64,000 nt of DNA. Origin: Myxosarcina sp. GI1. GTDB taxonomy: Bacteria; Cyanobacteriota; Cyanobacteriia; Cyanobacteriales; Xenococcaceae. The stretch is taken from assembly GCF_000756305.1 (NCBI RefSeq), contig NZ_JRFE01000010.1:83891-147890 (forward strand), given 5' to 3'. Below, piece after piece: positions 1 through 64,000 of the stretch. A program made the translations under genes and the position numbers. The notes beneath the pieces are model-generated. The model saw nothing but the letters and a program-made list of their open reading frames with translations, did no database searches and was not told the origin of the DNA. Numbering within the stretch: the stretch's first letter is position 1; every line of letters begins with the position of its first letter.

Positions 1-118
1 TATCGTTTAAACAAGGAGCAAATCCTCTGGCTCTAACTTGATTACCTTGAGTAATTTGACTCCATAGATCATCTACACAGCAAAAGACAGCAATGATAAA
101 ATCTTCAGTACTAAACAT
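1..118 (-). CDS. IS982-type transposase, N-terminal fragment (runs off left edge)
   Basis: The minus strand reads about 39 codons from an ATG at 118 to the window edge. The protein starts MFSTEDFIIAVFCCVDDLW and continues with TQG..RARGFAP, which matches what I know of the N-terminus of IS982-family DDE transposases. The gene is cut by the window edge, so its completeness is unknown. It lies beside the broken kinase-phosphatase remnant at 149-746, so this end of the island is probably an insertion sequence boundary. Family assignment rests on recall of the N-terminal motif only. Confidence 0.65.
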   Translation of the reverse strand, partial: MFSTEDFIIAVFCCVDDLWSQITQGNQVRARGFAPCLND

Positions 119-148
119 TGTCCCATCGAAATTAAAAACATTATCTTC

Positions 149-746
149 TCAGATGGGATTTTCATTTTCAAATCTAAAGTTGCACACAGCGTATATATTC
201 TTTGCCTGTTTTTCCTTCTGTACTGTAACTGAATTTTTTACCAGCATTACTAGCTGAATAAACAGTTCCAATAAACTAAGCTGCTTGGAAGTAGCTACGG
301 GAGACATGGTAGGTGGTAGATAGATAAGCCACTTGGGATTGACCGCAAAACGACTCATTACTTCCAATGCCTCAATTTCTGCTTCCGAAGCTAGGGTGTA
401 GATAAAGCGAAAGCCTTCTCGTTTTAAGTTACGGAGCGAACGCTTCAAACTACTAACCTGATTGCGAACTACATGAGAGCCAAACTGACGGTCTGCTCTT
501 TGTCGATTTCGTTGGTGACAAATAGACTCTGGTAAATCTAAAACTATGGCTACCGCAAAGCAGTGAAATTGTTTGGCTAATTTTAGTAGCGGCTTGATTG
601 GTTTCGTCATCGGAGACTACACCGCGAAAATAGTCTGAAGAAAGAATTTCCGTTTCTTTAAAATGAGTACGGGCAAAGGTGGACTTACCAGAACCCGATG
701 CGCCAATTAAGACGATTAAAGATAGTTCGGGAAAGGTTAGTTTCAT
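149..746 (-). pseudogene. Remnant of bacterial polynucleotide kinase-phosphatase-ligase (Pnkp)
   Basis: An N-terminal frame starts MKLTFPELSLIVLIGASGSG with a P-loop (GASGSGKST), the typical start of the bacterial RNA-repair enzyme Pnkp. Near 600-610 the frame changes and the text resumes at PLLKLAKQFHC, so about 35 residues between the SDDE region and this point are missing. The kinase part then continues to EIEALEV. It joins directly to NPKWLIYLPPTMSP, a sequence that in intact Pnkp lies at the start of the C-terminal ligase-like domain. The whole phosphatase domain is therefore absent. Intact proteins are about 850 residues. This is a decayed gene with at least two internal deletions and a frameshift. 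Confidence 0.8.
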
Positions 747-757
747 TAGCCTGTAAA

Positions 758-1111
758 TCAGTAAAAACCTAGCTGAACGTCTATTGCAGCTTTAATATCG
801 TTCCAGTAAAGCTCTTCTAGTTTACCTATCTTAGAGGTAAGTCTGTAGCGATCGACGCTGCGGATTTGATTGAAGTGCAATCCTCTTTCCTTGTCCAAGC
901 CATTTTCGGGTGTCGGTAAAACATTGACTACAAATGAGTAATTCCTCTTGGCTAAAAAGGGAACTATAGTTGTGATTTTACTAGCTCTATTACCTAAATC
1001 GTTTTGTAAAATTAGACAGGCTCTAGTCTTCCTAGCTTCCACTCCCACACCAGGATCTAGCTTCACCCACCAAATATCTCCTCGCCGATAATTTGATGAA
1101 GTGCTATTCAT
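758..1111 (-). CDS. MazF/PemK-type endoribonuclease toxin
   Basis: The protein begins MNSTSSNYRRGDIWWVKLDP. The RGDIWWV..DP start, the R.CLILQND strand and the IRSVD..RL motif near residues 85-95 are typical of the MazF/PemK mRNA-cleaving toxin fold. The length of about 117 residues is normal. An ATG six codons upstream (1129) is possible, but the ATG at 1111 overlaps the antitoxin stop by 8 bases, the usual coupled arrangement. It should act with the antitoxin at 1104-1352, which is expected to neutralise it. The module sits between the Pnkp remnant and an IS701-like element. Frame and key residues look intact, so it may be functional. Confidence 0.85.
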   Translation of the reverse strand: MNSTSSNYRRGDIWWVKLDPGVGVEARKTRACLILQNDLGNRASKITTIVPFLAKRNYSFVVNVLPTPENGLDKERGLHFNQIRSVDRYRLTSKIGKLEELYWNDIKAAIDVQLGFY

Positions 1112-1352
1112 CAGCGACCATCCCTTCAACAGAATCGTCTAACCCATCACCAGCAGTAGAATCCCAAAGCTCTATCTCTGCTTGCCATTCTGGGTCGTTA
1201 CTTTGTTCTCGATAGTCAGCCTCAAGCTTGGCCTCAAACGCTTTTCTTCTCTGTTGTTGAATAAGTTCGTTAATGTATTGGCTCCGATTTTTCGTTACTC
1301 TGTCTAGAAATTCAAGTGAAGAATCGTCTAAGTTGATTGAAATTTTACTCAC
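1104..1352 (-). CDS. Antitoxin partner of the MazF-like toxin (ribbon-helix-helix type)
   Basis: An 82-residue acidic protein. Its N-terminus, ISINLDDSSLEFLDRVT followed by KNRSQYINELI, fits a ribbon-helix-helix DNA-binding antitoxin: a beta strand followed by two helices. The C-terminal half is charged and rich in Glu and Asp (EADYREQ, DPEWQAEIELWD), as expected for the toxin-binding tail. It is the first gene of the pair, and its TAG stop overlaps the toxin start. Such antitoxins usually repress their own promoter, which would lie in the roughly 95-base gap between it and the insertion sequence at 1449. Confidence 0.75.
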   Translation of the reverse strand: MSKISINLDDSSLEFLDRVTKNRSQYINELIQQQRRKAFEAKLEADYREQSNDPEWQAEIELWDSTAGDGLDDSVEGMVADE

Positions 1353-1454
1353 GAGACCGTTTCCAATAATTGCTACAAAACTATACTACCATTGGTAGCA
1401 AAGTTAAGTAGGAACATTATTAAGTACCTCTGTGTTTTTTCTGAATTTTAGGAC

Positions 1455-2363
1455 TTACGCAAGAGCCATCTTTAGAGAAGGATTTTTAAGCTGCTGAATC
1501 AAGTAGCGATCGAGAAGATCATTTTTCAGTTGATAGACAGTAGAATTATTGGCGATCGCTAAATATTTCAAACGAACCCAAACAAGCAATGAACAACCAA
1601 GCGGAAGCAAAGCTTCCCAGCCGCCTTGCGGCGGTCTGCGCGTACGCGCTGCATTACGCTGAATTCTAGCCTTACGACACTGGCATTTTTCCCACCCAGT
1701 TAATTGTTTTCCTTCACGGTGTAGCTGCTCAATTTTCCATCGAAAGCCACACGTTTGATGTGTTGCCTCAGTAGAGTCTTGAGTAAAATCGTTGGTGACG
1801 ACATAATCCGTGCGGTGGGTAGACACCTCAACCCGAAACAGTTTCACCTTGTGTTCTTTAGGAAAACCCTTGATTTTAATTATTTTACCCTGGTCTAATT
1901 CTTCATTGTTCCACTCCAAACTATCAACTCTTTGATATGACTGAAGATCGCTCGCATCATCTACTTGACGATTATTTTTAAGAGGACAGTCGTAAACACG
2001 ATAATCAATTAGCCAAAACTGGTCGATAGCTGGATTCACGTAAATACAGGTAACTACTCCAATACCTTTAATTACCTTCTTGGCATTACCACTATACTGT
2101 CTTCGGACTAGCTCGATACGATCTGAAAAATTTTTGTCTAGTACCGTATCATCAAATATTAAATATCCTGACTCACTAGTTATCAGTTGTGATTTGACAT
2201 TTTCCCAGATCAGTCTTGGTGTAATTTTTTCTCCTTTGAGAAAACGATTTATTTTGTCATGACTGAACTCATGACTATGGTCTGCGAAGTTAGTCAGCGT
2301 ATAGTTAATCTGACTTACTAGAAGATATTGGCAGTAGTCCAAACAAGTCATTTTATTTGCCAT
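1455..2363 (-). CDS. IS701-like DDE transposase with an in-frame repeat insertion
   Basis: The 302-residue protein catalyses cut-and-paste movement of its element. Visible landmarks are a short N-terminal helical region (SHEFSHDKINRFLKG), a first catalytic Asp in the segment LIFDDTVLDK, and a C-terminal EQLHREGKQLTGWEKCQCR block carrying the expected catalytic Glu. Just after that block the sequence reads NAARTRRPPQGGWEALLPLG. This does not belong to the family and is encoded by a GC-rich palindromic mini-repeat at about 1601-1655 that happens to keep the frame. The protein is otherwise full length, but whether it is active with about 18 extra residues near the active site is doubtful. Confidence 0.8.
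   Translation of the reverse strand: MANKMTCLDYCQYLLVSQINYTLTNFADHSHEFSHDKINRFLKGEKITPRLIWENVKSQLITSESGYLIFDDTVLDKNFSDRIELVRRQYSGNAKKVIKGIGVVTCIYVNPAIDQFWLIDYRVYDCPLKNNRQVDDASDLQSYQRVDSLEWNNEELDQGKIIKIKGFPKEHKVKLFRVEVSTHRTDYVVTNDFTQDSTEATHQTCGFRWKIEQLHREGKQLTGWEKCQCRKARIQRNAARTRRPPQGGWEALLPLGCSLLVWVRLKYLAIANNSTVYQLKNDLLDRYLIQQLKNPSLKMALA
1601..1655. repeat. Palindromic GC-rich mini-repeat inserted in a transposase gene
   Basis: This stretch holds three nested small palindromes (GAAGCAAAGCTTC, GCCGCCTTGCGGCGG and GCGCGTACGCGC) in an otherwise AT-rich gene. It interrupts the conserved transposase text between QRN and CSLLVWV. The exact insertion borders are uncertain by a few bases. Related palindromic blocks are at 6940-6995, 7071-7126, 43740-43780 and 51990-52046. 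Confidence 0.7.
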
Positions 2364-2419
2364 ACTCTGACCTTAACTCGTTTGCACTTCCCCGCTCAAA
2401 TTTTTCTTTTGCGTAAGTC

Positions 2420-3547
2420 CTATAATATAAAATCTCGATCTTTGTAGCGATAATTCTCTAATAAAGTTCTAAAAGTATTGTCGTCATCTTGCCTTAACAT
2501 TCCCATTGAGAGAACGCGAGCATTTAAATGATAAATTTCGTTATAGCGTTCCCACATATCTATTAGTGGTGGAGGACAGACAATCAAGGGACGAGCATTT
2601 TCTATTTGTTCAAAATGCTTGACGATCGCCGCGCCGATAAAACTTTTTCCGAGTCCTACTACGTCGGCGACAAATGTACCATCATAATCGCGAATGTTCT
2701 GAATCGCGTGTTTGACTGCAATTTTTTGAAAGTCTGCTAATTGTTGGCTGATTTCGTTATCTACAATTAAATCTTTTGGCGTGACATCTTCGAGGCGATC
2801 GCGTACCAATGTGTAGAGCGTTTTCATGTAGATATCGTAGGGAGTAGCTAGAGAAACTGCCCAAGACTGCTTCATCTCTTCCATTAAAGCTTCGTCGAAG
2901 TCCTCTGCTTCATCCCAAAGTTCTTCAAACCAGTTGGTTAATGCTTCGTGATTATCATTGCCATGAACCATCACATTGAGTTCTGTATTGTGTTCGATTC
3001 CAGAGAGACTGAGATTAGACGAACCAACTACAGCAATACCATTTTCGGTTCTTGCTACTTCTCTACCTCGATCGTCATAAACTTTGCCGTAGTCAAAAAT
3101 ATAGGCTTTAGCGTGTAGTATCCCTTTGGTGTAAACTTTCACTTCAAGCCGCTTTTCTTTAATCATCCGCACCAGATTATTAATTAGTGTCTGTGCTTCA
3201 TCTGTTTGGTCGATAAGTTCGATACTAGAACGAACATTAGCAGCAGTTTCTTCTGTTATTTGCCGTCTTTCGCTGCGTTTAGGATAACTTTCGGCTTCGA
3301 GGCGATCGCTAATTAGCTCTAATCTTTTATATCCTTGGGCGATTTGTTCGATAGTTTCGCGATTGGAAGTATTGCCAATTAATAAGCGCAGTTGTTTGAC
3401 ATGGTTCAGGCGATCGCCAATTGCTGTAAAGCCAGAAATGAAGAAGTAACCGACAGCAAAATGGGCGGCTTCAGAGGTTTCGAGAATACAGTTGATTTTG
3501 TCTACTAATTTTTGATTACGATTATCAATAATGTCGTGGCTAGGCAT
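2420..3547 (-). pseudogene. PLD-nuclease/SNF2-type helicase, truncated by the IS701-like element
   Basis: The N-terminal half is a phospholipase-D-like nuclease domain: HAKAYIFD from His145, then GSSNLSLSG, the HxK...GSSN signature. From about residue 270 a helicase begins, with DFQKIAVKHA, a Walker A-like VVGLGKS and motif Ia PLIVCPP. The frame stops at RDFIL just before the DExH box, and its stop codon TAG is the first triplet of the IS terminal repeat. Intact relatives are usually over 900 residues and are linked to defence or restriction loci. The nuclease half may still be expressed, but the ATPase motor is destroyed. The downstream half is absent from this window. Confidence 0.8.
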
Positions 3548-3574
3548 GAAAATAAGTAATAAATATTTAAATTA

Positions 3575-4018
3575 TTAAGAAGCTAAGACTTCGCTGAGAA
3601 TAACTGCAGATAAATTGGATAAATTTCGGAAGCCTAGATCGTTAGTTATAAAAAGATCGCAATTGACAGATATAGCTGAAGCAGCATGAATAGCGTCAGG
3701 CGTTTTGAGGTTAGTATTTGCCCGTAAATTGGCTGCTTGCCGAAGTATAGACTGACTTATCGGAACGAGTTGCATTGCTGAATTTAGTAACAGTTGTTCG
3801 TAATCGGAAACCAAAGATTGATTATTACTTCGTAGAGGTAAAACTAACACTTCCATTAAAATTAGATCGCTGCTAATAAGATCTATTTCTTGCGCTTGAA
3901 ACTTAGTCCATAACGGTTGTAATAAGGAAAAGTAATCTGTATTCTCCTCAAGCGTGTAAATTAGCACCGCAGTATCTACATAAACTTTGCTATCAGATGG
4001 GATCGCTAACTGTCCCAT
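3575..4018 (-). CDS. VapC-type PIN-domain ribonuclease toxin
   Basis: The 147-residue protein has the four acidic PIN positions. These are Asp in KVYVDTAVLIY (residue about 15), Glu in LILMEVLVLPL, Asp in KTPDAIHAASA and Asp in LFITNDLGF. These residues bind the metal for RNA cleavage in VapC toxins. It is the second gene of a pair and overlaps the 3' end of the antitoxin by 13 bases, a typical coupled order. The pair sits between two broken genes of a former restriction-like locus. No damage to this toxin is visible. Confidence 0.85.
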   Translation of the reverse strand: MGQLAIPSDSKVYVDTAVLIYTLEENTDYFSLLQPLWTKFQAQEIDLISSDLILMEVLVLPLRSNNQSLVSDYEQLLLNSAMQLVPISQSILRQAANLRANTNLKTPDAIHAASAISVNCDLFITNDLGFRNLSNLSAVILSEVLAS

Positions 4019-4245
4019 GATTCTCTTTCCTCTCGTAATTGTCGATCTATATCTTCTGCACTTCTACAAGCATGTCTACTACGACTTTCTTCTATTAATT
4101 CCAATACAGAACGTTTTTGAGGCTTATTTTTTTCTGGTAAAACAACGAATACGTCAACAGTATCGCCAATCTCACTTTCGGGAATTTCTATTTCAATCTT
4201 GTTTCCTGGTAAAACTTTGGTTGTCAGGTGTAAAGCTGGTTGCAT
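4006..4245 (-). CDS. Antitoxin partner of the PIN toxin
   Basis: A 79-residue protein. The N-terminal half (LHLTTKVLPGNKIEIEIPE followed by IGDTVDVFVVLP) looks like a swapped-hairpin or AbrB-like beta structure. The C-terminal helix (VLELIEESRSR, SAEDIDRQLREERESWDS) is charged and would wrap the toxin. This architecture is common among cyanobacterial VapB-like antitoxins. It overlaps the PIN toxin start by 13 bases. The family is inferred from layout more than from sequence. Confidence 0.7.
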   Translation of the reverse strand: MQPALHLTTKVLPGNKIEIEIPESEIGDTVDVFVVLPEKNKPQKRSVLELIEESRSRHACRSAEDIDRQLREERESWDS

Positions 4246-4270
4246 AGTAGGATTCTACTTGGTTATCTAT

Positions 4271-6028
4271 TTATTGCATTATCTCTTTTACTTCTATCAC
4301 AAGCCATATTTTTAGTAACTCTAAAGCACGAGCATAGAAGAAACAATACAAATCAGCTGTTCCTGTATAAATTTCTGGATAAACTTTCTTAAGGGTTGGT
4401 TTTAAATGCTTAATTAGTTCTTGACGCACGTAAGGAGAATTGGCAACTACCACGTAAGGAGAATTGGCAACTACAATGTCAAAACCTCCATCAGCAAAAA
4501 CTTCAGCAAAATCTAAACTCCAATCGAACTTGTCTACTTCATCACTGCCATAAGTCAGTAAAGAAATTTCTTTCTTCAATCTGGTAATTTCTGCTTCTAA
4601 CTTTTTCTTTTGATTACCTTCATGAGTTCTAATATATTGAGCTTTAACGTCTCTAAACTGCTCGATTAAAACATTAGAAAGCTTGATTTCTGAAGGATTG
4701 GGCGAAATTAAACTATCGCCTACTTCAATCTTGTATTTTAAATTTGGTAGTGGATTTGGTTTTTCTCCTTCATAATCTACTGCCAAAGACAGCCAAAGTC
4801 TCAACCTTGCGATGTTAACGGCAAAAACATCTATATCTACGCCATAAAGATTGTTTTCAATAATTTCTAGTTTGCGCTGGTAAATTGTATTAGAATCAAT
4901 TCCTTCAGCCCTAAACAAACACTCTCGTAAATCTAGTAACTCGTGCAGCATTCCTAAAAGATACGCACCGCTTCCACAAGCCAAATCGCAAGCTCTGACT
5001 TTCTTTAACGCTTCTAGTACAGCTTCAGAATTAGTTAAATCCGATGGATCGCGATCGTCCACGAATTTTGCAATAGCATTTTCTTTCTCTTTATTTGGAA
5101 GGGTTTGAGCAAAGTTTTGAGTTTTAAGATATCCTTTCAAAGACTCCCGACACATGAAAGACACAATCGGGTTGGGAGTATAGTAACTACCACTTTCGTG
5201 TCTTCCTGTTACCAACTCCTCGAACACCTTACCTAGCATCTCAGGATCGACAGCCACTTCAACATCTAGCGGCGTACTCTCAGTAACCGTAAAAGCAAAA
5301 CTTTGAAACAAATCGTGCAGGATTGAATCTATACAATCATCGGGAATGACTATCTTTGAGTTTTTATTTTCATCATCCTGTTCAAACAAACCACCATTAA
5401 GATAAGGAACAGTTCCGATTAAATCTTTGAGATAACCGCCGTTATTAATGCCAATAACATCTTGCTGCTGTGGGTTGTTAAGTCCAGCAAAAAACAAATG
5501 AGAAAGGCGATCGCGATAGAAATTGCTTTTTTTAGTTCGTTCATTGCAGTAAGCTTTCCATAAAGCTGAGAGATAATCAGTCTCGTCGTTATATTGCAGC
5601 CAACCTTTTTTCTGAACGAAATAAACGAACATCAAACGGTTAAATAACTTTTGAGTAAATAATCGTTTGCGATCGCTCTCACCAATACCCTCAATTAATC
5701 CTTCGACTTCTTCAAATACTTGGCGATATTTTCTAAAAAACTTATCTGTAACTACTTCAACATCAAAAGCTTCGTCATGATGTTTTTGTATTTCTAAAGG
5801 CGAGTTGGAATCAAATGATTCGAGGTCTAATAAACTTAGTTGTTCTGTAGCAGTTCTTAATTGATTGTCGCCAGCTTCAACTTTAATACGGCGAAATAGT
5901 TTTCTCTTTTGTGGCGAATCTTCGTATTTTACGTTGAGGAAATGCCATTGCGGTCGCGTTTTGTTAGAAAAGACAAATAAACTGTAAAGATTATCTGGAA
6001 GAAGCTTGGGAGCATCCCATTTTGGCAA
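4271..6028 (-). pseudogene. Eco57I-class adenine-specific DNA methylase, truncated at both ends
   Basis: The body matches large N6-adenine methylases of restriction-modification systems. It has a helical N-terminal region, then the SAM motif DLACGSGAYLLG at about residues 347-358 and the YGVDIDVFAVNIARLRLWLS segment. The catalytic NPPY is replaced by NSPY and occurs twice (about residues 519 and 527) through a 24-base duplication. The first residues (LPKWDAPK) are encoded by the ISKra4-type terminal repeat from position 6006, so the true N-terminus is lost. The C-terminus ends ALELLKIWLVIEVKEIMQ instead of continuing into a target-recognition domain. Intact relatives are near 1000 residues. 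It was probably the partner of the PLD-helicase and is now unlikely to methylate DNA. Confidence 0.8.
4428..4474 (-). repeat. 24-base tandem duplication over methylase motif IV
   Basis: Two adjacent copies (4428-4451 and 4452-4474) of a unit beginning ACGTAAGGAGAATTGG lie in the coding sequence. Each encodes VVVANSPY on the minus strand, so motif IV is repeated in frame. Both copies carry TCT (Ser) where the family has a CCN proline codon. Confidence 0.85.
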
Positions 6029-6939
6029 ATAGACTAAGCAGCAATTTGTCTATTAAGATAAGCACAGCGCAATCGCAACATTGGACTGACTGAATTAAAA
6101 TTCCATTGCGCTCCTGAAATTTTTAAACGGCGATCGAGTTGTTTAATAGCTGATTCGACTGCCCCAGAACCAATTGAAATATAATCTTCAGCTTGTAATA
6201 GCTCGTAATTAACTAGACGATGACGGTGTTTTTCAACATAAGCAATAAATTTCCGCGCTCGTTTAGGACATTCTTGTTGAAATAAAGAGATCGCTTGCTC
6301 GACTTCTCCTTGCCATAAAAATGTTTCTGCCTGTCTCAGGCGTTTTAATGAACCACCAACTTTGAACAAGTTTTCTTTGAGATGAAACCAATCTAGAATT
6401 TCATATCGTTGTTGTGTGGTAGAAATTTGACTAAAAAGATTCCACACTCCTGAATGTCCATCTCCCAGACAGATTAGGGGATTTGTTAATACTTGAGAAT
6501 TAATCCATGCAGTTAACTCTTCTTTCCTTCGGAATGTTGCCCCGTAATATACTCCCGACAAACGCGCTGCTTGATAGTCTCGCCATTCACATTTTTCTCC
6601 TCGGCGTTGAGTTCTCAATCTTACTTTACCTCCATCAAGACATACCTCATGAATGGCTATTGGGCTATCGGGAAAATCTAAATGCTTTTGTTTTGTATAA
6701 ACTTGTCTTTGTAAGGTGCTATGTCCTACTTTCATTCCTGTCAGCAAAAATAGATCTTGTTCTGCTTGAGAGAACGATTCATTAGCACTCAAACATAGAC
6801 AACATTTTTGAAGTAAAGGACTAATACGAGTTCTTGCTTCTACAGCTTGCTTTTCTAATTGTCTGTGACGTAGACGTAGTTTTCCTACAGAGCTTTTAAT
6901 TATTCGCTCTTTCCCGATGTTTGTTTGAGTTTTTTGTTT

Positions 6940-6995
6940 GACAAAAAAGCGGTGCGACCCCGCTGCGGTTTCCGCAGCTAGGGAACGCGCACCAA
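6940..6995. repeat. 56-base palindromic mini-insert in the ISKra4 transposase
   Basis: A GC-rich block with CTGCGGTTTCCGCAG and an outer GGTGCG/CGCACC pair interrupts the transposase between codons for MAF and VKQK. On the minus strand TTTGTC stands on both sides, which may be a short target duplication. The length is not a multiple of three, so it shifts the frame. Confidence 0.75.
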
Positions 6996-7070
6996 GACAA
7001 ATGCCATTTTAGGTCCAACTGATTCCAAGAGATGTTCTCTGACTGATTTTTCTATATCCTCCAAAGTTTG

Positions 7071-7126
7071 GCGCGGACTGGAGTCCGCCGACGTTCCAAA
7101 GGAACGGCGAATCGCGAAGCGCGATT
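7071..7126. repeat. Second palindromic mini-insert in the ISKra4 transposase
   Basis: A block of about 56 bases contains GCGGACTGGAGTCCGC, CGTTCCAAAGGAACG and TCGCGAAGCGCGA. It separates the codons for NTPSD and QTLEDIE, which are contiguous in the ancestral reading, and shifts the frame. It is built from different palindromes than the insert at 6940 but has the same size and style. Confidence 0.75.
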
Positions 7127-7289
7127 GTCTGATGGAGTATTACGATACAAAATCTCTGATAGTTCTTGAACGCACTCTTGAACACGAGCTTTTTCTGATG
7201 GAGTCATTAATCTTTTTATCTACTCAAGTCTTCTTATAGTTTGACCGCCATTGCTTCTATTTCTCTACTTCTTCTGTTTTTCTTCCAAA

Positions 7290-7814
7290 ATGGGATGCTC
7301 CCAATTAACTTTACTAGAGCTAATACGTACAACTATTACAATTGATACCAGCAAGCTTAACGCTATCAAATGTAGATTTTCAGATGATAGTATACTGTGT
7401 GCTTTATCTACTCAATCTGTCAACCATAGCTTCAATCTCAATTTAAAAGATGATGAAATACTTGCTGGCATTGGTGTAATTTTTATTGATACTTTCTATG
7501 AATCGGTAAGTGATGATGTAAAAACACTTATCGATAAATCATTAGAATATGAAATTAGAAGCATTAATAGTTTGGGATTAGTCGTACCAATTCGTTATTA
7601 CCCACACAATCAAGAATTATTTGTAGAATACGAGACTGCTACTGAGTTTGTTAGCGATGTGCCGTTAAAAATTATTTGTTTTGATTTAGACGAGCAAGCA
7701 TTAATACAGTTATATTATTTTAAAGAATTGCTCCGCCATAGACCAACAGAGCAAGCCAGAAAGCAGATGAGAGCTTATCGTAAGAGTAAGCAAAAGAGCT
7801 TTGCTACTTTATAG
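7290..7814 (+). CDS. Hypothetical protein starting in the ISKra4 terminal repeat
   Basis: I do not recognise this protein. The ATG at 7290 lies inside the IS terminal repeat, so residues 1-5 are IS-derived and the original start may have been lost. The rest is a soluble, mixed alpha/beta-looking chain with several acidic stretches (SFNLNLKDDEILAGIG, IICFDLDEQALIQL). It ends in a basic tail (RKQMRAYRKSKQKS). It converges with the gene at 7821-8063. It may be a truncated gene of the small-gene cluster to the right. Confidence 0.5.
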   Translation: MGCSQLTLLELIRTTITIDTSKLNAIKCRFSDDSILCALSTQSVNHSFNLNLKDDEILAGIGVIFIDTFYESVSDDVKTLIDKSLEYEIRSINSLGLVVPIRYYPHNQELFVEYETATEFVSDVPLKIICFDLDEQALIQLYYFKELLRHRPTEQARKQMRAYRKSKQKSFATL

Positions 7815-7820
7815 AGTCAG

Positions 7821-8063
7821 CTAAATATGAGAGATAAGCACATTTGCTAAATCGTATTTATTCAATCGTGAATAGTTTTTGATTTTGTAATCTTTTGCTA
7901 GTTCTCGTAGCTGTTTTACAGTCATTGTAGGTATGCTATTAATCCTCTTACATTTCTCAATATGGCTTGTAACTGCTAGAGCTATTGATTGGAGAATTAG
8001 TGGTAGAAAGAAAGCAGAAATTAAAATGTAGAGAGTAATTTCTAAAGCTTGTATGCTATTCAT
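7821..8063 (-). CDS. Small membrane protein with a Rho N-terminal/SAP-like C-terminal motif
   Basis: The 80-residue protein has one hydrophobic segment (about residues 8-30, LYILISAFFLPLILQSIALAV). Its C-terminal module is TMTVKQLRELAKDY...SRLNKYDLANVL, which resembles the helix-extended-helix motif of Rho N-terminal or SAP domains, a small nucleic-acid-binding fold. The combination suggests a membrane-anchored nucleic-acid binder, but this is inference. A TTGTAGTAT motif lies about 70 bases upstream of its start. Confidence 0.55.
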   Translation of the reverse strand: MNSIQALEITLYILISAFFLPLILQSIALAVTSHIEKCKRINSIPTMTVKQLRELAKDYKIKNYSRLNKYDLANVLISHI

Positions 8064-8181
8064 TTTTGTGGTGCTGTAGATAGTTTTCTGTAGTGTTCTT
8101 TTTCTATCTATAGTACTATTGTATTTATGCTTTGTAGTATGTCAAATGTAAAAATACCAGCTTTTTAGGCTGGTTGAGGTA

Positions 8182-8298
8182 TTAGTTAGGTTTGCGATCG
8201 CGGTCTTTTTGCTTTACATCATCAGGTTTTACTATCTTTATAGCAAAGGCATTGTCAAACCAATGTTGGTAAAATCGCTTTTGTTGTTCTTTATTCAT
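8182..8298 (-). CDS. 38-residue basic protein, coupled to the upstream gene
   Basis: The ATG at 8298 stands two bases after the stop of the gene at 8301-8897, giving a 38-residue reading MNKEQQKRFYQHWFDNAF... that ends in a charged KQKDRDRKPN tail. The tight coupling argues for a real small gene, but no family is recognised and no separate ribosome-binding site is obvious. Confidence 0.4.
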   Translation of the reverse strand: MNKEQQKRFYQHWFDNAFAIKIVKPDDVKQKDRDRKPN

Positions 8299-8300
8299 TT

Positions 8301-8897
8301 TTAGTAAGGTATATCGTTTTTTTGTTTGTGATAGGTAATAGCCATTGAGATGGCTATCGCTCTACGATCTTCAGTCGTGTATGTCTGAGGGCAAATTTCT
8401 TCAGCCATATTCATACAATTACTCATTACCAAGGCAAGCCTGTTAATAAGTTCTTCATCTATGTCAATATTGGATTCTGCTATTGGTTGTAATTCTGGCT
8501 GATAGCCATGAGGTCTAGTATTGTTTATGTTGTTTTCTATTTGGTCATAGAGTGGTTTTTCAGCCACTCTCGAATAGTAATCGGCTTGAGCTTGACTGAG
8601 ATTAATTTGTGGTTCTATACCTGCTTGTTTGGCTGGAGAGTGTAAGCCAATACTTGGTTGTTGGTTTTTACCGTAGTACCACACCTCATGTCCCCATTGA
8701 GCCAATCTGAAAATTTCTGAGTTAGACCATTCGCTAACCCATCTTGTTTCACTATTTTGAGCTTGTATTTCTACTCCACGATTAGAGCCATTGCCATCAC
8801 GATTGGGTCTTGCTTTAGTCCACCTAATTATTTTTACTCTTTGTGGGTGTTCCCAAGTATTTGTTTGCTGTCCATTATTAATAGTGTTAGAATTCAT
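8301..8897 (-). CDS. Hypothetical protein of the tRNA-proximal island
   Basis: A 198-residue soluble protein I cannot assign. The N-terminal half (HPQRVKIIRWTKARPN, TRWVSEWSNSEIFRLAQWG, EVWYYGKNQQP) is rich in Trp and basic residues and could bind nucleic acid. The C-terminal half is helical (ELINRLALVMSNCMNMAEEI, EDRRAIAISMAITYHKQK), somewhat like small helical domains of phage or plasmid accessory proteins. A TTGTAGTAT motif ends 10-2 bases upstream of the start (8899-8907), another lies at 8943-8951, and the 38-residue gene follows immediately. Confidence 0.55.
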   Translation of the reverse strand: MNSNTINNGQQTNTWEHPQRVKIIRWTKARPNRDGNGSNRGVEIQAQNSETRWVSEWSNSEIFRLAQWGHEVWYYGKNQQPSIGLHSPAKQAGIEPQINLSQAQADYYSRVAEKPLYDQIENNINNTRPHGYQPELQPIAESNIDIDEELINRLALVMSNCMNMAEEICPQTYTTEDRRAIAISMAITYHKQKNDIPY

Positions 8898-8898
8898 G

Positions 8899-8951
8899 TT
8901 GTAGTATGAGCCTTTTAGATTTGTAGTTATCTCTATTATCTCATACTACAC
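8899..8951 (-). promoter_or_regulatory. Paired TGTAGTAT motifs upstream of the 8301-8897 gene
   Basis: TTGTAGTAT at 8899-8907 and its inverted form ATACTACAC at 8943-8951 flank the short region upstream of this gene. The same motif occurs at 8132-8140 and 9730-9738, always between genes of this island. It may be an operator for a shared regulator; the HTH protein at 8989-9603 is a candidate. Confidence 0.4.
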
Positions 8952-8988
8952 AATAGTTGTCTACGGTTAAATCCTTGTGTAGAGCTAA

Positions 8989-9603
8989 TTACAGCGATTC
9001 TAAGTAATGTTTTCTCTGCTCTATCGTGTGGTACTGGTCGAGAGTAGCCAGTACATCTACAAAGCTTTTCTTGAGATGAAACATTACTACGTGAAATGTT
9101 ATGAAGCCGTATAGTTGTTGTTCGCTCCATTCATTAGCATTACGTGATACTGTCATTCGGCATTTAAATTTGTCTCTGTAACTTTTAATAACATCTTTGT
9201 TAGTGACAACTACCTTGGTTGGCCTACTTAGATTATTTAAAGCTTTTTCGTAAGCATTTCTTATAGCTATTACGTAGTCATAATCGCCTTCATATTCGGC
9301 TCTGAGTTCATAAAATAATTCTTTAAGAGCTAATACATCTCGTTCACATTCTGAGAACTCATGCTCGATATAAGTCAAAAATTGAGCGAACGTTAATGCT
9401 TCTTGCTGACCCTTCTCAATCGGTGTTGGGCAAGCTAGCTCATTATTGATTGAAGCTAGCATTGAAGCGATCGCATCTTTACAATATTTTTTTACCGATG
9501 ACACACTCATTTTTGCTATTTCTGCCGCTTCTGGAATACTTCTTCCATTGGCTATAGCATCATTAGCTAGTCCTATTTGTTCTGGTGTAATTTTCTTAGC
9601 CAT
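8989..9603 (-). CDS. HTH-domain protein, possible regulator or DNA-binding factor
   Basis: I take the ATG at 9603 (MAKKITPEQIGLANDAI) rather than an earlier ATG 25 codons upstream, because the promoter-like elements at 9650-9678 overlap the longer version. Residues 5-45 form a resolvase/Xre-like helix-turn-helix (ANGRSIPEAAEIAKMSVSSVKKYCKDA). The remaining 160 residues are mostly helical with no recognised domain (FSECERDVLALKELFYELRAEY, KSYRDKFKCRMTVSRN). It is divergent from the GIY-YIG-like gene at 9788, a usual position for a local regulator. Confidence 0.6.
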   Translation of the reverse strand: MAKKITPEQIGLANDAIANGRSIPEAAEIAKMSVSSVKKYCKDAIASMLASINNELACPTPIEKGQQEALTFAQFLTYIEHEFSECERDVLALKELFYELRAEYEGDYDYVIAIRNAYEKALNNLSRPTKVVVTNKDVIKSYRDKFKCRMTVSRNANEWSEQQLYGFITFHVVMFHLKKSFVDVLATLDQYHTIEQRKHYLESL

Positions 9604-9649
9604 GTAATTATCTAAAAATGTAGTTTTGTATAATACTTTTTCTATAATT

Positions 9650-9678
9650 ATGGTAGAATACACCAAAACTAATGTCAA
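9650..9678 (-). promoter_or_regulatory. Putative sigma-70 type promoter of the HTH gene
   Basis: On the minus strand TTGACA (9673-9678) and TACCAT (9650-9655) are separated by exactly 17 bases, upstream of the ATG at 9603. The -35 box is a perfect match and the -10 box is weaker. Confidence 0.4.
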
Positions 9679-9787
9679 TGGCTACGAGCAATAAATAGCA
9701 ATAGTTACGGCTATCTAAATTCATTTACATTGTAGTATTTAAAATTTATAATAGTAATATAATAATTTAATAGCTTCATCTGTATTT

Positions 9788-10114
9788 ATGACCACCATAC
9801 ACACTTATTTAATAGAAATAAGCAGTGATTTTTTAACTCAACCACTTTATAAAATAGGGCGTTCGGTAAATATTTTTAATAGACTCAATCAACTCAGTCA
9901 AGGAAACATATTTGAATACCGTATACTTAATCAACTCAAGTTTGATGCCGAGCTTTATTTACACAAATTATTCGACAGAAACAGAGTTGATAAAAACCGT
10001 GAATGGTTTGCTTTTACTTTTGACGAGCTATTGAACGTACATTTTCAATTCAGCACGCTAAGAAGAGTTAATAAAGCACCTCAGCCTAACACTAAAGATG
10101 CCTACATTAATTGA
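9788..10114 (+). CDS. GIY-YIG-like (T5orf172/MUG113-type) nuclease domain protein
   Basis: The 108-residue protein contains YLIEIS...PLYKIGRSVNIFNRLNQLSQG, followed by AELYLHKLFDRNRV..NREWFAF. This pattern is seen in T5orf172/MUG113 members of the GIY-YIG superfamily: YLI and YKIGRS strands, then a helix with Glu, His and Phe, and finally EWF. Catalytic positions (Tyr, Arg in GRS, Glu in AELYLH) appear present. Such proteins are common in phages and mobile islands. It is the first of two plus-strand genes divergent from the HTH gene. Confidence 0.7.
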   Translation: MTTIHTYLIEISSDFLTQPLYKIGRSVNIFNRLNQLSQGNIFEYRILNQLKFDAELYLHKLFDRNRVDKNREWFAFTFDELLNVHFQFSTLRRVNKAPQPNTKDAYIN

Positions 10115-10129
10115 TCGCTGATAAGAAAT

Positions 10130-10375
10130 TTGCTAAAAGATTTGTCAAGTAGAGAGTTTGACTCAGTAAATAAGCCTTTTGAATTAGTTAAAAGTGATGT
10201 ATACTCTCATCCACTTTTTGCTCAAATAAAACAAGAAATGAATAAAGAAGAAGCTAAAGATGAGCGTTGGTTTTGGCAAATGTTAAAACAGGAATTGGGT
10301 TTTAATCTTAAAAGATGTGGTAAGCACAAAAATAAGTATCGAATTTACAGCAGTGTCGAGCAGAGACAAGACTAA
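10130..10375 (+). CDS. Hypothetical small protein downstream of the GIY-YIG gene
   Basis: An 81-residue frame with a TTG start, 15 bases after the preceding stop. The sequence is charged (VYSHPLFAQIKQEMNKEEAKDERWFWQMLKQ) and ends basic (RCGKHKNKYRIYSS). No family is recognised, and the start is uncertain since the first in-frame ATG is at about residue 37. It is the last gene before the tRNA-Leu. Confidence 0.4.
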   Translation: MLKDLSSREFDSVNKPFELVKSDVYSHPLFAQIKQEMNKEEAKDERWFWQMLKQELGFNLKRCGKHKNKYRIYSSVEQRQD

Positions 10376-10492
10376 GTTAGTTAGGAAACTTAACTCGCTA
10401 AATACAACCTAATGGTTTGCTTGCTTATTTGGTAGCGTTTTGGTAGCTTAGACTTTAATCAGTCAAATCAGGAATCGCTATAACTTAATGTA

Positions 10493-10574
10493 TGGGCAAA
10501 GTCGGACTCGAACCGACACGTATTGCTACGCCACATTTTGAGTGTGGTGCGTCTACCAATTTCGCCATTCGCCC
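10493..10574 (-). tRNA. tRNA-Leu (anticodon CAA)
   Basis: The minus strand folds as a class II tRNA: acceptor GGGCGAA/TTTGCCC, anticodon stem CCACA/TGTGG around loop CTCAAAA (anticodon CAA), a variable arm, and a TTCGAGTC T-loop. The discriminator base is A and CCA is not encoded. Its 3' end faces the accessory island. Confidence 0.95.
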
Positions 10575-10703
10575 GCAGCGTTAAAGTGTATGCACTTAGC
10601 AAAAATTATTCTAACATAAATAGTCTTTGGATAGTACTTGGTTCTGAAATAAAGGGAGACAAGGATAGTATTTTGTTCCTTACTCCCAATACAATAGGCT
10701 AAA

Positions 10704-11045
<342 letters not shown>

Positions 11046-11076
11046 TCAGCCTCCTCTTTTTACCAATAAATTTTAT

Positions 11077-11090
11077 GTATATCATTCTAC
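11077..11090 (-). promoter_or_regulatory. NtcA-type binding site upstream of glnB
   Basis: GTATATCATTCTAC matches the palindromic consensus GTA-N8-TAC of the nitrogen regulator NtcA. It lies about 35 bases upstream of the glnB start codon, so the glnB transcript start would be close to the gene. NtcA control of glnB is well known in cyanobacteria; binding here is inferred. Confidence 0.65.
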
Positions 11091-11179
11091 GGTTATTTAC
11101 GAAATCAGCTAGCTTATTGGTAACATCTTCAATAAAAGTTTTATGTTCGATCGCTCGACTTCTTAATTAATATTTGTTT

Positions 11180-11923
11180 ATGAATACATTTCCCCAAAAT
11201 TTAGACGAAGTAGTAAAACAAGCTAAAGCAGCGACTAAAAGTGCGATCGCCGACGGTTATCAACGCATTCAAGTAGAATTGGTAGTCGCCGAAATTGCTC
11301 TTAAGGCTCAGTTATTAGCAATCGAATTTGCTGAGATGTTTGAAGAATATGGTACTGGTGTCAAAGTAATGTTTCCCGATACGGGGGCAGCGATGTTAGC
11401 AAGGCGTGACTGGGGAGACAAACCTTTTCAAGTAACCGATATGGGTAGCCGCTTTACCGATATCGAGACGCAAGTTAGTCCAGAAGATAAGCTGTTTATT
11501 GTCGTTGCGCCTTCAGCAGTGGAAGTCGGACGGGCAGAAAAACTCTGTAATTTAGCAGGCGATCGCCCCGTAGTTTTTTTGATTCCCCAATTAGAAGACG
11601 TATCTGTAGTAGGAATTGGCTATGCAGCCAGACAAATTCGCGAGCGTTTTATTAGTACGATTCATACGAGCTATTACTTTCGTCTTTTAGATGGAGCGGC
11701 AATTTTGCGCTGCTATCCTGCTAAATGGCAAGTTTGGTTGGAAACAGAAACGGGCTACGAACTAGCTACAGAGTTAAATAACAAACCAATTGGAGAAGAT
11801 TTAGAATTATTGTTGACAAAACTGACTAGTTCACAACCAGATGGAGATAAAGCTTCAACTAAACCCAAAAAATCGGGGATTTTGAGTAATTTGCAGAGTT
11901 TTTTGAAAGCCTTGAGTCAGTAA
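11180..11923 (+). CDS. DUF1995 family protein (LPA3-like)
   Basis: The protein of about 247 residues matches the DUF1995 family of cyanobacteria and plastids. A plant member (LPA3) is linked to photosystem II assembly. Typical features are the N-terminal LDEVVKQAKAATKSAIADG helix, the segment VMFPDTGAAMLARRDWG, and LFIVVAPSAVEVGRAEKLC, which resembles a nucleotide-binding fold. I choose the ATG at 11180 over an in-frame TTG two codons earlier. No partner gene is adjacent: glnB is divergent and trmL convergent. Confidence 0.75.
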   Translation: MNTFPQNLDEVVKQAKAATKSAIADGYQRIQVELVVAEIALKAQLLAIEFAEMFEEYGTGVKVMFPDTGAAMLARRDWGDKPFQVTDMGSRFTDIETQVSPEDKLFIVVAPSAVEVGRAEKLCNLAGDRPVVFLIPQLEDVSVVGIGYAARQIRERFISTIHTSYYFRLLDGAAILRCYPAKWQVWLETETGYELATELNNKPIGEDLELLLTKLTSSQPDGDKASTKPKKSGILSNLQSFLKALSQ

Positions 11924-11988
11924 AGTGAGAGGCAAAAGGCAAAAGTTACTAAATCATTCAGACAGAAATGTACGAGTACAGAAAAAAC

Positions 11989-12453
11989 TTATCCTTTTAT
12001 GTTCCCTAACTGTCGCAGTGATTCAAACAAACCAACGGCAACGCTAACAGAGAGATTGAGACTGCGTACTTCAGGTTGGGCGATCGCAATTTGGAGAGTA
12101 AGATCGCAAGTTTGAAGTAACTCTTTGGGTAAACCTGCCGTTTCACAACCAAACAATAACCAGTCATCGTCTCGATACTGACAGTCTAAATAATTACTTT
12201 GACCTCTTACGCTAAAGCCGATTAATCTGCCACCTCGTTGTTGGCAAGTTTGTTTGAACGCGACTAAGTCTTGATGGTAGTGTAAATTGACATGGGGCCA
12301 ATAATCTAGACCCGCTCTTTTTAGATAGCGATCGCTAATTTCAAATCCTAAAGGAGCGACTAAATGTAGTTCGGTTTTGGTAGCGGCACAGGTGCGGGCA
12401 ATATTACCAGTATTGGGAGGTATTTGAGGGTGAACGAGTACGACGCGAGGCAT
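11989..12453 (-). CDS. trmL: tRNA (cytidine/uridine-34-2'-O)-methyltransferase
   Basis: A 154-residue SPOUT methyltransferase that methylates the ribose at wobble position 34 of tRNA-Leu species. Visible are the N-terminal VLVHPQIPPNTGNIARTCAA, the LVAPLGFE..D.YLKRAGLDYW segment, and the knotted SAM site LLFGCETAGLP...IAQPEVRSLNLSVSVAVGLFE. The length is normal. It lies 22 bases downstream of gshA in the same orientation and may be co-transcribed with it. Confidence 0.92.
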   Translation of the reverse strand: MPRVVLVHPQIPPNTGNIARTCAATKTELHLVAPLGFEISDRYLKRAGLDYWPHVNLHYHQDLVAFKQTCQQRGGRLIGFSVRGQSNYLDCQYRDDDWLLFGCETAGLPKELLQTCDLTLQIAIAQPEVRSLNLSVSVAVGLFESLRQLGNIKG

Positions 12454-12475
12454 ACAATCAAATAAATAAATATAG

Positions 12476-13615
12476 TTAGGCTACTAAAATTTCTCGGCAG
12501 ACGGCATCTTCTAAATCTTTTTCCTGTCTAGCAATATCTTGAATGTCCTGCTGAATTATAGTACGAACATCCATTCCCTGTTGATGAAGTTTGAGCCACT
12601 GTTGAGCTTTGTTACCCGATCGCAAGATTTTTTTCAACGGAGAGAGAAAACAGCTAATACCGTTTGCTTTAGCTACAGGATAAACCTCTTTATAAATCTG
12701 CTCGATCCAATCTCTAGCAATAATTTTGCTGCCGTCTTGCCAATGGTGTAACTCGGCATCTAAGCTAGATTTGGCAGCAGCAGCTTCATTAGCATCGGTA
12801 AGAGCAACTAAATCGCGCTCGTGACTGACGGCAAGCGGTTCGAGGGAGGGATCGCCAAACATTTGCAACAATCTGGCTTCTAAAAGTGCGGTAACTGCTA
12901 ATAATGCCAGTGGATCGACGATGAGATCGCAAATTCTTAATTCCAAACGATTGAGCTTGTAGGGACGACGATCGCCATTAGGACGTACGGAACTCCATAG
13001 ATGGCGAACATTTTGCATGGTTTTCGCGGCTAACTGTTCTTCCGTCCAGCGTATAAAATGAGCGTGGCTTTCAAATAATGGTACGTTGTCGGGAGTTTTA
13101 GGAAACATCTGCCAGCGAGTCGAATGGTAGCCAGTAGCCCGACCTAAAAGAAAGGGGGAAGAAGCACTCAAAGCCAAATATAGTGGAGCTTCAACTCGAA
13201 TTAAACGGCAAGCTCTAATTAGCAGATCGGGATCGCTAATACCCAGATTGATATGAACGCTTGCGGTGACGACTTTAATGCCGTAAGTCTGTTCGATGTA
13301 GTCGTGATAGGGATTATTGGGATCGGAACGATAGAAGCGATCGCTTTTAGCCAGAGATAAAGTACTGCCTGGAATCAAAGTATAGTCGCCCAAACTTTGT
13401 AAATAAGCTCTTAATTTTTGCCTTGGTTTGAGTAAGGCACATAACAGGCGATCGTAACTACAAAAAGGAGCGGTAGTATATTCGACATTACGGCTATCAG
13501 GTTCGCGTACGAAGCCATCTAAAGCTCTAACTATTTTATCTGACAAACCTACGACATCACCTTGAGGCGTGCCAGTGTACATTTCTATTTCAAAACCTTT
13601 AGATAGTGTCACCAT
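12476..13615 (-). CDS. gshA: Glutamate-cysteine ligase, cyanobacterial type
   Basis: This 379-residue enzyme makes gamma-glutamylcysteine, the first step of glutathione synthesis. It belongs to the cyanobacterial branch of the ligase family: GFEIEMYTGTPQG at the N-terminus, the REPDSRNVEYTTAPF substrate region, IPGSTLSLAKSDRFYRSDP, and ASVHINLG. The ATG is followed by GTG ACA CTA. The gene precedes trmL. A GST homologue occurs further right in the window (29913), but the two are not linked. Confidence 0.9.
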   Translation of the reverse strand: MVTLSKGFEIEMYTGTPQGDVVGLSDKIVRALDGFVREPDSRNVEYTTAPFCSYDRLLCALLKPRQKLRAYLQSLGDYTLIPGSTLSLAKSDRFYRSDPNNPYHDYIEQTYGIKVVTASVHINLGISDPDLLIRACRLIRVEAPLYLALSASSPFLLGRATGYHSTRWQMFPKTPDNVPLFESHAHFIRWTEEQLAAKTMQNVRHLWSSVRPNGDRRPYKLNRLELRICDLIVDPLALLAVTALLEARLLQMFGDPSLEPLAVSHERDLVALTDANEAAAAKSSLDAELHHWQDGSKIIARDWIEQIYKEVYPVAKANGISCFLSPLKKILRSGNKAQQWLKLHQQGMDVRTIIQQDIQDIARQEKDLEDAVCREILVA

Positions 13616-13663
13616 ACTTTGTTCCGATCGCTTATTACTATGTCGTTTGCTTCTCGATTGACA

Positions 13664-13710
13664 GTCAGAGCAGAACGGCTAGGTCGCGAAACGACGGAGT
13701 AATCTCTGAC
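13664..13710. repeat. Dispersed hairpin repeat containing ACGACGGAGTAATCT
   Basis: GTCAGAG (13664-13670) pairs with CTCTGAC (13704-13710) around an interior that includes ACGACGGAGTAATCT. The same 15 bases occur in the gdmH upstream region near 28389. The gap 13616-13937 otherwise shows only AT-rich sequence and the upstream region of the next gene. Confidence 0.6.
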
Positions 13711-13937
13711 TATTTACACAAGAAAAACTTACACAATTTATATTATTGATTGAAAAAACCAATAGTTGTAAAAACAATTTTTGAACATAAATGTCAAGCT
13801 TGCATCTAGCAATAGTTTTAGCTATTTTTACAAGTAAAATTATCTGCCAATAAAAATATTGGCTACAATCTGTTTGTCTTAGTTTGAGCTAAGATGTCAA
13901 ATTGATAATATTTACAACAATTTATAACCAACATTTT

Positions 13938-14171
13938 ATGACAACTCTTTTGCCATCCGAACAACGTTCTAGCTTCACTACTACCGAAAGAGAGCGGCTC
14001 GACTCGAAAGTGAGTCAAAGCGATCGAGCAGACCGAGAAATTAAATATCTACATTTAAAAACAGAAGTCGATCTACTCTGGGAAAAACTAAAAACTCTCA
14101 AGCAGCAGAAACAATCTTTAGAAGCACAGTTGGCGGCTAAGTCTCATGAATCGAGCGATACTGAAAGCTAA
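13938..14171 (+). CDS. Small coiled-coil hypothetical protein
   Basis: A 77-residue protein reading from MTTLLPSEQRSS. The C-terminal half (REIKYLHLKTEVDLLWEKLKTLKQQKQSLEAQLAA) has clear heptad spacing and should form one long coiled coil. The N-terminus is polar and probably disordered. No enzyme motif is present. An upstream in-frame ATG at 13902 is possible but less likely. It precedes ycf23 by 56 bases in the same direction, so the two may share a transcript. Confidence 0.6.
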   Translation: MTTLLPSEQRSSFTTTERERLDSKVSQSDRADREIKYLHLKTEVDLLWEKLKTLKQQKQSLEAQLAAKSHESSDTES

Positions 14172-14227
14172 GTAAGCTTTAAAATAATTGCATTCGCAGC
14201 CCTATGAGATTTTAAAAGGAAACAAAC

Positions 14228-14977
14228 ATGATTGTTAATTCTCAACTAGCATCAGCTTTCAAACAAAAAAAAGCCCTCAAAGTAATTAGCGGTTTAAATA
14301 ACTTCGATCGCCAACGAGTAGCAGCAGTTGTTAGCGCGGCAACAGCAGGAGGAGCAACTTTTGTCGATATTGCTGCCGAACCTACTCTAGTAAAATATAT
14401 TCGCGGTTTAACCGATTTACCGATTTGTGTATCCGCCGTCGAACCAGAACTATTTGTCGGTGCAGTAGCAGCGGGGGCTGATTTAATTGAAATTGGTAAT
14501 TTTGATAGCTTTTATGCGTCGGGAAGACGTTTTGAAGCCCCAGAAGTATTAGAGTTAACCCAAAAAACTCGCGCCTTACTACCCGAAATTACTCTTTCAG
14601 TTACGGTGCCTCACATTTTAGCTTTAGACGAACAGGTAAAATTAGCAGAAGATTTAGTAAAAGCTGGTGCAGATCTAATCCAAACTGAAGGCGGTACGAG
14701 TATTAAACCCGTTCATCCAGGGGTTAGGGGGTTAATAGAAAAAGCTGCCCCAACTCTGGCAGCGGCTCACAGCATCTCTCACGCTGTAGAAGTACCCGTA
14801 CTTTGTGCTTCGGGTTTGTCTAGCGTTACCGTACCTATGGCGATCGCCGCAGGTGCTTCTGGCGTTGGTGTTGGTTCGGCAATTAACCAGCTAAATAGCG
14901 AAGTGGCAATGATTGCCGCAGTTCGCAGTTTGGTTGAAGCACTCCGACAAACTCCTGTTTCTGTTGCTAGTAATTAA
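14228..14977 (+). CDS. ycf23: Ycf23 (DUF561) TIM-barrel protein
   Basis: The 249-residue protein belongs to the Ycf23/DUF561 family found in cyanobacteria and some algal plastids; its biochemical role is not settled. It has repeated beta-alpha units: ALKVISGLNNFD, GGATFVDIAAEP, LPICVSAVEPE, AGADLIEIGNFDSFY, ITLSVTVPHIL, AGADLIQTEGG, and a glycine-rich phosphate-binding-like end, AIAAGASGVGVGSAI. This order suggests a TIM barrel. A ribosome-binding site AAAGGAAAC precedes the ATG. Confidence 0.85.
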   Translation: MIVNSQLASAFKQKKALKVISGLNNFDRQRVAAVVSAATAGGATFVDIAAEPTLVKYIRGLTDLPICVSAVEPELFVGAVAAGADLIEIGNFDSFYASGRRFEAPEVLELTQKTRALLPEITLSVTVPHILALDEQVKLAEDLVKAGADLIQTEGGTSIKPVHPGVRGLIEKAAPTLAAAHSISHAVEVPVLCASGLSSVTVPMAIAAGASGVGVGSAINQLNSEVAMIAAVRSLVEALRQTPVSVASN

Positions 14978-14979
14978 AA

Positions 14980-15014
14980 GGTAATGGGTAATGGGTAATA
15001 GGTAATAAGTAATT
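14980..15014. repeat. 7-bp tandem repeat array (GGTAATG-type)
   Basis: Five successive heptamers follow the ycf23 stop: GGTAATG, GGTAATG, GGTAATA, GGTAATA, AGTAATT. This is a short tandemly repeated repetitive (STRR-like) sequence of the kind known in cyanobacteria. Confidence 0.85.
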
Positions 15015-15041
15015 ATCTTGACTTTACTATTTTCCTAAAGC

Positions 15042-16181
15042 TTAGAGCCTAGAGCCTATTTCTAACAAACAATCTTTCAAACTATAAGCAACCTGCTGTT
15101 GTTCTTCGGGGGTAATACCAGGGAACAGCGGTAAAGATAATACTTCACGGGCAGCTCGTTCGCTAACGGACAGTTGCCCTTCTTTGTAGCCCAAATTTTG
15201 ATAGACGGGCTGTAAATGTAGGGGTAGGGGATAATAAACCATTGCAGTTACGCCCTTATTTTGTAGCAGTTCTCGCAGGCGATCGCGTCTGCTGTCTTCT
15301 CCTCTAACTGCGACACAAATTGTATATTGATTCCAGACGTTTTTACCTTCTGGCAGGGCAGAGGGTAGTTTGATTTCAGTAACAGGCTGTAACAACTTCT
15401 GATAGTAAGCAGCGGCGGTAATACGCTGTTGGTTCCAATTATCTAAATAGCGTAATTTAATACTTAGAATCGCAGCCTGTAGGGCATCGAGGCGGCTATT
15501 GATTCCCGTAACTTCGTGAAGATAGCGTGTATGACAGCCATGTTCTCTAAGAACTTTTACCTGTCGGGAGATCGCACCATCGTTAGTAGTCAATGCCCCA
15601 GCGTCACCACAAGCACCCAAATTTTTAGTAGGGAAAAAGCTAAAGCAGCCCACATCGCCAATACTACCTACTTTTTGCTGCTGCCATTCTGCTCCTGTCG
15701 CCTGAGCGCAGTCTTCAATAACTTTAAGATTGTATTCTCTGGCAATCTTCATTAAACCAGTCATATCGACTGGCTGTCCGAATAAATGAACGGCAATAAT
15801 AGCTTTAGTCTTTTTGGTAATTGCCTGTCGCACCAAATTTAAATTAAAGTTAAACGTATTGTCGATATCGACAAATACGGGTTTGGCACCAACTCGAACA
15901 ATTACTTCTGAGGTGGCGATAAAAGTAAAAGATGTAGTTATTACTTCATCTCCCGCACCTATATTTAAGGCTCTCAATGCCATATAAAGTGCGTCGGTAC
16001 CAGAATTACAGCCCACACATTCGTTTACGCCCAAATATTGGGCAAATTGTGATTCAAAAGTAGTTATCGCCTCTCCGCCAATATAACGCCCCGAACTAAG
16101 AATTTTTAATACAGCTTCCGTAGCTTCTTCACTAATTAACTGATGTTGTCTGGTTAAATCGACAGGTGGAATTTTATTCAC
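15042..16181 (-). CDS. DegT/DnrJ/EryC1-family sugar aminotransferase
   Basis: A 379-residue PLP enzyme that aminates or modifies nucleotide-linked keto sugars for cell-surface polysaccharides. Motifs are GCNSGTDALYMALRAL (cofactor phosphate site), DEVITTSFTFIATSEVI, VIEDCAQATGA (Asp contacting the pyridine nitrogen), FSFFPTKNLGACGDAGA with the PLP-binding Lys, and NSRLDALQAAIL. The length is typical. It is alone between ycf23 and a divergent membrane protein, so its sugar substrate cannot be inferred. The 3' end lies just beyond the heptamer array. Confidence 0.88.
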   Translation of the reverse strand: MNKIPPVDLTRQHQLISEEATEAVLKILSSGRYIGGEAITTFESQFAQYLGVNECVGCNSGTDALYMALRALNIGAGDEVITTSFTFIATSEVIVRVGAKPVFVDIDNTFNFNLNLVRQAITKKTKAIIAVHLFGQPVDMTGLMKIAREYNLKVIEDCAQATGAEWQQQKVGSIGDVGCFSFFPTKNLGACGDAGALTTNDGAISRQVKVLREHGCHTRYLHEVTGINSRLDALQAAILSIKLRYLDNWNQQRITAAAYYQKLLQPVTEIKLPSALPEGKNVWNQYTICVAVRGEDSRRDRLRELLQNKGVTAMVYYPLPLHLQPVYQNLGYKEGQLSVSERAAREVLSLPLFPGITPEEQQQVAYSLKDCLLEIGSRL

Positions 16182-16269
16182 TCGCTTTAGCTGAGAATTT
16201 TTATATAGATGATAAAAGATTATTATTCAATATGTTAGAAATTTAGTTATTCAATCGAGTTTTGGGGTT

Positions 16270-17214
16270 ATGGAATCAGAAGAATATCAGAACGATCGCT
16301 CTATGTCTAAAATAGAAACGCTCAGTCTATTAAACGATACAATCGATCGCTTACAAACTATTGCCAGAGAGATCGAAACCAAATCTTCTGAAGAGTTACC
16401 AAATTTGGCATCGGTAAAAACTTTGGCGCAAACTATTGAAAATTTTGAAGTTGCGGTTAAAAATCCTCAAAACCCCGAACTTGCTAATAGGGTTGCACCG
16501 CCACCTCAGTCGCGGGTGTCAAAGCAAAAACCACTACCGTCTCGTAAGCATGCAAGAAATAATCGGCGTAACATTGCAATTTTGTCTGGTGTAGTTATCA
16601 TTATCGTGGCAGGGTTTTGGTTTTGGCTATCGCCAGAACCCCTCGGGTTTTTAACTCGGCAGTCTCCACAGCCAGAAATTATCGAGGAAGTTAAAGATCT
16701 TCCCGAAGCAACTGTACCCGCTCCAGAAATTGCCGAAAATCCTGTTGTTCCAACCCCAGAACCCCCTCCTGCTACAGAACCTATTGAAGAACGCGAACCA
16801 GAAATTCCTAACACTACTATTCCTTTAGAACTAACTGCCCCTGGAGATTCAGAAGAACTATTGCTTAAAACTGTCGAACCGCAGCTACAGTTAACGCCAG
16901 AGCAAAGTTTGGTTGCTGCGGTAAGAGAAAGAGTTACCGAAATAACTCAAGACTATTCAGAAAACCTGATTTTATCAGTGCGAGCCGATTTTATCGACAG
17001 TAAGTTATTAATCAATGTTGGTAATGACTGGTACGAACTTAGCGATTCTCGTCAGAGTAAACTAGCAGATGAAATATTGGAGCGATCGCGCAAATTAGAT
17101 TTTCAAAAATTAGAACTTAAAGATGCTGACGATAATCTGATTGCCCGCAGTCCCGTAGTCGGCGATCGCGCTATTATCTACAGACAACAGCAGGCGATCG
17201 ATAGCGAGGATTAA
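16270..17214 (+). CDS. Single-pass membrane protein with proline-rich linker
   Basis: Not assigned to a named family. The order is a helical cytoplasmic N-terminus (residues 15-65, LNDTIDRLQTIAREIETK), a basic stretch RKHARNNRRN, and one membrane segment IAILSGVVIIIVAGFWFWL (about 101-120). A Pro/Glu-rich linker of about 70 residues follows (PTPEPPPATEPIEEREPEIP). The C-terminal domain (LVAAVRERVTEITQDY, LILSVRADFIDSKLLINVGNDWYEL, ADEILERSRKLDF) resembles a small alpha/beta domain acting outside the membrane. It precedes the FKBP gene by about 60 bases and may share its transcript. Confidence 0.65.
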   Translation: MESEEYQNDRSMSKIETLSLLNDTIDRLQTIAREIETKSSEELPNLASVKTLAQTIENFEVAVKNPQNPELANRVAPPPQSRVSKQKPLPSRKHARNNRRNIAILSGVVIIIVAGFWFWLSPEPLGFLTRQSPQPEIIEEVKDLPEATVPAPEIAENPVVPTPEPPPATEPIEEREPEIPNTTIPLELTAPGDSEELLLKTVEPQLQLTPEQSLVAAVRERVTEITQDYSENLILSVRADFIDSKLLINVGNDWYELSDSRQSKLADEILERSRKLDFQKLELKDADDNLIARSPVVGDRAIIYRQQQAIDSED

Positions 17215-17275
17215 TTTATCATTGCGCCACTTTCTTTTACAATAACTCTGGAGAAATTCATAGGGATTAGTTAAG

Positions 17276-17866
17276 GTGGTTAAAAAGTTGAGTAACGAAA
17301 TCTTAGTCAGTCTGGCTGTAGTCGTAATTTGTGGAGTAGTGCTAATAGTTTCTGTTTTAGTTGGCAATAGTTCTTCGCAACAGGCACTTGCAGACCAACG
17401 ACAGTCTACTTATAATTCTCCTCAGTTAATTGCTCGTTCGGTCGCTGGAGGAGATCTCCAGCGCATGCGAACGAGCGCTACTCAAAATGCTAGTTCACTA
17501 GAGGAAAACAATATGGATATGTCCAATGCCGTTACTACTGATTCGGGACTAAAATATATCGTCCTGGAAGAAGGTAATGGTGCGAGTCCCGAAACGGGAC
17601 AAAAAGTAACCGTACACTATACGGGTACTTTAGAAGACGGTACCAAATTTGATAGTTCGCGCGATCGCAATCGTCCTTTTTCTTTTAAAATTGGTGTCGG
17701 TCAAGTTATTAAAGGTTGGGATGAAGGAGTTGCCGATATGCAAGTAGGAGAAAGACGCACTCTAATTATTCCTCCCGAATTGGGCTATGGTGAAAGAGGT
17801 GCTGGTGGGGTAATTCCTCCCAACGCAACCTTAATTTTTGATGTGGAACTATTGAAAATTGGTTAA
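17276..17866 (+). CDS. FKBP-type peptidyl-prolyl cis-trans isomerase, exported
   Basis: The 196-residue protein starts at GTG. A hydrophobic N-terminal segment ([21 protein letters not shown]) is a signal anchor. A low-complexity linker follows, then one FKBP domain from about residue 88: [70 protein letters not shown]. These are the active-site residues of the family. It probably helps fold proteins in the periplasm or thylakoid lumen. It converges on the DUF4079 gene, and the two coding ends overlap by 18 bases. Confidence 0.92.
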
Positions 17867-18673
17867 ACTCTGTAGGGGTGATTCGTACATCACTCCTACA
17901 GTCGTTTCATCAATATTTGAGGCTTTGCAAGATCTTTTTTGAAAATTGCAGCCATACACCGCTGGTTTTTGCCAACTCAAAGGAACTTCTAATAAATCCC
18001 TAGTGCCTGTTATTCCCTGTCCGATAAACAGCAGCAGAGCAAAGCAGTTTAAAGCTACATGGGCATAACGCCAACGATTTTTACGGTCTTTATAAATATC
18101 TTCGACAATCGCCACCGAAAAAATCATTAATAATGCCGCCGTAATTCCTATATAGTAATGCGACCAATACCACTCGTTACCCAGACGATAGACCCCGTTT
18201 TGACAGCCCAAGATTACCAAACCCATTCCTGCTAGCGTGGCAAATACTCCTCGTCCGAGCTTAGTTCTAGCGCGATATAGCAAAATCATCGAGGCAATGG
18301 TGACAATAAACAATAAAGTAACTAAGGCAACCTGAAACCAATTTAAGGCTTTTTGTTCGGCGAAGCCACCACTGCCAAACACTACAGAATACGCTAGTGC
18401 TACTAGCGTAACTCCCACTACACCCGAAGTTAGCCAGCGTCCAATTTGGACGTGTTCGCGTCCGACTACTGGAGGAATTTTGCTTTTACCATTTTTAGTT
18501 TGCAATCTACGTTGGCGGGTTTGCCAGGCAAAGTTAGCAACCATACCAATTAATGGAAAAACAAAAACAACGGCAAGCAAAGGGTGTAATAGTGCAACTA
18601 TATCTTCGGCTTTTAAATAGGTAAAAGCAAATATTGTTTGAGTTTGAAGCAAATCTATCCAGTTTGAATTCAT
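17849..18673 (-). CDS. DUF4079 multi-pass membrane protein
   Basis: A 274-residue protein with about six hydrophobic segments, starting with a short amphipathic N-terminus. The His residues in the membrane region ([30 protein letters not shown]) recall haem-binding cytochrome b561-like proteins, and DUF4079 proteins are widespread in cyanobacteria. The family ends near [15 protein letters not shown]. The last roughly 20 residues here ([14 protein letters not shown]...) are translated from a palindromic repeat at 17870-17901. The function is unknown. Confidence 0.7.
17870..17901. repeat. Inverted repeat between convergent genes
   Basis: CTGTAGGGGTGAT pairs with ATCACTCCTACAG around a short loop, giving a near-perfect hairpin on both strands. 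It can act as a two-way terminator for the FKBP and DUF4079 genes. It resembles the palindrome at 30959-30986 and forms part of the DUF4079 coding end. Confidence 0.75.
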
Positions 18674-19046
18674 ATATTCGATCTCAATCTGACTAATTTT
18701 AAATATTTTCTTAGTAAGTTACAGGACAATCGTTAAAACAACCTTAATTTACTTTCGATCGTATATATAGAGCGAAAAGAGAATAGTAATTTTTTTGACA
18801 CTTATACCATTAACGAAGGCAAAAGGCAGAAAGCAGCAAAAATTTAATTGGGAGATTATAAGTTCCCATTAAATAAATTTTCGTTAAACGCAAAGTAAAG
18901 CGCTTTAATAAGGACAGGGCTTATGAAGGTTCGAGGTTTCCAGCTTTGTGTATGTGGGTGTCATTATATATTTAGCTACGCCTGTAGTATAAAATATAAA
19001 AAAGTGAAATTACTATCTAGCGTTTTGTCTATTTATTAATGAGTCT
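18674..19046. other. Intergenic region upstream of the FecR gene
   Basis: This 373-base gap between divergent genes is AT-rich. It holds a degenerate 7-bp repeat near 18818-18840 (AAGGCAA, AAGGCAG, AAAGCAG) and presumably both promoters. I see no RNA gene or coding frame in it. Confidence 0.5.
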
Positions 19047-20000
19047 ATGCCAATCACTCCACAAAAAATTGTTTTCTGGCAGAAGCTAGCGATTAGCATT
19101 GTGGCAGTTTGCTTAAGCTGCGAACGCGCTTTTGCCGATTCTGCGATCGACAGTGCCGAAATCTATCGGGTACGCAATCAAGTAGAACTCAACCGTGGCA
19201 ATACCAACTGGAAACCCGCTCAGACTGGCGATACTGTCGTTCCTCAAGACAGTGTTAAAACTGGGGCTAATTCTCGTGCCGAACTGCTGTTTAATGAGGG
19301 AACTTTAGTTCGAACTGCTGCGGGAACAGTTTTTCGGTTTCCTCTAGGAAAACGCCGTTTTGAATTAACCAGCGGCGCAGCTTTGATTATGATCCGTCCC
19401 CAACAAGGAGAAAGTACTATTGTTACTCCCGAAGCCAGAATAGTTACTCAGGGAACAGCTTTATTTGTCCGACACGATCGCCAACGTAACGCTTCTCTGG
19501 TTGGGGTTTTAACCGAAAGTCCCGCAGGTTTGGTCAAAGTTAAAAATGCTAATGGCGAAATAGCGATCGAACTGCAAGCAGGTCAGTTTGTTTCCATTGT
19601 CAATGGAGTAATTGGTTTGGTCGAGTATTTTGTCTTGCCCATGTTTTATGAAACTACAGAATTGGCGGTAGGGTTGGCAACGGGGCAAGAAAACGCGCTC
19701 GATCGAGAATCTCCAGAAGTACGAGCGACTATTGAAGCAATTCGTGCTGAAGCGATAAATCCCCTACAAAATCAGCTGGCATGGCTTGGCAGTTTTTGTC
19801 AATTTAATCTCAATCCCGATGACTGGCGACCTTTTTTACAGTTGCTTGGCGTGAATTTACCATCACAACCATTACAACTTCAAACTGCCACAACTGACGA
19901 TCTATTTGTCGTACCGCTACGTTCTCTAGAAGGTTTGTCCTGGTTGAGTAACTATTGTCAGGTCAAACCACAATCTTTAAACCCACTTAAAAATAGATAA
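19047..20000 (+). CDS. FecR-domain periplasmic protein
   Basis: The 317-residue protein has an N-terminal signal peptide (FWQKLAISIVAVCLSC...AFA). A FecR domain follows at about residues 38-190: VRNQVELNRGN, AQTGDTVVPQDSVKTGANSRAEL, LVRTAAGTVFRF, FELTSGAALIMI, and IVTPEARIVTQGTALFVRHD. In iron signalling FecR domains pass signals from receptor to anti-sigma factor. In cyanobacteria many stand alone with unknown partners, as here. The C-terminal 120 residues have no recognised domain. The gene lies just upstream of cpeBA but has its own end, and no functional link is evident. Confidence 0.78.
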   Translation: MPITPQKIVFWQKLAISIVAVCLSCERAFADSAIDSAEIYRVRNQVELNRGNTNWKPAQTGDTVVPQDSVKTGANSRAELLFNEGTLVRTAAGTVFRFPLGKRRFELTSGAALIMIRPQQGESTIVTPEARIVTQGTALFVRHDRQRNASLVGVLTESPAGLVKVKNANGEIAIELQAGQFVSIVNGVIGLVEYFVLPMFYETTELAVGLATGQENALDRESPEVRATIEAIRAEAINPLQNQLAWLGSFCQFNLNPDDWRPFLQLLGVNLPSQPLQLQTATTDDLFVVPLRSLEGLSWLSNYCQVKPQSLNPLKNR

Positions 20001-20163
20001 TATTATGTAGCGATCGCTTTTCCTTCGGGCTGACTTCGGCTAAAAAACACAGTAGGATCGACTCTGGATGTAACGAAATTTAGTTAAAAGTTACAGATTA
20101 TTACTTTGTTTTTAATAAAAGAGACTGTGGTGACGTTCATCTTTTATGTTTTATCTTGGTTGA

Positions 20164-20781
<618 letters not shown>

Positions 20782-20875
20782 TTTGTGGAGGCTATGGGAA
20801 CGATCTGCAAAAGATATACCTAATTGCCAATTGCCAGTTTAATTTTGTTAAAAAGTTATTGATGGAGAAATCTAG

Positions 20876-21373
<498 letters not shown>

Positions 21374-21434
21374 AAGATAAAAGTAACGTGCTAAAAGCAT
21401 TATTTTTAGTGCGATCGAATAATTGATTCATGTC

Positions 21435-21555
21435 AATGAAGGCTCTCGATCTGTTGCTTTGACCGCTAGTTGTGGCTAAATTCGTTGTTTTCAACGAAAT
21501 AGTTTATAACCTAACAACGGTTTGAGTTGCAGCCTGAGAGCCTTCATTATTTTTT
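21435..21555 (+). terminator. Large branched hairpin ending in a T-run after cpeBA
   Basis: AATGAAGGCTCTC (21435-21447) pairs perfectly with GAGAGCCTTCATT (21536-21548), followed by a run of T to 21555. The stem can be extended imperfectly inward (CTGTTGC...GACCG against the complementary side). The 90-base interior holds a second perfect hairpin, TTCGTTG with CAACGAA, at 21481-21498. It should stop cpeBA transcription, and its size suggests it may also be a stable RNA end or regulatory element. Confidence 0.7.
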
Positions 21556-21626
21556 GCTAGTATTTAATAGCTTTAAATGGAATAAAGTTCTGGCTCCAGT
21601 AAGATTTAAACTCACCCACATTTTTT

Positions 21627-22244
21627 ATGACCACCGACTCTCTATTTGAAAGATTAAAACATCCCAATCCTAATTTGAGAAAAAAAGCAATGAGGGAATT
21701 AGCTGCGGCTCGTGACGAAAATACCATACCTCGCCTGATGAGTATTTTAAGTGAGGAAGATGTCACCTATCGTCGTACGGCGGTCAAGACTTTGGGAGTA
21801 ATTGGTACTGACGCAGTACCTTTTGTTGTAAAATCTTTATTGAATAGTGATAATGTTACGGTAAAGTCTAGCTGTGCTAAAGCTCTAGCTCAAATATCCG
21901 CACATCATCCCGATCTGCCTTTTCCCGAGGAAGGTATTATAGGTTTAAAACAGGCACTTGACGATCCCAACCCTATAGTTAATATTCCTGCTGTAATGGC
22001 ACTAGGAGAAATTGGCACTACTGCTTTTGAGATTTTAGTTGAGACTCTCAACACTACCGACAATTTAGCAGTAGCCGTAGCCATTCTCAATGCTCTTGGT
22101 TCTATGGGAGATAGCCGTGCCATTGAAGTGTTGAGTAATTTAAGTCAAGACGAAACTGCCGATACTTATATCCGTGAGTCTGCTACTAGTGCCTTATCCC
22201 GTTTAGAAATGGTCATTCAATATAACACAAAAGATCGAAGCTAA
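21627..22244 (+). CDS. cpeZ: Phycoerythrin maturation factor CpeZ (HEAT-repeat)
   Basis: The 205-residue all-helical protein is made of HEAT-like repeats: LRKKAMRELAAARDENTIPRLM, TYRRTAVKTLGVIGTDAV, VKSSCAKALAQIS, NIPAVMALGEIGT, AVAILNALGSMGDSRAIEVL. It belongs to the CpeY/CpeZ branch of the E/F-type bilin lyase family. CpeZ is reported to act as a chaperone-like helper in attaching bilin to CpeB. The length matches CpeZ (about 205) rather than the longer CpeY. It sits 72 bases after the cpeBA terminator and is probably transcribed separately or by read-through. Confidence 0.85.
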   Translation: MTTDSLFERLKHPNPNLRKKAMRELAAARDENTIPRLMSILSEEDVTYRRTAVKTLGVIGTDAVPFVVKSLLNSDNVTVKSSCAKALAQISAHHPDLPFPEEGIIGLKQALDDPNPIVNIPAVMALGEIGTTAFEILVETLNTTDNLAVAVAILNALGSMGDSRAIEVLSNLSQDETADTYIRESATSALSRLEMVIQYNTKDRS

Positions 22245-22444
22245 TTTTCTAAATAAGAAGCTAAAAAATTCCAACAGATATCTAGATTTAACGGAACACT
22301 AGTTTTGTTTGCAAACTAAGACTCGTGTAAAATATTGCCGTTGCTAACTTAAGATAGAGGAGAGAAAAGCAGTTTATTTAGTAGCATTAACATTGAAAAG
22401 CAAACATACTTCTTATATTATAACTACCATACCGTCTTACTTAA

Positions 22445-23455
22445 ATGTCACAGAGCTTGCAATCCCATCATGAAAAGATTTTAGTAATTGACGATCGAGA
22501 AGATAATTTACAATTGCTTTCAATGTTACTTGACTTATATGGATACCAAGTCAAGTTAGTAAGTAGCGGTAGCCTGGCTCTCGAACAGATTAAGATAGCA
22601 CCACCCGACCTCATTTTGCTAGATATAAGTATGCCTGAAATGAGCGGCTATGAAGTATGTAGACTACTTAAAAACAATCCCCATACTAACAATATTCCCG
22701 TAATTTTTATTAGTGCATCGACCGAAGCTCTAGACAAAATAGAAGCTTTTGAGTCTGGTGGTAGCGATTATATTACCAAGCCTTTTCAAGTAGAAGAAGT
22801 TATCGCCAGAGTTAAAAATCAATTAGAACTATATCGCTTACAAACAGAACTAAAAGTAAAAAATTCAAGTTTAGAACACGAAATTCGTCAGCGACAAGCA
22901 GTTGAAAGTAAATTATTAGAATTAAATCAAAAATTGAGTGCTTTGGCTACTCTCGATGGTTTGACTCAAGTAGCTAACCGTCGTCGTTTTGATGAGTTTT
23001 TCGAGCGAGAATGGCGGCGTTTGCAAAGAGAAAAACTGCCTCTCGCTATAATTCTTTGTGACATCGATCATTTCAAACGATACAATGACTATTTCGGTCA
23101 TCAAGCAGGAGATGAATGTTTGAAGCAAGTTGCTCGCACTATATTTAATGCAGTCAATCGTCCTGCCGATTTAGTTGCTCGCTACGGGGGAGAAGAATTT
23201 GTGGTAATTCTACCCAAGACAATAGGTAAAAATGCTCTGAATGTAGCAGAAAAAATTCGTTTAAGTGTTGAAAAACTAAAGTTAAACCATCCTCAATCTT
23301 CTGCCAGTCAATATGTCTCTCTTAGTTTGGGAGTAGCAAGTGTCGTTCCCAGTCCGAGCTACAACCGAGTACAGCTTTTAGAAGCTGCCGATCGCTGTCT
23401 TTACGAAGCAAAAGAACGCGGACGCAATCGCGCAGTATTGCGAACGATAGATTGA
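22445..23455 (+). CDS. Response regulator with diguanylate cyclase output (REC-GGDEF)
   Basis: A receiver domain occupies residues 10-130 (ILVIDDREDN, phospho-Asp in LILLDISMPEMSG, Lys in YITKPFQ). A coiled coil at 130-170 leads to a GGDEF domain with the active motif GGEEF at residues 248-252. The product inhibition site RPAD lies five residues before it, so c-di-GMP feedback is likely. Phosphorylation should switch c-di-GMP synthesis. No kinase is adjacent; the next signalling genes are at 38675-43356. The start has no strong ribosome-binding site. Confidence 0.9.
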   Translation: MSQSLQSHHEKILVIDDREDNLQLLSMLLDLYGYQVKLVSSGSLALEQIKIAPPDLILLDISMPEMSGYEVCRLLKNNPHTNNIPVIFISASTEALDKIEAFESGGSDYITKPFQVEEVIARVKNQLELYRLQTELKVKNSSLEHEIRQRQAVESKLLELNQKLSALATLDGLTQVANRRRFDEFFEREWRRLQREKLPLAIILCDIDHFKRYNDYFGHQAGDECLKQVARTIFNAVNRPADLVARYGGEEFVVILPKTIGKNALNVAEKIRLSVEKLKLNHPQSSASQYVSLSLGVASVVPSPSYNRVQLLEAADRCLYEAKERGRNRAVLRTID

Positions 23456-23532
23456 GGTGTTCGACTTTGTATGGCTATAAAAGAACTGGCTAAATCAATA
23501 CAAAATGCGATCGCCTAAAAAAAATATAGATA

Positions 23533-23640
23533 CTACTTTTTCCAGGGTAATTTGGTTCCCATTTCTGTAAGTGCCGAGAATACGAGATAGAGAATCAGAA
23601 CGGCTACGCCTGCAAAAAACAATATCAAATCCTGGTTCAT
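23533..23640 (-). CDS. 35-residue single-span membrane protein
   Basis: An ATG at 23640 begins MNQDLILFFAGVAVLILYLV and the protein ends TEMGTKLPWKK. It has one membrane helix with a short polar N-terminus and a basic C-terminus. This is the style of small subunits of photosynthetic or NDH-1 complexes. I cannot assign it firmly. NDH-1 small subunits such as NdhP are possible by size and topology only. Confidence 0.6.
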   Translation of the reverse strand: MNQDLILFFAGVAVLILYLVFSALTEMGTKLPWKK

Positions 23641-23867
23641 CGATTGTCCGCTATAAACTTGTTAGATGTTTTTTTAAGTACTTATGGGAAATTAATTACA
23701 TAGCGATCGCCAAAAAAACGGAGAATATGTTCAATTAGCTTTTATGTCCTGTTTTGATGATAGCCCTTATAAGAAACTAAAAAGCATTTTTACCGCTTAG
23801 ATCTACCCATTCTTAATTTACTCGTATAAATTGGTAGCGATAAATTTGTTTTGGTGAAAAAACTTTC

Positions 23868-25214
23868 ATGGCTACCAACCCAATAGTTACCCAACCTCTT
23901 AAAGATCTGGTTGTTGCTGAAAACGCTGCCAATACCACGCTCAATCTATTACAGTATTTTGACGATCCTTTTACTACAGGTCAGGTAGCACGTTTTGTAC
24001 TTGGCGATCGCTCTTTAGGCAATAATGGCGTAACCGATGTACTATTGTTCGACCAAGCTGATGAGGGTGCGCCTCAGACAGTAGAAAACTTTATTAACTA
24101 CGTCAACGATGGTGATTATGCCAATTCCATCATCCATCGTTCTATTCCCGACTTTGTAATTCAGGGGGGAGGATTTACAGTTGAAAATCTGGCAATAGAA
24201 CCAATTCCCACCGATCCCCCTGTAGCCAATGAATTTAGTGCCGATAGGTCTAATGTCAGAGGAACTATTGCAATGGCAAAATTGGGCAGCGATCCCAATA
24301 GTGCTACCAGCCAATGGTTTTTTAATCTAGCAGATAATTCAGCTAATCTTGACAGTCAAAATAGTGGATTTACCGTTTTTGGCGAGGTACTGAGTGAAGA
24401 ATATTTAGCTACCGTCGATGCTATAGCCGAACTCCCTGTGTTTGACGGCAGCAGTTTTTTTGGTCAGCCCGCTCTAACCGATTTACCTCTAAATATAGAA
24501 GATACAGATAATCCTACTGTAGATGATGACAGCGATTTAGTACGCTTTAATAATGTTACTCTACGACAAGAAGATGAACTTGAATTTGAGGTCGTCAGTA
24601 ACTCCAATCCCGACTTAGTAAACGTAACGGTTGATGAAGGCAAACTCGATCTCGATTATGCCGAAGATATTGCTGGTGAAGCAGAAATTATAATTCGAGC
24701 TACGGATTTGCTTGGAGATTCTGTGGAAGAAACTTTTGAAGTGACGGTAACTCCAAACTTGGGTTCGACAGTATATCGCTTTCTCAATCAAGATACGGGA
24801 ACCCATCTGTATACTACTTCTGAAGCGGAACGACAAAATATAATAGACAACTTGCCTAACTATACTTCCGAAGGAAAATCTTATGTTAGCGTCGATCCTC
24901 TAACAGGAGATCCAGAACCCCAAACAGTATATCGCTTTCTCAATCGGGATACGGGTACTCATTTATATACTACTTCTGAAGTAGAAAAAGAGTCAGTAGA
25001 AGAGAACTTAAGCAACTTCAATCTAGAAAGTGAATCATTTGCTGCTTACGAAGAACAGCAGCCAGGAACGATTCCAGTCTATCGTTTTTATAATACCGAG
25101 ACGGGAGCGCATTTTTACACCCCCTCAGTTGTAGAACGAGATTTTGTTAGAGAAAATTTACTTAACTATGACTCTGAGGGAATTGCTTACTATGCCTTTG
25201 GCGTATCTGAATAA
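23868..25214 (+). CDS. Cyclophilin domain fused to three DUF5648 repeats
   Basis: Residues 10-210 form a cyclophilin-type isomerase: QTVENFINYVNDGDYANSIIHRSIPDFVIQGGGF, RGTIAMAKLGSDPNSATSQWFFNL, GFTVFGEVL. An acidic cadherin-like or linker stretch follows (about 215-295, EFEVVSNSNPDLVNVTVDEGKLDLDYAED). The last 150 residues hold three copies of a motif VYRFLN..TGTHLYTTSE.ER...E.L, typical of DUF5648 modules in secreted or cell-wall proteins. There is no classical signal peptide. A calcium-rich extracellular protein is likely. The isomerase might be inactive, since the usual Arg-Phe pair of the active site is changed to HRSIPDFV. Confidence 0.78.
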   Translation: MATNPIVTQPLKDLVVAENAANTTLNLLQYFDDPFTTGQVARFVLGDRSLGNNGVTDVLLFDQADEGAPQTVENFINYVNDGDYANSIIHRSIPDFVIQGGGFTVENLAIEPIPTDPPVANEFSADRSNVRGTIAMAKLGSDPNSATSQWFFNLADNSANLDSQNSGFTVFGEVLSEEYLATVDAIAELPVFDGSSFFGQPALTDLPLNIEDTDNPTVDDDSDLVRFNNVTLRQEDELEFEVVSNSNPDLVNVTVDEGKLDLDYAEDIAGEAEIIIRATDLLGDSVEETFEVTVTPNLGSTVYRFLNQDTGTHLYTTSEAERQNIIDNLPNYTSEGKSYVSVDPLTGDPEPQTVYRFLNRDTGTHLYTTSEVEKESVEENLSNFNLESESFAAYEEQQPGTIPVYRFYNTETGAHFYTPSVVERDFVRENLLNYDSEGIAYYAFGVSE

Positions 25215-25311
25215 GATTACTAGCGTCGTATGGCTGTAAAATGAACCAGAGTCATTGATTTTAACGAGTTACTGTTGATATATGCAACCAAAGTCGAGTA
25301 ATTTTTGGTAT

Positions 25312-26085
25312 CTAAACTACTGCTAAAGCTTCTTTCCCGTGCTGTCGCAACAGCTCCATCATTTCGTCGCGGTAGTCGTGAAAAATAGAATGACGTTTGA
25401 CGATGGGAGTGCGATTGGGCAGATTAACAGTAACTACCTTTCTTACCGTACCGGGACGAGAACCCAAGGCAAAGATCCGATTTGAGAGAAAAACGGCTTC
25501 CTCGACATCATGGGTAATCATAAAAATAGTAATGCCCGTGCGCTGCCAAAGATCGAGCATGAATTCGTGCATCGATTCTTTAGTATGGATATCCAAAGCA
25601 CCAAACGGTTCGTCCATCAACAGTACTTTTGGTTCGGAGACTAGGGCGCGAGCGATCGCCACTCGTTGTTTCATTCCACCCGATAGCTCATTCGGCAAGG
25701 ATTGAGCAAATTTAGCGAGTCCCACGACGCTCAAATAATAGCTAGCTTGCTCTCTACGAATCTTGCCAGGGACGCTTTGTAGCTTGAGTCCAAATTCGGT
25801 ATTTTCCTGTACGCTCATCCAGGGATAAAGGGTGTAGTGTTGAAACACCATGCCGCGATCGGGTCCAGGTCCTTTGATGGTTTTGCCATCAAGCTTGACC
25901 TCGCCGCTGGTTGGACTATCTAAGCCAGCAATCTGTCGCAATAAGGTAGATTTGCCAGAACCAGATGCTCCTACAGCACAAACAAATTCGCTTTTATCGA
26001 TGGAAATGTTGATATCTTTGAGAACTACCAAGTTTCCTTTCTTGGTATTGAAATGTTTATTGAGTTTATTAATTTCTAGAAACAT
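25312..26085 (-). CDS. ABC transporter ATP-binding protein (nitrate/sulfonate/taurine type)
   Basis: A 257-residue ATPase with Walker A GASGSGKST, Q-loop QHYTLYPW, signature LSGGMKQR, Walker B VLLMDEPFGALD and the switch His in ITHDVEEA. It is most like the SsuB/TauB/NrtD family. It is the third gene of a three-gene minus-strand operon with the permease (26124) and binding protein (27033). The operon is divergent from the gdmH-hypAB cluster, so guanidine or a related compound is the likely substrate. Confidence 0.88.
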   Translation of the reverse strand: MFLEINKLNKHFNTKKGNLVVLKDINISIDKSEFVCAVGASGSGKSTLLRQIAGLDSPTSGEVKLDGKTIKGPGPDRGMVFQHYTLYPWMSVQENTEFGLKLQSVPGKIRREQASYYLSVVGLAKFAQSLPNELSGGMKQRVAIARALVSEPKVLLMDEPFGALDIHTKESMHEFMLDLWQRTGITIFMITHDVEEAVFLSNRIFALGSRPGTVRKVVTVNLPNRTPIVKRHSIFHDYRDEMMELLRQHGKEALAVV

Positions 26086-26123
26086 TGCTCGAAACCTCCA
26101 CTTAAGGATTTAGTTAACTTTTT

Positions 26124-26978
26124 TCAACGCTTCTGACTTGCCCACTTACAGGAAACTTTTAAAAGATACTGAAAAAACAAGTCAAACAACAGTCCGATCG
26201 CGCCAATGACAATCAAGCCCACAAAGATTTCGTCTGTTTTGAGAAAACGACCTGCAACGCTAATTCGACGACCCAAACCTTCTGTGGCGGCAATCAATTC
26301 TGAAACAATTACTAACTGCCAAGCTGCCGCTAAGTTAATGCGGCAGGCATCAATGATTCCTGGCAAAACGTAGGGTAAAATTACCTGAGTCAGAGTTTCC
26401 CAGCGATTACCGCCCAACATATAGGTAGCTTCGATCAGATCTTTGGGCACAAATTTAACTGTATCCATGACCATTAGAGAGTTAAAGAAAAATACTCCGA
26501 TAAAAATAAGAGTAATTTTAGGTTCTTCACCAATTCCTAAATACAAAATTAACAGGGGAATGAAGGCAGGTGCGGGCATATAGCGCATTAAGCCAAAGAG
26601 TGGTTCCAATAGAGCGCGAATACTTGGAAAACTGCCCATCAGCACACCAATGGGAATTGACAGGGCGACAGCAAGCAGGAAGCCAACGCCAACTCGCCAA
26701 AGGCTTGCTACCGTATCTTTAAGAAGTTCGCGAGTACCCCACAATCGTGCGAAGGCTTCAATTACCTGGCTCGGTGAGGGTAAAAATTTAGGATCTACGT
26801 TCCCAAATGCTGTTACTGCCCACCATATCAGTAAGGGAAATGCGATTGAAGTAATTACTAATGCCGTATAAAGCGGTTTGGGAATATCTTCAGCCAGCCG
26901 CCAAAAAACAGTTGGACGAATCGTTTTTGGCTTGATATGGGACTGAATAGATTGAAAAGAAGTATTGCTTTGGCTCAT
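26124..26978 (-). CDS. ABC transporter permease (nitrate/sulfonate/taurine type)
   Basis: A 284-residue inner-membrane protein with about six spans. It has the EAA-loop signature near residues 190-210, LIEATYMLGGNRWETLTQVILPYVLPGI, which contacts the ATPase. The LAAAWQLVIVSELIAATEGLGRRI segment is typical of SsuC/TauC/NrtB permeases. It lies between the substrate-binding and ATP-binding genes with gaps of 54 and 38 bases. Confidence 0.88.
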   Translation of the reverse strand: MSQSNTSFQSIQSHIKPKTIRPTVFWRLAEDIPKPLYTALVITSIAFPLLIWWAVTAFGNVDPKFLPSPSQVIEAFARLWGTRELLKDTVASLWRVGVGFLLAVALSIPIGVLMGSFPSIRALLEPLFGLMRYMPAPAFIPLLILYLGIGEEPKITLIFIGVFFFNSLMVMDTVKFVPKDLIEATYMLGGNRWETLTQVILPYVLPGIIDACRINLAAAWQLVIVSELIAATEGLGRRISVAGRFLKTDEIFVGLIVIGAIGLLFDLFFQYLLKVSCKWASQKR

Positions 26979-27032
26979 AGTTGATGCAACAGTTTAAAAA
27001 AGTATAGTTGCTTAAAAATAAAATTATTGCGG

Positions 27033-28076
27033 CTAAGTTTTTGTCTCGGCATAGGCTTTGACAAAGCGATCGTCAAATAATTGACTGGTATCTGGTTTTT
27101 GAGCAGTTAAACCAGTTTCTACAAGAAAATCAGCCATTTTATTTGCCGCAAATATTAATGAGGTCATATCGTTGCCTGGTTGAAAGGCTTTTAAGTTCTC
27201 CTCAATCGAAAAGATCTGAGTACCATCGGCATAGTCTTTGTATTCATCAACGCTAACACCTGCCCGTTGTGCCATGATTTCATAAGCCTTGCCTGGGTTA
27301 GCTTTCATGTAGTCGAGCGTAGCAAACCAAGAATTTACAATTTCTTGCACCTTAGCGGGATTTTCCTCGATAAATTGGCGTGAGAAAACCAGGTGATCTG
27401 AAATTGCACCTGGAAACTCTTTAGAACTAAAAAGTTCCTTACTCCCCTGACGCTTTAATGCCTGAGTAGTAAAAGGTGCAAACACGGCTACCGCATCTAC
27501 TTGTTCGCCTACAAACGCTGCTGCTGCTTGACCCGTTTCTAACGGCACGAACTGAATATCCTCAGGTGATAAGCCTGCTCGTTTTAATCCCTGAAGCAAC
27601 AGAAAATGGTCTACTGTGCCTTCTTCGGCGGCTACTTTTTTCCCTTTTAGATCTGCAACTGAATTTATTTCTTTGGCAACAATCACTTTGTCATTGCCTG
27701 TAGAGTTATCGTTAACTAAAACAATCACTTGCTCTGCACCACCAGATACAGAATTTACGGTATCTCCCAAGGTTTGGCTGTTGGCATTAATTTGTCCTGC
27801 AGTCAAAGTGCTAATCGATTCTAAATAGCCATCGAACCACTTCAACTCTACAGGAACATTTTTGGTAGCAAAGATGTTTTGCTCTTGAGTAATTTTCCAT
27901 GGCAACCAACCAGGCCAGGCACTGTAGCCAATGCTAACTGCACCAGCTATCGGTGAGGTAGCAGTATCGGCTTCGTTTTTGGTTTGAATATAGACTGCCG
28001 GATTAGTGCAGCTGAGAGTGAGTGTCAGTGTAACGATAAAAACAATACAGTAGGGTAAAAGCGAACGCCATTTCAT
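27033..28076 (-). CDS. ABC transporter substrate-binding lipoprotein
   Basis: The 347-residue protein has a lipobox LTLSC at the end of its signal peptide, so it is anchored in the membrane facing the periplasm. It belongs to the NMT1/TauA-like family: VSIGYSAWPGWLPWKITQEQN, LTAGQINANSQTLGDTVN, VADLKGKKVAAEEGTVDHFLL, and AAAFVGEQVDAVAVFAPFT. It is the first gene of the operon, transcribed away from gdmH. Similar transporters linked to gdmH in other cyanobacteria are thought to import guanidine; the substrate here is inferred. Confidence 0.85.
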   Translation of the reverse strand: MKWRSLLPYCIVFIVTLTLTLSCTNPAVYIQTKNEADTATSPIAGAVSIGYSAWPGWLPWKITQEQNIFATKNVPVELKWFDGYLESISTLTAGQINANSQTLGDTVNSVSGGAEQVIVLVNDNSTGNDKVIVAKEINSVADLKGKKVAAEEGTVDHFLLLQGLKRAGLSPEDIQFVPLETGQAAAAFVGEQVDAVAVFAPFTTQALKRQGSKELFSSKEFPGAISDHLVFSRQFIEENPAKVQEIVNSWFATLDYMKANPGKAYEIMAQRAGVSVDEYKDYADGTQIFSIEENLKAFQPGNDMTSLIFAANKMADFLVETGLTAQKPDTSQLFDDRFVKAYAETKT

Positions 28077-28369
28077 TGTTATTTTCGCTCCCTAAAATTA
28101 TTGGGATCACATAGATATAGCTAACAAGCAAAGATGCAATCTGCTACGCTAGCTACAAAATCTAAAAATGTACGGGTAATAAACTCTTACCTTTCTAAAA
28201 AGCAACACCAGGAAATGTTTTGGCGATTGTCCGAGCTTGCAAATTGACAATTGTGCTTTAATTAAACCTTGACAACAGTAAGCAGAAAAACCAGTTAACG
28301 AGCTATTTGTTCGTGGTTGGCAATATTTTAATACTTAAACAAAAGGCGATTTGATGGTTAAATGAAATG

Positions 28370-28478
28370 TCAGATTGCTGCGTTATTTTACGACGGAGTA
28401 ATCTATGTGCGTTGGTTAGAAAGACCACGCTGTAATACGACGAAGCTTCCTCTGACTTCGTTAATTCCCCAAAATTTT
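28370..28478 (+). repeat. Structured repeat in the gdmH upstream region
   Basis: An 8-bp stem (GTCAGATTGCT side with AGTAATCT) contains ACGACGGAGTAATCT, identical to the repeat at 13664-13710. A second stem, GCGT-GGT with ACC-ACGC, follows. A third is ACGAAG with CTTCGT near 28441-28470. The third resembles a degenerate copy of the first. The region 28077-28503 is otherwise AT-rich and must hold both divergent promoters. Confidence 0.55.
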
Positions 28479-28503
28479 AGGGCAATTTATACAGGAAATA
28501 ACC

Positions 28504-29688
28504 ATGAGTCAATCTCCAAGGCGATCGCCAGATAATAATGATAATTCTAGTGAGGCACAACGAGCTTTAGAACGAGAACGAGAGCTTCCTCTCACAGGAT
28601 GGCAACAAGAAGTAGATCTCGGTTTAGATCGCGGTTTAGAAGCAGCAGAAAGCATCCGCGATCGCACTATTTCTACTTTTTCTCGCGGAGAGCTACCCCA
28701 CTACGCAGGTATTAATACTTTTTTGAAAGCTCCCTATCTCGAAGATGTTAAGGAAGTAGGTAATTATGACGTAGCGATTATAGGCGTTCCTCACGACTCT
28801 GGCACTACCTATCGTCCTGGTACCCGTTTTGGTCCCCAGGGCATTCGCAAAATTTCGGCTTTATACACGCCCTACAACTTTGAATTTGGCGTAGATTTGC
28901 GCGAACAAATTACCCTTTGCGATGTGGGAGATATCTTTACTATTCCTGGCAATAACGAAAAGTCCTTCGATCAAATTTCTAAAGGAATTGCCCACGTTTT
29001 TAGTTCGGGTGCTTTTCCCATCATTTTAGGTGGCGATCATTCCATTGGTTTTCCTACCGTTAGAGGAATTTGCCGTCACTTAGGAGATAAAAAAGTCGGC
29101 ATTATTCACTTCGATCGCCACGCCGACACTCAAGAAACCGACTTAGACGAAAGGATGCACACTTGTCCTTGGTTTCACGCCACTAATATGGCTAACGCTC
29201 AGGCTAAAAATTTAGTACAAATGGGCATTGGTGGCTGGCAGGTTCCCCGTCCTGGAGTCAAGGTCTGTCGCGAACGCGCCACTAACATTTTGACCGTAAC
29301 CGATATTACCGAAATGGGACTAGATGCTGCCGCAGATTTTGCCATAGAAAAAGCCACCGACGGCACTGATTGCGTTTGGATCAGTTTTGATATCGACTGC
29401 ATTGATGCGGGATTTGTTCCAGGTACTGGCTGGCCCGAACCAGGTGGTTTATTACCCCGTGAAGTTTTGTATTTACTTAAAAAAATCGTGCAAAACACTA
29501 CCGTTTGCGGCATAGAGGTTGTAGAAGTTTCCCCCCCTTATGACGTTAGCGATATGACGGCTTTGATGGCAACTCGCGTAATTTGCGACACGATGGCGCA
29601 TTTGGTGTTGTCGGGTCAATTACCACGACAAGAAAAACCAGCTTACATCCACGAAGAAGCCCAAGTTGTAGACGAACCTTGGAATTAA
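28504..29688 (+). CDS. gdmH: Guanidine hydrolase (ureohydrolase family)
   Basis: This 394-residue enzyme is the Ni-dependent guanidine hydrolase type (Synechocystis Sll1077 relatives), converting guanidine to urea and ammonia. It was formerly called agmatinase. The ureohydrolase motifs are LGGDHSIGFP, IIHFDRHADTQETDLDE (with Arg where agmatinases have Ala), and SFDIDCIDAGFVPGTGWPEPGG. The long N-terminal extension (about 75 residues before YAGINTFLKAPY) and the HTCPWFHATNM segment are typical of this subgroup. Nickel chaperones hypA and hypB follow, and a divergent ABC transporter precedes, all supporting guanidine rather than agmatine as substrate. Confidence 0.85.
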   Translation: MSQSPRRSPDNNDNSSEAQRALERERELPLTGWQQEVDLGLDRGLEAAESIRDRTISTFSRGELPHYAGINTFLKAPYLEDVKEVGNYDVAIIGVPHDSGTTYRPGTRFGPQGIRKISALYTPYNFEFGVDLREQITLCDVGDIFTIPGNNEKSFDQISKGIAHVFSSGAFPIILGGDHSIGFPTVRGICRHLGDKKVGIIHFDRHADTQETDLDERMHTCPWFHATNMANAQAKNLVQMGIGGWQVPRPGVKVCRERATNILTVTDITEMGLDAAADFAIEKATDGTDCVWISFDIDCIDAGFVPGTGWPEPGGLLPREVLYLLKKIVQNTTVCGIEVVEVSPPYDVSDMTALMATRVICDTMAHLVLSGQLPRQEKPAYIHEEAQVVDEPWN

Positions 29689-29912
29689 CTATTACTTAAA
29701 ATGGTGTTGCATCATTATGGAATGGTAAAGCGGAAGTAGCGAGTAGCAAATTTTATTCTTACTTACTTGCCTGGTAAATATTACTAGTAAGTAGATGAAC
29801 AATTCTACTATTTTCTCAAAATCATTCCGTAACTATGTAACGCCCTTAAAATAAACGAGATAGCATTGCCGTTTGGCGATGTGTACCAAATAAATCTTCA
29901 TCAAGGATTGAG

Positions 29913-30521
29913 ATGTACAAACTTTACGACTTTCTGCCTTCAGGTAATGGTTACAAAGTTCGTTTATTGTTGACTCAATTGCAAATTTCTTTTGAAAGAG
30001 TCGAGCTAAATATTTTAGAGGGAATTACTCACAGTCCTGAATTTTTAGCCAAAAACCCTAATGGTAAAATCCCTTTATTAGAAATCGAACCAAATAAATT
30101 CATTTCTGAATCTAATGCGATTTTGTACTATCTCAGTCAAGGAACAGAATATTTCCCTCAAGATAAATACCAGCAAGCAAAAGTGATGCAGTGGCTATTT
30201 TTTGAACAATACAGTCACGAACCTAATATTGCTACGCCTCGTTTTTGGATTACCGAACTCAAACAAGCCGATAAGTATTCGAAACAGATCGAACAAAAGC
30301 GAAAACTAGGTTATGCCGCTTTAAATGTTATGGAACAGCATCTTAAAAACCATAATTTTTTCGTAGCAGATAAATATACCATTGCCGATATTGCTCTTTA
30401 TGCCTATACCCATGTTGCCGAAGAAGGAGGCTTCGATCTAACTAAGTTTACCGCTATTAATGCTTGGTTAAAAAGAATTGAATCTCAACCCAGACATATT
30501 AAAATTACCGATTCATTTTGA
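29913..30521 (+). CDS. Glutathione S-transferase
   Basis: The 202-residue protein has the thioredoxin-like N-terminal domain (YKLYDFLPSGNGYKVRLLLTQLQI; NPNGKIPLLEI and ISESNAILYYLSQG bind glutathione). A helical C-terminal domain follows (FFVADKYTIADIALYAYTHVAEEGGF). It lies in the guanidine cluster between gdmH and hypA with gaps of 224 and 60 bases. A role in guanidine use is not known, so it may be a separate insertion in the operon order. An ATG at 29913 follows GGATTGAG. Confidence 0.85.
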   Translation: MYKLYDFLPSGNGYKVRLLLTQLQISFERVELNILEGITHSPEFLAKNPNGKIPLLEIEPNKFISESNAILYYLSQGTEYFPQDKYQQAKVMQWLFFEQYSHEPNIATPRFWITELKQADKYSKQIEQKRKLGYAALNVMEQHLKNHNFFVADKYTIADIALYAYTHVAEEGGFDLTKFTAINAWLKRIESQPRHIKITDSF

Positions 30522-30552
30522 TTGTCAAAGATGATTGAAATTTTTTCTGATA

Positions 30553-30587
30553 AATGTTTAATGCTAAATGCTAAATGAAAAATGCAC
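30553..30587. repeat. 7-bp tandem repeat array covering the hypA start codon
   Basis: Five heptamers read AATGTTT, AATGCTA, AATGCTA, AATGAAA, AATGCAC. The last one contains the hypA ATG (30582-30584). Copy-number change would alter the leader and the distance to any ribosome-binding site. Confidence 0.75.
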
Positions 30588-30953
30588 GAAACCGATATGA
30601 CCAAAGCTTTAATCGTAACGATTAGGAATTGGTATTACTCACAACCAGAACAACCCAAGATCGAAAAAATTCATCTAGTAGTCGGTCAGTTTACCTGTGT
30701 CGAACCAGTAAGCTTACAATTTGCCTTTGAAGTTCAAACCCGCAACACTTTTTTAGAAGGAGTAGAACTAGTAATTAGAGATATTCCTTTAATTGCTTTT
30801 TGCCATCGTTGCCAACAGGAATACAAGCCAGAAATCGGATTGCAATATAGCTGTCCCGACTGTAACTCGCCAATGGAAGATATCAAATCGGGTCGAGAAC
30901 TCAAAATCGATCGCATCGAATATTCTTCTCGTACAGCCCCTACCCATAACTGA
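30582..30953 (+). CDS. hypA: Nickel metallochaperone HypA
   Basis: This 123-residue protein delivers nickel. The N-terminal MHE motif supplies the Ni ligands. The zinc site is Cys74, Cys77, Cys91 and Cys94 (CHRC and CPDC). The length is normal. In the gdmH neighbourhood it should load Ni into guanidine hydrolase together with HypB rather than into a hydrogenase; no hydrogenase gene is present here. No clear Shine-Dalgarno sequence is seen, and the start lies in a heptamer array. Confidence 0.93.
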   Translation: MHETDMTKALIVTIRNWYYSQPEQPKIEKIHLVVGQFTCVEPVSLQFAFEVQTRNTFLEGVELVIRDIPLIAFCHRCQQEYKPEIGLQYSCPDCNSPMEDIKSGRELKIDRIEYSSRTAPTHN

Positions 30954-30958
30954 TAACT

Positions 30959-30986
30959 GTAAGGGCGATTCGCGAATCGCCCTTAC
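30959..30986. repeat. 28-base perfect palindrome between hypA and hypB
   Basis: GTAAGGGCGATTCG followed directly by its complement CGAATCGCCCTTAC makes a perfect hairpin. It resembles the inverted repeat at 17870-17901, so it belongs to a dispersed family. It may weaken read-through into hypB. Confidence 0.85.
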
Positions 30987-31028
30987 CAATCATTGATAAT
31001 TGATGACTGTTTACTGATAACTGAAACA

Positions 31029-31739
31029 ATGCACCAAACATTTGACGCAGCTTTAGAACTCAATTTACTCCATGCCAATCAAGAAGGCGCAGACCACAAT
31101 CGCCAGCATTTCGATCGCTGGGGAATTACCTGTCTCAATATTATGAGTAGTCCTGGGGCAGGTAAAACTGTTCTGCTCGAACAAACTCTAAAAGCTTTAA
31201 AAGCTAAATTCAAAATGGCAGTGATTGAGGGAGATATGACTACAGAACTCGATGCCGATCGCCTGCGTCAATACGATGTGCCTGTAATCCCAATTAATAC
31301 AGGGCGTTCTTGCCATTTAGATTCCAAGATGGTTGCAGGAGGTATTCATACTTTAGAACATCAGTATAATCCTACAGATCTGGACTTAGTTTTAGTAGAA
31401 AACGTAGGCAATTTGGTCTGTCCTGCCGAATTTGAGGTAGGAGAACACGCTAAAGTAGCTTTACTTAGCCTCACCGAAGGAGAAGACAAACCCTTGAAAT
31501 ATCCCGTGATGTTTCAAGAAGCAGATTGCTTATTGGTTACTAAAACCGATCTGGCACCCTATTTAGATATAGACTTAGATCGCCTCAGCGACAACGTACG
31601 GCAAATGAATCCCCATGTCAGCATTATTCTTTTATCTGCTAAGACTGGGGAAGGATTGCCTGTATGGTTTGACTGGGTTGGCAATTGTATCGAGCAAAAT
31701 CGCCTCAACCGAGACAAAATTATCGCGATTGAAAGATAA
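31029..31739 (+). CDS. hypB: GTPase nickel chaperone HypB
   Basis: A GTPase that works with HypA to insert nickel. G-motifs are MSSPGAGKT (Walker A), [14 protein letters not shown] (switch), [12 protein letters not shown] (with the metal-binding Cys) and [11 protein letters not shown]. The His-rich N-terminal tail found in some HypB proteins is missing. I choose the ATG at 31029 ([17 protein letters not shown], the usual HypB start). An ATG 12 codons upstream falls in a repeat-derived segment. Confidence 0.92.
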
Positions 31740-31833
31740 TCTATTCTGCCACTGCTCAAATATAAATTGGTAGATATACTATCTACAGCAATTGTTTCTT
31801 CGAGCATCGGCAAAATCTTAGTGTAGCGAACCA

Positions 31834-32706
31834 ATGAACGTTAAAAAAATTTTTCAGCTATTAAAGGGAACATTCCAGGAATGGCAGCAAGATAACGCCC
31901 CGCGTTTGGCAGCAGCTTTAGCGTATTATACTGTATTTTCGATTTCACCTTTATTAGTAATTGTTATAGCGATCGCTGGCAGGTTTTTTGGAGAAGATGC
32001 TGCTAAAGAAGAACTTGTCAATCAGATTAGTGCCTTTGTCAGCGAAGATGCCATTCAACCAATTATTCTCGCCCTGGATAATATTACCGAACCCCAAATA
32101 AGAGGAATGGCTTCTTTAATAAGTATTGGCGTATTGTTAATTGGTGCTTCGGGAATTTTCGTGCAGCTGCAAGATGCCCTCAACACTGTCTGGAGTGTAA
32201 AACCCAAGCCAGGACAAGGAATCGGGCTATTTATTCGCAAACGGTTGTTTTGTTTCTTTATGGTACTGGCGATCGGAGTTTTATTGATGCTGTCTTTAAT
32301 AATTAGTACGGTTGTTTCTACCATGAGCAATTACAGAACTGATTTTTTACCAGGATCGGCAGTGCTTTGGGAAAATTTAGACTTTATCGTGTCATTGGGT
32401 TTGTTGACTTTTTTATTTGGCTTGATGTTCAAATACGTTCCCGATGCCAAAATTGTTTGGAAAGATGTTTTTGTCGGAGCTTTAATTACAGCCTTATTAT
32501 TTATCTTTGGTAAATTTTTATTAGGACTGTATTTTTCTACTGGTAGTCTTGGTTCGGCTTATGGTGCGGCAGGTTCTCTGGCTGTCTTTTTAGCCTGGGT
32601 TTATTACTCGGCACTAATTATTTTAATTGGAGCAGAATTTACTCAGGTCTATGCCAGAATGTATGGCTCGGATATCAGACCGGGCAAACGTTCTCAAAAA
32701 GTTTAA
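31834..32706 (+). CDS. YihY/BrkB-family membrane protein
   Basis: The 290-residue protein has six predicted membrane spans. It carries the family landmarks DNAPRLAAALAYYTVFSISPLLVI and GASGIFVQLQDALNTVWSV. The end FLAWVYYSALIILIGAEFTQVYA is also diagnostic. BrkB proteins were once called RNase BN by mistake; the real activity is unknown, possibly transport. It lies 94 bases after hypB in the same direction but has no known link to guanidine use. Confidence 0.88.
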   Translation: MNVKKIFQLLKGTFQEWQQDNAPRLAAALAYYTVFSISPLLVIVIAIAGRFFGEDAAKEELVNQISAFVSEDAIQPIILALDNITEPQIRGMASLISIGVLLIGASGIFVQLQDALNTVWSVKPKPGQGIGLFIRKRLFCFFMVLAIGVLLMLSLIISTVVSTMSNYRTDFLPGSAVLWENLDFIVSLGLLTFLFGLMFKYVPDAKIVWKDVFVGALITALLFIFGKFLLGLYFSTGSLGSAYGAAGSLAVFLAWVYYSALIILIGAEFTQVYARMYGSDIRPGKRSQKV

Positions 32707-32828
32707 AGTTTAAGCTACTGTTATCTATATGGCAAATAAAAATATGTAATGATAGCGAAAAAGCATGAAAAAAGAGTAAAAGATTTGATATTTTTATTTT
32801 TTGTTTACAAATAAGCCGTATCGTCTGT

Positions 32829-32950
32829 TACAATTCTTAGTAAGGTAATCGAGAGTTGTAGTGCCAGGGAACGCGCAACTAAGATTTTCCACAAATAAAC
32901 AACAACATTATTTAGCTTAATATCGGTAACGCACTACCGATATTTTTTTT
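32829..32950 (+). ncRNA. Candidate small RNA or corA leader with internal terminator
   Basis: A -10-like TACAAT (32829-32834) is followed about 85 bases later by a strong terminator hairpin. The roughly 110-base product would include a short palindromic block near 32866-32892 (AGTTG/CAACT around AGGGAACGCGC). No open frame fills it. It may be a free-standing RNA or an attenuated leader of corA, whose start lies 88 bases after the T-run. Confidence 0.4.
32919..32950 (+). terminator. Rho-independent terminator upstream of corA
   Basis: AATATCGGTA (32919-32928) pairs with TACCGATATT (32935-32944) around a six-base loop. The T-run continues to 32950. The stem is perfect. The region between brkB and this stem has no coding gene. 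Confidence 0.85.
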
Positions 32951-33037
32951 AGCTGAAATTGGTGTGGGCAAAATTTAAAACCGTACGGCTAGAATAATTA
33001 GGATAAATACTCCCACCGCCAGGAAAATTTTTTCTAG

Positions 33038-34198
33038 ATGAGCTACGAAAACGATTTAAATACCAATGTGCGATCGCTCTCCGATGAAGATATAGATATA
33101 GAAGAGTTGTTTGACTACGCTTACGAAAAGCCTGGTAGTATGCCAGGTACGCTTAATATCAAGCCAGATGCCAAACATCCGCAAATTGTTTTAATCGACT
33201 ATAATCGCGATCGCGCTCATCGTCAAGAAAATTTGACTCCCGAGGCCTGTGCCAAACATTTGACCACAGCTTCTGTATCCTGGGTCGATGTCGGTGGTTT
33301 GGGTAGTGAAGATGTTCTACAAAGACTGGGTGCGGTATTTAACTTACACCCTCTGGTATTAGAAGATATTGTCAACGTTCCCCAACGCCCAAAGGTAGAA
33401 GAATATCCCGAACAACTGGTAATTATCGCTCAAATGGTGCTTCCCAAACCCAAAAAAACCAGTTTTTGGCTGGAACAGGTTAGTTTAATTGTCGGCAAAA
33501 ATTATCTACTCACCGTACAGGAAGAACCAAATCGAGACTGTTTTCAGGGAGTACGTCAGCGCATCAGATTTAAAAAAGGCAATATTAGAAATGAAGGAAG
33601 CGGATATTTAGCCTATGCCCTATGGGATGCAATTATTGATGGTTTTTTCCCCGTTTTAGAAGTATATGGCGAAAAAATCGAAGATTTAGAAGATGAGGTT
33701 ATTTTTAATCCTAGCAATCGCAACTTGTCGGAAATCTATAAGATCAAACGGGAACTACTGGCTTTACGCCGCGCTATCTGGCCTCAAAGAAGTGCCTTAA
33801 ATACCTTAATTCGAGATGGTAGCGAACTGCTCGACCCAGAAATATTAGTCTATCTTAGAGACTGTTACGATCGCAGCGTCCAAATTATCGATATCATTGA
33901 AACCTATCGCGAACTGGCATCGAGTTTGACCGATATCTATCTCTCGTCCATTAGCAATAAAATGAATGAAATCATGAAGTTGCTGACGGTAATTTCCAGT
34001 ATTTTTATACCCCTAACATTTATTGCTGGTATCTACGGCATGAATTTTAACACTCAGGTTTCTCCCTGGAATATGCCAGAATTAGACTGGTATTGGGGCT
34101 ATCCGCTTTGTTGGTTGTTGATGGTAGCGATCTCTGTAGGATTAATTTATTTCTTTTGGCAGCGTGGTTGGTTCAAAGACTTTTCCAATCCCCAGTAG
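33038..34198 (+). CDS. corA: CorA-type magnesium/cobalt transporter
   Basis: The 386-residue protein has a large cytoplasmic N-terminal domain (WVDVGGLGSEDVL, HPLVLEDIVNVPQRPKVEEY) and a long stalk helix. Two C-terminal membrane helices follow, with the pore signature GMNFNTQ after YGMN and FIAGIYGMNF. The periplasmic loop is MPELDW. It imports Mg2+ or Co2+ as a pentamer. The upstream hairpin at 32919-32950 lies where a leader would be. The ATG is at 33038. Confidence 0.93.
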   Translation: MSYENDLNTNVRSLSDEDIDIEELFDYAYEKPGSMPGTLNIKPDAKHPQIVLIDYNRDRAHRQENLTPEACAKHLTTASVSWVDVGGLGSEDVLQRLGAVFNLHPLVLEDIVNVPQRPKVEEYPEQLVIIAQMVLPKPKKTSFWLEQVSLIVGKNYLLTVQEEPNRDCFQGVRQRIRFKKGNIRNEGSGYLAYALWDAIIDGFFPVLEVYGEKIEDLEDEVIFNPSNRNLSEIYKIKRELLALRRAIWPQRSALNTLIRDGSELLDPEILVYLRDCYDRSVQIIDIIETYRELASSLTDIYLSSISNKMNEIMKLLTVISSIFIPLTFIAGIYGMNFNTQVSPWNMPELDWYWGYPLCWLLMVAISVGLIYFFWQRGWFKDFSNPQ

Positions 34199-34223
34199 AA
34201 GCAAGATGCTACCTTGCGTTTTT

Positions 34224-35009
<786 letters not shown>

Positions 35010-35114
35010 TTATCTTTGGTCGATCGCACTGCAACTTAGCTATCATATAGTTCGATCGGTACCTAAGACTAGGTTGAGCATCAGTCATTTACAAATTAGT
35101 AACTACAAATCACT

Positions 35115-35432
35115 ATGGCAGTTAAAAAGCAATTCTCTAGTTTCCAAGAGCTGTTAGATAATTCACCCAAACCAGTATTGGTAGACTTTTATGCTACTTG
35201 GTGCGGTCCCTGTCAGATGATGAGTCCGATTTTAGAACAGGTAGGAACGCAATTACGCGATCGCCTGCAAGTAGTTAAGATTGATACGGACAAATATCCG
35301 AAACTGGCTTCACAGTATCGCATTGAAGCCTTGCCTACTTTGGTTTTGTTTAAAAACGGTCAACCAGTAGAGCGTATTGAAGGCGTATTGCAAGCACCTC
35401 AGTTGGTGCAGCGTTTGAGTTCTTTGATATAA
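35115..35432 (+). CDS. Thioredoxin
   Basis: The 105-residue protein has the classical active site WCGPC in VDFYATWCGPCQMMSPIL and the cis-proline loop IEALPTLVLFKNG. It reduces disulfides of target proteins. Sequence details (KKQFSSFQELLDNSPKPVLVDF) fit the plastid/cyanobacterial y-type group better than m-type, but I am not certain. It stands alone, divergent from fabG, with a gap of 126 bases. Confidence 0.93.
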   Translation: MAVKKQFSSFQELLDNSPKPVLVDFYATWCGPCQMMSPILEQVGTQLRDRLQVVKIDTDKYPKLASQYRIEALPTLVLFKNGQPVERIEGVLQAPQLVQRLSSLI

Positions 35433-35536
35433 CAATAAGTTGTATTTAAGTCTTTCTGTAGCACGAACTTTTAATGTTTCTTATTGTTTAATTTGCGACC
35501 GTTCTATATATAAAAAGGTGAAGATTGGATGTTTGA

Positions 35537-35836
35537 ATGAAACAATTTTTTCGTCGCTACAAATTATCATTATTAATAATTATTTTTAGCCTGACACTAG
35601 GACTTGCTCCAGTATTATCTGTATTGATAGCTAGTATTATCGCTAATGCCAATGACTGCATACTTCACGAAGGAAACGTCAATCCCTGTAAAATAGGTTC
35701 GGTCGATCTAGGTGGTCTTCTTTATAGTATGGCAGTATCTGGCTGGTTTATGTTGGTTTCAATTCCTTTTGGGCTAATAGGATTGGTATTTGGATTAATC
35801 TCGTTAATCGTTCAAATTTGGAATATTAGGCATTAA
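35537..35836 (+). CDS. Small two-span membrane protein
   Basis: A 99-residue protein with hydrophobic segments at about residues 11-35 and 60-95 (LIIIFSLTLGLAPVLSVLIASII, GWFMLVSIPFGLIGLVFGLISLIV). A short loop between them contains two cysteines (NDCILHEGNVNPCKIG) that could form a disulfide outside the membrane. No family is recognised. It lies about 100 bases after the thioredoxin gene, which could in principle act on it, but this is speculation. Confidence 0.6.
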   Translation: MKQFFRRYKLSLLIIIFSLTLGLAPVLSVLIASIIANANDCILHEGNVNPCKIGSVDLGGLLYSMAVSGWFMLVSIPFGLIGLVFGLISLIVQIWNIRH

Positions 35837-35912
35837 TCAAAATAGTAAGATATTACACTACATTAATAAGATTGAATTTGAAAATATTTTCAGTAAAAAA
35901 CAATATGTCGAG

Positions 35913-36305
35913 CTAAATTTTGTTTGTAAGCCTGTAAATCCTGTTTAATATTAACCAACCCAACAAACAGCCGATCGCATAATAAAGAAAATCCCACCAA
36001 ACAAAACTAGAGCCTAATAATAACTTCCAGGTAATTGTCTTGCGTAGGGCAACAGGTACGTGGTGAAAGAATAACTGCGATACTTCAATGATGCTAGTAA
36101 CGATAAAGACCCAAATAGGAATTATCACAGTAGCTCGTTTACTAGAAAAAAACCAGAAAAATACCAAACACCAGAGGACTTCGTATAAAATATCCCCTGA
36201 ATAATCACGAACCCAGGTTTGACCGATTCCCGTATAAACTTTAGAGAATAAACCTAAAGGAACGATAATTAAGATTGAAATAAAAATAGCAAGATTGCGA
36301 TTCAC
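35913..36305 (-). CDS. DUF2809 membrane protein
   Basis: A 130-residue protein with four hydrophobic segments. The pattern YTGIGQTWVRDYSGDILYEVLWCLVFFW and WWDFLYYAIGCLLGWLI fits DUF2809 proteins (VanZ-like small membrane proteins). The function is unknown. It is alone and convergent with the 35537 gene. Confidence 0.7.
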   Translation of the reverse strand: MNRNLAIFISILIIVPLGLFSKVYTGIGQTWVRDYSGDILYEVLWCLVFFWFFSSKRATVIIPIWVFIVTSIIEVSQLFFHHVPVALRKTITWKLLLGSSFVWWDFLYYAIGCLLGWLILNRIYRLTNKI

Positions 36306-36656
36306 CAGATAAAAATTAGCTAGACAATTATAAACTTATAACCAGGAAGTTATCTTCAACATGTGCGTTTTAGTAAATTTGCGATCGCCATTTTTCCAAG
36401 AATAATAGCATCTTACTTTACTGTCTGACATGAGAAATCCAATAATAGCCAATAGCTCGATGGATGTCTCCAGCTAATTTTATTCTCATCAAACTTATTT
36501 ATAATTAACTCAGACAAAGCGCGATCGCGCCTATAATACTCAAGTTAATTTGCAAAAAATGCTTGATAAACATAAACGTAAAAACAGTTTAAAATCCTTT
36601 TACCTTACATAATTTATAAGTGGCATATCTAAACAGGATTTAGTATAAATATCGAC
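36306..36656. other. Intergenic region upstream of the zinc exporter
   Basis: This 351-base gap between divergent genes is AT-rich with one GCGCGATCGCGC palindrome near 36520. A possible TATAAT lies close to it. No operator inverted repeat of the SmtB or Zur type is clear, and I find no small gene. Confidence 0.5.
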
Positions 36657-37595
36657 ATGACGCACCATCACGGTCACAGCCATAATCATCACCATCACCA
36701 TCATCAGCCCGATAATTACAATCGCGCTTTTATTATCGGCACTTTGCTCAATGTAGCATTCGTAATAATTGAAGGCGGGTTTGGATTTTTAACTCAGTCT
36801 TTGGCACTACTTGCCGATGCGGGACACAATCTTAGCGATGTTTTAGGACTTTTAATTGCTTGGGGTGCTAGCTGGTTGGCGCAGCGTCCGCCATCAAAAC
36901 GTTTTACCTATGGCTGGCGGCGTTCTTCTATTTTGGCGGCATTGTTAAATGCTTCTATTCTGCTGTTGGCGATGGGAGGTATTGCAACTGAGGCTATTCG
37001 ACGTTTTGCCAATCCTAGTTCGGTTGCGGGTACGACAATTATCGTAGTAGCGGCAATAGGAGTGGTAATTAATACCGTAACTGCCCTATTGTTTATGTCT
37101 GGTCGTCGAGAAAATCTCAACATTCGTGGGGCGTTTCTGCACATGGCAGCAGACGCACTGGTGTCTTTGGGAGTGGTTTTGGCAGGTATTGCCATTCTGG
37201 TTACGGGTTGGACCTGGTTCGATCCCGTCATTAGTCTAATTATTGTCGTGGTAGTAATTGTTAGTACCTGGCAACTATTTTTAGATTCGCTGAAACTATC
37301 ACTTGATGCCGTACCTCAAGCAATCGAACCACGAGCGGTAGAAACATTTTTAACAGAACTACCTGGAGTCATTCGAGTCCACGATCTGCATATTTGGGCG
37401 ATGAGTACTACTGAAATCGCGCTTACCGCACATTTAGTAATGCCCGATGGTTTTCCTGGCGATCGCTTCTTAAATGATATTCGCTACAGACTACACGAAC
37501 ATTTTGCGATCGAACACGCCACTATACAGATAGAAACTGAGGATTCTAATTGTGCCTGTGTTCTCAAACCGAGTTTCCACAAACATTCAGACTAG
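36657..37595 (+). CDS. Cation diffusion facilitator (zinc/cobalt exporter)
   Basis: The 312-residue protein begins with a His-rich, metal-binding tail (ten or more His in the first 17 residues). Six membrane spans follow, with metal-site residues in LLADAGHNLSDVLGL (HxxxD) and LHMAADALVSLGVV (HxxxD). A C-terminal cytoplasmic domain (LPGVIRVHDLHIWAMSTTEIALTAHL) completes it. It matches the CzcD/ZitB group that removes Zn2+ or Co2+. It is a single gene, and metal-induced control is likely but no site is seen. Confidence 0.92.
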   Translation: MTHHHGHSHNHHHHHHQPDNYNRAFIIGTLLNVAFVIIEGGFGFLTQSLALLADAGHNLSDVLGLLIAWGASWLAQRPPSKRFTYGWRRSSILAALLNASILLLAMGGIATEAIRRFANPSSVAGTTIIVVAAIGVVINTVTALLFMSGRRENLNIRGAFLHMAADALVSLGVVLAGIAILVTGWTWFDPVISLIIVVVVIVSTWQLFLDSLKLSLDAVPQAIEPRAVETFLTELPGVIRVHDLHIWAMSTTEIALTAHLVMPDGFPGDRFLNDIRYRLHEHFAIEHATIQIETEDSNCACVLKPSFHKHSD

Positions 37596-37661
37596 AACCT
37601 TCACAACAATGAACAGTGAACAATTTTTCATTTACTAATTTTTAAACTCAGCAGTCAAAAT

Positions 37662-37689
37662 TCATTGCTCATTGCTCATTGCTCATTGC
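37662..37689. repeat. 7-bp tandem repeat array (TCATTGC x4)
   Basis: Four perfect, adjacent TCATTGC units lie between the convergent CDF exporter and the hypothetical gene at 37699. Confidence 0.9.
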
Positions 37690-37698
37690 AATTTGAAA

Positions 37699-38073
37699 CT
37701 ACCTTTCCACCCCTGTCAAACGATTCCAAATTAAATAACCTACTTCGTCTTTAGGTACGAACAAGTTATTGTCGTCGGCTTCCATGTCTCCCATTGCCGT
37801 AAATTCTTGACGGGCAGGATCGTTAAGATTGATATAGGTAGCACCCTGTTTGAGGCGAGTCCCTGGTTTTAATATCGGAATTTGACTTAGCTCGTCATTA
37901 CTAAAACCTTCCAACTTTTGCTGTAACCCATCAACATCCATAGCCGTTCTCTCAAATCTTCCTGGCTGGTTGGCTTCTGCACCGACGTTCTGACCAGCCA
38001 TTGGCTGAGGATTGAGGTCTTTATCAAATTCGTCTTTTTCGCGATTTATGTAGTTGGGTTGTTTGTTAGCCAT
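37699..38073 (-). CDS. Conserved cyanobacterial hypothetical protein
   Basis: A 124-residue soluble, acidic protein. The first half is polar and probably disordered (INREKDEFDKDLNPQPMAGQNVGAEANQ). The second half is compact (ELSQIPILKPGTRLKQGATYINLNDP, VPKDEVGYLIWNRLTGVER) and resembles small proteins seen in many cyanobacteria without assigned function. It is alone and convergent with the CDF gene. Confidence 0.6.
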   Translation of the reverse strand: MANKQPNYINREKDEFDKDLNPQPMAGQNVGAEANQPGRFERTAMDVDGLQQKLEGFSNDELSQIPILKPGTRLKQGATYINLNDPARQEFTAMGDMEADDNNLFVPKDEVGYLIWNRLTGVER

Positions 38074-38674
38074 ATTATATTATCGAAAATTGTGTTTCAT
38101 CTTATGTCGTAATTGCTAATAACAGAAAAATGTTTAAAAATTACCGCAATTATCAACTATGTAAATAAATAGCAGAATTAAAACTTGTCGTACTCTATCT
38201 AACGAAACAAGATCGATACATTAAAGTTATTCTTGTTGCATTTTTATAGCATTACTTCAAATGCTCGTTAAAAACTCAAGATCTTTGTGGTTGCATTAAC
38301 TACAATACGGCGACAATTTTCTGGTAATAAGCCTAGTCTTCATCAACCTAATTTTTTTAAAAAGTAAGTTGTTTTAAAGTTTTTTGTCAACGATAATTTT
38401 TAATTTTTACTTGCTAACACATTGCTGTTAAATTCAGTAAATATACTGAAGTAGTTAAAACGTTTTTTGTCATTTTTAATTGATTAAGTCATCAAATTTG
38501 AGCATTTAAAAAATTAATGTGTTTGAGGATGTATTCAAATTATTTGCCAATGCTAGAAAAATATTTCTCAACTATTAAGATATTGAGGTTGAATTTTTAG
38601 GCAATAAAAGGGAACAGTAAAATAGTGGCTCGATCTTAAAAGTTTTCTGCCAAAGCCTAAAAGTTAGATTCTTT
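38074..38674. other. AT-rich intergenic region upstream of the hybrid kinase
   Basis: This gap of about 600 bases has no convincing coding frame, tRNA or hairpin with a T-run. It is very AT-rich with several TTTTTT/AAAAAA tracts (38340-38410), and presumably holds the promoter of the kinase operon and that of the minus-strand gene at 38073. Confidence 0.5.
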
Positions 38675-41488
38675 ATGAACTCAAATCGAGAAAAAAAAAT
38701 ATCTGTCACTGACAGCGGTTCTCTATCTAAAGCCATAAAAGGGATTTCTTTGCCTTTAGTTTTAGTAGTGCCGTTTGTATTGCAAATTGTGGCTGCCGTA
38801 AGTATTACTGGTTATCTATCGTTTCGTAACGGACAAAAAGCAGTCAACGATCTAGCTACAGACTTACAGGAAGAAGTAAGCGATCGCGTATCTCTACATT
38901 TAGATAATTATTTGGCGACGGCAGAAAATATTGCTCGAATTAATGCTAGAGCGATCGAGCTAGGCATAATCGACCTATACGATTACAAAACCTCTGGACG
39001 CTATTTTTGGAATCAATTACAGGTACACCAAAATGTAGGATATATCGATTATCTCATCGTATCTACAGGAGAGTATGTTGGTGCGGGACGTTGGTTAGAA
39101 GGTGCTGGCGTAACTATCGACGAAATTTCACCAGAAACTAATTGGCAAGCCGACACTTTTTCTACCGATGATAGAGGAAATCGCCTAGAAGTTGTGGATG
39201 AGGCTGAATACAATCCGTTTGAGGAATCTTGGTATGCAGAAGTAGTAAAAGCCAAAAAACCAATTTGGAATGAGATTTATGCCTGGGATGGCTTTCCCGA
39301 TATTTTATCCGTTGCGATCACTTTTCCTATTTACAATCGAACCAATGAGTTAGTTGCTACCACGGGAGCCGATTTGCAGCTAAAAGGTATTAGCGAGTTT
39401 TTACGCGATATTGAAATTAGTCCTGCGGCTGAAGTAGTTATTTTCGAGCGGAATGGTGCGGTGGTTGCTAGCTCTATCGACGAACTACCATACAAAATGG
39501 TGGCAGAAGAAGCACAGCGACTTAATGTAGAAAACAGTAGCGATTCTATAGTTAAATCCACGGCTAAATTTTTAAAAACTAAATTTGGTAGTTTCCAAAA
39601 CATCGATGCTTCACAACAGCTTGAGTTTGAGATTGAAGGCGAACGTCATTTTACCCAAGTAACCCCCTGGCGAGATGAACTGGGTTTAGATTGGCTAGTA
39701 GTAGTGACCGTGCCAGAATCTGACTTTATGGCAAAAATTCACGCCAACAACCGCACTACAGTTTTGCTTTGCATCGCCTCTTTGTTAGTAGCAATTTTAA
39801 TAGGCAGTAGTACCTCTCGTTGGATAACCAAACCCATTCGTCGCTTGAGTGCTGCCAGTAGTGCGATCGCCAACGGAGATTTCGAGCGAGCTGTAAAAGT
39901 CAGAGGAGTCAACGAACTCAACGTTCTAGCCCAATCTTTCAATAGTATGACAGAGCAATTACGATATTCCTTCGCTCAATTAGATACAGCCAATAAAGAG
40001 TTAGAAAAAAATAATCAACAATTAGAAAATCGTGTTGACGAACGTACTCACGAACTACAGGTAGCCAAAGAAAAAGCCGAAGTAGCCAATAAAGCTAAAA
40101 GCACTTTTCTGGCAAACATGAGTCACGAATTGCGGACTCCTCTCAACGCTATTCTCGGCTTTACTCAAATTATGCAGCGAGACAAAACCGCATCGCGATC
40201 GCAGTTAGAAAATTTAGCCATTGTCAATCGCAGTGGCGAACATTTGCTAGCTCTAATCAACGATGTTTTAGATATGTCAAAAATCGAAGCGGGACGTATT
40301 ACTCTCAATCCCCACAGCTTCGACTTATATCGACTGCTCGACACTACTCAAGAAATGCTAGAGTTTAAAGCCGACGCTCAAAATTTACAGCTTTTATTCG
40401 ATAAGCATCCCGATACACCACGATATATTCGTACCGACGAACGCAAACTACGTCAGGTATTAATTAATTTACTCAACAACGCTCTTAAATTCACCTCCGA
40501 AGGTGGCGTAACTCTGCGGGTCAAACCAGATCTAGTAGATACCTATACTTTATTGTTTGAAATTGAAGACACTGGCGCGGGTATTGCCCCTGAAGAATTA
40601 GATACTCTCTTTGAAACTTTTACCCAAACCGAAACGGGCAGACAATCAGAAGAAGGAACGGGTTTGGGTTTACCTATCAGTCGTAAATTCGTGCAGTTGA
40701 TGGGGGGAGATATTGTCGTTAGCAGTCAATTGGGAATGGGAACGGTATTTAGATTCAATATCATCGCCAAACCCGCTCTTACAGAAGAACTTCAGCCGCA
40801 AAAACGCTACCAAAAAGTTATCGCTCTAGAACCCAACCAGCCCAATTATCGCATTTTAGTTGTAGACGATCGCTGGGAAAATCGCCAAATAGTCTTAAAA
40901 CTTCTCAAACCGATTGGCTTTGAAGTTAGAGAAGCCGTTAATGGTAAAGAAGCGATCGCTATATGGGAACAGTGGCAGCCCCATCTAATTTGGATGGATA
41001 TGCGGATGCCCGTCATGAACGGTTATGAAACCACCGAATACATCAAATCACACCTCAAAGGTCAGGCTACCTATATTATCGCTCTAACCGCATCTACCTT
41101 TGAGGAAGAGCAAGCCATCGTGCTATCGGCAGGATGTGATGACTTTGTTCGCAAACCATTTCGAGAGGAAGTTTTATTCGACAAGATGGCGGAATATTTG
41201 GGGGTTCGCTATATCTACGCCGAAAATACCGAATCGGAAGACATTCTAACCAATCTCAACTCCAATTTCGTTCTCGAACCTGCGGCGTTAACAATTATGC
41301 CTGGTGACTGGTTGGCTCGGCTAGAGCAAGCCGCTGCCGAACTGGACGAAGAGATCGTTGCAGAATTACTTCAGCAAATACCAGACAAACACGCTTTACT
41401 AGCAAGGGCACTGCAAGACAAAGTTAATGATTTTGATTTTGATGACATTGTCAAACTCGTGGAGCAAACAGTCAAAATTAAGAATTAA
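38675..41488 (+). CDS. Cache-HAMP hybrid sensor histidine kinase
   Basis: The 937-residue membrane kinase begins with a membrane segment at about 25-48. A large periplasmic dCache-like domain (about 60-350, ...[18 protein letters not shown]..., [16 protein letters not shown]-like strands) is followed by a second membrane segment near 365-385. HAMP ([23 protein letters not shown]), a coiled coil and HisKA with His484 in [13 protein letters not shown] come next. The ATPase has NNALKF, DTGAGI and GTGLGLPIS, and the REC domain carries phospho-Asp775 (LIWMDMRMP). A C-terminal helical tail ends it. It probably detects a small extracellular ligand and passes phosphate to the REC-GGDEF-EAL protein two bases downstream. 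Confidence 0.92.
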
Positions 41489-41490
41489 TA

Positions 41491-43356
41491 ATGAACAATA
41501 TTCTAGTTGTAGACGATATCGCGGATAATTTACGAGTTCTATCTGACACCCTCAACGAACGAGGTTATAAAGTTCGCTGTGCTAAAAACGGTGCTGTAGC
41601 TTTGAAAGTGGCACAGAAAATTACTCCCGATTTAATTTTGCTAGATATTAAAATGCCAGATATGGATGGCTATACGGTATGTCAAAAACTCAAAGCCAAT
41701 GCTGCCACCAAAGATATTCCCGTAATCTTTCTCAGTGCTTTAGATGATGTTTTGGATAAAGTTAGAGCTTTTGAAGTTGGAGGCGTAGACTATGTTACCA
41801 AACCTTTTCAAATCGAAGAAGTTTTGGCTAGAGTCAAAAATCAACTCGCTCTCCAGTCAGCCAAAGCAGAAATAACGCAGTTAAATCAGCAACTAGAACA
41901 AAAAATAAGCGATCGCACTGCTGAATTACGAGCGGCAAATCAAAAGTTAGAACTTATCAATCGCGAACTACAGCAAGAAATTAAAGAACGCCAAAAAGCC
42001 GAACAAAAGCTAATGCAAGATGCTCTGTATGATGGATTGACAGGACTACCCAATCGCAGCCTGTTAATGGATCGCATCGAGCGTTCTTTGCAAATTGCCA
42101 AACGCAATCCCGATTATCTTTTCGCCTTGCTGTTTATCGATCTCGATCGCTTTAAAATTATTAACGACAGTCAGGGTCATCTAGTAGGAGATCGCTTGCT
42201 AGTTGCCATCTCTAAATTATTAACCAAAAATCTACGCGATACCGATACTTTAGCGCGTCTAGGCGGCGATGAGTTTGTCATTTTACTCGATAACATCACA
42301 CACCTAAAAGATGCTACTATTGTTGGCGATCGCATCAATCAGCAACTGCAATCGACTTTTAACTTACAGGGTCAAACGGTTTTTACCAGTGCCAGTATTG
42401 GCATTGCTCTTAGTTCTACGGGTTATGAGAATAGTTCCGATATTTTACGCGATGCCGATATTGCTATGTATCGAGCCAAAGCTAAAGGAAAAGCCTGTTA
42501 TGAAGTATTCGATCGAGTTATGTACCTGGAAACGCTTAAGGCGATCGATCTAGAGCGCGATCTCCATCTAGCTTTGGAACGAAATGAATTTACCATGTTC
42601 TATCAACCAATCGTGTCTCTAACAGATGGAGCATTAGCGGGTTTTGAAGCTTTAATTCGTTGGCGACATCCAGAAAAAGGTTTAATTCATCCTGTAGATT
42701 TTGTCTCCGTTGCCGAAGATACGGGTCTGATAGTAGCGATTGGCGATTGGGTCATGACAGAAGCCTGTCGGCAACTCCGTATTTGGCAGCAAAATTTTGC
42801 CCATCTTCCTCGAATCGATTCATTAAAAATAAACGTCAATGTAGCCAGTCAACAAATACAAGAACCTAACTTCGTCAAAAAGTTAGAGCGAATTTTAGCC
42901 GAAACGGGTTTAGATGGTAGGTGTTTGAGATTGGAAATTATTGAAAGAGCATTAGTAGATTCGGGCAAAAAAACCTACAAGATTTTGACAGAAATTAAAC
43001 GCCGTCAAGTTAAGCTTAGTATCGATGATTTTGGTACTGGTTATTCATCTCTAAGTTATTTACAGCGTTTGCCAATAGACAATCTAAAAATCGATCGCTC
43101 TTTTGTCAGCAAACTCAATAGCGATCGCGAAAGCTTCGAGATTATTAAAACTATTATCACCTTGGCGCATACTCTTGGTATGGATACGATCGCTGAAGGA
43201 GTAGAAACTATCCAACAATTCAACCGACTGAGAAATTTAGATTGTAAATACGCACAGGGATACTTATTTGCCAAACCTACAAGTGCTAAAAAGCTCAAAT
43301 CCATGTTTGAGCTAGAATCGTTCCCGCATTTTCTTCAACTGAAGCAGCTTAAATAA
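41491..43356 (+). CDS. Response regulator with GGDEF and EAL domains
   Basis: A 621-residue protein starting two bases after the kinase stop, so surely co-translated. REC (residues 4-120, phospho-Asp in LILLDIKMPDMDG) is followed by a coiled coil. The GGDEF domain has the intact motif GGDEF at 258-262 and inhibitory RDTD site. The EAL domain has EALIRWRHP (Glu386), IDDFGTGYSSL, LKIDRSFV and AEGVET. Both synthesis and hydrolysis of c-di-GMP are possible; phosphorylation by the upstream kinase probably sets the balance. Confidence 0.93.
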   Translation: MNNILVVDDIADNLRVLSDTLNERGYKVRCAKNGAVALKVAQKITPDLILLDIKMPDMDGYTVCQKLKANAATKDIPVIFLSALDDVLDKVRAFEVGGVDYVTKPFQIEEVLARVKNQLALQSAKAEITQLNQQLEQKISDRTAELRAANQKLELINRELQQEIKERQKAEQKLMQDALYDGLTGLPNRSLLMDRIERSLQIAKRNPDYLFALLFIDLDRFKIINDSQGHLVGDRLLVAISKLLTKNLRDTDTLARLGGDEFVILLDNITHLKDATIVGDRINQQLQSTFNLQGQTVFTSASIGIALSSTGYENSSDILRDADIAMYRAKAKGKACYEVFDRVMYLETLKAIDLERDLHLALERNEFTMFYQPIVSLTDGALAGFEALIRWRHPEKGLIHPVDFVSVAEDTGLIVAIGDWVMTEACRQLRIWQQNFAHLPRIDSLKINVNVASQQIQEPNFVKKLERILAETGLDGRCLRLEIIERALVDSGKKTYKILTEIKRRQVKLSIDDFGTGYSSLSYLQRLPIDNLKIDRSFVSKLNSDRESFEIIKTIITLAHTLGMDTIAEGVETIQQFNRLRNLDCKYAQGYLFAKPTSAKKLKSMFELESFPHFLQLKQLK

Positions 43357-43505
43357 TTGCTGCTGTTTTAGTTTCTGTTTTGCCCTACTTAATTTAGCGT
43401 ATTAGTAACTTTTCGTAATAATTTTTGACCAAACAAACCAACTATTTTTTTACAAACGTATGTCAATTCCGCTATTGTTTGTATATAAAATAACATTTTT
43501 TAGTC

Positions 43506-43682
43506 ATGAATTTTATTATCTCAATTTTAGTTCTACTAGTATCCACGAGCTTATTTTGCTGGCTGTTTACGCTGCATTTGGGTTTGGGACCAATTGCTCA
43601 TTTGGTGTTTTTTTTCGGCGGTATCTCTTTGATTGGTTTATCGGGTATAGCTACTCTAAAGATGTTTAGCAGACTGAGATAA
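43506..43682 (+). CDS. 58-residue two-span membrane protein
   Basis: An ATG at 43506 starts MNFIISILVLLVSTSLFCWL, and the frame runs through a second hydrophobic stretch (PIAHLVFFFGGISLIGLSG) to MFSRLR and a stop. The overlapping 69-residue frame from 43460 is less protein-like. No family is recognised. It follows the c-di-GMP gene by 149 bases. Confidence 0.45.
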   Translation: MNFIISILVLLVSTSLFCWLFTLHLGLGPIAHLVFFFGGISLIGLSGIATLKMFSRLR

Positions 43683-43739
43683 GTAAATAGGAAAGATTTT
43701 ACAGCCGTTTTTAGTTGTATGGACTACGTTTAAAATTAG

Positions 43740-43780
43740 CTTATTCGTAGCGCGCTTCCGCGAAGCGGTGTAGCCATAAG
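43740..43780. repeat. Palindromic mini-repeat
   Basis: An outer pair CTTAT/ATAAG surrounds a perfect inner hairpin CGCTTC-CGC-GAAGCG. The style is the same as the GC-rich blocks inserted in the transposases at 1601 and 6940-7126. The gap 43683-44052 contains nothing else recognisable. Confidence 0.7.
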
Positions 43781-44052
43781 CTTTAAGCTCTTTTGAGTCA
43801 GATCTATATGGGGTTTACTTATGTGAAAACGCAGTAAGTTCGAGCTATAAACTAACAGACACACTTTTTCGATTGAGAGATTGGTATTGCTAAACGCCGT
43901 GCAAAATTGTAAATTAGCAAAATCACTATCTAAGAATGAAACCAAACGAACATTCAGCGATAAAAATAAATAATAAACGATCGATAAGGTAAGTATAAGA
44001 GATTACGACCGATCGCCGAAGATTGAACAGTGAAAAGCTTGCTTCCAAACCA

Positions 44053-44880
44053 ATGATAAATGAAATGACAACTTCTGCTTCTGCATCTACTGTAATTCTG
44101 ACCAAACTGAAGTCAGGAGATAGTTTAGTAGCAGCCGATTTCAGCCAACAAGATTTATATGCGATCGCGTTAAAAGGAGCGAATTTGATCGAGGTTAATT
44201 TAGCTCGAACTATTTTAACTAATGCAGATCTAAGAGAGATCAATCTTAGTAAAGGAAATTTAGAAAAAGCCGATTTGCGTAATGCAGATTTGAAAGGGGC
44301 AAATCTGACAGAAGCTAATTTAAAAGAAGCTTATCTCTATCGTGCCGATCTTCGTAGAGCCAATTTAAGTCAAACCAATCTAGAAAATATAAATCTCAAA
44401 CTCGCTTTATACGACAGAGAAACTGTTTTCCCTGAAGGATTTGACTACAAAAATTCGGGAGCTATCGGACCTGGTGCAATGCTCAATGGAGCTTATCTCA
44501 ACACTGCTAACCTGCGAGGTGTGGATCTGTCGGGAGCTAAAATGATTGCGGCATATCTCAGCGGTGCAGACTTGACCGAAGCAATTCTAGATGATGTTGC
44601 TTTGGGTAGTGCTAACTTACAAAAAGCTTTTTTGACTGGCGCGAGTCTGCGTAGTGCTTTCTTAGGTGGTGCAGAATTAAAAGGTGCAGATCTTCGCGCT
44701 GCCGATCTTACTAATGCCAATCTAGACAATTTGCAAAATATTGCTGGAGCCGATTTTGGCATGGTGCAGGGATTGAGCGAAGGCGATCGCGCCGCCTTAT
44801 TAAACTATCCTGGTAATGAGTTGAACACTTGGAATCCTTTCACTCGCCGTAATACCAAAGAAAGTTTGTTAGATTCATAA
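44053..44880 (+). CDS. Pentapeptide-repeat protein
   Basis: A protein of about 275 residues built mostly of A(D/N)LXX repeats (ADLRNADLKGANLTEANLKEAYL...). These should form a right-handed quadrilateral beta helix. The repeats run from about residue 35 to 240 and are broken by a loop near 120-145 (YDRETVFPEGFDYKNSGAIGPG). I choose the ATG at 44053; a TTG 10 codons upstream also reads in frame. There is no signal peptide, so it is probably cytoplasmic. The role is unknown. Confidence 0.85.
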   Translation: MINEMTTSASASTVILTKLKSGDSLVAADFSQQDLYAIALKGANLIEVNLARTILTNADLREINLSKGNLEKADLRNADLKGANLTEANLKEAYLYRADLRRANLSQTNLENINLKLALYDRETVFPEGFDYKNSGAIGPGAMLNGAYLNTANLRGVDLSGAKMIAAYLSGADLTEAILDDVALGSANLQKAFLTGASLRSAFLGGAELKGADLRAADLTNANLDNLQNIAGADFGMVQGLSEGDRAALLNYPGNELNTWNPFTRRNTKESLLDS

Positions 44881-45022
44881 GACGGGTAAACAGCGAACAG
44901 TGGACAATAAGAATGTGTTCGTATAGAACCAGCACTTTTACTAGAAAAATAATAGAAAGCTCTCATTCTCAGATGTCTAAAATTTTTGTTTGTAAATGCT
45001 AGTTTATACAGTAGTGCTAAAA

Positions 45023-45096
45023 CGGGACTGACGGGACTCGAACCCGCGACCTCCTGCGTGACAGGCAGGCATTCTAACCAGCTGAACTACAATCCC
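45023..45096 (-). tRNA. tRNA-Asp (anticodon GTC)
   Basis: The minus strand gives acceptor GGGATTG/CAGTCCC, D-arm TTCAGCTGGTTAGAA, anticodon stem CCTGC/GCAGG with loop CTGTCAC (anticodon GTC), and T-arm GCGGGTTCGAGTCCCGT. The discriminator is G and CCA is not encoded. Confidence 0.96.
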
Positions 45097-45366
45097 AATT
45101 TGTTCGTACTAAGTAAGAATAACACAAAACGTTGTTTTTCGGTAGAAAAAATAGCAAATAAAGTCTCAAATTGCTTGAGTGTTTTGCAATCTTTTTTGGC
45201 TGCAAACGGGTTTGTCTCTGTAAATTGGTGCGCTTTCTTCTTTTTTCAGCTACTCCTATGTAGATAACAAATAATATCTATTTCTTATTTCAAATTTGGC
45301 GATCGCTACATACTAGCATCGCCAAATTTAGGCAAAAATTCTACTATAGTTACATAAAAATAATAT

Positions 45367-45600
45367 TCATTCTAATTCGTTTTCTTCGTGTTCCATACAC
45401 TCTTCTATTTCTAGCTGAGATAAAAGATTTATACATTTAATACGACTGGCGATCGCCTCAAAGAATAAATCGATTATTTCAATAATTTCCTCATCGCAAT
45501 CTATATCACGTCTGGGGTTGAGATAATTGCAAAGTAGCTTGGTTGCCTGTTCTTTAGTACTTTCATACCGCATAAATTCTTGTTGATATTCTTGGTTCAT
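45367..45600 (-). CDS. Small acidic helical hypothetical protein
   Basis: A 77-residue, mostly helical protein (EYQQEFMRYESTKEQATKLLCNYL, DEEIIEIIDLFFEAIASRIKCINLLSQLEIEECMEHEENELE). It is strongly acidic at its C-terminus. It has no known domain and stands alone between the tRNA-Asp and asnS. Similar short proteins are common in cyanobacterial genomes, so it may be real. Confidence 0.5.
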   Translation of the reverse strand: MNQEYQQEFMRYESTKEQATKLLCNYLNPRRDIDCDEEIIEIIDLFFEAIASRIKCINLLSQLEIEECMEHEENELE

Positions 45601-46055
45601 TTACCCCTGTTTGATATAAAACTAACTGTGTGTGTAGACTAGACAAGCAAACCATTGTTCCCTGGCAAAACTTAAAAATATTTGAATATTAGCAAATTTG
45701 GGCGTAATTTCGCTTTTATGGCGGTTTTGACTAATTAAGTCGAGCTTTAGTGAGGTTGATTTTTTTTACAATTGCTTTAGTTCGCGCTTTACTTTGGTCA
45801 CGAGTTAATCGATTTTGAAGCACATTTAACCGAGGAACCACTATAAAATAATTTAAATACGGTAGTTTTCGATCGAACGAGAGCTGTGTAGTTCTTTATA
45901 GACACTAAGCACTATAAATATAGATCGATCGCTTGAGAACTTTTTCTATGTTTTAATTTGGTTCTCGCTCTCTTTGAAAACCCTTATAAACAAATATTTA
46001 GGTATCAGATCGGACTAACCTTCAATTTTAAATTGCTCTTAACTAACAGTAAGAT
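45601..46055. other. Intergenic region upstream of asnS
   Basis: This 455-base gap between divergent genes is AT-rich and holds no RNA gene, T-box-like structure or repeat that I can support. Several TATAAT-like stretches exist near 45845-45860. Confidence 0.5.
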
Positions 46056-47447
46056 ATGGCAACCAGACGCATTGCAGAAATACTCAAACACGGACAACCA
46101 GATGAAACCGCAACTATTAAAGGTTGGGTAAGAACCAAGCGAGAACTAAAAAACTTTGCCTTTAGCGAAATTAACGATGGTTCGTCTCTAGCAGGTTTGC
46201 AGGTAGTTCTCGATGCCGACTTGCCAAACTATGACACTATTCTCAAACAGTTAGCTACTGGTGCTGCGGTTGAAGTTACGGGAACGCTGGTAGAGTCGCC
46301 AGGAAAAGGACAAAAAATCGAGCTTAAAGCTAATTCCGTCACCGTCTATGGCGAAGCCGATCCTGAAACCTATCCTTTACAAAAAAAACGTCACTCGTTT
46401 GAGTTTTTACGTACTATTAGCCATTTGCGATCGCGTACCAATACTTTAGGTGCGGTGTTTCGTGTTAGAAATGCCTGTGCTAACGCCATCCATCAGTTTT
46501 TTCAAGAACGGCATTTTTTATGGATACATAGCCCAATTATTACCGCCAGTGACTGTGAGGGGGCGGGAGAACTATTTACCGTCACCAATTTAAATTTAAA
46601 AGACGTACCCAAGACCGAGTCGGGAGAAGTAGACTACACCCAGGACTTTTTTGGCAAGCCTGCCTATCTTACTGTTAGCGGACAGTTACAGGCTGAAGTA
46701 ATGGCGTTAGCGTTTCAAAATGTCTATACTTTTGGTCCTACGTTTCGCGCCGAAAATTCTAACACCTCCAGACATTTAGCAGAGTTTTGGATGGTAGAAC
46801 CAGAAATGGCTTTTTGTGACTTAGAAGGCGACCAAAACCTGGCAGAGGAGTTTCTCAAATATATTTTTAAATATGTCTTAGATAACTGTCCCGAAGATAT
46901 GGAGTTTTTTAACAAGTGGGTCGATAAAACTCTACTGGCTAAAGCCGAAAATATTATTAACAGCGAGTTCGAGCGCGTTACCTACACCGAAGCTGTTGCT
47001 TTATTAGAAAAAGCTAAGAAAAAGTTTGAATTTCCCGTTTCCTGGGGTATCGATCTCCAGTCAGAACACGAACGCTATTTAGCAGAAGAACTGTTTCACA
47101 AACCCGCAATTATTACCAACTATCCCAAAGAAATCAAAGCTTTTTATATGCGTTTGGACGATGATGAGAAAACTGTTGCTGCAATGGACGTTATCGCCCC
47201 TGGTATTGGCGAAATCATCGGCGGTTCCCAACGGGAAGAAAGACTGGATATTTTAGAAAAACGCATCGCGGAAGCTAATATTATTGCCGACGATCTCTGG
47301 TGGTATTTAGACTTGCGCCGCTACGGTAGCGTACCTCATGCTGGTTTTGGTTTGGGGTTTGAAAGACTAGTTCAGTTTATGACGGGCATGACCAATATTC
47401 GCGATGTTATTCCTTTTCCTAGAACTCCTCTCAATGCTGATTTTTAA
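46056..47447 (+). CDS. asnS: Asparaginyl-tRNA synthetase
   Basis: The 463-residue class IIb aminoacyl-tRNA synthetase charges tRNA-Asn. The N-terminal OB fold ([24 protein letters not shown]) binds the anticodon. The catalytic domain has motif 2 ([26 protein letters not shown]), [14 protein letters not shown] and motif 3 ([29 protein letters not shown]). The [14 protein letters not shown] segment and the loop [14 protein letters not shown] set it apart from aspartyl enzymes. The length is standard. The start is ATG after a long leader. Confidence 0.96.
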
Positions 47448-47453
47448 CAAAGA

Positions 47454-47525
47454 GGCACTAAGCACTAGTCACTAGGATTTAGACAAACTAGCTGCAAATC
47501 GCTATTCCCTGTTCCCCGTTCCCCA
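47454..47525. repeat. Two 7-bp tandem repeat stretches between asnS and ycf46
   Basis: GGCACTA, AGCACTA, GTCACTA (47454-47474) and TTCCCTG, TTCCCCG, TTCCCCA (47505-47525) are both short heptamer arrays of different sequence. The second ends 10 bases before the ycf46 start. Confidence 0.7.
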
Positions 47526-47534
47526 ACTTTAACC

Positions 47535-49052
47535 ATGAATTTTTACAAAGAGTTTGGTTTACTACTAAGAGCCTGTTATCCGCTAATTTATATTCCTACT
47601 ACGGAAGAAGAAAGATTAGAAAAAGCGATCGCCACAGTGGCACAAAAATTAGGCAACCGCAATGTTTATGTTTGGGATTTCGTAAGCGGTTATCAGGATA
47701 ATCCTAACTTTAAGGGTTTTGGCAAACGCAACCCCCTACAGGCATTAGAATTTATCACCGATAAAGTTCCAGAAAGGGCAGGCGGTATTTTTATTCTCAG
47801 AGATTTTCACCGCTTTCTAGAAGATATTTCGGTTTCTCGTCAGTTGAGAAACTTAGCGCGTAACCTAAAATCCCAACCCAAAAATATTGTTATCGTCGCG
47901 CCACAGATTGAAATCCCTGCCGAACTAACTGAAGTTTTAACCGTGGTCGATTTTCCTTTGCCTACAGCACCAGAAATTAGAACCGAAATTCAAAGATTGA
48001 TTGGGGCGACAGAGCAAAATCTCTCGGAACAACTCTTGGATGAACTGGTGCGATCGGCTCGGGGACTATCTTTAGAAAGAATTAGAAGAGTTTTAACTAT
48101 GGCGATCGCCACTCATGGTAGACTCGAACCCGAAGATGCCGAACTAATTTTAGAAGAAAAACGTCAGTCAATTCGCCAAACACAAATTCTCGATTTTTAT
48201 CCCGCTACCGAACAAATTTCCGACATTGGCGGTTTGGACAATCTCAAAGATTGGTTGCTCAGACGGGGTGGGGCATTTGGCGAACGTGCCAGAGCCTATG
48301 GGTTGCCCCATCCCAGAGGTTTATTACTGGTAGGAATCCAGGGTACGGGTAAATCTCTAACGGCTAAAGCGATCGCTCACCACTGGCATTTACCCTTACT
48401 GCGCTTGGATGTTGGGCGCTTGTTTGGTGGCTTGGTTGGCGAGTCGGAATCGCGTACCAGACAAACTGTAGAACTAGCAGAGGCACTCTCTCCCTGTATT
48501 TTATGGATTGATGAAATCGATAAAGGATTTGCGGGTATCGATGGGAAGGGCGATTCTGGTACTACCAGCCGCGTTTTTGGTACGTTTATTAACTGGTTGG
48601 CAGAAAAACAATCTCCCGTGTTTGTAGTTGCCACAGCCAACAATATTCGTGCTTTACCTCCCGAAATGCTGCGTAAAGGCAGATTTGACGAAGTATTTTT
48701 TGTCGGCTTACCAAGTCGCGAAGAAAGAGAGGCAATCTTTAAAGTTCATTTAGCCAGGTTGCGTCCCCACAATTTGGGAAGTTACGATATTCAGCGACTG
48801 GCATATGAAACTCCAGAATTTTCTGGTGCCGAAATCGAACAAACTATTATTGAAGCGATGCACATCGGCTTTAGTCAAAACCGTGACTTTGTTACCGATG
48901 ATATTCTTGAGGCAGCCAGTCAGATTATCCCGCTTGCCAAAACCGCTCAAGAGCAGATTCAGTTTTTGCAACAGTGGGTAGAGGCAGGAAAAGCGCGTCT
49001 GGCTTCAAAAAATACTAGCTTGAGCGATCGCATTCAAAGTCACTTAAATTAA
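47535..49052 (+). CDS. ycf46: AAA+ ATPase Ycf46
   Basis: The 505-residue protein is of the Ycf46 family, conserved in cyanobacteria and red-algal plastids. The N-terminal 220 residues form a helical domain (LYPLIYIPTTEEERLEKAI). One AAA+ domain follows: Walker A GIQGTGKSLTAKAIA, Walker B CILWIDEIDKGF, second region TANNIRALPPEMLRKGRFDEVFF, and a sensor-2 end (PEFSGAEIEQTIIEAM). Mutants in cyanobacteria have been linked to inorganic carbon and photosynthetic regulation, but the target is not certain. The next gene starts three bases after its stop. Confidence 0.92.
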   Translation: MNFYKEFGLLLRACYPLIYIPTTEEERLEKAIATVAQKLGNRNVYVWDFVSGYQDNPNFKGFGKRNPLQALEFITDKVPERAGGIFILRDFHRFLEDISVSRQLRNLARNLKSQPKNIVIVAPQIEIPAELTEVLTVVDFPLPTAPEIRTEIQRLIGATEQNLSEQLLDELVRSARGLSLERIRRVLTMAIATHGRLEPEDAELILEEKRQSIRQTQILDFYPATEQISDIGGLDNLKDWLLRRGGAFGERARAYGLPHPRGLLLVGIQGTGKSLTAKAIAHHWHLPLLRLDVGRLFGGLVGESESRTRQTVELAEALSPCILWIDEIDKGFAGIDGKGDSGTTSRVFGTFINWLAEKQSPVFVVATANNIRALPPEMLRKGRFDEVFFVGLPSREEREAIFKVHLARLRPHNLGSYDIQRLAYETPEFSGAEIEQTIIEAMHIGFSQNRDFVTDDILEAASQIIPLAKTAQEQIQFLQQWVEAGKARLASKNTSLSDRIQSHLN

Positions 49053-49055
49053 ACC

Positions 49056-49553
<498 letters not shown>

Positions 49554-49702
49554 TAATTTTTTCTATGCGATCGCTAATTTTCATCTATTATTTAAATTTC
49601 ATTTCCGAGAATTTACATAAAATAAACCTGAAACTTTAACTTAGGCTACATCATAAAAGAACCAAGTAAAAATCATAGTTTATTCTTTATTACCAAAACG
49701 CT

Positions 49703-50269
49703 ATGACTCAAGATCGTTCTTTTATTGTTCGACCCAAACTTATTGGACGGGTTTTGCTAGAAGCCGATTTAGTTTCCCCTCCTCAACTCGATGTGGCATT
49801 ACACGATCGCCTTGCCTATCCCGATTTTCGTTTGGGAGAAATTTTGGCTATGCGAGGTTGGCTCAAGTCCGAAACTGCTGACTTTTTTGCTGAAGACTGG
49901 TTGGAATTAACGAGAAAACAAATTAGAAAGCCTCTCGGTTACTATTTACAAAAGTCGGCACTCTTAGAAACCAAACACATAGAAACCATATTAAAAGAAC
50001 ACAAACATACGGGAGTTCGCTTTGGTACCGTTGCCGTTCTTCAAGGATTACTTAAATCTAAAACACTCGATTTCTTTTTAACCTATTTATTTCCTCAAGA
50101 AGTCAATGCCTCACCTTTGTTAAGCAAACACCAGCCCAACTACAACATAGAGCAGCAATCTACTAGAGAAAATTCAAATCTCAAAGGCTTTGAGAATATT
50201 TATGAGAACCAAGAAAATATTTCTCTAACAGAATCTTTTGAAGAAACGGAAATAATCTGGATTGATTGA
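49703..50269 (+). CDS. Protein with two GspE N-terminal-like helical modules
   Basis: The 188-residue protein contains two related blocks. One reads RPKLIGRVLLEADLVSPPQLDVALHDR..RLGEILAMRGWLK (residues 10-55), the other KPLGYYLQKSALLETKHIETILKEHKHTGVRFGTVAVLQGLLK (75-120). Each resembles the helical N-terminal domain of type II secretion/pilus ATPases (GspE/PilB) that can bind c-di-GMP in some relatives. The C-terminal third is polar and likely disordered. It lies just before the REC-PAS-kinase gene in the same direction. Confidence 0.6.
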   Translation: MTQDRSFIVRPKLIGRVLLEADLVSPPQLDVALHDRLAYPDFRLGEILAMRGWLKSETADFFAEDWLELTRKQIRKPLGYYLQKSALLETKHIETILKEHKHTGVRFGTVAVLQGLLKSKTLDFFLTYLFPQEVNASPLLSKHQPNYNIEQQSTRENSNLKGFENIYENQENISLTESFEETEIIWID

Positions 50270-50369
50270 CATTTTAGCTGCGATCGCTCTACGTTTGCTA
50301 AACTATCATTTAGTAGGAGATTAAAATCAGGGATATCGTAAATAGCATAAGCTTCATTCTCTATTAATA

Positions 50370-51890
50370 ATGTCTGAGCTACGAATACTGATAATTGATG
50401 ATAATCCCGACGACCGCTTATTAGTTCTACGAGAACTGAAGCGCATTTTTCCTGAGCTTAAATATTGGGAAATTAATGAAAATGCTAGCCTGGCTCTAGC
50501 ACTACAGGCAAATGACTTCAATTTTGTCGTCACCGATTATCAACTTTGCTGGACGACGGGAATAGATATTTTACACACTATCAAACAGCAACAACCAGAG
50601 TGTCCTGTAATTATGTTTACTGGAACTGGTAGCGAAGAAGTTGCGGTTCGAGCTATGAAAGCTGGACTTGATGATTACATAATCAAGACTTCTTTACACT
50701 ATGCTAAGTTAGCGGCCGCAGTCGGCTCTATTTGGAATAAAATAAACCAGCAACAAGCTCTATCAGAACTAAAGCAGCGATACGATCGCCTTTTCGAGCG
50801 CGCACCAGTAGGACTATATCGCCTCAATCCTCAAGGAGAAATTTTAGAAGCTAATTCAACCTTAGTCAAAATGTTTGGCTATAAAAGTCGAGAAGAATTA
50901 TTAAACTGCAATTTATCTAAGTTTTATTTAAATTACCAACAAGAACGAGATTGGCAAAAACAGTTAGAAGAAGATGTCGCAATTGAAAATTTTGAAGTCC
51001 AGGCTCGCTGTCAAAATGGCAAAACTATTTTATTGAGACATAATGCTATCGCTGTCAAAAATTTGACTGGTGAAATCATTTATTATGAAGGCGCGGTTGA
51101 AGACATAACCATTTACCACCAAGCAGAGCGCGAGCGGGCAGAATTATTACAGCGCGAACGCCAAGCTAGAGAAGAAGCCGAAATTGCTAACTCCCTAAAA
51201 AACAAACTTTTTGCTACTCTTTCTCGCGAGTTGCGAACTCCCTTAAATGCTGTATTGGGTTGGGTACAGCTATTAAGTAGTGGTCAGCTTGCTGGCGAGC
51301 AAACGCAAAAGGCAATAAAAATCATCGAACGTAATGCTAAAACTCAACATCAACTAATCGAGCGTTCGCTAGACGTGGCTAGAGTCATTCGCGGCGATTT
51401 AAAATTAATCTGGTTGCCAGTGCCACTCTCAGCAACAATATCTATGGCGATCGATAGCGTTAGACTGCTAGCTGAGGCAAAACAAATCGAATTACAGCCA
51501 GACTTAAAGCAAGATTCAGCAGAAATTGATGGCGATCCGCAACGCCTACAGCAAGTGTTCTGGAATTTGTTGACTAATGCAATTAAATTTAGCCCTCCTG
51601 GAAGCAAAGTTAGTATAACTCTCAAAAAACTTAGCGATCGCGTTCGGGTTAGCGTATCTGATTCTGGTAAGGGAATTTCACCTGACGATCTACCTTACAT
51701 TTTCGTTCGCTTTGGTAAAACTCAGTTCGAGTTTACAGAAACAGAATCGGAGTCAAGTTTGGGTTTTGGACTAGTAGTCGCACGTTACTTAGTAGAACTT
51801 CATGGCGGCATAATTGTAGCTCGCAGCGAAGGAATGGACAGAGGAGCGACTTTTATTGTTGAATTGCCACTTAGAGGATATGAGATCTAA
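50370..51890 (+). CDS. REC-PAS histidine kinase-like protein with H-box His changed to Arg
   Basis: The 506-residue protein has a receiver domain (ILIIDDNPDD, Asp in FVVTDYQLCW), a PAS domain (about 138-250, RAPVGLYRLNPQGEILEANST), a coiled coil and a histidine-kinase core. The ATPase half looks intact (NLLTNAIKF, DSGKGIS, LGFGLVVAR). The H-box reads [14 protein letters not shown], so residue 286 is Arg (CGC) where the family has the phosphoacceptor His (CAC). It should not autophosphorylate in the normal way. It may be a pseudokinase, a REC-controlled ATPase or scaffold, or a recent mutant. Confidence 0.85.
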   Translation: MSELRILIIDDNPDDRLLVLRELKRIFPELKYWEINENASLALALQANDFNFVVTDYQLCWTTGIDILHTIKQQQPECPVIMFTGTGSEEVAVRAMKAGLDDYIIKTSLHYAKLAAAVGSIWNKINQQQALSELKQRYDRLFERAPVGLYRLNPQGEILEANSTLVKMFGYKSREELLNCNLSKFYLNYQQERDWQKQLEEDVAIENFEVQARCQNGKTILLRHNAIAVKNLTGEIIYYEGAVEDITIYHQAERERAELLQRERQAREEAEIANSLKNKLFATLSRELRTPLNAVLGWVQLLSSGQLAGEQTQKAIKIIERNAKTQHQLIERSLDVARVIRGDLKLIWLPVPLSATISMAIDSVRLLAEAKQIELQPDLKQDSAEIDGDPQRLQQVFWNLLTNAIKFSPPGSKVSITLKKLSDRVRVSVSDSGKGISPDDLPYIFVRFGKTQFEFTETESESSLGFGLVVARYLVELHGGIIVARSEGMDRGATFIVELPLRGYEI

Positions 51891-51989
51891 TAAATAAATA
51901 AATGGGCATTGTATAGTTGCGGGCTAATAAGGCGAAAAGAAGACGGGGAGACTGAAAAGATTTTACTCTACAGGGCGCAGAACTGTGCC

Positions 51990-52046
51990 GCATCGCTTCT
52001 GCGGCGCGACTTGGCTTCTTTGAAGCCTGCTTCGATTAAGCGATGC
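51990..52046. repeat. Palindromic repeat cluster upstream of tRNA-Gln
   Basis: GCATCGCTT (51990-51998) pairs with AAGCGATGC (52038-52046). Inside is a perfect 15-base hairpin, GGCTTC-TTT-GAAGCC. It belongs to the same GC-rich palindromic style seen elsewhere in the window. The gap 51891-52122 holds no coding gene that I can support. Confidence 0.7.
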
Positions 52047-52122
52047 CAGGCAGAAGCTTGCTACCGTCCCCTAGTCAGCCTAAACCATTCTATGATAATG
52101 CAATGCCAATAGACTATGTTAA

Positions 52123-52194
52123 CTGGGGTGCTAGGATTCGAACCTAGGAATGGCGAGACCAAAACCCGCTGCCTTACCGCTTGGCGACACCCCA
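52123..52194 (-). tRNA. tRNA-Gln (anticodon TTG)
   Basis: The minus strand gives acceptor TGGGGTG/CACCCCA, anticodon stem GCGGG/CTCGC with loop TTTTGGT (anticodon TTG), and T-arm CCTAGGTTCGAATCCTAG. The discriminator is G and CCA is not encoded. Confidence 0.95.
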
Positions 52195-52263
52195 ATATCT
52201 GCCTTAAATATATTAACAATAATATAGGGAAAATTGTCAACTATAAAGTCCAAAAAAATCATT

Positions 52264-53169
52264 TTACAGACTGTCACGGATTTGAGCGATCGCACGTTGG
52301 GCTGCATCTCTAATAGAAGCTAGATTGGATTCTCGTTCGCCATATAAATGAGGATACATAATAGCTCTAGAACTGTTAATAACCGCTCCCAAACCATCGG
52401 AGTTAAAACAAGCCTGAATTCCAGCTTTACTTCCACCTTGAGCACCTATACCAGGAACGAGAAAAAAGCTATTGGGCAGTTGCGATCGCAAGCGACAGGC
52501 GGCATCGGGATGAGTCGCGCCTACGACAGCCCCAATACTGCTATAGCCGTTACTTCCCAGACTTTTTTCTGCTTCATCTCGTACTAAATCGCCAACAATT
52601 TCATATAAATAGCGATCGCCAATCGTACAATCTTGAACTACCGCTCCGCCAGGATTAGATGTTTTTACACAGACAAAAATTCCTTTCCCCCAGTTATTCG
52701 CTTCGGAGATAAATGGCTCCAGGCAATCGGTTCCCAAATAAGGCACGATAGTCAAAGCGTCTGCTTCTAAGGGTGGTGACGGCTGACTGGGAAGATAGCT
52801 TTTAGCGTAAGCTTCGGCTGTAGAAGCAATATCACCACGTTTGGCATCCAATATTATTAGTAATCCTCGCTCGCGTGCTGCCACGATAGTTTTTTCTAAT
52901 GCCCGAAATCCTTCAGCCCCAAAAAGCTCGTAATAAGCACACTGAGGTTTGACCGCAGGTACGAGATCGGCAACTGCCTCTAAAACCATTAAATTGTACT
53001 GATAAATTGCTTCGGCGCATTGAGCAGCGGTGCTGTAGCGATCGATTTGCTGTTGGGTAAGAAACCAAGGAGGCATTTTGCTTAGAGATGGATCTAAACC
53101 TACGATAAAAGGAGTATTTTTGGCTTTAATTTGCTCGATCAGGCGGTCTACAAACATTTTTTTTGACAT
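52264..53169 (-). CDS. pyrF: Orotidine 5'-phosphate decarboxylase
   Basis: The 301-residue enzyme makes UMP from OMP, the last step of pyrimidine synthesis. It is of the type 2 (longer) PyrF subfamily: FIVGLDPSLSKMP, VKPQCAYYELFG, the catalytic LIILDAKRGDIASTAEAYA and VPGIGAQGG phosphate loop. The length is normal for this group. It is alone, divergent from glmM. Confidence 0.94.
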   Translation of the reverse strand: MSKKMFVDRLIEQIKAKNTPFIVGLDPSLSKMPPWFLTQQQIDRYSTAAQCAEAIYQYNLMVLEAVADLVPAVKPQCAYYELFGAEGFRALEKTIVAARERGLLIILDAKRGDIASTAEAYAKSYLPSQPSPPLEADALTIVPYLGTDCLEPFISEANNWGKGIFVCVKTSNPGGAVVQDCTIGDRYLYEIVGDLVRDEAEKSLGSNGYSSIGAVVGATHPDAACRLRSQLPNSFFLVPGIGAQGGSKAGIQACFNSDGLGAVINSSRAIMYPHLYGERESNLASIRDAAQRAIAQIRDSL

Positions 53170-53357
53170 AACTAGATTGGACTTGCAGACAGGTAAACAA
53201 TATTTAATGCTAGACGAATTTCCGATCTATTCGTTATCCTTGGTCTATTCCTGCTGATAAACTATGGTACGTAGTTCGATTTTTAAATTTTTTTCGCTTA
53301 GGCGATATAAGGTATTGTTCGATTAAACTGATTTTTTTAAATGAGGAGTCTGTAGGT

Positions 53358-54770
53358 GTGAGTGATTCAATGCAGTTATTTGTCAGAGCGGACGTAGATA
53401 CTAATTTATTACCCAAAACACCTTTATTTGGTACTGATGGTATTCGGGGCAAAGCAGGGAAACTGCTCACTGCTCCTTTTGCTTTACATTTGGGTTACTG
53501 TGCGGGCAAAGTTTTACGAGAAACCACTGCCGATGATGCGCCCGTAATTATCGGGCAAGATTCTCGTAACTCCAGCGATACTCTAGCTATGGCGATCTCG
53601 GCGGGTTTGACTGCGGCAGGTTTGGATGTCTGGCACTTGGGTTTATGCCCCACTCCTGGCGTTGCTACTCTAACCAAAGATAGTGGGGCAGCAGGGGGAA
53701 TTATGATTTCTGCCAGTCACAATCCTCCAGAAGATAACGGCATTAAATTTTTTAGCAGCAAAGGCACCAAACTTGACGATCTACTAACTCAAAAAATCGA
53801 ACAGCAACTGAGAGCAACAGAGCCAGAAAATAGCGATCGCAGTTGGGGCAAACACTACTATCGCCCAAAATTATTGGAAAACTACAGTCAAATCCTCAGA
53901 CAATCTCTGCCTGCTGCCCTCGATCTGACGGGAATGCGAGTGGTTTTAGATTTGGCTTGGGGTGCGGCGGTAAATATCGCACCAGCTATGTTTAAACAGC
54001 TAGGAGCAGAAGTTATTAGCCTGCATCAATTACCCGATGGCGACTGTATCAACGTTGGCTGTGGCTCGACTCATCTCGATTTGCTTCAGCAGGCAGTAAC
54101 AGCATATCAGGCAGATTTGGGATTTGCCTTTGATGGAGATGCCGATCGCGTTATTGCGGTAGATGGTTGCGGTAGGGTCGTAGACGGCGATTATATTCTC
54201 TATCTTTGGGGCAATTGTCTCAAACAGCAGCAGCAGCTACCAGATAATTTAATTATTGCTACGGTAATGGCAAACTTAGGTTTTGAAAGAGCCTGGCTGG
54301 GTTCTGGTGGTAAACTACAAAGAACTTCTGTTGGCGATCGCCACGTACAAGCGGCTATGTGGCGTACGGGAGCTATGTTGGGAGGAGAACAATCGGGACA
54401 TATTCTCTGTCACCATCATGGCGTTACGGGAGACGGCATTCAAACCGCGCTGCATCTATCTGCATTGGTGCGCCAGTCTAAAGTTTCTCTAACAGAATTA
54501 GTTGACGGTAGTTTTCAAACCTATCCCCAAATTCTGCAAAATGTTAGAGTCGAAGATAGCGATCGCCGCAGTTGCTGGCAAGAATGCGAACCTTTGCAAC
54601 AGGCAATATCTCAAGCCGAAACTGCTATGGGAAAACAGGGCAGAGTTTTAGTTCGCGCCTCTGGAACCGAACCCGTAATTCGAGTTATGGTCGAAGCAAT
54701 TAATTTAGAGTTAACCAATTACTGGACGAATAACTTAGTTAGCGTAGTTCGACAACATTTAGCAGCGTAG
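53358..54770 (+). CDS. glmM: Phosphoglucosamine mutase
   Basis: The 470-residue enzyme interconverts glucosamine 6- and 1-phosphate on the way to UDP-GlcNAc and peptidoglycan. It has [11 protein letters not shown] at the N-terminus, the phosphoserine loop [15 protein letters not shown], the metal loop [14 protein letters not shown], the substrate loop GGEQSGH and the phosphate site [15 protein letters not shown]. The start codon is GTG at 53358. The initial [11 protein letters not shown] extension before the core is short and not conserved. Confidence 0.94.
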
Positions 54771-54779
54771 TTTAAAAGA

Positions 54780-54828
54780 CATTTAGCATTTAGCATTGTT
54801 CATTGCTCACTGTTCATTGTTCAATGTT
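54780..54828. repeat. 7-bp tandem repeat array overlapping a coding end
   Basis: Seven heptamers run CATTTAG, CATTTAG, CATTGTT, CATTGCT, CACTGTT, CATTGTT, CAATGTT. The last unit supplies the stop codon of the minus-strand glycosyltransferase, so the array reaches into the gene. Confidence 0.85.
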
Positions 54829-55816
54829 TAATAACATCTCTAATTCTATAAATAGGTCTTTTTTGCGATTCGTGATAGGTTCGCATTAATAATTCCGTTA
54901 CCAAACCAAAAGAAAATAACTGTATCCCCGTAATTACTAATAAAACTGCCAGAATTAACAGGGGGCGATCGCCTATGTTTTGCTGAAAGACCAATTTAAC
55001 GATTGTTAAATACAAGCCCATTGCCACACCAGCCACTAAAGAAATCAAACCCCATAAGCCAAATACGTGCATCGGGCGAGTCAAGAACTTCTTCATAAAG
55101 AAGACCGTTAGCAAATCCATCACTACTCGGATGGTTCTACCCAGACCATACTTACTCCGTCCAAAGCGACGCGGATGGTGTCTGACGGGGATTTCAGTGA
55201 TTCTCGCTCCTTCAATATAGGCTAGTGCGGGTAAAAAGCGATGTAGTTCGCCATATAGGTTCATGTCTGCAAGCAATTCGCCACGATAGGCTTTGAGAGA
55301 ACAGCCGTAATCGTGAATTTTAACTCCCGTTACTTTACCGATCAGCCAGTTGGCAATTTTAGAAGGCAGCAGTCTAGTTAGAGCTTTATCATGTCTTTGC
55401 TGTCGCCAACCGCTTACTAAGTCGTATCCTTCGGCTAATTTGGCTAATAATAAGGGAATATCTGCGGGGTCGTTTTGTAAATCGCCATCGAGAGTAACAA
55501 TGGTTTTGCCTGCGGCGCACTCAAAACCAGCCGCCATCGCTGGAGTTTGACCATAGTTGCGTCGCAAAATTACTGCTTTAAGATCTCTACGCTGTCGGGC
55601 AAGATCGCTTAAAATCTGAGTCGAACCATCTCGCGAACCGTCATCGACACAGACAATTTCGTAATTGAGTTGAGTGGCGGCAGCAGCTTTGGCGATCGCT
55701 TCAATTAAGGTCGAGATGCTTTCTGCTTCATTGTATATCGGTACGACTATTGATAAATCTAGCTGCGTGGGAACGATGGCTTCTATACCAAGAGCATTTT
55801 TAATAGAGGACGACAT
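54821..55816 (-). CDS. Family 2 glycosyltransferase (ArnC/DPM1-like) with membrane tail
   Basis: The 331-residue protein has a cytoplasmic GT-A catalytic domain: LSIVVPIYNEAESI, EIVCVDDGSRDGS, IVTLDGDLQNDP (DxD-like metal site) and HDYGCSLKAYRGE. Two C-terminal membrane spans follow (about 240-262 and 280-305). It is of the group that transfers sugars to undecaprenyl or dolichyl phosphate for wall or lipid glycosylation. It is divergent from the PBP4 gene with a gap of 83 bases. Confidence 0.88.
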   Translation of the reverse strand: MSSSIKNALGIEAIVPTQLDLSIVVPIYNEAESISTLIEAIAKAAAATQLNYEIVCVDDGSRDGSTQILSDLARQRRDLKAVILRRNYGQTPAMAAGFECAAGKTIVTLDGDLQNDPADIPLLLAKLAEGYDLVSGWRQQRHDKALTRLLPSKIANWLIGKVTGVKIHDYGCSLKAYRGELLADMNLYGELHRFLPALAYIEGARITEIPVRHHPRRFGRSKYGLGRTIRVVMDLLTVFFMKKFLTRPMHVFGLWGLISLVAGVAMGLYLTIVKLVFQQNIGDRPLLILAVLLVITGIQLFSFGLVTELLMRTYHESQKRPIYRIRDVIKH

Positions 55817-55899
55817 CTTAATCGATCGAGGATTGGGTCATTTGGCTATTTCGCAGTTTATACTAAAAAAATTGAATTGAGATTAGAAAATAATAAATA

Positions 55900-57390
55900 T
55901 TGCGCTGGTTTACTTTAGGAGCGATCTACTTATTACTGAGCTTAATTAGCGTACCAGTAGCCGCACTTACAGATACACAAGTTTTACTTGCTGCCGATCG
56001 CGGTCGCGTTTGTCCCCAAAACTTGAGCGCAGCTATAAATAAAATCATCGCTCGACCAAAAATAGCGCGATCGCACTGGGGAATTATCGTACAAACTCTA
56101 GATTCTCAACATACTCTTTATAGTCGCCACGCCAACAAATTTTTTATTCCTGCTTCTACTACCAAGCTGTTTACTACTGCCGCAGCCTTAATCGAATTGG
56201 GTGTTAATTATCGAATTCACACTCCCATTTTTGGTTTGGGCAACCCGCCAAATTTGACTTACTTACGGCTAGAAGGCAGAGGAGATCCCACCATATCATC
56301 TATATCTTTAAAAAAGATAGTACACCTGTTGCGAGCTAGAGGGATCGAACGTATAGAAAACTTAATTTTAGAAGACAGTTATTTCACACTTGAGGCGATT
56401 AATCCTACCTGGGAATGGTCGGATGTATATAGTTATTACGGTACAGCCGTTAATAGTGCGATTTTGAATGAAAATAGCGTTACTCTAACCCTATTACCCC
56501 AACATGTGGGGCAAAAAGTAAAACTGAGATGGAGCGATGCGATCGCCGCTAGACAATGGCAAGTAGAAAATAATGCCGTAACCGCACCTAAAGATACACC
56601 ATATAACATAAACATTGCAGGAGTTTTAGGCAAGCCAGTACTCAACGTTCGCGGAGAGTTAGCCATAGACGAACCACCAGATGTTTGGGATTTAGCCATA
56701 GCCGATCCGCCGCAATATTTTTTAGAAACATGGCGACACTTACTGACTGTTGAAGGTATTGATGTCGCTAAAACTACAGTTAGTAATAGTCGAGCTAAAA
56801 ATATTTTGGAGAGAGAAATAACGGCAATTGTTTCGCCGCCTCTAACCGAAATAATTACGACGATAAACCGAGAAAGTAATAATCTTTATGCCGAAAGTCT
56901 TTGGAGAATTTTAGAGCGTCGTCACCACAATCTAAAGACAAACCCTATAGAATTTGGTCTAAATAAATTGGGGATCGAGCCTCACAACTATCAACTAATA
57001 GATGGTTCTGGTTTGTCTCGCCACAATTTGATTACGCCGCAAGCTGTAGTTGATGTTTTGTTCGTCATGTCGCGATCGCATTTATTTACTTCCTATAAAA
57101 ATTCTTTAGCTGTAGCAGGAACTAATGGCACTTTAAAACGGCGTTTTCAACATACCCCAATCCAAAATAAGCTCTGGGGTAAAACGGGTACTCTATCGGG
57201 AGTTGCCGCACTGTCTGGTTATTTATATCTTTCTCGATACCAACCTTTAGTATTTACTATTATTGTTAACAATTCCGAGCGAGCGAGTAAAGAACTACGA
57301 CAGGCGATCGATGAGATAGTTTTGTTACTAGGTCAACTGCAAAAATGCCAAACAACATCTGAAGGTTATTATTTAAAAGCCTCCAGTTGA
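55900..57390 (+). CDS. dacB: D-alanyl-D-alanine carboxypeptidase/endopeptidase (PBP4 family)
   Basis: The 496-residue protein is exported (signal peptide ending near AALTDT). It has the three penicillin-binding motifs: SxxK in PASTTKLFTTAA, SxN in RESNNLYAESLW, and KTG in LWGKTGTLSGVAALSGY. The long insertion between SxxK and SxN is typical of class C PBP4. It trims or cuts peptidoglycan cross-links. The start is TTG at 55900; it may begin further upstream, but no better start is seen. It precedes mreBCD. Confidence 0.92.
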   Translation: MRWFTLGAIYLLLSLISVPVAALTDTQVLLAADRGRVCPQNLSAAINKIIARPKIARSHWGIIVQTLDSQHTLYSRHANKFFIPASTTKLFTTAAALIELGVNYRIHTPIFGLGNPPNLTYLRLEGRGDPTISSISLKKIVHLLRARGIERIENLILEDSYFTLEAINPTWEWSDVYSYYGTAVNSAILNENSVTLTLLPQHVGQKVKLRWSDAIAARQWQVENNAVTAPKDTPYNINIAGVLGKPVLNVRGELAIDEPPDVWDLAIADPPQYFLETWRHLLTVEGIDVAKTTVSNSRAKNILEREITAIVSPPLTEIITTINRESNNLYAESLWRILERRHHNLKTNPIEFGLNKLGIEPHNYQLIDGSGLSRHNLITPQAVVDVLFVMSRSHLFTSYKNSLAVAGTNGTLKRRFQHTPIQNKLWGKTGTLSGVAALSGYLYLSRYQPLVFTIIVNNSERASKELRQAIDEIVLLLGQLQKCQTTSEGYYLKASS

Positions 57391-57667
57391 AAGTTTATGC
57401 TCGCGATCGGTAATAATATTTAAACTTTCAAACAGTAGTTGTACTGAGAAAGGTGTAAGAGCATAAGAACAGACTAAGTATAATCCGCTTCGACACAATT
57501 GCTATATTAAGAGTAAATTAGAATCGGCTTTAGTTAGAGTTGTTTGGTTGACGTAAAAACGGTGAAAATATACTGTAGTTTTTGCAGTCTATAGATCGCC
57601 AAAGAAAACGCAACTATTCGATCGCTTTGTTAAAGCAGCGGTATTCTTTGAGGAGCAGTAAAATAAA

Positions 57668-58705
57668 GTGCGTTTTTTTAATCGTTTTTCCCTTTCAAGG
57701 GATATGGGTATAGATTTGGGAACGGCAAATACCTTAGTATATGTCTCTGGCAAAGGAATTGTTTTAGAGGAACCTTCTGTAGTAGCACTAGAACGCCACA
57801 CAGAAGAAGTTATAGCGGTAGGCAAAGAAGCAAAACTGTTGCTCGGACGCGCACCTGAAAACATTGAAGCTTTACGTCCGCTTAAAGATGGCGTTATTGC
57901 CGATTTTGAAGCAACCGAAGCAATGCTCAAAGAATTCGTACGGCGAGTCTATGAAGGCAGTCCTTTAGTACATCCGCGTATGGTAATCGGCATTCCCAGT
58001 GGCGTAACTAAGGTAGAGCGTCGCGCCGTTATGGAGGCGGCAGTACAGGCTGGTGCTAGAGAAGTAGACTTAATTGAAGAACCAATCGCGGCAGCAATTG
58101 GTGCGGGTTTACCCGTAGCCGAACCAACGGGCAATATGATCGTTGATATTGGCGGAGGAACCACAGAAGTAGCGGTAATTAGTTCCCAAGGCAAGGTACT
58201 CAGCGAGTCGGTGAGAATTGCGGGAGACGAACTTACTCAAGCGATCGTCAATCGGATTAAGAAAGAACACAAGCTATCAATTGGAGAAGTTACCGCCGAA
58301 AACATTAAATTCAGGCTGGCTTCCCTTTATAGTTCCGATCGCCAGGAACAAACTATGGAAGTTAGAGGCTTACACATTCTATCGGGATTACCCAAAACGA
58401 TAAACATTAGCGAATCAGAAGTTCGGGGATTTATCGCCGAACCGATAAATAATATTGTCGATGCCGTAAAACGCACTTTAGAACAAACTCCTCCCGATCT
58501 GGCAGCAGATATTATCGATCGCGGCATTATGCTAGCAGGAGGAGGGGCAATGTTAAGAGGCTTGGATACTTTAATCGCCCATGAAACGGGAGTTGTCACT
58601 CATATTGCGGCAGAGCCTTTAAAATGCGTCGTTCTGGGTACTGGCAGGGTTTTAGAAGACAAAGAGCTAGATCGGGTATTTTGCGATCGCTCCCTGTTGA
58701 CTTAA
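57668..58705 (+). CDS. mreB: Rod-shape determining protein MreB
   Basis: The 345-residue bacterial actin forms filaments that guide wall synthesis. Actin-fold motifs are MGIDLGTANTLVY (phosphate 1), IGIPSGVTKVERRAV, LIEEPIAAAIGAGLPV, MIVDIGGGTTEVAVIS (phosphate 2) and LAGGGAMLRGLDTLI (adenosine). The start is GTG. It begins an mreBCD operon (gap to mreC 77 bases). In a coccoid cyanobacterium MreB may be used in shape or motility control. Confidence 0.96.
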   Translation: MRFFNRFSLSRDMGIDLGTANTLVYVSGKGIVLEEPSVVALERHTEEVIAVGKEAKLLLGRAPENIEALRPLKDGVIADFEATEAMLKEFVRRVYEGSPLVHPRMVIGIPSGVTKVERRAVMEAAVQAGAREVDLIEEPIAAAIGAGLPVAEPTGNMIVDIGGGTTEVAVISSQGKVLSESVRIAGDELTQAIVNRIKKEHKLSIGEVTAENIKFRLASLYSSDRQEQTMEVRGLHILSGLPKTINISESEVRGFIAEPINNIVDAVKRTLEQTPPDLAADIIDRGIMLAGGGAMLRGLDTLIAHETGVVTHIAAEPLKCVVLGTGRVLEDKELDRVFCDRSLLT

Positions 58706-58782
58706 CTCAATCGACAAGAAACGATTAATTATTAGAAAAAATAATTTATAACTGAGTTGCAGCTAAACAATATTTTAAAAAT

Positions 58783-59565
58783 ATGTATCGATGGTGGTCA
58801 AAAAATAGCTTTTCGGCGACTCTGACGATTTTAGCCTTGAGTACTACAATTGCAATTAAAGAAACACAGGGAGGCACGATTGCCGAAGCATATTACTTTC
58901 TAATCAGACCATTTCAATCCCAACAACAGCTAAAAATACAAAACAAACTAACTAATGCCCGTATTCTAGAGTTAGAACAGCGAGTTCTAGAGTTAGAACG
59001 ACAAAATCAAAATCTCAAGCAACTTTTAGATTTTTCGCATTCTCAGGATTCAGCAGGAATTACCGCACCAGTTATTGGACGTAGTGCCGATCGCTGGTGG
59101 AATCAGGTAACTCTTGGTAAAGGCAGCTTAGATGGAATCGAACAAGGATACGTGGTTATGGGTATCGGGGGAGTGGTTGGTAGAGTTGTCTTTGTCACTC
59201 CTCATACCAGTAGAGTTTTATTAATTAGCGATCCTAGCAGTGGCGTTGGTGCAGTTGTCAGTCGCAATCGTAAGCTGGGTTCGATTCGCGGCAAAGACAC
59301 TCAAACTGTAGTCATGCGCTTTTTTACTAAAGTTGTCGATATCAAGCCTGGAGATAGTATTGCAACTTCTCCTCTTAGCAATCTCTATCCTGCTGGTTTG
59401 CCGATAGGTAAAGTCAAATCGCTAAACCTCGAAAGCACTCCCGCACCAGAAGCAGAAATCGAATTGTCCGCACCGATCGATCTTTTGGAGTGGGTAACTG
59501 TCATACCCTTTGAAGCTAAACCAGTTGAAGACGAGTCTCAATCTCTTTCTCTCAAAACAAAGTAA
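58783..59565 (+). CDS. mreC: Rod-shape determining protein MreC
   Basis: A 260-residue protein that links MreB to the periplasmic wall enzymes. One N-terminal hydrophobic segment (LTILALSTTIAIKETQGG) is short. A coiled coil (about 50-86, NKLTNARILELEQRVLELERQNQNLKQLL) follows, then the MreC beta-barrel core: VIGRSADRWWNQVTLGKGSLDGIEQGYVVMG, GVVGRVVFVTPHTSRVLLISD, VVDIKPGDSIATS. It is placed between mreB and mreD as in other bacteria. Confidence 0.92.
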   Translation: MYRWWSKNSFSATLTILALSTTIAIKETQGGTIAEAYYFLIRPFQSQQQLKIQNKLTNARILELEQRVLELERQNQNLKQLLDFSHSQDSAGITAPVIGRSADRWWNQVTLGKGSLDGIEQGYVVMGIGGVVGRVVFVTPHTSRVLLISDPSSGVGAVVSRNRKLGSIRGKDTQTVVMRFFTKVVDIKPGDSIATSPLSNLYPAGLPIGKVKSLNLESTPAPEAEIELSAPIDLLEWVTVIPFEAKPVEDESQSLSLKTK

Positions 59566-59645
59566 TAGGACTTACGCAGTTAATCCAAAAATCAATAGTT
59601 TTAGGTATTAGAAAATAAAGAATAGGGAACGGGGAACGGGAAAAA
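59566..59645. repeat. Solo IS701-type terminus and a heptamer repeat after mreC
   Basis: TAGGACTTACGCA (59566-59578) directly follows the mreC stop and equals the terminal repeat of the element at 1449-2422. No matching second end lies before mreD. Next comes a heptamer array GGGAACG, GGGAACG, GGGAAAA (59625-59645). Confidence 0.65.
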
Positions 59646-59748
59646 TGTACTTATCTATATAGCTAGTTTCGAGAATTAGTATGCTTTTGCCTTTTACCTT
59701 ACCTAAATATTTAACATTTAATAAAGTGGAATTACTTAAGAAACATAT

Positions 59749-60282
59749 ATGAGTAGGCTAAAGTTATTAGACATTTTAGTAATTGTTGTTTCTGTCGCTC
59801 TATGCAGTATATTAATGTTCTTGAGACTTCCTGGGATGGAACTATTGGGAATAAGTCCTAACTGGCTGTTGATTTGGGTAGTTGCCTGGAGTAGCAAACG
59901 TGGTATCTGGCAGGGTGCGATCGCTGGAGTGGCAATGGGCTGCATTTACGATAGTCTTACTGTAGCTTCTCCCTCTCATATTCTCAGCTTGGTTATCGTC
60001 GGTGTATTGACATCGAGCCTGCAAAAACAGAAGTATATTAAAGAAGATTTTATCTCAATAGCGTTAATTGTTTTTTTTATGACAATTGTGGCAGAAACTG
60101 TATTTGCCCTGCAATATGCCTGGATGAGAATTCTTCCCCTGACAGAAGTTTGGCATAATTATCAGCAAATTGCGATCGCCTCAGCAATTCTCAGTAGTCT
60201 CTGGAGTCCAATTTTGTGTTATCCCCTCGCTCTTTGGTGGGAAAAAATATTTATCCAACGTGAACTAGGTATTCGTAGCTAG
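59749..60282 (+). CDS. mreD: Rod-shape determining protein MreD
   Basis: A 177-residue inner-membrane protein with about five spans, completing the MreBCD set. The length and hydrophobic profile (ILVIVVSVALCSILMFL, WLLIWVVAWSSKRGIWQGAIAGVAMGCIYDSL, SIALIVFFMTIVAETVF) fit MreD, and the GAIAGVAMGCIYDS segment is a family landmark. It follows mreC by 183 bases that contain repeats. Confidence 0.88.
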   Translation: MSRLKLLDILVIVVSVALCSILMFLRLPGMELLGISPNWLLIWVVAWSSKRGIWQGAIAGVAMGCIYDSLTVASPSHILSLVIVGVLTSSLQKQKYIKEDFISIALIVFFMTIVAETVFALQYAWMRILPLTEVWHNYQQIAIASAILSSLWSPILCYPLALWWEKIFIQRELGIRS

Positions 60283-60333
60283 GGTTTGAGAATATGACAC
60301 CGCATATCCTCAAAACTTAACTTACAGCTTAGT

Positions 60334-62025
60334 CTATTCAAATAGATCGAGATCGGTAACTGCACCCAAACTACTAGAAGAAACCAATTTAGCGTATTTT
60401 GCCAGCATCCCCCGTCGATAGCGTGGGGGAATGGGTTGCCACGCTGCTTTTCTTTTAGCTAATTCTTCATTGGAAACGTCGAGATGTAATAATTTTTGCT
60501 GGGCATCAATTGTAATACTATCCCCTTCTTTAACTAATGCGATCGCGCCACCAACTGCTGCTTCTGGTGCCACGTGACCGACAACCATACCATAGGTACC
60601 GCCAGAAAATCTACCATCGGTAATCAAGCCGACAGAGTCCCCCAACCCCGCACCAATAATTGCCGAAGTAGGCGCGAGCATTTCTCGCATACCTGGACCT
60701 CCTTTGGGTCCTTCGTAGCGCACGACGATAATATCTCCCGGTTTAATTTTGCCTGAAAGAATCGCATCGAGACAGTCTTCTTCCGATTCAAATACTCTTG
60801 CAGAACCAGTAATTTGAGGTTTTTTGACTCCCGTAATCTTAGCAACGGCTCCTTCTTCAGCTAAGTTACCTTTGAGAATGGCTAAATGTCCCTGTTTGTA
60901 TAATGGATTATCCCAGGTACGAATTACGTCTTGGTTAGCTGGAGGAGTATCGGGAACCTCGGCGAGGACTTCGGCAAGAGTTTTACCAGTAATCGTTAGA
61001 GCGTCGCCATGTAGTAAACCGTTGACTAACAGCATCTTCATAACCTGGGGAATGCCGCCAGCCTGATGTAAATCTACAGTGACATATTTACCAGAAGGCT
61101 TGAGGTCGCAAAATACTGGTACCCGCTTACGAATCTCTTCAAAGTCATCTAGGGTTAGTTTTACGCCGATGGTATTAGCGATCGCTAGTAAGTGCAGTAC
61201 GGCATTAGTAGAACCACCTACCGCCATAATCACACTAATGGCATTTTCAAACGCCTTACGAGTTAACAAATCTTTGGGTAAAATTTGCTGGCGAATTGCT
61301 TCAACTAAAGCAAAAGCCGATTTTTCGGTACTGTTAGCTTTTTCCGTGTCTTCTGCCGCCATTGTCGAGGAGTAGGGCAAACTCATCCCCATCGCTTCAA
61401 AAGCCGAGGACATGGTATTAGCAGTAAACATACCGCCACAGGAACCAGCACCAGGACAGGCATTATGTTCGATTGCTTCCAACCTTTCCTTATCGATTTT
61501 GCCCGCACTAAACTGTCCCACAGCTTCAAAGGAACTAACTACGGTTAAATCTTCACCGTTATATTTTCCTGGCTTAATCGTACCCCCATAAACAAAGATT
61601 GCAGGGATGTTCAGACGCGCCATGGCAATCATCGCCCCAGGCATATTTTTATCACAACCGCCAATTGCTAACACCCCATCCATACTCTGTCCGTTACAGA
61701 CGGTTTCAATTGAGTCGGCAATTACTTCACGAGATACCAAAGAATATTTCATTCCTTCGGTTCCCATAGAGATACCGTCGCTAATGGTAATAGTGCCAAA
61801 CATCTGCGGCATTGCCCCCGCTTGTTTTAAAGCGGTTTCGGCACGTTGCGCCAGGGTATTGATTCCCATATTGCAGGGGGTAATGGTACTGTAGCCATTC
61901 GCCAGTCCTACTATGGGTTTATTAAAGTCATCATCTCTAAAACCCACCGCCCGTAACATAGCGCGATTTGGCGATCGCTGGTTGCCTTGAGTAACTACTT
62001 TACTTCTACGATTATCCGACATCAA
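60334..62025 (-). CDS. ilvD: Dihydroxy-acid dehydratase
   Basis: The 563-residue iron-sulfur enzyme dehydrates dihydroxy acids to 2-keto acids in isoleucine and valine synthesis. Cluster cysteines appear in [28 protein letters not shown] and [19 protein letters not shown]. The substrate region [12 protein letters not shown] and the C-terminal [20 protein letters not shown] are diagnostic. The length is standard. It is on the opposite strand to mreD, and the two 3' ends converge within 51 bases. Confidence 0.96.
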
Positions 62026-62165
62026 TCTAAATTTCCTTACTATCCGTATCTAGTACAATATCTAACTATTGACTGAAACGAAATCGAAGTTGGTGATTTT
62101 GATAATAGATAAATACTATATAGATTTGGTAGAGCTTTTTTTTATGTAGCTTGTCAACATAAAAA

Positions 62166-62969
62166 TTATTTCAAAAACTGTCTAATACACTTAGTAACTT
62201 CATCCTTGCCATCAAAAGAATCTAACCATGAAGTCAGTGGTATATCCTCACCAGACTTTAGCTTAAAAACAATTCTAGATGTCATGTCCTCAATTCCCTC
62301 GCTCTTTTCTAAGACTACGTTTTTAATTTCATCTAAAGAAATTTCTCGCGTTGTTTGAGTGAAACGATTGTATCGGGCGATCGATAGCGTATTTGTTTTT
62401 TTTGTCAGCGTATATTTCAAATTAATTTTGACACTCCAAATTATTGCAATAATTGCAATAAGAATGACAATATAATAAATTGTTGTACAAATAAAAGAAG
62501 CATTATTTTCGCCTACTGATATACTGGTTAATTTATCATTTTCCACAAAATCATTAATTTGCTGACTTTGTCTTTTCCATAGTTCATAATTATAATTATT
62601 GTTATTGGCTATCTTTATTTTTTCTTGATTAGCTAACACTAATACTTCATAATCTGGGTTTTTCAAAAACTCAACGTTAGTTTCTTCTATGACCGATTGC
62701 AAAGAATTAGTAAATGTTGTCCTCTCTTTTTTCAGCATTCCCCAACAATAATATTTAACTAGTCTACAACTGATAACGCTAGATGCCTGTGATAAATTTT
62801 TATTACAAGTGAAATTTATTGAAAAAGGAGCATAAAGCGAAACTAAAAGAAAAAGACATGCTAGCCCTATTGGGATCATTATAAAAAAACAAAAAATGAG
62901 CGATCTGATTTTTATAACTAGCTCGTCACCAGCCGATCGCTCAACTTTAATATTAGAAAAACTAAACAC
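62166..62969 (-). CDS. Membrane protein with C-terminal PH-like segment
   Basis: A 267-residue protein with a membrane segment at about 25-50 (SLIFCFFIMIPIGLACLFLLVSLYAPF), a central extracytoplasmic helical part and a second membrane helix near 162-182 (ICTTIYYIVILIAIIAIIWSV). The C-terminal 75 residues (KKTNTLSIARYNRFTQTTREISLDEIKNVVLEKSEG, IVFKLKSGEDIPLTSW) look like a small beta-rich domain of the PH or YdbT type. Similar proteins are common in cyanobacteria; the function is unknown. Confidence 0.6.
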   Translation of the reverse strand: MFSFSNIKVERSAGDELVIKIRSLIFCFFIMIPIGLACLFLLVSLYAPFSINFTCNKNLSQASSVISCRLVKYYCWGMLKKERTTFTNSLQSVIEETNVEFLKNPDYEVLVLANQEKIKIANNNNYNYELWKRQSQQINDFVENDKLTSISVGENNASFICTTIYYIVILIAIIAIIWSVKINLKYTLTKKTNTLSIARYNRFTQTTREISLDEIKNVVLEKSEGIEDMTSRIVFKLKSGEDIPLTSWLDSFDGKDEVTKCIRQFLK

Positions 62970-63487
62970 TACAGTAAAAGAAAATCTCGGTTTGACTAAA
63001 TAAAAGCTAAAATATCAAAAAAACAAAATTTGCTTACTCGATTTTAACTCAATTAATTTTTTTGGCAATACGTCATTTTTAAATGAAGTGTTTACTTTGG
63101 TCGTATAGCGATGGCACTAACAAAGAACTAGGAAAATTACAATTGCAACTAAACAAGCAAGATAGAAAAATAAAATTTTTGATAAGCAAACAAAAGACAA
63201 TATTGACGATATTTTACAAGAATTAAATAGCTTAATTAGACTGAACGAATTAAAATTAACGATAAATAATTTAATTAATTTTCTCGATGTTCGACGATAA
63301 CGCCAAGAACACGGTTTAAAAAATGTAAACAAATCAGTAATCCAAAATTAGTTAACTAAATAGAAAATTATCTTCCCAACAAATTTTTCAGCAAGCAGGT
63401 TTGGTTTAATATAGTCTCTTGATAAATTGCTTAGTTGTAAGTTTGAGTTAGTTAGCTAAGTTAAATCCTTTTGTCAACCTCTTTTAA
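62970..63487. other. AT-rich intergenic region, possible decayed frame
   Basis: This region of about 520 bases between divergent genes is very AT-rich. A helical reading (DNIDDILQELNSLIRLNELKL...) on the plus strand near 63190-63300 has no start and is cut by a stop, so it may be a remnant. I see no RNA gene. Confidence 0.4.
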
Positions 63488-64000
63488 ATGGACAAGATAA
63501 TATTCAACCGCTTATTAAAATATTCCTGTATATGCACTATAGCTATCGGGTTTAGTTTACCATCGGCAGCTAGCGATCGCCTTAACTCTAATGTTTTGCA
63601 CTCTCAAGCTATTGACACTACGCAGAAAATTAACTCAGAAAGTAGATCGCCTTGGACAAATGCCGAACGAGTCAACGTTTTAGAAGCCCATCACCGACCG
63701 ATTAGTTTACTGCGTTTTAGTCCTGACGGACGTTTGCTTGCCAGTGTCGAACCAGAAGCGATCGCAATTTGGCAAGTAAAAACAGGTCGATTACTGCGTA
63801 TTTTACCAGGGCATAATAGCAGCACTTCATCAATTAATCTTGCTCCTACAGACGTTGCTTTTAGCTTAGACGGTAATTATTTAGCTACTACTACCTGGAG
63901 TGAAGGTGGTTTAATTCCAGACAAAGCAATTGTAATTTGGGACATAGAGACAGGAGAAGAAGTTACTAGTCTCAAAGAAGCTACAGGTTGTCAACAAATT
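63488..64000 (+). CDS. WD40-repeat protein, N-terminal part (runs off right edge)
   Basis: An ATG at 63488 opens a frame that stays open to the window end (171 codons). A signal peptide or membrane segment (LLKYSCICTIAIGFSLPSAAS) comes first. WD40 units then begin: HHRPISLLRFSPDGRLLASVEPEAIAIWQVKTGRLLRILPGHN, and DVAFSLDGNYLATTTW...IVIWDIETGEEVTSLK. It should fold as a beta propeller that holds protein partners, probably outside the cytoplasm. The full size is unknown. Confidence 0.85.
   Translation, partial: MDKIIFNRLLKYSCICTIAIGFSLPSAASDRLNSNVLHSQAIDTTQKINSESRSPWTNAERVNVLEAHHRPISLLRFSPDGRLLASVEPEAIAIWQVKTGRLLRILPGHNSSTSSINLAPTDVAFSLDGNYLATTTWSEGGLIPDKAIVIWDIETGEEVTSLKEATGCQQI

Follow-up and report, generated by a model that had tools for sequence, protein, structure and literature searches.

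A Rec-controlled histidine kinase without its phosphoacceptor histidine in Myxosarcina sp. GI1: probably a dead kinase, either kept for switchable binding or in slow decay

In a 64,000-nucleotide stretch of the Myxosarcina sp. GI1 genome, hereafter the window, we analysed a gene of domain order REC-PAS-HisKA-HATPase in which the phosphoacceptor histidine of the kinase core is replaced by arginine. The reading frame is open, the catalytic residues of the N-terminal receiver are kept, further changes are clustered in the kinase core, and the genes of the cluster found around its relatives do not adjoin it. The product is probably a dead kinase, which either has been retained as a partner whose binding can be switched or is in slow decay. 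A more specific reading, in our judgement evenly balanced between right and wrong, is that of a lineage-specific pseudokinase that arose from a Rec-controlled histidine kinase (Rec-HK), with the receiver as its input and a DHp/CA output that would act by binding, by analogy with DivL.

The gene (50370-51890, + strand) encodes 506 amino acids without stop or frameshift and lies on contig 10 of a genome of 7.07 Mb in 76 contigs. All four domains scored above the Pfam cut-offs, with E-values of 3.9e-16 for Response_reg, 8.5e-13 for HisKA and 2.7e-26 for HATPase_c; the features are compiled in Table 1. The acidic pair, Asp, Thr/Ser and Lys of a Rec-HK receiver are all present, as is the helical connection from receiver to core (predicted helix 110-144, PAS and predicted helix 247-303). 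Along with its HisKA and HATPase_c domains, the core matched the folds of HK853 (TMt up to 0.86) and DivL (TMt 0.75-0.76), and a retained fold is predicted from the model, which had a mean pLDDT of 84.7 and a pTM of 0.47, with the ATP lid (residues 448-463) below 50. Structure prediction was rejected as a test of activity: the model of the His-bearing relative L002 (mean pLDDT 84.5, pTM 0.44, lid 449-461 below 50) was nearly equal in predicted secondary structure and confidence, as compared without superposition, and the two lids were equally uncertain.

Table 1. Features of the kinase gene and its immediate neighbours, in window positions
Feature	Positions	Strand	Basis
REC-PAS-HisKA-HATPase gene, Rec-controlled histidine kinase without phosphoacceptor	50370..51890	+	ORF translation, Pfam
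N-terminal receiver domain, residues 1-118; D10, D11, D56, T84, K106 present	50370..50723	+	Pfam, near-invariant column count
Receiver phosphoacceptor Asp56, codon GAT	50535..50537	+	
PAS domain, about residues 132-250	50763..51119	+	Pfam
DHp (HisKA) two-helix region, about residues 262-342	51153..51395	+	Pfam, predicted structure
KNKLF versus family KDEFL, just 5' of the H box (D278N, E279K, F280L, L281F)	51198..51212	+	alignment
Arg286 (CGC) at the phosphoacceptor His position	51225..51227	+	translation, alignment
CA (HATPase_c) domain, residues 343-501	51396..51872	+	Pfam
N box NLLTNAIKF, kept	51564..51590	+	alignment
G1 box DSGKGI, kept except T432S	51660..51677	+	column count
F box and start of ATP lid, IFVRFGK; 1-2 extra residues after FVRF versus relatives	51699..51719	+	alignment
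G2 box SSLGFGL versus GGLGLGL (G463S, L466F)	51753..51773	+	alignment, column count
Upstream 188-aa protein, PilB/MshE-N-like modules; neighbour probably unrelated	49703..50269	+	profile search
tRNA-Gln (ttg), downstream neighbour	52122..52195	-	

The first-pass annotation had placed Arg at the phosphoacceptor position, and the translation bears this out: residue 286 is Arg, encoded by CGC at 51225-51227 within LKNKLFATLSRELRTPL, and the H-box His that serves HisKA enzymes and Rec-HKs as phosphoacceptor is absent. The comparison of this codon in relatives, which had been suggested as a check, returned His in all 15 homologues (E <= 1e-100; 388 genomes of the order). In the available parts of two studies the H-box His is required for normal autophosphorylation of HisKA kinases (PMC9491836, PMC5727384), and by this established chemistry, carried over from other kinases, the core would be unable to autophosphorylate in the normal way. 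The motif RELRT retains both E287 and T290 of E-x-x-T. Between residues 251 and 326 there is no His that could stand in as acceptor, the nearest in the chain being 250 and 327; H327 was considered as a replacement and rejected, as it lies on helix 2 in a column that is not His in 15/15 relatives. Among 40 core matches (E <= 1e-5, window core as query), drawn from the loci around the 15 kinase relatives and around the upstream gene's relatives together with the window, 39 carry His and the window gene alone carries Arg.

The homologue search covered four overlapping genome sets: one of 60 related genomes, and one each at the level of the order (388), the family (27) and the phylum (386). The genus is represented in them by the window's genome alone. 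The 15 other genomes with a homologue yielded the direct homologues of the window protein, which are kinases of the same order with REC-PAS-HisKA-HATPase(-REC) architecture beside Rcp1-like receivers, 40-58% identical to it; the nearest are 53-54% identical over the full length, and 58% was reached over one contig-cut fragment. The shared domain order was established by Pfam for L002, L003 and L004 and by alignment for the rest. They differ from the window protein in their His and, in 11 of the 15, in a further C-terminal REC that extends them to about 650 aa (by Pfam on L003, by length for the others); L002, L004 and L006 share the short form of the window protein, and L007 is cut at a contig end. 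A remnant of such a C-terminal REC was searched for in 51881-52300, with chance-level matches only (best E 0.16). A link between the loss of this domain and the loss of His was rejected, given that the nearest relative, L002, lacks the domain too. Within the family the kinase is patchy, being present in 4/27 genomes (E <= 1e-90).

Arg at this position is rare well beyond the homologues. When the H box was searched for as a degenerate DNA pattern, the version with a His codon occurred 1230 times in the 60 related genomes, any frame being counted, and its Arg (CGN) counterpart three times (G000, G039 and G051), the window's occurrence alone lying in a kinase-like frame. Over the 388 genomes the Arg pattern, which covers CGN codons and misses AGR codons and other H-box wordings, was found 11 times, four of them in kinase-like frames (the window, L045, L047 and L050) and seven not. 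The G2 boxes of L045, L047 and L050 are kept and read GGSGLGL, GSGLGL and GSSGMGL, and judged from their sequences these three look like simpler losses than the window kinase; the source genome of L045 is 61% complete.

Beyond the H box, the annotation had called the protein intact, ATPase motifs included, which the alignment contradicts. Of 81 near-invariant core columns (at least 90% constant; comparison with 25 other rows), 16 are changed in the window protein, among them one in the ATP lid and the leading Gly of G2, versus 0-7 of 31-81 in each of the other rows. The departures in DHp are D278N, E279K, F280L, L281F, H286R, D332R and I339V, and those in CA are T408S, G412S, T432S, R459E, G463S, L466F, A469V, I470V and V471A; some, such as T432S, I339V and I470V, are mild, and others are not. 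Near G2, Arg459 and Gly463 are constant in 24/24 other rows and are Glu and Ser here, and by alignment the lid has 1-2 extra residues; what remains is the N box, the G1 box and two of the three G2 glycines. None of the 13 near-invariant columns of REC is changed, and two of the four in PAS are. A stricter count over 14 relatives and strictly constant columns, from which L007 was dropped on account of the contig end that cuts it, gave 10/59 changed core columns for the window protein versus 0-3 of 49-52 for each relative; the REC counts were 3/35 for the window protein, the same for L005, and 0-2 for the remaining relatives. Because other family-constant core residues have changed together with the His, a pseudokinase fits better than a lone loss or an error. 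Of the two options that had been offered at the outset, a recent loss or a pseudokinase, these several changed residues thus favour the latter and speak against a lone recent loss.

The uneven change is also seen in branch lengths. With topology and gamma shape fixed, the terminal branch of the window protein makes up 14.2% of the core tree length versus 6.3% of the REC+PAS length, a ratio of 2.26 (bootstrap 1.41-3.42, 0/60 replicates <=1). Taken alone this is not proof, because like ratios are shown by the His-bearing L003 (1.90, 0/60 replicates <=1) and by L008, whose very short branch leaves its value of 3.46 poorly fixed (2/60 replicates <=1). In 5/5 near-relative comparisons, each of which pools the window branch with that of the relative, divergence was greater at third than at first and second codon positions in every domain, and the window kinase frame has therefore been under coding constraint.

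At the loci of the relatives, a larger histidine kinase is found in the cluster in 12/15 cases and an Rcp1-like single receiver in 11/15; across L101-L114 the cluster comprises these two and the REC-PAS-HK(-REC) gene in varying order. The receiver domain itself was identified by Pfam, and the name Rcp1 is one we presume for these proteins; the larger kinase of L112, the one checked, consists of REC, PAS, GAF, HisKA and HATPase (Pfam). Absence is uninformative at L101 and L103, where the contig ends inside the cluster, and at L115, whose contig stops 0.9 kb short of the gene on its upstream side; at L109 the cluster kinase is present and the Rcp absent. The clusters of L108 and L110 contain, between the other genes, an additional kinase of the SHDL type that is related to the window protein.

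Neither the larger kinase nor an Rcp-like gene adjoins the window gene, whose neighbours encode an SH3-domain protein, the 188-aa protein and tRNA-Gln. The best Rcp match in its own genome is 42% identical. Identity between the two nearest Rcps there and the 11 cluster Rcps is 37-45%, against 54-91% among the cluster Rcps, and for the L112 cluster kinase the best own-genome match extends over the core only (48%). Because the cluster genes are not adjoining and the genome's own Rcps are only distantly similar, the window gene has probably been orphaned, its cluster lost or left behind. Being orphaned is not enough to account for the missing His, since L104, where both cluster genes are missing in the stretch extracted, keeps this residue.

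Such a history also suits the main rival to the pseudokinase reading, namely that the gene, away from its cluster partners, is decaying towards a pseudogene, the core first and with no function left, which we hold to be rather unlikely. Decay would account for core changes that are clustered and hit otherwise invariant residues, faster change of the core being expected under it, and it agrees with the missing adjoining cluster genes, with the lack of a close Rcp in the genome and with the patchy presence in the family (4/27 genomes). Against it stand 506 open codons without stop or frameshift, the greater conservation of first and second over third codon positions in all domains (relatives' branches included), and the kept REC catalytic residues and N and G1 boxes.

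Two described systems frame the pseudokinase reading. Rec-HKs are a recognised class in which an N-terminal REC controls the kinase, for example Leptospira LvrB, whose switch was described structurally only in 2026; in the available portion of that report, phosphorylation of REC leads the linking helices to form a coiled coil and one CA domain is freed, the activation coming from the upstream kinase LvrA (PMC13269768). A receiver governing an acceptor-less core had been called unusual at first pass: this holds for the missing acceptor and does not hold for control by REC, which defines this class in the same partial source (PMC13269768). As far as that portion describes LvrB, the window protein resembles it in the N-terminal REC, the long helix towards the HisKA/HATPase core and the Asp56 acceptor, and the kinase that adjoins the gene in most relatives recalls the LvrB-LvrA pair; it differs in the PAS between REC and DHp and in lacking an acceptor His, which in LvrB is H161. 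The LvrB structure 8vc9 was among the first whole-chain fold matches, with a low TM and a large rmsd that indicate shared domains and no superposition.

DivL, in the parts of its report at our disposal, has Tyr for the His and binds a phosphorylated regulator without kinase or phosphatase activity (PMC4211667). The window core matches its structure 4q20 in sequence (E 1.3e-22), and the likeness extends, within those parts, to a HisKA-type core with the acceptor His replaced and a PAS upstream (PMC4211667). As in a DivL-type protein, the acceptor is replaced with no other His between 250 and 327; conservation of the replacement across orthologues was not found, as 15/15 relatives have His. DivL carries Tyr and retains its N, G1, F and G2 boxes, whereas the window protein carries Arg with a changed ATP lid and G2; DivL is moreover alphaproteobacterial, and the available text describes no fused REC for it (PMC4211667). 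The window protein is thus neither a functioning Rec-HK, having no His, nor a DivL orthologue. A pseudokinase variant of ChrS is alike in that a dead kinase still affects a paralogous system, with heterodimers proposed, and differs in being a laboratory frameshift in the CA domain of another kinase that keeps its His, as far as the accessible part of that study goes (PMC9491836).

Among the papers listed by searches of the open-licence literature, no report of a cyanobacterial or Rec-controlled pseudo-histidine kinase was found. To our knowledge, few pseudo-histidine kinases have had their role worked out.

In the relatives, phosphate is presumably received on the N-terminal REC, which would then switch the kinase core. 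Phosphate entry at the receiver is expected for the window protein as well, because the catalytic residues of its receiver are retained. Asp56 would be phosphorylated by a different kinase of the same cell; the stalk of REC, helix and PAS might then alter the DHp-CA dimer, in the manner of LvrB, and the output would be protein binding in place of phosphotransfer, as in DivL, with a response regulator or kinase docked on DHp or in the form of inactive heterodimers. We infer, in short, a protein that is made, is phosphorylated on REC and acts by binding.

A stronger version is possible but doubtful: a natural Rec-controlled pseudokinase whose receiver is the sole remaining phosphorylation site and whose dead-kinase module is a phosphorylation-switched dimer that binds two-component proteins. 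If true, the protein would in effect be a response regulator with a dead kinase as effector domain; a Rec-HK with a receiver but without an acceptor would split the sensing of phosphate from its passing on, and would show a route from enzyme to response-regulator-like adaptor after departure from a gene cluster. The putative pseudokinase is a single-lineage case, known from sequence.

Phosphatase activity exists in some kinases without His, and it is conceivable, though improbable, that the kinase function alone was lost and that Glu287 and Thr290 dephosphorylate a response regulator under control of REC. The retained E-x-x-T residues of RELRT agree with this, the E/DxxT/N motif being one that affects phosphatase activity in the available part of one study; that same part implicates the conserved His itself in dephosphorylation (PMC5727384), and the ATP lid, the G2 Gly and the residues before the H box have changed as well. 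Still less probable, indeed very unlikely, is one half of a heterodimer in which the CA domain, still binding ATP, transfers phosphate in trans to the His of an intact partner kinase under control of REC. Retention of the N box, the G1 box and all but one of the three G2 glycines would permit it, and the four closest kinases of the same genome, 40-48% identical over the matched part, could supply partners, but Arg459 and Gly463, constant in 24/24 rows elsewhere, and DHp residues are changed, and no partner kinase is co-located. A sequencing or assembly error at 51226 as sole explanation was rejected as exceedingly unlikely: although the assembly is single and CGC lies one transition from CAC, the Arg is accompanied by 15 further near-invariant core departures, which is beyond one base error; an error at this base in addition to real changes elsewhere is a remote possibility.

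The 188-aa protein encoded upstream had been read as carrying GspE-N-like modules and as a possible partner of the kinase. The modules were recovered, a profile of 14 sequences matching PilF (E 2e-10), the N-domain of MshE (2e-7) and PilB chains (about 1e-5); Pfam gave no match on the 188-aa protein, and two of three own-genome relatives had a weak, below-cut-off match to DUF4388. Some PDB entries matched by the profile are named c-di-GMP-binding. The family is multi-copy, with seven matches in the window's own genome, occurs in 43/60 genomes and is also found inside longer proteins. No copy of the window kinase stood beside relatives of the upstream gene in the eight loci extracted, a small part of the matches; other kinases lay at 3.4 kb (L118) and at 0.9 kb with one gene between (L121). 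Because this family is so widespread and multi-copy, while the kinase occurs in only 4/27 genomes of the family, a specific partnership is unsupported and was set aside.

Other two-component genes occur in the same genome. On contig 16 (L142, 26500-33500) kinases alternate with Rcp-like receivers, and the three kinase frames examined there have SHDLQ or AHDLQ H boxes. In the window itself, 38675-43356 holds a hybrid histidine kinase and, directly after it, a gene that reads by eye as REC-GGDEF-EAL, and the short protein encoded at 49056-49553 combines an SH3_3 domain with a Glu-Pro repeat.
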